From: Ignavibacteriae bacterium HGW-Ignavibacteriae-2
GTDB lineage: Bacteria; Bacteroidota; Ignavibacteria; Ignavibacteriales; Melioribacteraceae
NCBI GenBank assembly: GCA_002839805.1
Contig: PGYT01000030.1
Coordinates: 1 to 32,649, forward strand
Reading direction: 5' to 3'
DNA length: 32,649 bases
This document shows positions 1-32,649 of the stretch, piece by piece. The notes under the pieces are model-generated. The model was not told where the DNA came from and made no database searches. It worked only from the letters and a program-made list of their open reading frames with translations. Within the stretch, counting starts at the first letter, position 1. Every line of letters begins with the position of its first letter. The position numbers and the translations under genes were made by a program.

Positions 1-1704
1 TACAATCAAGTGTTTGTATTGCTGAACAACAATAAGGTTGAGTCCGATTTCATCCATATTAAAGGAAGCCGCATAATAATCACACTGCCGAAAGATGAGT
101 TGGACAAAAAAGATTTATTAAGGGTAACGTTTTCTGATAACGGTATTGTGAGCAATACTCAGCATGTTTTTCTCTTTGACGGTAAACCGGGTGATAATAA
201 TAATTTTACTTGGCACGACGGCATTATCTACTCGCTTATGATTGATAGGTTTAAAGACGGCGAAACAAAAATAAACAAACCGGTAGTGCATGATTCCTTA
301 TCACCAAAAGCAAATTATATGGGGGGTGATCTGCAGGGGGTAATAGATAAATTAGAAGATGGCTATTTTGACAGTCTTGGTATAAATACTATTTGGATTT
401 CGCCGGTAAACGACAATCCCGATGAAGCCTTCCGCGAATTTCCCGAACCACACAGATATTATTCCGGATATCATGGATACTGGCCAATCAGTTCCAATAA
501 AGTTGAAGATCAATTTGGAAATATGGAAAAATTGAAGGAGCTTGTTAGTACAGCGCATTCGCATAACATTAAAATTTTACTCGACTTCGTTTCTAACCAC
601 ACTCACATAAATCACCCGTACTTTAAAGAGCATAGGAACTGGTATGGTGTGTTAGAGCTGCCAAACGGTGAGCTTAATTTACGCAAATGGGACGAATACC
701 GATTAACCACATGGTTCGAACCGTATTTGCCATCCTTCGATTATCTGGGTTCGCAGGAAGCTGTTGACACTGTTACGAGTAATGCGGTATGGTGGCTCGA
801 AAAAACAGGCGCCGATGGTTATAGGCATGATGCCGTTAAACATGTTCCCAATTTATTCTGGCGGACTTTAGCAAATAAAATAAAAAAGAATGTTTCACCT
901 AAAAGACAAATACCGGTTTATCAAATTGGAGAAACTTTCGGTAGTTATGGTCTTATAAGTTCGTATGTAAACAACGGACAGCTTAACGCGCAGTTTAATT
1001 TTAATTTGTATGACGTTGCTTTGCCTACATTTCTTGATGAAAACGCGTCATTCGATAATTTAAATAAAGAAATGCTTAAAACATTTTCTGTCTACGGAAA
1101 TCAGCATTTGATGGGCAATATAATGGATAGCCACGATAAAAACCGCTTTATGGCATTTGCGGATGGCGATCTTGATGTAAGTGAATGGAGTGCCGTAGAG
1201 ACTGGTTGGAATAACCCGCCTAAAGTTGATAATCCTGAAAATTATAAGAAACTGATTCTTTATATGGCATATATGAATACCATCCCGGGATTGCCTGTAA
1301 TTTATTACGGAAGTGAATTCGGAATGACAGGTGCTTCAGATCCAGATAACCGAAGAATGATGCGCTTTGACGGACAATTGAACGCTGGCGAAATTAACAC
1401 TTTGGAACATGTTAAAAAAATTATAAATATAAGGAAACAACACACCGCCTTACGAACCGGCGATTTCTTTGTTTTGCAGGCCGACCAAAACATTTACTCT
1501 TATCTGCGCTCCGATATGAATGAACGATTATTGGTTATTCTTAATAAAAGCAATAAGATACAAGAAACAACGTTAAAAATTCCATTCAGTTATGATGTGA
1601 AAAAACTTGTTAGTTTAAAAGACGGGGCTGAAGTTAAGGTTAATTCAAATGAAGTAAAAATAGCACTGGGTTCAAAGGACTGGCAAATTTATAAATTGAA
1701 CTAA
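1..1704 (+). CDS. GH13 alpha-amylase-family glycosidase, 5' end cut by window edge
   Basis: Hydrolyses or rearranges alpha-1,4-glucans; this is a neopullulanase/cyclomaltodextrinase-like member of GH13. All four GH13 signature regions are visible, numbering from the GTG at base 10: region I DFVSNH (about 192-197), region II GYRHDAVKH with nucleophile D274, region III GETFG with acid/base E308, and region IV MDSHD with D376. A C-terminal beta domain follows from about residue 485. The first 60 residues resemble the beta-rich N-terminal domain of neopullulanases. The frame stays open upstream of base 10 (Tyr-Asn-Gln) to base 1, so the GTG is probably not the true start and the N-terminus is missing. 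No signal peptide can be judged. The exact substrate cannot be told from sequence. Confidence 0.93.
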   Translation, partial: YNQVFVLLNNNKVESDFIHIKGSRIIITLPKDELDKKDLLRVTFSDNGIVSNTQHVFLFDGKPGDNNNFTWHDGIIYSLMIDRFKDGETKINKPVVHDSLSPKANYMGGDLQGVIDKLEDGYFDSLGINTIWISPVNDNPDEAFREFPEPHRYYSGYHGYWPISSNKVEDQFGNMEKLKELVSTAHSHNIKILLDFVSNHTHINHPYFKEHRNWYGVLELPNGELNLRKWDEYRLTTWFEPYLPSFDYLGSQEAVDTVTSNAVWWLEKTGADGYRHDAVKHVPNLFWRTLANKIKKNVSPKRQIPVYQIGETFGSYGLISSYVNNGQLNAQFNFNLYDVALPTFLDENASFDNLNKEMLKTFSVYGNQHLMGNIMDSHDKNRFMAFADGDLDVSEWSAVETGWNNPPKVDNPENYKKLILYMAYMNTIPGLPVIYYGSEFGMTGASDPDNRRMMRFDGQLNAGEINTLEHVKKIINIRKQHTALRTGDFFVLQADQNIYSYLRSDMNERLLVILNKSNKIQETTLKIPFSYDVKKLVSLKDGAEVKVNSNEVKIALGSKDWQIYKLN

Positions 1705-1780
1705 GCGAGTTACATAAGCGCTTAAGTTTGGATTATTTCTTAATAATAAATTATTAAAAATAATTCTCGAAACACGGTGA

Positions 1781-1822
1781 TTGTAAATATTAGCGCCTTT
1801 TTAAGGCGCTAATCAATTACAA
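1781..1822. terminator. Hairpin between convergent genes, probable bidirectional terminator
   Basis: A perfect 11-bp inverted repeat (1789-1799 with 1803-1813) has a 3-nt T loop. An outer TTGTAA/TTACAA pair (1781-1786 with 1817-1822) extends it past a small internal loop. It lies between the amylase stop and the recQ stop, and the recQ stop codon overlaps the right arm. Neither side has a classic long T-run, so termination activity is inferred from strength and position. Confidence 0.65.
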
Positions 1823-3273
1823 ACATCACAATTGCCGCACGCGGGTTCTCCCGGAAATCCAAAATAATCGGAAATATAAACTCTTCGACACTCACCGGAT
1901 TTAAAATAATTTACAACCGACAATAACTTTTTATTGTCATTCATAAGTTTTTCTTTTAGTCTGGCATCGTCATCAAGTTCACTGGGTAAGGCGTCAACAA
2001 TTTTAAGATTTTTATTTTCAACGTCTCCCTCTGTTACGCTATACCTGTCCAGCATAGCGAGAACTGTATCAACACGAAAATCGTTTCTGTCCTTAAAACT
2101 CATTTGTTCACGCAAATATTCCGCGCCCATCGAATTTACTTTATCCATATCGGATTTTAAGATATCATACATTCTCGAATAATAATTGGCGTCTGGATTT
2201 GCCCATTTAATAAATTGCATTTGAGTGTATAAATCTTCCTGATTATAAAGCATCATACATAAAGAATCTTTTCCATCACGTCCCGCGCGCCCAATTTCCT
2301 GATAATACGATTCTATTGATGAAGGAACCTCTGCGTGAATAACAAAACGAATATCCGGTTTGTCAATCCCCATTCCGAAAGCGTTTGTTGCTAAAATCAG
2401 CTTTTGTTTCCCCGAAAGGAAATCACGCTGTGTTTGTTTCCTTTGACGCGCTTCCAGCTTACCGTGGTATACGCCGTGTTTATATCCCTTATCGCCGATT
2501 ATTTGAGAATAATATTCAAGTTTTTTTATCAAAGAAAAATAAATTATTCCTGAACCATTAAATTTATCGAGTACTTTATAGATGGCGGTTAGTGTTTCCT
2601 TTTCGTCGTAAATATCAGCAGTTTCCAATCTTAGGTTGGGCCGTTCAATTCCTTCATGATAAATTTTAATTTCATTTTTAGTTAAGCCTAATTTGGCGAT
2701 TATATCTTTTTGTACTTCGGGAGTCGCGGTGGCTGTTAGAGCTATTGTAAGAGGATTTCCAATCAATTTTCTGAATTCTGCGATGCGTGAATAATCGGGT
2801 CTGAAATCGTGTCCCCACTCTGATATACAATGCGCTTCGTCAACGGCCAACAAGGATATTTTTGCTGTCCTTATTTTATCAACAAATTCTTGTTTGCGGA
2901 ATCTTTCAGGAGTTACATAGAGTAATTTTATTCTGCCGTTTACAAATGAATCCAAACGTTTAGCTCGCTGTTCGGAGGAAACAGTTGAGTTTATAAACGC
3001 AGCAGGAATATTTTTTTGTTTAAGAGCATCCACCTGATCCTGCATTAGAGCTATAAGAGGACTGATAACAATTGTGCCTCCCTCGAATAATAAAGCGGGA
3101 ATTTGATAACAAACAGATTTCCCCCCTCCAGTAGGCATTAACACAAGAGAATGAGCGTTATCTTTTATAAGTCTATTTATTATATTTTCCTGCGTTCCAC
3201 GGAACGAAGCGTGTCCGTAATATTTTTGCAAAATGTCTAATGGCGTGTTCATCAAGTTTATCGGTTTATTCAC
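1813..3273 (-). CDS. recQ: RecQ-family ATP-dependent DNA helicase, rearranged C-terminus
   Basis: 3'-5' DNA helicase of recombination and fork repair. SF2 motifs, numbered from the upstream TTG at 3276: Walker A MPTGGGKS (47-54), DEAH box (146-149), TATATP (181-186) and motif VI QEIGRAGRDG (326-335). The zinc-binding cysteines C463, C480, C483 and C486 sit at the very end, and the protein stops right after CGNCDVCN. About 90 residues (357-445) lie between helicase core and zinc module, where E. coli RecQ has almost none. The usual winged-helix and HRDC domains after the zinc site are absent, so the insert may be a relocated winged helix. Start: AGGA lies about 7 nt before GTG 3273; TTG 3276 and ATG 3252 are alternatives. 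It is 30 nt downstream of the M24 peptidase gene and probably cotranscribed. Confidence 0.93.
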   Translation of the reverse strand: MNKPINLMNTPLDILQKYYGHASFRGTQENIINRLIKDNAHSLVLMPTGGGKSVCYQIPALLFEGGTIVISPLIALMQDQVDALKQKNIPAAFINSTVSSEQRAKRLDSFVNGRIKLLYVTPERFRKQEFVDKIRTAKISLLAVDEAHCISEWGHDFRPDYSRIAEFRKLIGNPLTIALTATATPEVQKDIIAKLGLTKNEIKIYHEGIERPNLRLETADIYDEKETLTAIYKVLDKFNGSGIIYFSLIKKLEYYSQIIGDKGYKHGVYHGKLEARQRKQTQRDFLSGKQKLILATNAFGMGIDKPDIRFVIHAEVPSSIESYYQEIGRAGRDGKDSLCMMLYNQEDLYTQMQFIKWANPDANYYSRMYDILKSDMDKVNSMGAEYLREQMSFKDRNDFRVDTVLAMLDRYSVTEGDVENKNLKIVDALPSELDDDARLKEKLMNDNKKLLSVVNYFKSGECRRVYISDYFGFPGEPACGNCDVCN

Positions 3274-3303
3274 CAAGCGTTCCTGAATAAATTCTCAAAA
3301 TAA

Positions 3304-4497
3304 TTATTTGTTTATAAGATAAATTTCATTTTGGGGTGTACTCATAAATTCACATCCGTTATCCGTTACCCAAACAATTTCTTCCATTGTAGCAATGCCG
3401 TACCCTTCAATTGTCAGGCGGGGCTCAATAGTAAACACATTACCTTTTTCAATCGGAATGTAGGGTATGTTGCCATATCGTTCCCAGCGCGGTCCAAGCA
3501 TTGCTCCGCCGTCATGAGCCACTCGACCAACTTGATGTCCCAAACCGTGAGGGTATTCATCGTAACCCTGGCTTGTGATATAGCTTCTCGCAATATCATC
3601 AATTTCCCATCCGAGTTTTCCCGGTTTCAACTCTTTAGCCGCCATCTGAATTGAATCGCGGATTACGTTAAATCCCCGCAATACCTCTTCAGGAGCGTCT
3701 GTTTCGCCCTCTTTAAGGACATACCATGTACGTTGAAGATCAGAGCAATAACCATTGTATTTTATACCGAAGTCCATATTAATTACATGTCCGGGCGCAA
3801 TTTTTTTATCTGTAGGTCCCGAATGAGCACCTGCGGTATCCGGACCCGTGAAAACAGCCGGGCAATGTTCCTCGTCCCACGCCATTTCAAATCCTCTCTG
3901 TTTAACCAGCCCTTTTACAAAATCAGCCACATCTTTTTCTGATTTACCCACTTTAATGAAGTCCGTTACCTCATCAAATATTTTTAGCGTCTCCACAATA
4001 GCTTTTTTAATCAAATCAACTTCCACTTGGGATTTACGTCCACGAAGAGCTGAAACAATTTCTTCCGAAGAAACAAGTCCGTCTCTATAAGGCGTATCTT
4101 TCAATAGTTCCGTCAATTCCAAATAACATCCGTGAGAAAGTCCATCTGCTAAACTGGAGTTACGTGAAAAATTCACCGCTATTTTTTTCGGTTTGTATGT
4201 ATCTAGAACTTTTAATAAATCATCTTTTATGCCTTTCAAATAGGGAACAATAAATTTAAATGTTCCTACTGTTTTCATATTGGCTTCTTCCAGGGAACCT
4301 ATTACGGCGGTCGTGTCTCCGTTGGCCGTAATAATAAATGCCGAATGCCATGTGGCTCCTGTTCCAACAATCATATCCATCATAGGGTCTTTAAAATTTC
4401 CAGTCTCTCTAACGAATGTCATCCACATGTCTATATCTTTTTCATTTAAAATATCCACAGCTTGTTTCTGTTTTTCAATAATCATTTGTTTTTCCAT
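3304..4497 (-). CDS. M24-family metallopeptidase (Xaa-Pro aminopeptidase-like)
   Basis: Cytoplasmic dinuclear-metal peptidase with the pita-bread fold, probably cleaving Xaa-Pro N-termini or dipeptides. An N-terminal creatinase-like domain (about 1-150) precedes the catalytic domain (about 155-390). The metal ligands are visible: D242 in NMDFG, D253 in YCSDLQRT, the HGLGH histidines (317 and 321), E358 in FTIEPR and a glutamate of MEEIV (372-373). Length 397 aa is normal. The ATG at 4497 has an AGAGG site 6 nt upstream. The gene precedes recQ on the same strand and follows a small unknown gene by 68 nt. The exact substrate (proline dipeptidase or aminopeptidase P) is not determined by these motifs. 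Confidence 0.92.
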   Translation of the reverse strand: MEKQMIIEKQKQAVDILNEKDIDMWMTFVRETGNFKDPMMDMIVGTGATWHSAFIITANGDTTAVIGSLEEANMKTVGTFKFIVPYLKGIKDDLLKVLDTYKPKKIAVNFSRNSSLADGLSHGCYLELTELLKDTPYRDGLVSSEEIVSALRGRKSQVEVDLIKKAIVETLKIFDEVTDFIKVGKSEKDVADFVKGLVKQRGFEMAWDEEHCPAVFTGPDTAGAHSGPTDKKIAPGHVINMDFGIKYNGYCSDLQRTWYVLKEGETDAPEEVLRGFNVIRDSIQMAAKELKPGKLGWEIDDIARSYITSQGYDEYPHGLGHQVGRVAHDGGAMLGPRWERYGNIPYIPIEKGNVFTIEPRLTIEGYGIATMEEIVWVTDNGCEFMSTPQNEIYLINK

Positions 4498-4565
4498 TGT
4501 TGACCTCTTTGTTGATTAAAACAGTTTACTCAGAAAATTATATAACAAATCCTGCATTAATAAAA

Positions 4566-4772
4566 TTATCTTCCCACAAAATTATTCAGGATTTCGGGAT
4601 CAAAAGATGTTTCAACTATTTTCCCAGTTTCTCGGTCCAAAAACTCCACTTTAGATGGTTTTGCGCTCATTCCGATAACAGTAAACAAAAACCAGCCCCA
4701 TCCGGAATAAAAAGTTTTTACCTCGTACTTTTTAGAAAATTGATTAACATTATTTTTATTCACAGTAATCAT
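4566..4772 (-). CDS. Small hypothetical protein, 68 aa
   Basis: Not recognised. It reads like a real protein: a central GWGWFLF aromatic/hydrophobic stretch (about residues 24-34) is followed by a polar segment, SKVEFLDRETGKIVE, suggestive of beta strands. There is no signal peptide and no cysteine. The ATG at 4772 has no clear ribosome-binding site. It lies 68 nt upstream of the M24 peptidase on the same strand and diverges from the CDF exporter. A random ORF cannot be excluded. Confidence 0.5.
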   Translation of the reverse strand: MITVNKNNVNQFSKKYEVKTFYSGWGWFLFTVIGMSAKPSKVEFLDRETGKIVETSFDPEILNNFVGR

Positions 4773-4916
4773 AATTTAGTCCGGTTTAGAGTTATTTTTG
4801 TAGTTTTTTCAAACGGATACTAAGATGGCAAATAAAACAAATCCAGAATAATCAGTATATTTTAATACATTAAATCTAATTATAATATTACGTAAAGATA
4901 ACAATTGGAAATTAGA

Positions 4917-5819
4917 ATGTCTCATGATCATAAACATAATCATATAACATCAACTACCGGCAGATTGTTTTTAACGATGGTTTTAAATTTTACAATTACA
5001 GCTGCGGAAATTATTGGGGGAATTCTATCGGGAAGCCTTTCATTAATATCGGACGCCCTGCATAATTTCAGTGATGGAATTTCAGTAATACTAAGTTATA
5101 TAGCAATAAAGTTAAAGAGTCGTAAAAACTCATACAATCATACATTTGGATTAAAACGAGCTGAAATATTGGCCGCGGCATTAAATTCATCAACACTAAT
5201 TGTAATATCGATTTATCTTTTTTACGAAGCGGTTCAAAGGTTTTTTAATCCTCAGATAATTGAAGCACAACTAATGATAATTGTAGCCAGTATAGGTTTG
5301 GCGGCAAATATTGCGGGAACGCTTTTATTGCATCGCGATTCTAAAAATAGCATCAATATTAAAGCATCTTATCTGCATCTGTTGAGCGACGCCGTATCGT
5401 CTGTAGCAGTTATTCTGGGAGGATTAGCAATTTATTTATTAAATGTTTATTGGATTGATCCTCTGCTTACAATATTAATTGGAATTTATATTGTATGGGA
5501 AAGTTTTAAAATACTTAGCGATGCCACCCATATTCTTATGGAGGGCACGCCAGAAAATATTAGTGTTAAAGAGATTAAAAAGTTAGTTTCGGAAATACGT
5601 GGTGTTGTTGATATTCACCATATTCATGTATGGTCTGTTGGTGAAAACGATATTCATTTAGAGGCGCATGTTAACATAAATGATATGATGATTAGCGAAA
5701 GTGTTGATATTCGTTTACTAATTGAGAATACATTGAATGAAAAGTTCGGAATAAATCATGTTACATTGCAGCTGGAGTGCAACAATTGCAAAGACACTTC
5801 TTTAATTCACCAGCATTAA
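4917..5819 (+). CDS. Cation diffusion facilitator (CzcD/ZitB-type) metal exporter
   Basis: Inner-membrane proton-coupled efflux of divalent metals, typically Zn2+ and also Co2+ or Cd2+. It has six predicted membrane segments and the paired metal-site motifs of the ZitB/CzcD subgroup: HNFSD in TM2 (H49, D53) and HLLSD in TM5 (H154, D158). A cytoplasmic ferredoxin-like domain (about 205-290) carries HHIHVWSVG. The N-terminus is His-rich (SHDHKHNH) and the tail has CNNC. A TTG at 4905 is in frame, but GGA about 9 nt before ATG 4917 favours the ATG, giving 300 aa. It is transcribed alone and ends at the hairpin near 5851. Confidence 0.93.
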   Translation: MSHDHKHNHITSTTGRLFLTMVLNFTITAAEIIGGILSGSLSLISDALHNFSDGISVILSYIAIKLKSRKNSYNHTFGLKRAEILAAALNSSTLIVISIYLFYEAVQRFFNPQIIEAQLMIIVASIGLAANIAGTLLLHRDSKNSINIKASYLHLLSDAVSSVAVILGGLAIYLLNVYWIDPLLTILIGIYIVWESFKILSDATHILMEGTPENISVKEIKKLVSEIRGVVDIHHIHVWSVGENDIHLEAHVNINDMMISESVDIRLLIENTLNEKFGINHVTLQLECNNCKDTSLIHQH

Positions 5820-5840
5820 ATAAAAGACCGACGCGGTTTA

Positions 5841-5874
5841 AAAATAAAAAACCCTTGTAAAAATTTACAAGGGT
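5841..5874 (-). terminator. Rho-independent terminator, bidirectional
   Basis: A perfect 11-bp stem (5851-5861 with 5864-5874) reads ACCCTTGTAAA on its left arm. On the minus strand it is followed by a T-rich run (complement of 5841-5850), so it best serves the ferredoxin gene. It also lies just past the CDF exporter stop, so it probably stops both converging transcripts. Confidence 0.85.
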
Positions 5875-5892
5875 CTTTGTGGGCAAAAAAAA

Positions 5893-6102
5893 TTAGTTTT
5901 CTACAATAGCGTCAACAGCACAAACTTCCACACAAGATTTGCAATCATTGCAGAGTTCAGGTACTATAAAAGTATAGTCTTCAGATAAAGCTTCTTTAGT
6001 TTCGCCATTAACAGAATAGCTTTCGCCGGCATTATATATTGCATTGCTTTCGCATTCATCAATACAGGCTGAACAGTTTATACATTCATCAGTTACACGC
6101 AT
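5893..6102 (-). CDS. 2x[4Fe-4S] ferredoxin
   Basis: Small cytoplasmic electron carrier with two cubane clusters. It has two complete CxxCxxCxxxC motifs: C7-C10-C13-C17 and C51-C54-C57-C61. Neither has the usual proline after the fourth Cys (CESNA and CAVDA). The spacer between the clusters is longer than in the shortest clostridial ferredoxins (about 55 aa) and holds an acidic ALSEDYTF stretch, as in chlorobial/YfhL-type ferredoxins. AAGGAG lies about 10 nt before the ATG. It is the second gene after the TauE-like permease (85-nt gap), and the pair diverges from DUF134-NifX. The electron partner is unknown. Confidence 0.95.
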   Translation of the reverse strand: MRVTDECINCSACIDECESNAIYNAGESYSVNGETKEALSEDYTFIVPELCNDCKSCVEVCAVDAIVEN

Positions 6103-6186
6103 TTCTTAAAACTCCTTTATTGTAATAAGTAAAATATATTTTACTCTGTAAAATTATTTAGTCTTTTAATAATTAACAAGAGAAAA

Positions 6187-6906
6187 TCATCCGAAAATCA
6201 TAAAAAGTCCCGCGGCAAACAAAAACAGAAGGATAAATTTGTTATAAACAATTGAAGAAATTTTACCGAATAGAAATTTACCGGCAATTTGTCCAATAAA
6301 AATAAACGGAAGATAAATGAAAAAATTTGTTAAAACGGAGCGGGTAGTTAATCCAATCATCAAGTGGCTGAAAACAATAAGTACCGAGCTAAAAATAAAG
6401 AAGCCGGTTATAGACGCCTTCTGTTTGTATTTATCCCAGCCGTGCAAATAAAAATAAATGAGTACAGGAGGCCCATTCGTATTAAAAGCTCCGCCGAGCA
6501 GACCCGAAAAAAATCCAAAAACATATGCCCACTTATCACCTATTGTTATTGAATGACCAACTTTACCGAGTGAAATTAAAACAAAAAGTATAAGAACAAA
6601 ACCAAGCAGGAATTTAATTAAATCCGGATTTGCTGTGGATAGGAAAAATGCGCCTGCCGGTATGCCTATTATCGAACCTAAGATCAGATTTTTGAGTTCA
6701 AAAAATTTTATATGTTTGTGTAAATCTATAATCAGATAAATATTTATAATCAATCCGAACAAAGCACACATCGGAATCGCAAGTTTTACATCTATAAAAA
6801 AAGTTATTATAGATAATGCGACAAGCTGGAATCCAAAGCCGCTAAAACCCTGAGTGAAAGATGCGATCGTAAGTATTATTCCGATTAGTAGAAATTCGAA
6901 GGACAA
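6187..6906 (-). CDS. TauE/SafE-family (DUF81) membrane permease
   Basis: Predicted inner-membrane transporter of the family that moves sulfite, sulfoacetate and other small organic anions. At 239 aa it shows about eight hydrophobic segments in two halves. Each half has the characteristic Gly-rich signature: TQGFSGFGFQ (about 18-27) and GFFSGLLGGAFNTNGPP (about 131-147). The start is a TTG at 6906 with GGAA 6-7 nt upstream; no in-frame ATG lies nearby. It heads the minus-strand pair with the ferredoxin and shares a 161-nt divergent promoter region with DUF134. The substrate cannot be deduced. Confidence 0.85.
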   Translation of the reverse strand: MSFEFLLIGIILTIASFTQGFSGFGFQLVALSIITFFIDVKLAIPMCALFGLIINIYLIIDLHKHIKFFELKNLILGSIIGIPAGAFFLSTANPDLIKFLLGFVLILFVLISLGKVGHSITIGDKWAYVFGFFSGLLGGAFNTNGPPVLIYFYLHGWDKYKQKASITGFFIFSSVLIVFSHLMIGLTTRSVLTNFFIYLPFIFIGQIAGKFLFGKISSIVYNKFILLFLFAAGLFMIFG

Positions 6907-6950
6907 AAAAAATTCCGTTTAACATAAAAATAAGTGTCTTAAAATAATAA

Positions 6951-6989
6951 ATTAGCGGGCCACTCTATAATGATAATTATAACGCTAAT
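6951..6989. promoter_or_regulatory. Inverted repeat in TauE/DUF134 divergent promoter region
   Basis: ATTAGCG (6951-6957) is repeated inverted as CGCTAAT (6983-6989) across 25 nt of AT-rich DNA. It lies 45-83 nt upstream of the TauE start, so it could bind a regulator or overlap promoter elements. This rests on position and symmetry only. Confidence 0.3.
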
Positions 6990-7042
6990 AAATTAATTTT
7001 TATAATTTCTTGGATAATTCATGCGGGTTCACTAATTTTAAA

Positions 7043-7058
7043 TTGTGCATATGCACAA
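7043..7058. promoter_or_regulatory. Perfect 16-bp palindrome, candidate operator of the DUF134-NifX operon
   Basis: TTGTGCATATGCACAA is a perfect dyad ending 9 nt before the DUF134 ATG, where a ribosome-binding site would normally lie. It occurs in the divergent region shared with TauE-ferredoxin. The adjacent gene encodes an HTH protein, so autoregulation is a reasonable inference. As RNA it could also hide the translation start. Confidence 0.6.
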
Positions 7059-7067
7059 AATGAAATT

Positions 7068-7349
7068 ATGGGAAGAAACAAAAAACATAGACGATGTCGA
7101 TTTCTTAATGAGAAGAAAGTTTTTAAGCCAATTGGTATACCAATTACGGATTTACCAACTATTGAGATAGAAACGGATGAATTTGAAGCGATGCGTTTAT
7201 GTGATATTGAAAATAAAAATCAAATTGAAGCGGCGGAAGCAATGAAAATTTCGCGCGGCACAATTCAAAGATTGTTACAATCGGGCAGATATAAACTAAC
7301 GCGAGCCATTCTAAATAATAACGCTATAATAATAAAAAATAATATTTGA
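7068..7349 (+). CDS. DUF134-family HTH DNA-binding protein
   Basis: Small predicted transcription regulator (93 aa). A basic N-terminus (GRNKKHRRCR) precedes the family core FKPIGIP and IETDEFEAMRLCDIE (about 19-48). A sigma-region-4-like helix-turn-helix follows: QIEAAEAMKISRGTIQRLL (about 52-70). DUF134 genes are known to neighbour NifX/NifB-domain proteins, and one follows here after 9 nt. No Shine-Dalgarno is visible because a perfect palindrome occupies the site just upstream. Its likely targets are its own operon and the divergent TauE-ferredoxin pair. Confidence 0.88.
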   Translation: MGRNKKHRRCRFLNEKKVFKPIGIPITDLPTIEIETDEFEAMRLCDIENKNQIEAAEAMKISRGTIQRLLQSGRYKLTRAILNNNAIIIKNNI

Positions 7350-7358
7350 GGATTTATA

Positions 7359-7751
7359 ATGAAAATATGTATTCCTACTTACGGAACTAGTGGATTAAAA
7401 GATTCTATCTATAACCATTTCGGGAGCTCAAAATATTTTACAATTTATGATTCGGAAACCAAAGAAATAAATGTTATCGAAAATTTCAACAGTCATCATC
7501 AACACGGACAATGCCAGCCTCTGAAAGCCATTGAAGGGTGTAATGTTGATGCGGTATTAACAAGCGGGATGGGAAAAAAAGCTGTTCTAAGTTTAAATGG
7601 TGGTGGCGTAAAGGTTTTTCTGTGTGAAGAAAATACAGTAGAAGAAGCTATAAACAAATTTTTGGATGGATTTTATACGGAACTAACTGTAGATGGCGCT
7701 TGTGGCGGACATGGTCATCACACCGATCATTTGCACGATCACACTCATTAA
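7359..7751 (+). CDS. NifX/NifB-type dinitrogenase cofactor-domain protein with His-rich tail
   Basis: Has the small RNase H-like fold that binds iron-sulfur or iron-molybdenum precursor clusters in NifX, NafY and NifB C-termini. The domain covers about residues 1-110: MKICIPTYG start, DSIYNHFGSSKYFTIYD, then DAVLTSGMGKKAV. An HHQHGQC stretch (46-52) sits in the probable ligand loop. The C-terminal tail (116-130) is dominated by histidines (GGHGHHTDHLHDHTH), suggesting metal binding. No nitrogenase genes are in the window, so a stand-alone metal or Fe-S role is more likely than nitrogen fixation. GAGGA lies 7 nt before the ATG. Translated with DUF134 (9-nt gap). Confidence 0.9.
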   Translation: MKICIPTYGTSGLKDSIYNHFGSSKYFTIYDSETKEINVIENFNSHHQHGQCQPLKAIEGCNVDAVLTSGMGKKAVLSLNGGGVKVFLCEENTVEEAINKFLDGFYTELTVDGACGGHGHHTDHLHDHTH

Positions 7752-7876
7752 AGCTCCAATTGATAGATCAACCGCTCTTATACAGTTTGCTGAAATTAGT
7801 TATAGTCCAAAAAAATATTTGAGAAAATTATGGGATAGCTTTATCTTTATTAATAATTAATTTCAGAGGCAAATAA

Positions 7877-8329
7877 ATGACGTCGATGGAAACAATAAAA
7901 GATTTTGTATCACAAAAAAATCTTGCGGTAGTTGGTGTATCACGAAATCCGAGAAAATTTGGAAATGTTATATTTAAGGAATTAAAGAAAAAAGGATACA
8001 ATGTTTTTCCTGTAAACAACAACACAAGCCAAATAGAAGGTGAGCTTATTTATACATCTCTGGATAAATTACCCTCACCGGCCGATGGGGTTATAATAAA
8101 TGTTCCACCCGAAAAAGCCAAACAAGTTGTTAAGGAAGCAGCTGAACAAGGAATCAAAAGAATTTGGTTACAGAGGGGGTCTTCAAATAAAGATGTTTTA
8201 GAATCGTGCCAACAAATGGGATTAAAATATATATCCGGCGAGTGTATTTTAATGTATGTCGAGCCGGTTGAATCCTTTCACAAATTTCATAGAACATTAC
8301 GAAAAATATTCGGCAGATTACCCAAATAA
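7877..8329 (+). CDS. CoA-binding domain protein (YccU-like)
   Basis: Stand-alone Rossmann-type CoA-binding protein, 150 aa. The nucleotide loop AVVGVSRNPRKFGN (17-30) and second-strand motif NVFPVNNN (42-49) are typical, followed by GVIINVPPEKA and IKRIWLQRGS. The conserved end GECILMYVEP (121-130) plus HKFHRTLRK is also present. The family is related to the CoA-binding half of succinyl-CoA synthetase alpha; its physiological role is unsettled. AGAGG lies 7 nt before the ATG. The next membrane-protein gene begins 24 nt after the stop. Confidence 0.9.
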   Translation: MTSMETIKDFVSQKNLAVVGVSRNPRKFGNVIFKELKKKGYNVFPVNNNTSQIEGELIYTSLDKLPSPADGVIINVPPEKAKQVVKEAAEQGIKRIWLQRGSSNKDVLESCQQMGLKYISGECILMYVEPVESFHKFHRTLRKIFGRLPK

Positions 8330-8353
8330 AATTTGTTTCTGCAAAGGTAAAAA

Positions 8354-9013
8354 TTGGTAGCAACCGCTAACAAAAGAACCATATGGTGGATAGAGATTGC
8401 CATTCTCTTTTTATTAATATTTCAAATGTTTTTGATATATAAATTCAATTTGGGAAAAGGGGCAATTCCACTATTAATAATTCAAATTATCGTCTATGGA
8501 TTGTTATCAACAATTTTCTACTTTATGTTATCGCCAAAGATCATTTTTGGCACACCTAAAATTCCTATAGAGTTTGAACGGAAACCGTTGACTGAAAGTG
8601 AATTTAATATATATTCAAATAATTATTTACAATCCATAACCGGAGTAAAATTCTTTTTTATTCTACTTTTCACTTCTTTAATTCTGAATAAAATTTTTGG
8701 AGAATCCGTTTACGCGATTGTTGTTGTTTTTGCTGTTATAGTTATAAAATTATATTTAATTTTTAGCTTTATTAAAAACGTCGCGCATGCAAATGGGTAT
8801 GTTGGTCTTTCAAACATGGATGTCCTCAGGAATTTTATTATTTACTACAATCCAAAGGATAAAAGAGCGGTTGTGGATAAACCGTTCGGATTGGGAAGTA
8901 CTATTAATTTTGCAACTAAAGAAGGCAAAATAATTTTCGCCGTATTAATTTCAATTCCTATTACAATTCTATTAATTATATTTATTGTACTAGGCATAAC
9001 GGGAAAATTATAG
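8354..9013 (+). CDS. Multi-pass membrane protein with DUF5808-like motif
   Basis: Unknown function. The 219-aa protein has about five hydrophobic segments (roughly 10-29, 38-60, 98-114, 118-140, 193-216). Before the last one lies YYNPKDKRAVVDKPFGLG (164-181), then STINFA, which resembles the short DUF5808 motif of Bacillota/Bacteroidota membrane proteins. That assignment is from memory. The start is a TTG at 8354 with AAAGG 5-6 nt upstream. It probably shares a transcript with the CoA-binding protein. Its stop overlaps the stop of the converging histidine kinase by 6 nt. Confidence 0.7.
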   Translation: MVATANKRTIWWIEIAILFLLIFQMFLIYKFNLGKGAIPLLIIQIIVYGLLSTIFYFMLSPKIIFGTPKIPIEFERKPLTESEFNIYSNNYLQSITGVKFFFILLFTSLILNKIFGESVYAIVVVFAVIVIKLYLIFSFIKNVAHANGYVGLSNMDVLRNFIIYYNPKDKRAVVDKPFGLGSTINFATKEGKIIFAVLISIPITILLIIFIVLGITGKL

Positions 9014-10975
9014 ATAAGTTAAATTATTTCTAAAACTTACTGTAAAAGTTGTACCTTTGCCCTTTTTACTTTTTACGGAAATATCGGCCATATTAATTTC
9101 GCAGTATTTCTTTACTAACGCTAAACCAAGTCCATTTCCCTCATAAGTTCTCGTATAACCTCCATACTCCTGCGAAAAGGGTTTAAATAAATTCTGCAAA
9201 TACTTTTTAGACATTCCGATGCCAGTGTCTTTTACTTCTACATAAAATTTATTATTTGCATCCTGATTTATTACAACAGTAATTTTGCCATGCTGAGAAT
9301 ATTTAATAGCATTATCTATAAGGTTGGCAAAAACTTGTGTCATTGTATACTCGTCTACTTTTAACTTGCAGTTATTGCAATTATTTTCAACACGTAATTC
9401 CAATCCTTTTTCGTATGCCGCATTATGGAACTCTGAGATAACTTCGAGAAGTATATCATTATAAAGATTACACTTTTTCAATTTTGGCAAATATGTTCCC
9501 GTTTGAATTTCGGACATATTCAAAATCAAATCGATAGTGCGTATAATCCTTTTACTTGCGTTATTTATTATTACAAAACTATCAAATAAATCCACATCAA
9601 TTGAGTTCTGAATATCTTCTTTAATTAGTCCAATAAAACTGAGAATAGTATTTATTGGAGTTCTTATTTCATGCGACATCTGAGCGATAAATTCAGTTTT
9701 CAGCATTTCCGATTTTTGAGCTTCATTTTTCGCGGACTCTAGAATTCTTAAAGTTTCTTTTTGTTGAGTAATATTTGTTATATAAACTAATTGCGCCATT
9801 CCATCGTTCAATTGAATATTATTAGAATCGAGTTGAATATGCACTGTGGACCCATCGCTGCGCAGTCCAATGGTTTCGTATCCCGAAACAAAATCATCAT
9901 TATTTTTAGGTTCAAATAACTCTTTAACTTTATTCCTGAAATCTTCGTGGATAAATTCAACGGCGGATTTATTCTTAATATCAGAATAATTTGAGTATCC
10001 AAACAGGTTTAGAAAAGCCTTGTTATTATATATGATTTTTCCGTTTCGTGTAACAATTGCTCCAATAGGTGCTGTTTCAATCATTGTTCTGAATCGAAAC
10101 TCACTTTCAACTAGAGATTTTTCCGCCAATTTCTTTTCGGTTATGTTTCTGGATTGGACAGATACTCCATTCGGAATATTTTTTACAATTATCGGATTGA
10201 ACGATATTTCATAAAATTGTTTTTTAAGACCTATAAAAATTATTTCCTCGATAGAAAAAAATTCAGGCGTCAATGCCCGGTTATAAAGTTCAATCCAGCG
10301 AGACTTTTGCGATTCTGATAAATGTTCAACAACATTGTCTCCAATATTAATGTCGTGTTTTGCAATCGACCAAAAATAATCTTTGAAAGATTTATTCATT
10401 GTAAGCAAATTAAAATTTGTATCGAGTGCCCAAATAGCATCCATGCTATTTTCAATTGTGGCTTGTAAATTTGTTCTGCTATTGCGAACGTTATTTTCGG
10501 ATAAAATTATTCTGGAAACATCTTTTATTAAAATTATGGCGTATTTTATTTCGGAAAGAGTATCGAGGCTAATTGTAAAGTCTAGATAAATTTTCTTTCT
10601 ATTTAAAGGTTGATAATTTGCGTAGGTTTCCGAAGTTTTTCTATTCTTTTGAAGTTCTTCGAAAACAAATTCAAAAAAAGGAAACCCGAGACGCCTAAAA
10701 ATCTCAAAAGCGTTCTTTTTAATTATACTGTCTTTATCAATATCCAAAATTGAGCAAGCCGAAGAATTTATGTCTAATACTATTTTAGAATCCAGCTCTA
10801 TTAGAATAATTCCTTCACTAATTCTGTCCAATAAACTTCTGAATCGATATAACTCCGACACATTCTTTTTTAATTCGGCTTTTAATGACATAGTTATTTT
10901 GTGATCTTCTCGCGTAGCATCAATCGGGGAGTTCTGAGTGGGTGTTGGTTGTGAAACATTTGCGGTCTTTTTCAT
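9008..10975 (-). CDS. Soluble PAS-PAS-PAS sensor histidine kinase
   Basis: Cytoplasmic two-component kinase with no membrane segment or signal peptide. Numbered from the upstream TTG at 10981: three PAS-type modules at about 45-160, 170-290 and 292-410, then HisKA with phospho-acceptor H437 (MSHEIRTP), then HATPase_c with N-box N557 (NLIDNAIKYS), G1 DTGIGM (585-590) and G2 GNGLGL (615-620). PAS3 is the most typical (ENAPIG-like ETAPIGAIVT). A CNNC pair (C535, C538) sits at the start of the ATPase domain. No receiver domain or cognate response regulator is adjacent, so it is an orphan here. GAGG lies 6 nt before ATG 10975, which is chosen over the TTG. Confidence 0.93.
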   Translation of the reverse strand: MKKTANVSQPTPTQNSPIDATREDHKITMSLKAELKKNVSELYRFRSLLDRISEGIILIELDSKIVLDINSSACSILDIDKDSIIKKNAFEIFRRLGFPFFEFVFEELQKNRKTSETYANYQPLNRKKIYLDFTISLDTLSEIKYAIILIKDVSRIILSENNVRNSRTNLQATIENSMDAIWALDTNFNLLTMNKSFKDYFWSIAKHDINIGDNVVEHLSESQKSRWIELYNRALTPEFFSIEEIIFIGLKKQFYEISFNPIIVKNIPNGVSVQSRNITEKKLAEKSLVESEFRFRTMIETAPIGAIVTRNGKIIYNNKAFLNLFGYSNYSDIKNKSAVEFIHEDFRNKVKELFEPKNNDDFVSGYETIGLRSDGSTVHIQLDSNNIQLNDGMAQLVYITNITQQKETLRILESAKNEAQKSEMLKTEFIAQMSHEIRTPINTILSFIGLIKEDIQNSIDVDLFDSFVIINNASKRIIRTIDLILNMSEIQTGTYLPKLKKCNLYNDILLEVISEFHNAAYEKGLELRVENNCNNCKLKVDEYTMTQVFANLIDNAIKYSQHGKITVVINQDANNKFYVEVKDTGIGMSKKYLQNLFKPFSQEYGGYTRTYEGNGLGLALVKKYCEINMADISVKSKKGKGTTFTVSFRNNLTYL

Positions 10976-11094
10976 CTGCAACCTCGCGGCATAATTTTAT
11001 ACAGCGCTACTGTCGTCTATGTTGGGTATAACTTAATTAGTCGGTGAATCGTAAAGAGGTAGTATTCTTATACACTGATAAATATATAAGAAGA

Positions 11095-11118
11095 AAATTA
11101 AGATTCAATGATAATCTT
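11095..11118 (-). terminator. Weak hairpin downstream of the glycosyltransferase gene
   Basis: A 6-bp AAGATT/AATCTT inverted repeat (11100-11105 with 11113-11118) lies 23 nt past the stop of the membrane glycosyltransferase. On the minus strand it is followed by a T-rich stretch. The stem is AT-rich and short, so this is only a candidate terminator. Confidence 0.3.
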
Positions 11119-11140
11119 CGGAAATTAGAATAGCGCGGTT

Positions 11141-12487
11141 CTATGAGATGAAATACTTTTTTAGGGTTGAAATTAAATATTTTTTGCTTTCAAAAATCAG
11201 TAAAACGTAAAACGGGACATATTCTATTAGTGAAACCCACCAAAATTCCCGCCATCCATCAGCCATTGGAGTAAAATTACTGGCATTACTTGTAAAAAAA
11301 AGTGAAATAATAGAACTGAAGGCAAAAACCGGATTAATAGCCGCAATCCATCCAAGGTACCACGGAAAAAGTGTCGCTGAAAAAATTATAAAACAGATCC
11401 AGACCGCGTAGACGGCTTTAAGAAAATCATTATATTTAATTGAAATACTCCCAACTGAAATAATAAAAAGCATCATTAGTATTATTCTAACTGTACTTCC
11501 ATCATGTAAAATAAAATACAACACTTTATATAAAGATCCGTTAAAACTCCATTTACGCAAATATTTGGATAAAGATTCCAATAAAACTCCTTCGCGAGGC
11601 ATAAATGGATATTGAAAAAGAAATATTATAGCAAGTGTGATTATTAAAAAATAGAATGTTTTTTTTAATCCGATTTTTTTGATAATTAATGGAAAAACAA
11701 TTGCGGGAAACATTTTTGTCAAAATGCTGATTGCAAAAAAAGGTGACGCTGCAAAATATTTGTTCTGAAGAATATAATAGATAAAAATTACGAAGAATGT
11801 AATTCCAACAGCGTCGATATGAGAATTTATAAAATACTCCATAATGGGGAGAGGAAGCCAGGCATAAAGTATTATATAATTAGGATTTTGTTTACGAAGG
11901 AGTAATATTTTTATTATAAAAACCAGCGTAATAAACTCGCAAAGAAGATATATTAACTTTAGCCCCTTGTCGGATTCGCCCCCTAATATATAACCGGAAA
12001 GGAAAACGAGCTGCGCAAAAGGAGGGTAAATGGCTGTCATGTTTTTAAATGTTACCAATGCAGGTAGTTTTTCTGAATGCAGGTATTTCAATGAAACATC
12101 ATTTGGTGGAGCATCAAACGGATTGTGCCCATTATATATTATTTTTCCCTCCCAAATATATCTGTATACATCATCCGAAGTTGAAGGAGAAGAAGGAATT
12201 AAAGTTGCCCTGAAAACCAAACCGGATATCAGAATTAATAATAAAATATTTTTATTACCGGCGAGTTCATGTTTTGAGCGTACTAAAAGAAACGCAGCAT
12301 AAAACAAAATAAAAGCAAAACAATAAACTATAATATATTCTAAGATAGCTGTATTCTTTTGAGTGGTGACAAATATTATATATGCTAATTCGCTTAAAAC
12401 AGCAATTAACAACAAATAATAAAAGGTGGCTTTTCGACTTAATAATTTTTTCACAGCATTTACAGCTTGAATGAATTTTAAAATCAT
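11141..12487 (-). CDS. GT-C-type integral membrane glycosyltransferase (mannosyltransferase-like)
   Basis: Predicted polyprenyl-phosphate-sugar-dependent glycosyltransferase of the inner membrane. The 448-aa protein has about 11-12 membrane segments. The first large extracytoplasmic loop carries SDDVYRYIWEG (104-114) followed by NGHNPFDAPP, the acidic metal/sugar site seen in DUF2029/GT87- and MptB-like proteins; D105 and D106 are the likely catalytic acids. A second loop has MTAIYPPFAQ. The ATG at 12487 has no clear ribosome-binding site. It diverges from the RlpA-like gene across 75 nt. The sugar and acceptor are unknown; a cell-envelope glycan or lipid is likely. Confidence 0.82.
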   Translation of the reverse strand: MILKFIQAVNAVKKLLSRKATFYYLLLIAVLSELAYIIFVTTQKNTAILEYIIVYCFAFILFYAAFLLVRSKHELAGNKNILLLILISGLVFRATLIPSSPSTSDDVYRYIWEGKIIYNGHNPFDAPPNDVSLKYLHSEKLPALVTFKNMTAIYPPFAQLVFLSGYILGGESDKGLKLIYLLCEFITLVFIIKILLLRKQNPNYIILYAWLPLPIMEYFINSHIDAVGITFFVIFIYYILQNKYFAASPFFAISILTKMFPAIVFPLIIKKIGLKKTFYFLIITLAIIFLFQYPFMPREGVLLESLSKYLRKWSFNGSLYKVLYFILHDGSTVRIILMMLFIISVGSISIKYNDFLKAVYAVWICFIIFSATLFPWYLGWIAAINPVFAFSSIISLFFTSNASNFTPMADGWREFWWVSLIEYVPFYVLLIFESKKYLISTLKKYFIS

Positions 12488-12562
12488 TTAAAATATAATT
12501 CAGATACAATATAAATGTAAGTAAATTTAGGAGAATCATTTAAAATCATTTGAGTGGAATAA

Positions 12563-13051
12563 ATGAATAAAGCCTTATCGATCGGTAAACGAATTTTAAT
12601 AAACTTTTGTTTCTTAATATTATCCTCACTATTATTTTCAGCTTGTGCTTCTGTTCCTAGGTTTACAAGTGCAGCTGAAAACACTGAAAATTCTGATTCA
12701 GTTGTTGAAGAAGAATATAAATTGCTCGATGAAAATACCGAACCTCTAGAAAGTGTAGTAGGCATAGCTTCCTTTTACGCTGAACCATTTGACAAAAAGG
12801 AAACAGCCAGCGGTGAAATATACGATAAATATGCTTTAACGGCCGCTCATTATTCTTATCCTTTTAATACAATAATACGTGTTACAAATCTTACGAACAA
12901 TAAAATGGCATTTATTAGAATTAACGACAGGATGCCCAAACATCCGGCTCGTATTATCGATTTATCTTATGGAACCGCATTGCAGTTGGATATGATAAGC
13001 GAGGGACTTGCCAAAATAAGGCTTGATATTTTACAATGGGGTGAGGAATAA
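12563..13051 (+). CDS. rlpA: RlpA-like double-psi beta-barrel lipoprotein
   Basis: Septal/peptidoglycan-associated protein; RlpA homologues bind or cleave denuded glycan strands. The N-terminal hydrophobic segment ends in LFSAC with lipidated Cys at 28; Phe at -3 is unusual for a lipobox but tolerable. A short acidic linker follows (about 38-64), then the DPBB domain (about 66-158): GIASFYAEPFDKKETASGE, ALTAAH, PFNTIIRVTNL, RINDRMP (D122) and RIIDLSYGTA (D133). There is no SPOR domain after the barrel, so this is the short form (162 aa). Lytic activity cannot be asserted. Confidence 0.88.
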   Translation: MNKALSIGKRILINFCFLILSSLLFSACASVPRFTSAAENTENSDSVVEEEYKLLDENTEPLESVVGIASFYAEPFDKKETASGEIYDKYALTAAHYSYPFNTIIRVTNLTNNKMAFIRINDRMPKHPARIIDLSYGTALQLDMISEGLAKIRLDILQWGEE

Positions 13052-13088
13052 TAATCTTTTTCAATAAAAAAGGTCTGAAGGGAATTAA

Positions 13089-13138
13089 ATGCCCGAATAA
13101 AAGAATAAACAATAATTAGCAATCTTTTATCCGGGCAT
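13089..13138. terminator. Long inverted repeat between convergent genes, probable bidirectional terminator
   Basis: A 15-nt arm beginning ATGCCCG (13089-13103) pairs with 13124-13138, with one mismatch and a 20-nt AT-rich loop. It sits between the stops of the RlpA-like gene (+) and the 263-aa gene (-). TTTTA follows on the plus side and a T-run lies further along on the minus side. Confidence 0.65.
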
Positions 13139-13145
13139 AAAAGTT

Positions 13146-13937
13146 TTATCTTACGTATTTCCACCAGTAAAAATATTTATCTTCTAATTCAGCGATTGAA
13201 GGCATTGGGAAAAATTTTAATTCGTCGCCTTCACTAAACCAGAATCCGTGACGTAAAAATTTATAAGATATTTCACGCAGTAAACTTCCCAAACCAATTG
13301 TTTTGGTCAATTTAGCCGGCTTAGTTTTTAATTCCATTATACAATCAAAAAACCTGTAAGGATTAACGCTCGGCAGTTCAATACTAAATATTTCTTTGTT
13401 TTTATTCTGCTCCAGGAACCGTGAAATATTAAAATCAATTTGAGTGAAACAAATTTTAGGAGCGCCCTTGGATTTTGTTTCAGTCGTAATAAATTTTCCA
13501 AATTCTCTCTGATCGAAGGTAGAGGCTACCAACGTATCAAGTGGAGTAATTTCCTGATATATTCTTGTTAAACCCGGTTCATTATAAGCAGTATATTCGG
13601 CAGGCTCAATTGAAAGAACTTTACCATTAGCTGTACATAAGTGAAGTTTTTTTATAGCTTGTAATTCAACATGTTCTAAAACATTGTAAGATTTTACAAA
13701 TTTTGTTTTCTTTGGGGAGCCGTCCGGATGCTGTACAGTAAGCTCGAGATATTTTTCAATTTCAAAATGAGGATTTCTGTAATTAATATCGATTTCGGCA
13801 AAAATAACTTTCCCGCTAAAATGTTTTGCACTGCCGGTTGTGTAATGTTCACCAAATTTATCGGGCTCCAATTGCGAAGCAACTAAAGCATTAATAGGAA
13901 AAACAATCATATACAAATGTTTTTCAAACTCTGGCAT
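13146..13937 (-). CDS. Hypothetical protein with an internal duplication, 263 aa
   Basis: No family recognised. It is soluble, with no signal peptide or membrane segment. Two stretches about 118 residues apart align: residues 13-52 (INALVAS, KFGEHYTT, KVIFAEIDIN) and 131-171 (LDTLVAS, EFGKFITT, KICFTQIDFN). This implies a two-lobed protein made by tandem duplication. The C-terminus is aromatic (KYFYWWKYVR). GGGAG lies 8 nt before the ATG, so translation is likely. It is transcribed alone, convergent with the RlpA-like gene. The strand pattern resembles a ligand- or nucleic-acid-binding module, but no function should be assigned. Confidence 0.75.
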   Translation of the reverse strand: MPEFEKHLYMIVFPINALVASQLEPDKFGEHYTTGSAKHFSGKVIFAEIDINYRNPHFEIEKYLELTVQHPDGSPKKTKFVKSYNVLEHVELQAIKKLHLCTANGKVLSIEPAEYTAYNEPGLTRIYQEITPLDTLVASTFDQREFGKFITTETKSKGAPKICFTQIDFNISRFLEQNKNKEIFSIELPSVNPYRFFDCIMELKTKPAKLTKTIGLGSLLREISYKFLRHGFWFSEGDELKFFPMPSIAELEDKYFYWWKYVR

Positions 13938-14071
13938 TCTCTTCTCCCTTGCTAATTATTATTCGAAAACTAAAACTATAAAATAGGCTTTATAAGAGCA
14001 AGAAAGTAGATTGAATCTTTAATAATTTTGAATCATCTAATCAACGATAAATTTTAGCAATAGGGGAAAAA

Positions 14072-14278
14072 ATGCAAAAATATTTTTTTAGAATAGGATT
14101 AGGAGCTGTGGTAGGGGCAATTTTGGGCTATAGCTATTATTACTTTATCGGTTGCAATGGATCCTGCGCAATAGCCGGCAATCCGTATATTTCAACTGTT
14201 TACGGATTATTGGCCGGAGTGGCAATCGTTTTTCCATCAAAAATTAAAGACAAAAAAGATGAAAAAGCTGAAGGTTAA
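14072..14278 (+). CDS. DUF6132-family small membrane protein
   Basis: 68-aa protein with two hydrophobic segments (about 7-26 and 42-54) around GCNGSCAIAGNPYIST (27-42), whose two cysteines and NPYIST are the DUF6132 hallmark. Function unknown. GGGG lies 6 nt before the ATG. The gene overlaps the DUF1858 gene by 20 nt and forms a three-gene redox-looking operon with the TlpA-like protein. Confidence 0.8.
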   Translation: MQKYFFRIGLGAVVGAILGYSYYYFIGCNGSCAIAGNPYISTVYGLLAGVAIVFPSKIKDKKDEKAEG

Positions 14279-14477
14279 CAAAGAAATAGAAATTGAAGAT
14301 TTGACAAGGTTGTTTCCAGAATCAGTAACATTTTTGAGAGACAAAGGAATAAGATGTTTAAGATGCGGCGAACCGATATGGGGCACTCTTGAAGAAGCCG
14401 CTAGAGAAAAAGGATTTTCTGACGAGAAAATTGACCAAATAACCGAAGAATTAATTAGATTCGTGGGACAAAAGTAA
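14259..14477 (+). CDS. DUF1858-domain protein
   Basis: 72-aa soluble protein covering a whole DUF1858 module: DLTRLFPESVTFLRDKGIRC, the C33-x2-C36 pair in RCLRCGEP, and the TLEEAAREKG / ITEELIRF helices. DUF1858 modules occur alone or fused to Fe-S and hybrid-cluster-type proteins and probably sense redox, metal or nitrosative conditions through the cysteine pair. The start overlaps the DUF6132 gene by 20 nt, which suggests translational coupling. The thioredoxin-like gene follows 43 nt later. Confidence 0.85.
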   Translation: MKKLKVNKEIEIEDLTRLFPESVTFLRDKGIRCLRCGEPIWGTLEEAAREKGFSDEKIDQITEELIRFVGQK

Positions 14478-14520
14478 CTATTGTTTTATATTGCCAAATG
14501 AATTTTTAAAGGTTATAACA

Positions 14521-15150
14521 ATGTCACAGAAAAATTTAAATACTCCTCAGGAATCTATGGAAAAAGGAAAGATTACAGAAAAACAGAAGAAGTGGATTAA
14601 AGGTGGAATATTTTTCGCCATAATTTTGGGATTGTTTATAGTTAACAATTTAAATGGTGGACCAGAAAACGGCCCTTATCCACCAAATTATATCGAATTT
14701 GGAAATAAAACTATTCAACTCTCACAATATAGCGGCAAAGTTGTTATCCTTGATTTTTGGGCAACATGGTGCGCTCCCTGCAGAAAAGGCATACCGGAAT
14801 TTGTTGAATTAAAGAAAGAATATGAAAATAAAGGTTTAGAGATCATCGGAATATCCGTAGACGATCTGCAGAACAAAGATGCGGTTGAAAATTTTATTAA
14901 AGAATTTAAAATAAACTATCCTGTAGTTTGGGGCAATCAGTCCGTTCGGTTCAGGTATGGAGGAATACAATCGGTTCCAACAACCTTCGTTCTTGATAAA
15001 GAAGGGAATGTTTTCTCTCATTATGTTGGCTACACAGCTAAAGAGACATTTAGAAAAGATATCGAAATTATTTTAGCGGGAAACACAGTAAACAGAGAAT
15101 CTGTTAAAGCTCCCGATTTTGAATTACCACTGCTCAATGATATTAAATAA
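14521..15150 (+). CDS. Membrane-anchored TlpA/ResA-like thioredoxin
   Basis: Thiol-disulfide oxidoreductase facing the periplasm. A single membrane segment (about 26-43) anchors it. The thioredoxin fold spans about 60-185, with active site WCAPC (C84, C87) and cis-proline P153 in QSVPTTF. After the fold, a tail ends in KAPDFELPLLNDIK, which matches how a TlpA/redoxin domain usually begins; the gene stops there. An upstream in-frame TTG (14491) exists, but AAAGG before ATG 14521 supports the shorter 209-aa form. It is the third gene of the DUF6132-DUF1858 cluster. A strong terminator overlaps its stop. Likely roles are cytochrome c maturation or general disulfide reduction. Confidence 0.9.
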   Translation: MSQKNLNTPQESMEKGKITEKQKKWIKGGIFFAIILGLFIVNNLNGGPENGPYPPNYIEFGNKTIQLSQYSGKVVILDFWATWCAPCRKGIPEFVELKKEYENKGLEIIGISVDDLQNKDAVENFIKEFKINYPVVWGNQSVRFRYGGIQSVPTTFVLDKEGNVFSHYVGYTAKETFRKDIEIILAGNTVNRESVKAPDFELPLLNDIK

Positions 15151-15183
15151 ACAAAAACCCTCGTTCAAGAGGGTTTTTGTTTA
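15148..15183 (+). terminator. Strong rho-independent terminator
   Basis: A perfect 15-bp stem (15148-15162 with 15169-15183) has a 6-nt GTTCAA loop. The right arm contains a T-run and the left arm an A-run, so it can work in both directions. It overlaps the tlpA-like stop codon and faces the end of the converging small gene. Confidence 0.9.
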
Positions 15184-15201
15184 GGCCAATATTTAATCTT
15201 A

Positions 15202-15393
15202 TTAAACAACCTCTCGGTATTCTTCTTCGGATAAAAGTTTACTTACAAACTCCTTTAATAATGTAGTTTCTCGTTCCAGCTTCCAGAGTTTATTTTTTAA
15301 TTCCTCATAATTAAGATAACGAAGCTCAGTGCATAATTCTTCAATAACTTTTATTCCGGTCTCTATTTTTAGTTCGTTTTGTCTTTCAATCAT
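15202..15393 (-). CDS. Small helical protein, 63 aa
   Basis: Not recognised. The sequence is Glu/Lys/Leu-rich and predicted all-helical, possibly a short coiled coil (IKVIEELCTELRYLN, then KNKLWKLERETTLLKEF). An ideal GGAGG 5-6 nt before ATG 15393 marks the true start and argues strongly that it is expressed; in-frame codons up to 15435 are rejected. It ends near the terminator shared with the tlpA-like gene. Confidence 0.7.
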   Translation of the reverse strand: MIERQNELKIETGIKVIEELCTELRYLNYEELKNKLWKLERETTLLKEFVSKLLSEEEYREVV

Positions 15394-15577
15394 ATTAACC
15401 TCCATTCTAAACAAATCACTTAGCAATAAATACATATTATCATCGAGCAGAAACAGTCAAAAATTTAGTACCGAAAGCCCAAATAAAACATACTGTCAGG
15501 GTGAAATGCTCAATTTTCTTGTTTAATATGCTAAATAAAAGGTTAGTATGCCAGAAAAACAAGACAAAAAATCGCCT

Positions 15578-15934
15578 TTAGTGATTTCCGTCACCAAAGT
15601 TTTTCGGAAGAATATTTTTAATTTCCAGGTATTCGCTCAATCTTAGAAGTACATCCCACGAATAAATTCCATAATCGTAGCCGTCTTTCCATTTAATTTG
15701 AATGGCATATTTGCCAACGAGCTCAATTTTTTCAACTTCGTATTTGCCTGGTTTATCCGGCCCTTTTGTCGGTGGTTCGTAATGTTTCCAAAGGATTGTT
15801 TCTCCTTTGTTTCCGGCGTCGGGAGATTCGTCGCGTAAAAATTGGAGAGGAAAATTAACTTCTTTTCCATCATCCCAAATAATAAACAACGATTTATTTT
15901 CTTTATTTAATTTTATTGTTTTTGGTACGGGCAT
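15578..15934 (-). CDS. DUF971 (GBBH-like N-terminal domain) protein
   Basis: 118-aa stand-alone DUF971 domain. Typical features are IIWDDGKEVNFPLQFLRDESPDAG (starting near 18), VEKIELVGKYAIQIKWKDG and DYGIYSWDVL. In the family this domain is found alone, fused to gamma-butyrobetaine hydroxylase, or in ApbC/Mrp Fe-S contexts. The site that is CPCAxC in some members is ESPDAG here, with no cysteine. GGAGG lies 8 nt before ATG 15934. It is downstream of the dGTPase gene (25-nt gap) and probably cotranscribed. Confidence 0.87.
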   Translation of the reverse strand: MPVPKTIKLNKENKSLFIIWDDGKEVNFPLQFLRDESPDAGNKGETILWKHYEPPTKGPDKPGKYEVEKIELVGKYAIQIKWKDGYDYGIYSWDVLLRLSEYLEIKNILPKNFGDGNH

Positions 15935-15959
15935 TAATTTTTCCTCCAAAATAACGGGC

Positions 15960-17234
15960 TTAAATATAGTCTTTAATAGAGCTATAATCGGGATCGAATA
16001 ATCGTTTATAATTTGTCATAGCAAAAGAGTCTGTCATTCCCGCCATATAATCACAAATCAATCGGATTCGTTTAATTTTATCCTCTTCATTTCTAATTAG
16101 CATATCGCTAAAATCGGGCAATAACTTTGTTTTCTCATTCTTTTCAACATAGTTTTCCACAAGAGTAAGAAATATCTGTTTAAGCATCATATCACCCTTA
16201 AATTCCATTTGGTGAAGTTGTGAGGATTGAAATACGAGTTCAGCGGCAATTCTTTTGTATAGTTCCACTTTATCAATAATATCTTTTTCTAAAACCAATT
16301 CGTATTTATAGCGGTTGGAAAGATCGTCCATAAATGTATTTCGTTCCTTAATCTGGCAGGATTCAATTAAAACTCCAATCTGAGAACCGAATTGGGATTT
16401 AAATTTACGTTTTCTAATCCACTCGATAATTTGAGAAAAATTTTCCTTCTGATATTCTGTAAGCGAATCAACATTTCTGTCGTACCACCGCTCCATTTTA
16501 ATGATTGTAATAAATCCGCCTGAAATACTATCAACTATATCATTAGTGGCGTAAGCTGTATCATCTGCCCAATCCATAATTTGGCATTCAATACTTCTGA
16601 AATTATTTAGTTTTTCGCCGGGTGTTAAATCTGCAGGAATGCTTTTCCCTCCGAAAACAAAGTTTACAGTTTCTTCCTGGTAATCATACAAAAAATGATT
16701 ATTGGGATTATTAAACTGATTGTGCAAAGATTTATATTTTAAAATAGAGTCTATCAGAGCACGCGTTGGCTTCATTCCCCGACGAGCATTGTCGAAGGTA
16801 TAAAATATTTCAGTTAGAAGTCGAAGGGTCTGTGCGTTGCCCTCGAAACCGCCGTATGGTTCCATAAGTCTGTTTAATGTTCTTTCGCCGGCGTGTCCGA
16901 AAGGCGGATGACCCAAATCGTGGGACAAACAGGCGGATTCAACAAGATCTGGATCTACAAAATATCCGTCTGAAAAGATCCCATCATATTTTTTTCTTAT
17001 AAAATTACAAATTGATCGTCCAATTTGTGCCACTTCAATCGAGTGCGTAAGTCTTGTACGGTAGTAATCATACTCGCCAGGGATAAACACTTGTGTTTTT
17101 CCCTGCAGCCTTCTGAATTCGGATGAATGAATCAGTCTGTCTCTGTCAATTTGAAAGGGTGTTCGGTATTCATCCGTTCTTTCGCTTTCGTTTACTCTTT
17201 GGAAATCAAATTCGTTATAAAAACAATTAGTCAT
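15960..17234 (-). CDS. dgt: Deoxyguanosinetriphosphate triphosphohydrolase-like HD protein
   Basis: HD-superfamily dNTP triphosphohydrolase that releases tripolyphosphate and adjusts dNTP pools. Key motifs, from the ATG at 17234: QGKTQVFIPGEYDYYRTRLT entry (about 44-63), H64 of RLTHSIEV, H105-D106 of SHDLGHPPFGHAGE, and the distal ADDTAY (about 223-228). The order and spacing are typical; 424 aa matches the dGTPase family. The longer reading starts at GTG 17241-17243; neither start has a strong ribosome-binding site. Nucleotide specificity cannot be deduced. DUF971 follows in the same direction. Confidence 0.9.
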   Translation of the reverse strand: MTNCFYNEFDFQRVNESERTDEYRTPFQIDRDRLIHSSEFRRLQGKTQVFIPGEYDYYRTRLTHSIEVAQIGRSICNFIRKKYDGIFSDGYFVDPDLVESACLSHDLGHPPFGHAGERTLNRLMEPYGGFEGNAQTLRLLTEIFYTFDNARRGMKPTRALIDSILKYKSLHNQFNNPNNHFLYDYQEETVNFVFGGKSIPADLTPGEKLNNFRSIECQIMDWADDTAYATNDIVDSISGGFITIIKMERWYDRNVDSLTEYQKENFSQIIEWIRKRKFKSQFGSQIGVLIESCQIKERNTFMDDLSNRYKYELVLEKDIIDKVELYKRIAAELVFQSSQLHQMEFKGDMMLKQIFLTLVENYVEKNEKTKLLPDFSDMLIRNEEDKIKRIRLICDYMAGMTDSFAMTNYKRLFDPDYSSIKDYI

Positions 17235-17369
17235 AAATATCACTATATGATGAACAAAAGATTTGTAAACTTAACAAATAAGAATGAAGATATGAAAAAT
17301 GAATGAGTGCTATCGATAGCGAAAATAATTCTGTCCTAATTTTTTTTTAATCGTTTGTTTTAATAAAAA

Positions 17370-19994
17370 CTAATCCAATTTTTTTATAAAATGCAATTTG
17401 CCATCACCAGGAGCATCAATAAAAATAATATCACCCTGTGTAAAATGATTCATTAATAACTGCGCCGATAAAGGATTTATAAGATGTTTTTGAATTGTTC
17501 GTTTAATTGGTCGGGCTCCAAATGTTACATCGTAACCCACTTCTCGTAAAAATTCCTTTGCGTCGTTGCTCACCTCAATTTGAATTTCTTTTTCAGCAAG
17601 CAGTTTTTTTACTTTTCCCAATTGTATTTCAATAATTTCGGTCAGTTCAGTTTTCAGCAAGGGTTTGAAAAATACAATTTCATCTATCCTGTTTAAAAAT
17701 TCAGGACGAATTGTATTGCGTAAAAGTTCTGATAATTTTGATCTTATATCACCCATTAGATCAGCAAAATTAGATTCATTCATTCCATGCAGGTGTTCCT
17801 GTATCATTTGAGAGCCCAGGTTCGATGTCATAATAATTATAGTGTTTTTAAAATCAACAGTTCGTCCCTGGTTATCAGTTAGTCGTCCTTCATCAAGCAC
17901 CTGCAGTAAAACATTAAAAACATCATGATGAGCTTTTTCAATTTCATCTAAAAGAATTACGGAATACTGCTTACGCCTTACGGCTTCTGTTAATTGTCCG
18001 CCCTCTTCGTAACCCACATATCCTGGAGGGGCTCCAATTAGTCGTGACACAGAATGTTTCTCCATATACTCCGACATATCAATTCTGATTAAAGCATGTT
18101 CGTCGTTAAATAAAAATTCAGCCAACGCTCTTGCCAGCTCGGTTTTTCCCACACCTGTTGTGCCAATAAATATAAATGATCCGAGCGGCCTGTTGGCGTC
18201 CTGTAATCCTGCTCGTGACCGTCGTATTGCATTTGCCACGGCAGAAACGGCTTCGTTCTGCCCCACAACGCGTTTATGAAGCTCATCTTCCATTCTAATC
18301 AATTTGGTTCTTTCACTTTCCAGCATGCGGTTTACAGGGATCCCTGTCCAATTGGCTACTACTTCTGCTATGTCTTCTGCGTCAACTTCTTCTTTTAAAA
18401 GCTTCTTATTTTTCTGGATATTAAATAGTTCTTTATCCTCGGTGATTAATTTTTTTTCAAGATCTGTTATAGTTCCATACCTCAATTCAGCTACTTTTCC
18501 CAAGTCACCTTCCCGTTCATATTTATCTGCTTTCGCGCGGGCTTGTTCTATTTCTGTTTTCATATTTCGGATTGCTTGAATTTTATTTTTCTCCAACTGC
18601 CAGTGGCTTTTCAGTTGATCGCGTTCTTCGGTTAAATCTCCAAGTTCTTTTGATATTTCATCCAATCTTAGGGCCGATTCATTGTCTTTCTCTCTTTTAA
18701 GCGCTTCTCGTTCAATTTCAAGTTGCTTAACTTTTCTGTCAAGCGCGTCAATATCTGCGGGCATAGAGTTAATTTCAATTCGTAATTTTGAAGCGGCCTC
18801 ATCAATCAAATCGATTGCTTTATCGGGCAAAAACCTGTCTGATATATATCTGTTCGATAGCTGAACGGCAGCGACGATCGCTCCGTCAGTAATGCGCACT
18901 CCATGGTGAACTTCGTAACGCTCCTTTAATCCACGTAGGATTGAGATTGCGTCATCTTCATTAGGTTCGGCGATAATCACAGGTTGAAAACGTCTTTCTA
19001 ATGCAGCGTCTTTTTCAATATGTTTTTTGTACTCGTCCAGCGTTGTAGCGCCTATTGCATGAAGTTCACCGCGAGCAAGTGCAGGTTTCAAAATGTTAGC
19101 GGCGTCCATGGCTCCATCTGTACGTCCAGCGCCAACAAGTTGATGAAGTTCGTCTATAAACAAAATTATTTCACCCGCAGATTTCTGTACTTCTTTTATA
19201 ACGGCTTTAATTCTTTCCTCGAATTGACCTCGATACTGCGTCCCGGCAACAAGCGCTCCAATATCGAGGGCTATTACACTTTTTGATTTCAAGTTTTCGG
19301 GCACATCACCCAAAACAATTCTATGAGCTAGTCCCTCGGCAATTGCGGTTTTTCCTACTCCCGGTTCGCCAATTAATACTGGGTTGTTTTTTGTGCGGCG
19401 GGACAGCACCTGAAGGACACGGCGGATCTCATTATCACGACCAATTACAGGATCCAGCTTGTTTTGTTTTGCAAGTTCGTTTAAGTCTCTGCCGTATTTT
19501 TTTAGAGCCTGATATGTATCCTCGGGGCTAGGAGATGTTATTCGTTGATTCCCTCTAATGTCTTTTAACGCGGCAAGGACAATCTCTTTTGTTAAACCTT
19601 TATCATTTAATAATTCGCCCGACTTTCCCTTATCATCCGTTAAGGCCAAAAGCATATGTTCTGTAGATATATATTCGTCTTTAAGATTAAGCGCTTCTTT
19701 TGTGGCACCATCCAAAATTCCGGCAGTTCTTTGAGACATTTGCTGATTGCCAACTCCGGCGCCAGTAACTTTAGGCAAATTTTCAAGAAGTTCGCCAAGT
19801 TTAATACGAATCTGATCCACACTTGAACCAACCTTTTGAATAATAGATACGGCAACATTGTCGGTGTCTTGTAGCATTGACGCGGCAAGATGTTCCGGTT
19901 CAATAATTTGATTATTATAGTTCTGGGCAATCTCTACAGCGTTCTGTATTGTTTCCTGAGCTTTTATTGTAAACTTGTTCATATTGAAATTCAT
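17370..19994 (-). CDS. clpB: ATP-dependent chaperone ClpB
   Basis: Hexameric AAA+ disaggregase working with DnaK. Numbered from ATG 19994 (874 aa, normal for ClpB): N-terminal Clp repeats (about 1-150), NBD1 with Walker A GEPGVGKT (209-216) and Walker B ILFIDE (277-282), the coiled-coil middle domain (about 370-540) that separates ClpB from ClpA/ClpC, NBD2 with Walker A GTTGVGKT (611-618) and Walker B VILLDEIE (679-686), and a C-terminal domain. The frame is open 44 codons further upstream, but GAGG 6 nt before ATG 19994 and the standard start MNKFTIKAQ nearby support the shorter form. No CIRCE-type repeat was seen upstream. Confidence 0.97.
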   Translation of the reverse strand: MNFNMNKFTIKAQETIQNAVEIAQNYNNQIIEPEHLAASMLQDTDNVAVSIIQKVGSSVDQIRIKLGELLENLPKVTGAGVGNQQMSQRTAGILDGATKEALNLKDEYISTEHMLLALTDDKGKSGELLNDKGLTKEIVLAALKDIRGNQRITSPSPEDTYQALKKYGRDLNELAKQNKLDPVIGRDNEIRRVLQVLSRRTKNNPVLIGEPGVGKTAIAEGLAHRIVLGDVPENLKSKSVIALDIGALVAGTQYRGQFEERIKAVIKEVQKSAGEIILFIDELHQLVGAGRTDGAMDAANILKPALARGELHAIGATTLDEYKKHIEKDAALERRFQPVIIAEPNEDDAISILRGLKERYEVHHGVRITDGAIVAAVQLSNRYISDRFLPDKAIDLIDEAASKLRIEINSMPADIDALDRKVKQLEIEREALKREKDNESALRLDEISKELGDLTEERDQLKSHWQLEKNKIQAIRNMKTEIEQARAKADKYEREGDLGKVAELRYGTITDLEKKLITEDKELFNIQKNKKLLKEEVDAEDIAEVVANWTGIPVNRMLESERTKLIRMEDELHKRVVGQNEAVSAVANAIRRSRAGLQDANRPLGSFIFIGTTGVGKTELARALAEFLFNDEHALIRIDMSEYMEKHSVSRLIGAPPGYVGYEEGGQLTEAVRRKQYSVILLDEIEKAHHDVFNVLLQVLDEGRLTDNQGRTVDFKNTIIIMTSNLGSQMIQEHLHGMNESNFADLMGDIRSKLSELLRNTIRPEFLNRIDEIVFFKPLLKTELTEIIEIQLGKVKKLLAEKEIQIEVSNDAKEFLREVGYDVTFGARPIKRTIQKHLINPLSAQLLMNHFTQGDIIFIDAPGDGKLHFIKKLD

Positions 19995-20275
19995 GCGTTG
20001 CCTCATAAAAATATTCAAAACTAATAGTATTAAACAAAAATTAAGAAGAAGATGTTTCGAATAACGTAAATATACACAGGTAAACTGAAATAGTGTATAA
20101 TCTAAATCGGGCATGCTCTGTTTCATTTCAAGAAGGATTTATTTTTCAATTATAAATAAATTCACATTTCTCATTTAAGCAGAGAAAAGATTGATTAAAA
20201 GCGGGCGGTCAATTTCTATTTTTCCTAAATTAACAGCTTAAATTCTTATCATTAAATGACTTTCAAAATACTATT

Positions 20276-21772
20276 ATGAAAAAACAGTTAATTCTTATTA
20301 TTCTATTATTGACAATCCCAATTATTTCGTTTGCCCAATCAAATAATCTTAAACACGAATTCCGCGGAGCCTGGGTTGCAACAGTTGCCAATATTGACTG
20401 GCCCAGCGACTTTACATTGTCGACAGGACAGCAAACAATAGAACTGGTGCAAATGTTCGATTCACTGCAATCGGCGGGCATAAATGCGGTTTTTTTCCAA
20501 ATACGTACTGAATGCGACGCGTTGTATAAATCACAATATGAACCCTGGTCATATTGGTTAACAGGCAAGCAGGGAAAAGCGCCTGAACCGTATTACGATC
20601 CTCTGCAGCTTGCAATTTCTGAGGCACACTCCAGAAATATTGAATTACACGCCTGGTTCAATCCCTACAGAGCGGTAAAAAAAATTGGTGCTTACGATCC
20701 GGCCCCTAATCATATTTCCGTTACTCATCCCGAATGGCTTCTTACGTTTAAAGATTACAAAATGCTCGATCCAGGCAACCCTGACGCCCGGGAATTTATA
20801 CTTAATGTAATGACGGATGTATTACTCAATTACGATGTAGATGGAATTCACTTTGACGATTATTTTTATCCTTATGGACCAAAAATATCCAACGAAGACT
20901 CTCTGACATTCATAAAATACAACAGGGGAATAAAGGATATAGACGAATGGAGACGCGATAATATTAATCAACTTATGCGTGAAATTTACGGTGTAATTAA
21001 TACAAACAAACCTTTCGTAAAGTTTGGTATCAGTCCTTTCGGTATTGTTAAAAATGAGTACGCAGGAACAAACGGTTTTAATTCCTACGATGTTCTTTAT
21101 TGTGATCCTTTAACTTGGCTGAACGAAAAAATTGTTGATTATATTTTACCACAACTGTATTGGGAAATAGATCACGAATTGGCTCCATACAAAAAATTAC
21201 TGCCTTGGTGGGCCTCGTTAACTAAAGGAAGGCATTTGTATATAGGTCATTTTTCCAGCAGAATGGCCGACAAAAAATATAAAGGGGACAAAGCCGAATT
21301 GGGCAATCAGATTAAAATGAATAGAACCACCGAAAATGTACAGGGATCTGTATTCTTTAGCGCAAAGTCAATCGTTAAAAATTGGAGCGGTTTTGCGGAT
21401 ACGTTACACACTGACTATTACAAGTTTACGGCATTGCCGCCAAAAATGGATTGGAAAGATACAATACCACCATTGCCACCGGTTGACTTAAAAATCGATA
21501 AAAACGGTAACGATGTGATTTTAGATTGGAGAACTCCGGGTCCGGCTGCGGATGGAAATTACCCGGTTAATTATATCGTTTACAGGTTTGTGTATGGTGA
21601 AAAAATTAATTTAAACGATGCTTCTAAAATTATTCATAGAACAACGGCCGGGGAATCTATTTTCATTGAGAATAAAGAAAAGTTAAGTACATCCGAGTAT
21701 ATTTATTTGGTTACATCAATCGATCGATTGGGAAATGAAAGCGAAGGAGTTATTACTAAATTTAATAACTGA
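20276..21772 (+). CDS. Secreted GHL10/YngK-type glycosyl hydrolase-like protein with C-terminal Fn3-like domain
   Basis: Exported TIM-barrel protein of the glycosyl-hydrolase-like 10 (PF02638-type) family; members act on cell-wall or exopolysaccharide glycans. The signal peptide is about 1-20 (SFA before Gln21). The core starts EFRGAWVATVANIDWPS (28-44) and continues with NAVFFQIRTECDALY (70-84), ELHAWFNPYRA (123-133) and VDGIHFDDYFYP (188-199), the last with acidic D194-D195. A beta-sandwich, probably FnIII, covers about 400-498 after PPLPPVDL. No clear Shine-Dalgarno is present. Its stop overlaps the converging barrel gene by 11 nt. The substrate is unknown. Confidence 0.9.
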   Translation: MKKQLILIILLLTIPIISFAQSNNLKHEFRGAWVATVANIDWPSDFTLSTGQQTIELVQMFDSLQSAGINAVFFQIRTECDALYKSQYEPWSYWLTGKQGKAPEPYYDPLQLAISEAHSRNIELHAWFNPYRAVKKIGAYDPAPNHISVTHPEWLLTFKDYKMLDPGNPDAREFILNVMTDVLLNYDVDGIHFDDYFYPYGPKISNEDSLTFIKYNRGIKDIDEWRRDNINQLMREIYGVINTNKPFVKFGISPFGIVKNEYAGTNGFNSYDVLYCDPLTWLNEKIVDYILPQLYWEIDHELAPYKKLLPWWASLTKGRHLYIGHFSSRMADKKYKGDKAELGNQIKMNRTTENVQGSVFFSAKSIVKNWSGFADTLHTDYYKFTALPPKMDWKDTIPPLPPVDLKIDKNGNDVILDWRTPGPAADGNYPVNYIVYRFVYGEKINLNDASKIIHRTTAGESIFIENKEKLSTSEYIYLVTSIDRLGNESEGVITKFNN

Positions 21773-22796
21773 ACTGAATGCCCAGCACAAAGTTCCATCC
21801 AGAAAACGAAGATTCGTTTTCTTGTAAATCAATATTGAAGTAACCGGATTTGGCGTATAATTCGGTTACACTGCTAATATCGTAAGCGATTTTTGCGGAT
21901 ATTTGATTCTCTAAATTTGATGGAAAATAGAGATGTTTTTCTGTATTGAAATTATTTTTAAATCTGAATTGATTCTGATAATAATCTATTAAGAGTATTA
22001 AAGACAATTTATTAGCGATCTTTTTACCAAAGGCCAGATTTACCTGATGCTCGAGAGATGTAGATTTTGTTATATCAGAATCGTGAATTAGCAAATAATA
22101 GTTTCCCCTTAGAATAAAAGATCCAAAAAAATCGACCATTATTGCCGGACCGTAACGTAAACCGTTATTCTGTTTTAGATAATTGTTAAATATAAATCCG
22201 GCATCATAATTCGAGCTGAATTTTTCTATATAAATACCATAACCGAAATTTAATCCAGGTCCGAAATTTTGAAGCCACATCACATCGGCAAAAATCAGCT
22301 CAATATCCAATAATGCGGAAGTGTTTTTAATTCTGTTTGAGTAGCCGAATTTTAATAAAATGGAATTTAGTGAGTCTAATATTTTGGAAATGTCGCCGCT
22401 TATGTCCAGCATCTTATACTTGGAGCTAATTTCGGATGAGTGAAAATTATGACTCTGACCCGAAAAATTTATTCCCCAACTGAAAGATTTTTCGTACTGG
22501 TAATAGGAGCCTGCGGATTTCAATTTTAAGGAAGTTAGTCCGTTATTTATTCCGAAAATTTCAGGTCGTGCCCGTAATTCAATTGAAGCGACACGATTAT
22601 CATCGTGATAGTTATATTTTAATTTTCCGTCGATACGACTTTCAATTTTAATTTGATTTTCAAGGGGTTCATTCAGAGTGCCATAAATTCCACTTTCTAA
22701 ATCAAATTTAAGCGAAAATTGCGCAAGACAATCGGTTGGAAAAAATGAATAAATAATTAAAAAATAAAAGTAATATTTAACGGGCATTATCCTCAT
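21762..22796 (-). CDS. Exported probable outer-membrane beta-barrel protein, unknown function
   Basis: No family recognised. The signal peptide ends near CLA/Q26. The rest alternates polar and hydrophobic residues with many Tyr/Phe (for example KLKYNYHDDNRVASIELRA) and ends in an aromatic strand, VLGIQFSY, as expected of an outer-membrane barrel (344 aa). The start overlaps the 3' end of the coiled-coil gene by 20 nt (11 nt if ATG 22787 is used), indicating translational coupling. It is the last gene of the kinase/sigma-54 regulator run. Confidence 0.75.
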   Translation of the reverse strand: MRIMPVKYYFYFLIIYSFFPTDCLAQFSLKFDLESGIYGTLNEPLENQIKIESRIDGKLKYNYHDDNRVASIELRARPEIFGINNGLTSLKLKSAGSYYQYEKSFSWGINFSGQSHNFHSSEISSKYKMLDISGDISKILDSLNSILLKFGYSNRIKNTSALLDIELIFADVMWLQNFGPGLNFGYGIYIEKFSSNYDAGFIFNNYLKQNNGLRYGPAIMVDFFGSFILRGNYYLLIHDSDITKSTSLEHQVNLAFGKKIANKLSLILLIDYYQNQFRFKNNFNTEKHLYFPSNLENQISAKIAYDISSVTELYAKSGYFNIDLQENESSFSGWNFVLGIQFSY

Positions 22797-23787
22797 TCTT
22801 AAGTTTAATATTTAGGATTGTCTTGTATTTAGATAACCGGGATTCGACCTCAATTAGTAGGCTCCTGTATTCTATCAATGAAATATTATTTGTACCATTA
22901 ACATACTGGTTTAATTTGGATGGATCCATTTTGGAAATATTACCTGAAAATTTTAACTGGTCAAGTATTATCGAGAAAGTTTTTACCTGAGGCAATAAGT
23001 TGTTTTCACGGTTCGCATAATAAAAATCGATATCGCTGTTTTCAATCGATTTGTTTGCCTGTGCGCTTTGTTTTGATCGGGCGAGATTAGTTCTAAAATC
23101 AGAATCGTCAATAAAATCATCTACTTTTTTCTTAAGACTCAGCATCTCATCAAGCCTATCGCTCTCCTTTCTAATTATGGAAATTTGTTTGTCTGTTTCC
23201 GCAAGGGCGGCTTTAATATATTCTATATATAGCTGTTTTTCCTTTTCATCAGTAATTGAAGAGAGCTCAATATTTACTAATTCATTTGGGTTATAGGAGA
23301 GACTGCCTACTGGCGGTTTTACTATCAACCGTTTTTCTATATAAGAAAGGATATCGAGGTTCAACGTCCCTTTATTGCCTTCATATTTTTTGTCATACTC
23401 GAGCTTTTTTAACGAGTCTATTTTTATAGTATACAACTTGTCCAAATAATTCTTTTTCTTTTCAATCTCTCTGTTATATAAATCAATTTTTAATTGAGTT
23501 TTGTTAATAGAGCCTGATATTACTACCGCGCCCGACATTATAGATTCTATTACATTTTGATTGGGGGAGTTTTTCTTCTTCTCGAACTCAATTTTCTGAA
23601 TTTCTTTATTATAAACTTTGTTTAAAGAGTCCAGAATTTGGTATTCAATATTAATTTTTTTTGTAAGATTCAGATATTCATTTTCGTACTTTGTTAGTGA
23701 TTGTGGAAGTACATAGCCGAATGAACATATAAAAATCAACAATGTGATATAAAATTTATTTAAACGGCATGTATCGGTTATAATCAT
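22777..23787 (-). CDS. Exported coiled-coil protein, unknown function
   Basis: No family recognised. A signal peptide or anchor covers about 10-28 (ending YVLPQ). The mature part is mostly charged helix: coiled-coil-like stretches lie at about 32-75, 95-135, 180-220 and 300-330. A non-helical centre holds RLIVKPPVGSLSYNPNELV (starting near 152). It lies 14 nt after the sigma-54 regulator and overlaps the following barrel gene. The pair looks like a periplasmic helical partner plus outer-membrane barrel, which is inference from architecture and coupling. Confidence 0.75.
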   Translation of the reverse strand: MIITDTCRLNKFYITLLIFICSFGYVLPQSLTKYENEYLNLTKKINIEYQILDSLNKVYNKEIQKIEFEKKKNSPNQNVIESIMSGAVVISGSINKTQLKIDLYNREIEKKKNYLDKLYTIKIDSLKKLEYDKKYEGNKGTLNLDILSYIEKRLIVKPPVGSLSYNPNELVNIELSSITDEKEKQLYIEYIKAALAETDKQISIIRKESDRLDEMLSLKKKVDDFIDDSDFRTNLARSKQSAQANKSIENSDIDFYYANRENNLLPQVKTFSIILDQLKFSGNISKMDPSKLNQYVNGTNNISLIEYRSLLIEVESRLSKYKTILNIKLKNEDNAR

Positions 23788-23801
23788 TTTTTTACACTCT
23801 G

Positions 23802-25169
23802 TTATAATAAACCAAATTTTTCAAGTTTGTAGTAGAAAGCGCTTGTTTTAATGCCAAGTAATTTAGCCGCTCGATTTTTCACACCATTAGTTTTCTTCAT
23901 AGCCTGCATAATCAGTTTTTTCTCATATATGTATAGTGCTTCATCTAGCTTCAAATTTTCCAGCTTATCGTGCAACAATGGATCGCTATTTAAATGTTTT
24001 GCTATTAAAAAACTATCTATAACATCTTCATTGGAGATAACAAGCAACCGTTCAATCAAATTTTCTAACTCCCTTACATTCCCAGGCCAGGAATAATTTG
24101 TTAATAGCAGTCTGCCATTATCATCAATGGATTTCCTTTTTGTTTTAAATTTCGCAGCTAGTTTTTGAAGGAAATAATCCGCGAGAAGCGGAATATCTGT
24201 TTTTCTTTCACGCAGTGATGGAAGCATAATAGGAATTACACTAAGCCTATAATAAAGATCATTTCGAAACTTATAATTATTTATCAACTGTTTTAAGTCC
24301 AGGTTTGTTGCAGCAATAATTCTGACGTCAACGTTTAAAGTTTCTTCACCACCTACTCTTTCAAATTCACCTTCCTGCAGCACACGTAAAAGTTTTACCT
24401 GCATTGTCGGGGATAAGTCACCAATTTCATCCAAGAACAAAGTTCCATTATTTGATAGTTCAAACCTGCCTTTTTTTTGTTTTACCGCCCCTGTAAATGA
24501 ACCTCTTTCATGCCCGAACAATTCACTTTCCAACAGATTATCATTTAAAGAACCGCAGTTAAGCTTAATAAATGGTTTATCGGCGCGCGTGCTTTTTCTA
24601 TGAACAGCTCTAGCTATCAGTTCCTTGCCCGTTCCGCTTTCCCCTTGAATAAGAACAGTACTATTTGTTAGTGCCACTTTGTCCACTGTATCAAACAAAT
24701 TTTTCATTATTTCTGAATCACCAATAATATCATCGTAGCTTTCGTACAATTGATCATTAAGTAATTTGTTTTGCTCTAATAAATCATTGATTTTTTCTTC
24801 TTTTACAATTTCGCCCACAAGATTATTAATACGCAATCTCAATTCCTCGGGCGAAAACGGTTTGGTTAAAAAATCAGAAGCACCAAGCTGCATAGCTTTA
24901 ACCGCGTCTTCAACTGTGCCATAAGCTGAAATAAGAAGAGTTTTGATTTCTGGATTTTTTTGTTTCAGACGTCTCAGCGTTTCAATTCCGTCTATCGGTT
25001 CCATCTTTAAATCAAGTACGGCAATTTTAATTTTTTCATCAGTAAAATTTTCAGCGTCAATTCCATTGTCGAATTCAAATACAAGATATCCCGCGCGCGT
25101 TAGAGTTTCTTTAATTCCAAGACGCATTGTATTATTGTCTTCAACTATAATTATTGTAGTCTTGCTCAT
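23802..25169 (-). CDS. NtrC-family sigma-54-dependent response regulator
   Basis: Cytoplasmic transcription activator. Receiver domain (about 3-115): acidic pocket E10-D11, phospho-acceptor D53, conserved K103 in LTKPF. AAA+ domain (about 148-390): Walker A GESGTGKE (176-183), sigma-54 contact loop GSFTGA (223-228, Ser for Ala of GAFTGA), Walker B LFLDEIG (244-250), GNVREL (363-368). A Fis-type HTH is at the end (about 427-451, NRAAKLLGIKTSAFYYKL). The start is 1 nt after the kinase stop. Its targets would have -24/-12 promoters; none was found by eye in the window. Confidence 0.96.
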   Translation of the reverse strand: MSKTTIIIVEDNNTMRLGIKETLTRAGYLVFEFDNGIDAENFTDEKIKIAVLDLKMEPIDGIETLRRLKQKNPEIKTLLISAYGTVEDAVKAMQLGASDFLTKPFSPEELRLRINNLVGEIVKEEKINDLLEQNKLLNDQLYESYDDIIGDSEIMKNLFDTVDKVALTNSTVLIQGESGTGKELIARAVHRKSTRADKPFIKLNCGSLNDNLLESELFGHERGSFTGAVKQKKGRFELSNNGTLFLDEIGDLSPTMQVKLLRVLQEGEFERVGGEETLNVDVRIIAATNLDLKQLINNYKFRNDLYYRLSVIPIMLPSLRERKTDIPLLADYFLQKLAAKFKTKRKSIDDNGRLLLTNYSWPGNVRELENLIERLLVISNEDVIDSFLIAKHLNSDPLLHDKLENLKLDEALYIYEKKLIMQAMKKTNGVKNRAAKLLGIKTSAFYYKLEKFGLL

Positions 25170-25170
25170 A

Positions 25171-26583
25171 TCAACTGTTTATTTTAATAATAAAAGTGCT
25201 TCCCATTGAACTCGATTCACGCAGAAATAATTCGGCGTTATTTTCTTCGCACAATTTTTTACTGATCGCCAAGCCAAGTCCGGTGCCCTGTTTTTTTGTT
25301 GTAAAAAAAGGTTCAAATATCTTGCTCTCGGCTTCTTTCGATATACCGTTTCCTGTATCGTTAATAATAATTTCGGAATGGCCATTTTGGGAAATAAAAT
25401 CTATTGTAATTTTTCCACCATATGAAGTTGCATCAAGGCTATTAGAAACCAAATTTACAAGGATATTCCGCAGATGACTCGGATCGAACAAAATATTATC
25501 GGAAGTTTGCACACAATTAATTGTAATTTGTTTATCTGTAGAATTTTTCGCAAAAATATTTTGTATCTCTGAAAAAGTAGATGATAAATTACACAGGTGA
25601 GGATTAGCGTGAGCCGGCTTGCTGTAGTCCAGATAACTGGTTATTAATTCCTTTAAACCGGAAATTTCTTTTAAAATTCCATCTATATAATTAGTATTTT
25701 TTTTTTCTTTAAGTAAGTCCTCTTTTGTAAGGTTTGCTAGCAGTTCAATTCCTCCCAGGGGATTTCTGATTTCGTGTGCAATTCTGGCAAGCATTTCTTC
25801 TTTTTCCTTGTGGTGTTTCATAAGGTTGTTTTTCATCAATTCCATCGCATCGGCTAAAATTTTAAGTTCACCAGTTACTTTATCCGGTTTGATCTCATTA
25901 AAGTTTCTGCTGCCTATCTGTTTGCTGAACCACACTAGCTGATTAATAGGGTCAACAATTTTTTTAGCCACAAATAATCCAGCGAATATTGTTAAAATTA
26001 CTCCGCCAATTCCTATATACCAGAAATACATTGCGAACAATTCAACTTTCTTTAACCGTAATGCATTTTCACGCACGGCAAGCCAATGGTTATCAGTCAG
26101 TTTATAAAACCCCCACATATACCAGTTACCCGTCTTACTTTTAAATGGCAAAGAAGTAATTGATGAACATATATCCAGGGCATCTATTTCACTTTTATTT
26201 AGATACAGACTCGGTTCAAGCATATTTAGTGTTTTTCCAGTATCCGAATGTACGAGCAGTTTAAAATTAAAATCAAAAATGAAAACTTCTTGAACTGAGT
26301 TATCGCGGCTATTTTTTTCAAACAAATCTTGGAAATAAAAGAGGGCACCGGGGGATAAGACGCCCAAAGGTAATGTTTTAAGATATCTATCCTCTATCTG
26401 CAAACCAACCGTTTTAACGTAAAGATTTACCTGATCTTTAAGCTGGTCGAGGTACAATTCTTTTATAAACAAATAACTTACGCGCGCAGTTACAACAACA
26501 ATAATAATTGACACTACACTGAAAGTAACAATTATATTTGTCCTTAAACGGGAAGCAAAAAATATTTTTTTCACTAAATTCAT
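25171..26583 (-). CDS. Membrane sensor histidine kinase
   Basis: Two-component kinase and near-certain partner of the adjacent sigma-54 regulator. TM1 is about 16-40, an extracytoplasmic sensor of about 140 residues follows (41-182), TM2 is about 183-206, HAMP about 203-256, HisKA has H270 in RIAHEIRNPLGG, and HATPase_c has NLVSNSLDA, DTGNGI and GTGLGLAI. The sensor region (VFIFDFNFKLLVHSDTGK near 100-117) looks like a PAS/Cache fold. No Shine-Dalgarno is evident. It is 69 nt downstream of two lipoprotein genes on the same strand, so its signal may be envelope-related. Confidence 0.95.
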   Translation of the reverse strand: MNLVKKIFFASRLRTNIIVTFSVVSIIIVVVTARVSYLFIKELYLDQLKDQVNLYVKTVGLQIEDRYLKTLPLGVLSPGALFYFQDLFEKNSRDNSVQEVFIFDFNFKLLVHSDTGKTLNMLEPSLYLNKSEIDALDICSSITSLPFKSKTGNWYMWGFYKLTDNHWLAVRENALRLKKVELFAMYFWYIGIGGVILTIFAGLFVAKKIVDPINQLVWFSKQIGSRNFNEIKPDKVTGELKILADAMELMKNNLMKHHKEKEEMLARIAHEIRNPLGGIELLANLTKEDLLKEKKNTNYIDGILKEISGLKELITSYLDYSKPAHANPHLCNLSSTFSEIQNIFAKNSTDKQITINCVQTSDNILFDPSHLRNILVNLVSNSLDATSYGGKITIDFISQNGHSEIIINDTGNGISKEAESKIFEPFFTTKKQGTGLGLAISKKLCEENNAELFLRESSSMGSTFIIKINS

Positions 26584-26652
26584 AATGCCGCATAATTACA
26601 TGTCGTTAAAATAATCCCCCCGTTGTTTAAATTCATTATTAAAAAGCAGTTG

Positions 26653-27084
26653 TTATTTTTTTATTACAATTTTAATGAAATAGTCTTTATATAAAAATTT
26701 AACACCGTGGATTGGGTATGGAACCACTTCTATAAGCCCGATATTATAATTATTTATTGTCGTGTCTTGTGTAAATCCGGAATAAGTATTCAGATTAAAT
26801 ATTTTTTTTTGATCACCAAGCTCATAAGAAAGTTGAATCCTCGCATTTCCTTCCCAAAAACACATTAGATTTATAGGGCACCTCGAATCTTCGAGTACAT
26901 CGTTAAAGCTAATTTTTAAATTATTTTCTGCATCTTCAACAAAACCCTCATAAGGAATTGATAAAGTATCACCGTAAATAATTAAATGTTCGCCTTCAGG
27001 ATAAATAATAGTATCTGAACAACTAAAAGCATATACACAAATAATAGCGGTGAAAACTATTAGTAATAGAATTTTGTTTTTCAT
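26653..27084 (-). CDS. Probable lipoprotein with DSRCP/WEG motif
   Basis: 143 aa. The N-terminal hydrophobic segment ends YAFSC, with Cys22 the likely lipidation site (Phe at -2 makes the lipobox non-standard). The mature domain is a small beta protein with DSRCP, then C-x-WEGNA (C69, C75 pair), a motif I recall from uncharacterised Bacteroidota envelope proteins. It starts in an ATGA overlap with the DUF6174 gene, showing translational coupling. Function unknown. Confidence 0.8.
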   Translation of the reverse strand: MKNKILLLIVFTAIICVYAFSCSDTIIYPEGEHLIIYGDTLSIPYEGFVEDAENNLKISFNDVLEDSRCPINLMCFWEGNARIQLSYELGDQKKIFNLNTYSGFTQDTTINNYNIGLIEVVPYPIHGVKFLYKDYFIKIVIKK

Positions 27085-27554
27085 TTGTATGTACCAACTA
27101 TTTGTAAATTGTTAAGAGTATAATTTATTTCTTCATCGGCAATTTGAGAAGAATAATCCAGATTTAACATAGAAGGATAACCCAAAGATTTATTATAATC
27201 TACTTCGAACTTTGCCATCGATTCCGGATTAAGTGAATCTATTAAAAGAAATAAATCATCCACTGTTTGAAACAGGCTCCAATATTGCGGATCCAATTCC
27301 TGTCCGTTTTTAATATTTACAACTTTATTTATAGTATTTCCCGATACGGTTATTTCAAAAAATTTACCTGCGTTCAAGCAGAAGCAATCCACTTTTTCAT
27401 TAATTGTATATGTATAAATTCTTTTATTATTCCATTTAGCTTTCGCCGATTCCAAATCCAACGATTCGGAATTTATCGGATTGGCGTCGCAATAAAACAA
27501 AAGGAAAAGAGAACAAATAATTAGAATTAAATTTATCAGTCTCGTACTCGTCAT
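27081..27554 (-). CDS. DUF6174-family probable lipoprotein
   Basis: 157 aa. A lipoprotein-like signal ends LLFYC with Cys22 (Tyr at -1 is atypical). The mature part matches the DUF6174 layout: AKAKWNNKRIYTYTI, a C57-x-C59 pair, V-x-VSGN-x-I strands, TVDDLFLLIDS helix, then FEVDYNKSLGYPSMLNLDY. GAGGA lies 7 nt before the ATG. It is 36 nt downstream of the 602-aa barrel and overlaps the next lipoprotein by 4 nt. Function unknown; probably anchored to the periplasmic face of a membrane. Confidence 0.82.
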   Translation of the reverse strand: MTSTRLINLILIICSLFLLFYCDANPINSESLDLESAKAKWNNKRIYTYTINEKVDCFCLNAGKFFEITVSGNTINKVVNIKNGQELDPQYWSLFQTVDDLFLLIDSLNPESMAKFEVDYNKSLGYPSMLNLDYSSQIADEEINYTLNNLQIVGTYK

Positions 27555-27590
27555 AACAATTCCTCAATTACATTTCTAATTGTAAAAAAA

Positions 27591-29399
27591 TTAAAACCCG
27601 GCTTTGAAACTGAGCCACCATTGCTCAATACGAAAAGTATTTTCAAACTCAGGATCCATTATCAATTCCACCTTCAACTGGTCAGAAATATTTATATGAA
27701 ATGAGTTAATTATATCGAAATAATCCTCAGTTAGTCTTTCGTCCGGCTGCGTATAACGTTCACCGAAATTGTTTTCTTCTTTTTTTATTCCGTTCTCTAT
27801 TCTGGTTCTGTTCGAAAATATAGCGGTTGTAACGTCTTCTATCTTCCAGGCATTTAAAATTCTGTTTACACCGAGCATCATTCCCCAATGTTTACTAAAA
27901 TCGAAATGCAGTAAAACAGGGATTTGTATAGTCCATGTATTAGCCGAATATTCCCAGTTCAGAGTTTTATTTTCAGATTCGAACAAAGTGTTTTGATAAA
28001 TTCTAGAGTCGGAATTGTACTCACTATAATAATCCGAATTTCTATTTACAAGAGCGGGTTCAGTATTTGTGATCGAGGAAATTTCTTTTTTAATGTACAG
28101 ACCAGTCATAATTTTAGTGATTTCAGTTAATTGCCAATTCAGGTTGAGCATAAATTCGTGACGGGTTGTTTCCCTTGATCCGCTGCCGATTCTGCTGTCG
28201 TGCAATGCTGAGCTGCTGCGGTTATAGTTATAAACTTTATTATAATCGTCGTACCATCTGCCTGAGTTGTAGGATGTATCGTTTATTTCAGATCTGGAAT
28301 CGGTAGTCACCTCGGCGAAGGTGTATTTATAATACCAATTTACAGAACTGTTTCCGTCAAAAATTTTGCTCGAATTAATTCCTAAATAAGTTGTATTTCC
28401 ATCCTGTTTCCAGCTCTGATGTTTTGTGAAATCCGACAGGTAATAATACCATGTTGGGGAAATATCGGGCTGGTTGGATTGACTAAAATATTTATTATCA
28501 GACAGAAACTTCTGATCGGCATTGCCCCTTAATATCCCGGCTTTTATTCCCAAAGAAATCATGTCCGAAGGTTTATAAATTACTCCAGCGCTCACATCAA
28601 AGTGATCGTAATTCTGATCTCTTTCTGTAATACTGGAATTGCTCCAATCGTAATTATCGGTATCACCATACTCATCATTTTTGATGTCAACGAAACTTCC
28701 ATCTCTGGTGTGAATTACTGAATTGATCATAAGTCCGAAACTGAATTTATCCGATAGTTTATATCCGGCAAATGCCGTTATCATATGCGCCTCATTCAAC
28801 ATTTCATCTTTTCCGGAATAACGATCTTCAATGGGAATATTAACTTCAGCAGCTCTGGAATTAAATGAATCGTAATAAATATTTTTTGAATAAATGGAAT
28901 AAGGCATTTCGTAAAATTTCTCCTCATTGTAAATCAATTGATAAGTTCCGCCAACATAAAAGCTTTTATTCTCTTTGCCGAAAGGGAAGTGGATAATACC
29001 CAAAGAAAAAACAGGCTCAGGTTCATCTCTCGTTTCCGTAAACCATCTAGAGTCGAAAGGGGGATGCCATCGGAAACTTGAAAGGTCATAATAAACTGGA
29101 TAAATATAATTGTTCATCACAGCCGGTTTGGTTCTATCTCCGCGGAAATCAAGATGAATGTAAAATTCTTTCTCCCCTATTTGAGGCACCATTGCGGGAT
29201 TTAAATAAATATTAAGAAACGGATCGTCGATTAAACCAAGTGAAACATCTTTAAATTTGTAAATACCATAAGTATTCATGTAATGACTGTTGAAATACAT
29301 AGATGAACTTTCGAAACTTTGTTCCGTAGTTCGTTCCCCGTAGTATTGTGAAAAAATAATTGATGGTAAAAGCAGCATTAATAGAATTGATTTTTTCAT
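27591..29399 (-). CDS. Probable outer-membrane beta-barrel protein, 602 aa
   Basis: The signal peptide is about 1-18 (IIFSQ). An early segment, DPFLNIYLNPAMVPQ (near 59-73), resembles the plug/entry motif of FadL/PorV-like barrels of Bacteroidota (NPA). The rest alternates amphipathic strands rich in Tyr, Trp, Asn and Ser and ends QWWLSFKAGF, a typical barrel C-terminus. No exact family recognised. GAGGA lies 8 nt before the ATG. It is the first gene of the minus-strand envelope run and shares a 315-nt divergent region with the CBM9/DUF5916 gene. Confidence 0.72.
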   Translation of the reverse strand: MKKSILLMLLLPSIIFSQYYGERTTEQSFESSSMYFNSHYMNTYGIYKFKDVSLGLIDDPFLNIYLNPAMVPQIGEKEFYIHLDFRGDRTKPAVMNNYIYPVYYDLSSFRWHPPFDSRWFTETRDEPEPVFSLGIIHFPFGKENKSFYVGGTYQLIYNEEKFYEMPYSIYSKNIYYDSFNSRAAEVNIPIEDRYSGKDEMLNEAHMITAFAGYKLSDKFSFGLMINSVIHTRDGSFVDIKNDEYGDTDNYDWSNSSITERDQNYDHFDVSAGVIYKPSDMISLGIKAGILRGNADQKFLSDNKYFSQSNQPDISPTWYYYLSDFTKHQSWKQDGNTTYLGINSSKIFDGNSSVNWYYKYTFAEVTTDSRSEINDTSYNSGRWYDDYNKVYNYNRSSSALHDSRIGSGSRETTRHEFMLNLNWQLTEITKIMTGLYIKKEISSITNTEPALVNRNSDYYSEYNSDSRIYQNTLFESENKTLNWEYSANTWTIQIPVLLHFDFSKHWGMMLGVNRILNAWKIEDVTTAIFSNRTRIENGIKKEENNFGERYTQPDERLTEDYFDIINSFHINISDQLKVELIMDPEFENTFRIEQWWLSFKAGF

Positions 29400-29714
29400 T
29401 TTGTATTCCTCATTATTAAGCAGGTATAAAACCCCAAAAACTGTGCCCCGAGGTTTAATGGAAAAATCTTTTAATTCTATTCAAAATAACCAACCATGCG
29501 CTTTCTCTTCATTTCACACATATCAGAAAACTGAGTAATATTCAGAAAACTGATAAGAAGAACTAGATTTAAATAATTATATGGTCGAATAAAATAAAAC
29601 AGGTTTCAAAACGTTTACTTTCATATAAAATTTTTTTTTGCTTTTAAAGCAACCTTACCATGGTGTGGTGAGTCTAAATATCTGTACTAAATCAATTATT
29701 TTTTAAGGAGAGAT
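29400..29714. other. 315-nt divergent intergenic region
   Basis: It separates the 602-aa barrel gene (-) and the CBM9/DUF5916 gene (+) and must hold both promoters. I see a tandem TCAGAAAACTGA repeat, a 7-1-7 inverted repeat TTGCTTTTAAAGCAA (29638-29652) and a strong AAGGAG ribosome-binding site before 29715. There is no ORF and no confident -10/-35 or -24/-12 promoter. Confidence 0.6.
29523..29553. repeat. Tandem 12-nt imperfect-palindrome repeat, candidate operator
   Basis: TCAGAAAACTGA occurs at 29523-29534 and again at 29542-29553, 19 nt apart start to start. Each copy has TCAG/CTGA dyad symmetry around AAAA. Two symmetric copies in the divergent promoter region of two outer-membrane protein genes suggest a regulator site, inferred only from pattern and position. 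Confidence 0.45.
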
Positions 29715-32369
29715 ATGAGGAGCATTTCGACTATTGTTTTAACATTGTTTTTTATTTTACCATTCGTCATACTCCCGGCGGAAAAATCTTTTTCGAGATC
29801 TAAAACGGTGCAGGCAATTAAGTTGTCGGATAATATAAGTTTCGATGGCAAACTCTCGGAACCTTTTTATACTTACACTCCTGTTGATGGTTTTATACAA
29901 CGTGAACCGAATGAAGGTGAGCCGGCCTCAGAAAATACTAATGTATGGATCATTTACGACGAATCGTATCTTTATGTTTCAGCAAGAATGTATGATAGCA
30001 GTCCAGAATCCATTGATGCGAGCTTAATGCGAAGAGATAACATGATTGAGTCTGATTGGTTTTTTGTTTATCTCGATCCTTATTTGGACAGAAGAACAGG
30101 GTATTATTTCGCGGTAAATCCGGGGGGATCTTTACTGGACGGTACCCTTTTTAACGATAGCTGGGACGACGATTCATGGGATGGAATTTGGGAGGCAAAA
30201 ACAAATATAGACGACGAGGGATGGTCTATGGAAATGCGAATCCCTTTTGCGCAATTGAGATTTAATGAAGCCGAAGAAATGAAGTGGGGAGTTAATTTCA
30301 ATAGGGATATTAAACGCAAAAACGAAATGACCTATTTTGTTATGATTCCCAAAAAGGAGAGCGGTTTCGTTTCTCACTTTGCAACTCTGGAAGGATTAAA
30401 AGGCATCAAATCCTCTCAGCGTTTCGAAATTCTGCCATACGTTGTTCAAAAAGCACAATACCTCATTCACGATAAAGAAGATCCTTTTTATAAAGGCAAT
30501 CAATATAAAACTGCAATCGGTGCGGATTTTAAAGTAAGTATTGGAAGTAATTTAAATCTAGATGCAACCATAAATCCTGATTTCGGTCAGGTTGAAGTTG
30601 ACCCCGCCGTTGTAAATCTTTCTGCTTTCGAAACGTATTATCAGGAAAAACGACCTTTCTTCATAGAAGGATCAAATGTGTTTAACTTTGGAAATATAGG
30701 AGTAAATAACAACTGGGGCTTTAATTTCGGTGATCCTAGTCTTACATATTCACGCAGAATAGGGCGCTATCCGCAAGGTGACGTGTCCGATTATGATTAC
30801 AGCGACATCCCAACTGAAACAAGAATACTCGGTGCCGCCAAATTAACGGGGAAAGTGAGCGACACCTGGACTTTGGGAGCCGTAAGCGCGGTTACCGAAA
30901 GAACCTTTGCCACTTTAAAATATCAGGGTCAAAAATTTGAAGAACAAGTCGAACCCTTAACACATTACGGAGTATTGCGAGCCCGTAAAGAATTTGACGA
31001 AGGAAAACATTCTTATGGCATGATAATAACGGCGGTTAACCGGGATCAGAATACTAAATTAAGTGAATCTTTTGTAGATCAGGCCTACACTTTTGGCGTT
31101 GACGGTTTTACAACTCTTGATGAGGATGGCGAATATGTTTTAAAAGCATATGTTATCGGTTCATATGTACAAGGCTCGAAGGAAGCCATACTTAACAAAC
31201 AGGAACAACCATATAGAAATTTTCAAAGACCTGATGCAACTTATAACGAATACGATCCTAATAGAACATCACTTTCCGGATTATATTCTCGAGTTATGTT
31301 GAACAAACAAAAAGGAAATTTTTACATCAATACTGCTGTTGGTTTTGTAACTCCGGGGTTTGAATACAATGACTTCGGATTTCAAAGACAGTCTGATGTA
31401 ATTAATGCTCATGCCGTTGTTGGGTATCGTTTCTTTGAGCCAAATAATATTTTTAGAAAAAGCTGGCATTATTTAGCCCATTTCGAATCATACGATTTTG
31501 AAGGAAATAATACCAGCAATGGTATTATGGCGTTTAACAGTTTTCAGTTTTTGAATTATTACAATTTTGGAATTAGAGCAAGCTATAATTTTGATCAAAT
31601 AAGCAACAGACTTACACGCGGCGGTCCGCTGGCTAAAGAGCCTGGTGAATTTTGGATGGGTGCAGATTTTAGCACTGATGGCAGGGAAAAAATAGTAGGT
31701 GAACTTGAGGGTGATTTTTGGAAAAACAGATTAGGAGAATACGGTTATGAGTTTGGTTTCGGTATTGATTGGAAACCTAATACCCAACTGAATATAAACA
31801 TTAATCCTTCTTATTCCCGTAACAGCATGAAACGTCAATGGGTGGATTATTTTGAAGATTCTTTTGCCACCTCTACTTATGGAAATCGTTATGTTTTTGC
31901 TGAGATCGATTATCAAACAATTGCCGGAAATATTCGTCTGAACTGGACTTTTACACCGCAGTTAAGTTTGCAAATATTTATGCAGCCGTTATTTTCTGTG
32001 GGTGATTACAATAATTTCAAAGAATTAAAGCGGCCAAGGTCTTTGGATTATAATATATATGGTCGTGACGGTTCCAGCATAAGCTATGATGAAAAGTCTA
32101 ATAATTATACTGTGGATCCGGATGGAAGCGGACCGGCGGACTCATTCGAATTTGAAAATCCTAGTTTTAATTTTAAATCGTTGCGCGGTAATATTGTATT
32201 AAGGTACGAAGTGCTGCCAGGCTCTGTTTTTTATTTTGTTTGGACTCACAATAAAACGAATGAGGCTTATCCGGGCAGACTCAGACTTAATAGGGATTTC
32301 AGAAAACTCTGGAGTGAAGACTCCGACAATATTTTTATGATAAAATTTTCATATTGGTTTAATACATAG
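29715..32369 (+). CDS. CBM9-like/DUF5916 outer-membrane protein
   Basis: 884 aa. A hydrophobic N-terminus (about 1-28) acts as signal peptide. A CBM9-like beta-sandwich (about 35-225) follows: ISFDGKLSEP, VWIIYDESYLYVSARMYDS, WFFVYLDPYLDRRTGYYFAV and WSMEMRIPFAQLRF. Next is a DUF5916 region beginning near 235 (ILPYVVQKA, DLNATINPDFGQVEVDP-like stretch, EKRPFFIEGSNVF) and continuing as a beta-barrel to the end (IKFSYWFNT). The family is common in Bacteroidota and Ignavibacteria, is thought to sit in the outer membrane, and may bind or import carbohydrate or act with surface hydrolases; function unproven. AAGGAG lies 7 nt before the ATG, and a strong terminator follows. Confidence 0.9.
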   Translation: MRSISTIVLTLFFILPFVILPAEKSFSRSKTVQAIKLSDNISFDGKLSEPFYTYTPVDGFIQREPNEGEPASENTNVWIIYDESYLYVSARMYDSSPESIDASLMRRDNMIESDWFFVYLDPYLDRRTGYYFAVNPGGSLLDGTLFNDSWDDDSWDGIWEAKTNIDDEGWSMEMRIPFAQLRFNEAEEMKWGVNFNRDIKRKNEMTYFVMIPKKESGFVSHFATLEGLKGIKSSQRFEILPYVVQKAQYLIHDKEDPFYKGNQYKTAIGADFKVSIGSNLNLDATINPDFGQVEVDPAVVNLSAFETYYQEKRPFFIEGSNVFNFGNIGVNNNWGFNFGDPSLTYSRRIGRYPQGDVSDYDYSDIPTETRILGAAKLTGKVSDTWTLGAVSAVTERTFATLKYQGQKFEEQVEPLTHYGVLRARKEFDEGKHSYGMIITAVNRDQNTKLSESFVDQAYTFGVDGFTTLDEDGEYVLKAYVIGSYVQGSKEAILNKQEQPYRNFQRPDATYNEYDPNRTSLSGLYSRVMLNKQKGNFYINTAVGFVTPGFEYNDFGFQRQSDVINAHAVVGYRFFEPNNIFRKSWHYLAHFESYDFEGNNTSNGIMAFNSFQFLNYYNFGIRASYNFDQISNRLTRGGPLAKEPGEFWMGADFSTDGREKIVGELEGDFWKNRLGEYGYEFGFGIDWKPNTQLNININPSYSRNSMKRQWVDYFEDSFATSTYGNRYVFAEIDYQTIAGNIRLNWTFTPQLSLQIFMQPLFSVGDYNNFKELKRPRSLDYNIYGRDGSSISYDEKSNNYTVDPDGSGPADSFEFENPSFNFKSLRGNIVLRYEVLPGSVFYFVWTHNKTNEAYPGRLRLNRDFRKLWSEDSDNIFMIKFSYWFNT

Positions 32370-32410
32370 TGTTTATATCACCTTAGAGCAAGTGCCTTTC
32401 CCAAGGTTAG

Positions 32411-32449
32411 CCCGCATGAACACAAAGTCTGTATCATGCGGGTTTTTTT
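32411..32449 (+). terminator. Rho-independent terminator after CBM9/DUF5916 gene
   Basis: A perfect 9-bp stem (CCCGCATGA at 32411-32419 with 32434-32442) has a 14-nt loop and is followed by a run of seven T. It lies 42 nt past the stop. The T-run and right arm also encode the last residues and stop of the converging ORF. Confidence 0.88.
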
Positions 32450-32649
32450 ATTTTTAAAGATTTTAATCGCCAGAAATAGTAGGCTGTTACTATTGAAAGT
32501 AAAAATGTCGTTAGCATAGAAATACTTGATGAGGGTAATTTAAATAGTCCCCATAGGTGATAATAAGAGGACAAAAATGAAAGTATCATTAAATAGATCA
32601 AAAATTTTCTTAATAAACGTTTGTTCACCGATTCGGTAAGATATTGCTG
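32434..32649 (-). CDS. Membrane protein fragment, 5' part beyond window edge
   Basis: Only the C-terminal 71 residues are in view. The frame is open from the right edge: seven codons lie upstream of a GTG at 32628 without a stop, so the gene probably begins outside. Two hydrophobic segments are visible (about LIYLMILSFLSSYYHLWGLF and ISMLTTFLLSIVTAYYFW), followed by a basic tail. No family can be named from this fragment. The stop lies inside the terminator hairpin of the opposite gene, so a chance ORF is still possible. Confidence 0.45.
   Translation of the reverse strand, partial: QQYLTESVNKRLLRKFLIYLMILSFLSSYYHLWGLFKLPSSSISMLTTFLLSIVTAYYFWRLKSLKIKKPA

Follow-up and report, generated by a model that had tools for sequence, protein, structure and literature searches.

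A conserved palindrome upstream of DUF134 genes as the probable operator of a putative sigma-region-4-like autoregulator

The perfect 16-bp palindrome that lies just upstream of the DUF134 gene studied here is best explained as the operator of the DUF134 protein encoded directly behind it, which would negatively autoregulate a small metal-cluster/Fe-S carrier operon; we assign this reading a probability of about 0.86. We infer that a DUF134 dimer very probably binds the dyad and, from its position on the promoter, represses the operon that encodes it. The signal is most likely metal-sulphur cluster state, a preference that follows from the targets and fusion partners, which are NifX/ORP-domain and Mrp/NBP35 proteins. 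In some bacteria, the palindrome very probably controls Fe-S cluster carrier genes as well. What the computation shows is the site with its conservation, its association with DUF134 genes, its constant position relative to predicted promoters and its extra copies in Fusobacteriota, together with a predicted helix-turn-helix fold for the protein. The window (the whole stretch of DNA analyzed, 32,649 nt) carries the following features:

7010-7012, plus strand: TTG, predicted -33 element (TTG-N20-TAATTTTA)
7033-7040, plus strand: TAATTTTA, predicted -7 element, one mismatch to the Bacteroidota-type TAnnTTTG
7043-7058, no strand: proposed DUF134 operator, perfect 16-bp dyad TTGTGCATATGCACAA (core TGTGCATATGCACA), conserved upstream of DUF134 in several phyla
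7068-7349, plus strand: DUF134 (UPF0251) protein, 93 aa, sigma-region-4-like helix-turn-helix, proposed autoregulator (PF02001, 64.1 bits; AlphaFold2 pLDDT 87.7)
7254-7313, plus strand: predicted recognition helix, residues 63-82, with G64 (7257-7259) and Q67 (7266-7268) as proposed specificity residues
7359-7751, plus strand: NifX-like protein, proposed operon partner of DUF134 (PF02579, 77.3 bits)

The dyad and its linkage to DUF134 genes

The open reading frame at 7068-7349 is a member of the DUF134 family, matching PF02001 with 64.1 bits over residues 2-90 (gathering cut-off 27). We take DUF134 to be the same family as UPF0251, PF02001 and COG1342. The NifX-like gene (7359-7751) is co-directional with DUF134 and begins 9 nt after its end, and its product shows a weak match to the C-terminal part of MrpORP. 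A TauE/SafE-type exporter gene (6187-6906) adjoins DUF134 divergently, and a gene of this type is also found beside DUF134 on a Citrobacter plasmid (L343:182-979), upstream and on the same strand.

The earlier note on this DNA described a fully symmetric 16-bp palindrome 9 nt from the DUF134 ATG, and this is confirmed, with TTGTGCATATGCACAA occupying 7043-7058 and a gap of 9 nt (7059-7067) to the ATG at 7068. In a window this rich in AT, symmetry by itself is close to chance level, with three perfect 16-bp palindromes against a mean of 1.15 and a maximum of 4 in first-order Markov windows (n = 40), and it is because the dyad is conserved that we count it as real. The second palindrome, GTAAAATATATTTTAC at 6129-6144, lies 26 nt upstream of the start of a minus-strand ferredoxin ORF (5893-6102) and may be a regulatory site or chance, and the third, AATTGGTATACCAATT at 7130-7145, lies inside DUF134 itself, where the conserved KPIGIP motif is encoded, and is probably a coincidence. 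At the GC content of the window, the exact 14-bp core is expected 0.015 times per 4.16 Mb, and it is observed once in the source genome (4.16 Mb), where the full 16-mer is also present as a single exact copy. Allowing up to three mismatches to the 16-mer yields 14 other places, each with exactly three, compared with 12 for a reversed control pattern.

A PF02001 profile search of 58 genomes (this one and 57 relatives) gave matches at E 0.001 in 37 and over the cut-off in 30, with 21 genomes without a match. At most of the DUF134 genes fetched from this set, a dyad lies within about 60 nt of the start codon, in two dominant forms that accompany different predicted recognition helices: TGTGCATATGCACA is found with SRGT[IV]QR proteins and TTATGAGCATATGCTCATAA with SR[AP]TFGR proteins. 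The exact cores TGTGCATATGCACA (5 copies) and TGAGCATATGCTCA (13 copies) lie just upstream of DUF134 in all 18 cases, on the correct strand and 7-25 nt from the start of the DUF134 domain match. Both cores are absent from the 21 genomes that lack a DUF134 match, and a search of all 58 genomes with the reversed pattern as control found no copy. This linkage of exact cores to DUF134-bearing genomes has a Fisher p of 6e-5, which serves only as a guide, the genomes being related. The many scattered copies that the earlier note had held out as an argument against an operator are not what is found, with one copy in the source genome and 18/18 exact copies at DUF134 across the 58 genomes.

A second such argument, absence of the dyad upstream of orthologues, likewise fails for the window's own order when upstream regions are compared. 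Loci from further phyla were added around four MAGs (Fusobacteriaceae, Calditrichaeota, Bipolaricaulota and Limnochordia), from which the group names used here are taken (Fusobacteriota, Calditrichota, Bipolaricaulota and Bacillota-type), together with the rest of the window's own phylum and plasmids. The main survey comprises 252 distinct records, with the same protein start and the same 80 upstream bases counted once, and is restricted to loci that hit the seed profile at E 1e-5; an earlier cross-phylum upstream comparison comprised 173 distinct records of 181. The loci are the best-scoring hits per search plus 80 hand-picked regions and are not a random sample, and in one phylum search the DUF134 matches are at least those listed. 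A site was called at 12 or more of 14 matches to TGWGCATATGCWCA within -150 to +10, or at 13 or more of 16 for the general form TTATGNNCATATGNNCATAA. Scoring 14/14 for TGWGCATATGCWCA, the window site belongs to the proposed operator class, defined as TGWGCATATGCWCA or TTATGNNCATATGNNCATAA upstream of DUF134.

At the TGWGCATATGCWCA threshold, sites are found at 27/32 loci of the window's own order, 18/19 of the Calditrichota group, 32/54 of the Fusobacteriota group and 30/48 of the Bipolaricaulota group, leaving 22/54 Fusobacteriota-group and 18/48 Bipolaricaulota-group loci with no dyad at 12/14 or better. Control stretches from the same loci reach 0 to 0.43% in these four groups and 0 to 0.98% over all groups. 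For the window's own order, the controls give 0/290 with TGWGCATATGCWCA and 0/280 with TTATGNNCATATGNNCATAA, and the latter form recovers 30/32 loci. The operator class is thus widespread, yet not universal in the DUF134 family, as it is mostly absent in the Bacillota-type group (TGWGCATATGCWCA at 3/59 loci; TTATGNNCATATGNNCATAA at 10/59, against 2.3% in controls) and in the own phylum outside the order (TGWGCATATGCWCA at 3/35; TTATGNNCATATGNNCATAA at 6/35, against 2.2% in controls). Among plasmid records, TGWGCATATGCWCA at 12/14 or better is present in 0/5, and a de novo dyad search over 30 Bacillota-type and 30 other own-phylum loci found no common motif.

Several groups have features of their own. 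Operators of the Bipolaricaulota group (e.g. L189, L204 and L266) are often asymmetric, combining an A-type and a T-type half in 19/30 sites, with distances of 45-135 nt to the start codon in many cases. In the own phylum, mostly within family f21, there are GRPxxCRSVE-type DUF134 proteins (L050-L079) without a recognizable dyad of this class upstream of their genes, and many of these genomes encode two such proteins. The family as a whole is distributed over several bacterial phyla, two control methanogens and conjugative enterobacterial plasmids, with no match in a phage collection.

Placement on predicted promoters

Bacteroidota-type promoters consist of -33 and -7 elements, the latter with the consensus TAnnTTTG. 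In the window, TTG (7010-7012) is followed by 20 nt, TAATTTTA (7033-7040), two bases and then the dyad. A sigma70 consensus promoter was tried as an alternative and rejected, as it gave one hit (TTAACA/AATAAT, 6919-6948), below the shuffled mean of 3.3, and the -33/-7 layout fits better. Across the order, TAnnTTTG abuts the dyad in 17/27 sites (control 1.1%), a set that does not include the window's own box, and the full TTG-N20-TAnnTTTR arrangement ends at the dyad edge in 11/27 sites, against 0/5400 random positions.

Other groups place the dyad on predicted promoters of sigma70-like type. In the Fusobacteriota group, such a promoter is predicted near 32/32 sites (control 8.1%), and in 31/32 the first base of the -10 hexamer is exactly 18 nt upstream of the dyad centre, so that the usual start would fall inside the dyad. 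In the Calditrichota group, a promoter is predicted near 17/18 sites (control 5.6%), eight with the Fusobacteriota layout, one a base off, and eight with the dyad in the -35/-10 spacer. These last eight have TTGACA followed by a spacer of 17 bp in seven and 18 bp in one; because their -10 element is partly the dyad's own arm, the independent evidence is TTGACA at 17-18 bp only. In the Bipolaricaulota group, a promoter of the tested types is found at 1/30 sites. Judged from these promoter predictions, transcription would start within the dyad or downstream of it at most sites of the window's own order, the Fusobacteriota group and the Calditrichota group.

The observation that no Shine-Dalgarno sequence is visible at the DUF134 gene, made in the earlier note, stands, in that no GGAG, GAGG or AGGA occurs between dyad and ATG (7059-7067). 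This absence is unremarkable, with an SD-like motif at 4/32 DUF134 genes of the order and at 5/17 window ORFs of at least 200 aa (first ATG). The dyad was also said to occupy the ribosome-binding position; judged from the predicted starts, this seems to be incidental to a short leader in a lineage with few SD sequences. In DUF134 genes that have both a site and an SD-like motif, the whole motif is located downstream of the core (31/31 in the Fusobacteriota group, 16/16 in the Calditrichota group).

In the mechanism that we propose, two copies of DUF134, each with a sigma region-4-like fold, would read the half-sites TTGTGCAT with their recognition helices. The operator would sit on the core promoter, directly behind the Bacteroidota-type -33/-7 elements and over the likely transcription start, where bound DUF134 would block RNA polymerase and switch off both DUF134 and the adjacent NifX-like gene. 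Repression would probably be relieved on a change in state of the cluster pool.

The DUF134 protein, its proposed half-sites and further candidate targets

An AlphaFold2 model of the window DUF134 protein, built on an alignment of 5 sequences (pLDDT 87.7, pTM 0.74), contains helices at residues 36-47, 52-59 and 63-82 with flanking strands. When compared with known structures by Foldseek and VIA-align, sigma region-4 domains fill most of the top rows, including sigmaE region 4 on -35 DNA, and a DeoR DNA-binding domain is also among the matches. The best VIA Z is 7.7, with an rmsd of 2.7 over 59 residues, where a Z below 8 can reflect a common arrangement, and the best Foldseek E is 0.036, with none at E 0.001. 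Against the sigma-4 Pfam models, the window protein falls below the cut-off (21.8 vs 25.7 bits) and its relative L113 lies above it (32.9 bits); a PDB sequence search found no clear DUF134 relative (best E 0.19). By resemblance, not proof, DUF134 would be a helix-turn-helix protein of the sigma-4 type. Its SRGTIQR segment presumably aligns where sigma recognition helices read the -35 element.

The half-site is numbered outward from the centre of the dyad, which in the window gives T1 A2 C3 G4 T5 G6 T7. Among the 113 records with a site at 12/14 or better, 67/67 with G64 have T5 in at least one half, and of the 46 without G64, 41 lack T5 and 5 have it. A tally of single half-sites extends the comparison; it takes sites at 12/16 or better, a threshold that controls reach in 1.4-4.3%, so that some rows, above all Bacillota, may be chance. 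At position 5, G64 goes with T in 100/120 half-sites, A64 with A in 53/64 and P64 with A in 34/46; Q64 is split between A (8) and G (8) of 16, and S64 (6 half-sites) and T64 (10) are mixed. Position 4 is G with Gly67 (59/62), Gln67 (148/160) and Ala67 (4/4), and A with His67 (6/6), Thr67 (11/14), Ser67 (5/6), Phe67 (5/8) and Val67 (1/2). The Bipolaricaulota group shows the same trend at position 5, with A in both halves at 6/6 sites of A64 proteins and T in at least one half at 24/24 sites of G64 proteins; a further 15 G64 loci there have no site.

The plasmid records fit the residue pattern in part. A Phocaeicola plasmid protein with SRPTLSR has the site TGAACATTTGTTCA, as the pattern predicts, and for SRQTLAN, in a protein from an E. 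coli plasmid, the site is TTGGCATATGCCA, with G5 in both halves. In Klebsiella and Citrobacter relatives of the latter, one half carries G5 and the second A or T at that position, the Salinivibrio sites are mixed, and the Pusillibacter site is off-pattern. On a tree built without the helix columns, the site changes 3 times, each time with residue 64, and residue 64 needs 6 changes; in 5 records residue 64 differs while the site has stayed the same. A tree-controlled test of residue 64 against site type has at most 3 informative pairs, which all agree and are not significant, and its repetition on 104 rows and for residue 67 gave too few pairs. Half-site bases 5 and 4 thus appear to track residues 64 and 67, exceptions included, with independent switches too few for significance.

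We hold a wider reading tentatively, at somewhat under even odds: DUF134 proteins may be phylum-crossing sigma-4-like repressors with a simple code, which would sense a metal-sulphur cluster via NifX and feed back on their own operon and on Mrp/NBP35 carriers. As part of this tentative reading, residue 64 would specify base 5 (Gly for T, Ala or Pro for A, Gln for G or A), and, equally tentatively, residue 67 would specify base 4 (Gly, Gln or Ala for G; His, Thr or Ser for A).

Copies of the dyad away from DUF134 are found in Fusobacteriota. Across 98 genomes of this group there are 33 exact copies of the core, spread over 27 genomes; 25 copies lie at a distance of 18-70 nt from a DUF134 domain match, and the 47 genomes that lack such a match have no copy (association p 2e-10). 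Seven of the 8 extra copies precede Mrp/NBP35 genes (5), a NifX-like gene (1; L331) or a DUF1858 gene (1; L327, divergent from DUF134), and the eighth (L333) lies before an ORF without a Pfam match. The Mrp/NBP35 proteins of L325 and L326 match PF10609, with L325 also matching MrpORP over the cut-off; those of L328-L330 were called by N-termini very similar to the scanned proteins. In the same group, DUF134-NifX fusions are present at 9/54 loci (e.g. L113 and L105). A NifX-like gene lies downstream of DUF134 at 25/32 loci of the window's order, 16/19 Calditrichota and 29/54 Fusobacteriota loci, and at 3/48 Bipolaricaulota, 13/59 Bacillota and 3/35 other own-phylum loci, counts taken from flanks of which many are short.

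A larger regulon in the window's own order was considered and rejected. At one mismatch, TGWGCATATGCWCA occurs at 23 places in 11 genomes, of which 11 are DUF134 sites, leaving 12 extra places compared with 5 for the reversed control. Of 8 extra near-sites fetched, seven lie inside ORFs of at least 198 aa, two of these no more than 60 nt from the earliest start codon available, and the eighth is intergenic. This last one, at L340:1501-1514 in the relative G018, is a near-operator TGAGTATATGCTCA within a longer dyad; the ORF that it precedes contains cysteine, has no Pfam match and may be a second DUF134 target in the window's own bacterial family.

DUF134-NifX pairs also occur on enterobacterial plasmids, and 186 plasmid records match. 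The plasmid loci (L118, L342, L343 and L344, and also L119, L115 and L346) have two imperfect GCATATGC-type dyads upstream, with 4-6 of 7 pairs. The distance between their centres is 28-29 bp in four Enterobacteriaceae records and 22-23 bp in those from Morganella and Salinivibrio.

Competing explanations and known systems

DUF134 could bind the dyad and activate the operon, or both repress and activate it, acting as a region-4-like helper of polymerase. The sigma-region-4-like fold is compatible with this, as is the dyad in the -35/-10 spacer at 8 Calditrichota sites, the arrangement used by MerR-type activators, whose operators lie in long -35/-10 spacers. However, these eight spacers are of normal length (17 bp in 7, 18 bp in 1), and in the Fusobacteriota group and the window's own order the site covers the predicted start, a position that activators seldom occupy. 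We regard activation as unlikely.

The dyad could instead serve as operator for a different regulator, such as one of the CRP/FNR, HcpR or Rex type, with the DUF134 operon as a target only. CRP and Rex boxes have half-sites spaced as TGTG-N8-CACA, and the TTGTG...CACAA of the dyad resembles CRP/FNR-like and Rex half-sites. The spacing here, however, is TGTG-N6-CACA (TGTG-CATATG-CACA), which falls outside a CRP/FNR/Rex box. A global regulator would also have many sites, rather than the one exact copy in this genome, genomes without DUF134 lack the exact site (0/21 and 0/47), and the half-site varies with the DUF134 recognition helix, making this explanation highly improbable.

A shade more remote still is the second option of the earlier note, an RNA hairpin in the leader that controls DUF134 translation by hiding or shaping the start region. 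The dyad does end 9 nt before the ATG, and RNA 7041-7090 folds into a 6-bp hairpin (-7.5 kcal/mol, z -3.0), but the longer RNA 7037-7120 is unremarkable (z -1.5), and no Rfam family matches at gathering score within 6900-7400. Also against the hairpin, the CATATG centre, whose middle would have to form the unpaired loop, is matched exactly in 24/27, 15/18, 32/32 and 17/30 sites of the own-order, Calditrichota, Fusobacteriota and Bipolaricaulota groups, a count that the choice of sites by similarity favours, and the same dyad also precedes unrelated genes. The predicted promoter geometry, with starts that are inferred, disfavours the hairpin as well: 8/18 Calditrichota dyads lie in the predicted spacer and 31/32 Fusobacteriota dyads lie across the predicted start, so that the full hairpin would go untranscribed. 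A dyad at fixed spacing on predicted promoters, outside or across the predicted transcript start, favours a DNA operator over an RNA hairpin. The idea of a chance palindrome, for which three in the window against a simulated mean of 1.15 might speak, is negligible, being refuted by fixed-position conservation across phyla with controls. The option of a DUF134 operator, which the earlier note had also raised, is supported by the linkage, the conservation, the predicted-promoter geometry and the extra targets.

With a defined operator, DUF134 would cease to be a 'protein of unknown function' and become a regulator whose targets can be predicted, and a motif would be available for genome scans of its regulon. 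DUF134 is often found beside NifX/ORP-domain or Mrp genes, and the DUF134-dyad pairs with coupled variation form a natural set for studying specificity change in a small helix-turn-helix protein. A search of the open literature (titles and the starts of abstracts, with subscription papers mostly outside it) found no operator or binding study of DUF134, and prior work is possible.

Pfam describes PF02001 (DUF134) as a family of unknown function; the gene adjacent to the dyad is a member, and the dyad is proposed as the operator of the family. DUF134 resembles sigma-70 region 4 (e.g. 2h27, sigmaE region 4 with -35 DNA) in its predicted helix-turn-helix fold, but is a stand-alone 93-aa protein and not a sigma factor, and its palindromic site implies a dimer, not a -35 hexamer. 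The ORP/MrpORP clusters of Desulfovibrio (DVU2103-2109) share with the extra targets in Fusobacteriota their NifX/ORP-domain and Mrp/NBP35 genes. The passages of PMC3897727 that describe these clusters place them under the sigma54 activator DVU2106, which acts through palindromic sites of its own, whereas a DUF134 dyad is proposed here; the word DUF134 does not appear in the accessible parts of PMC6345978, PMC3897727 and PMC4641369. Closest in design are the small autoregulated one-component repressors, with which DUF134 shares its gene order, an operator on the promoter and, in the window's own order, an apparent single-site regulon. From these it differs in its sigma-4-like domain, its NifX partner or fusion, and its two-residue specificity pattern.
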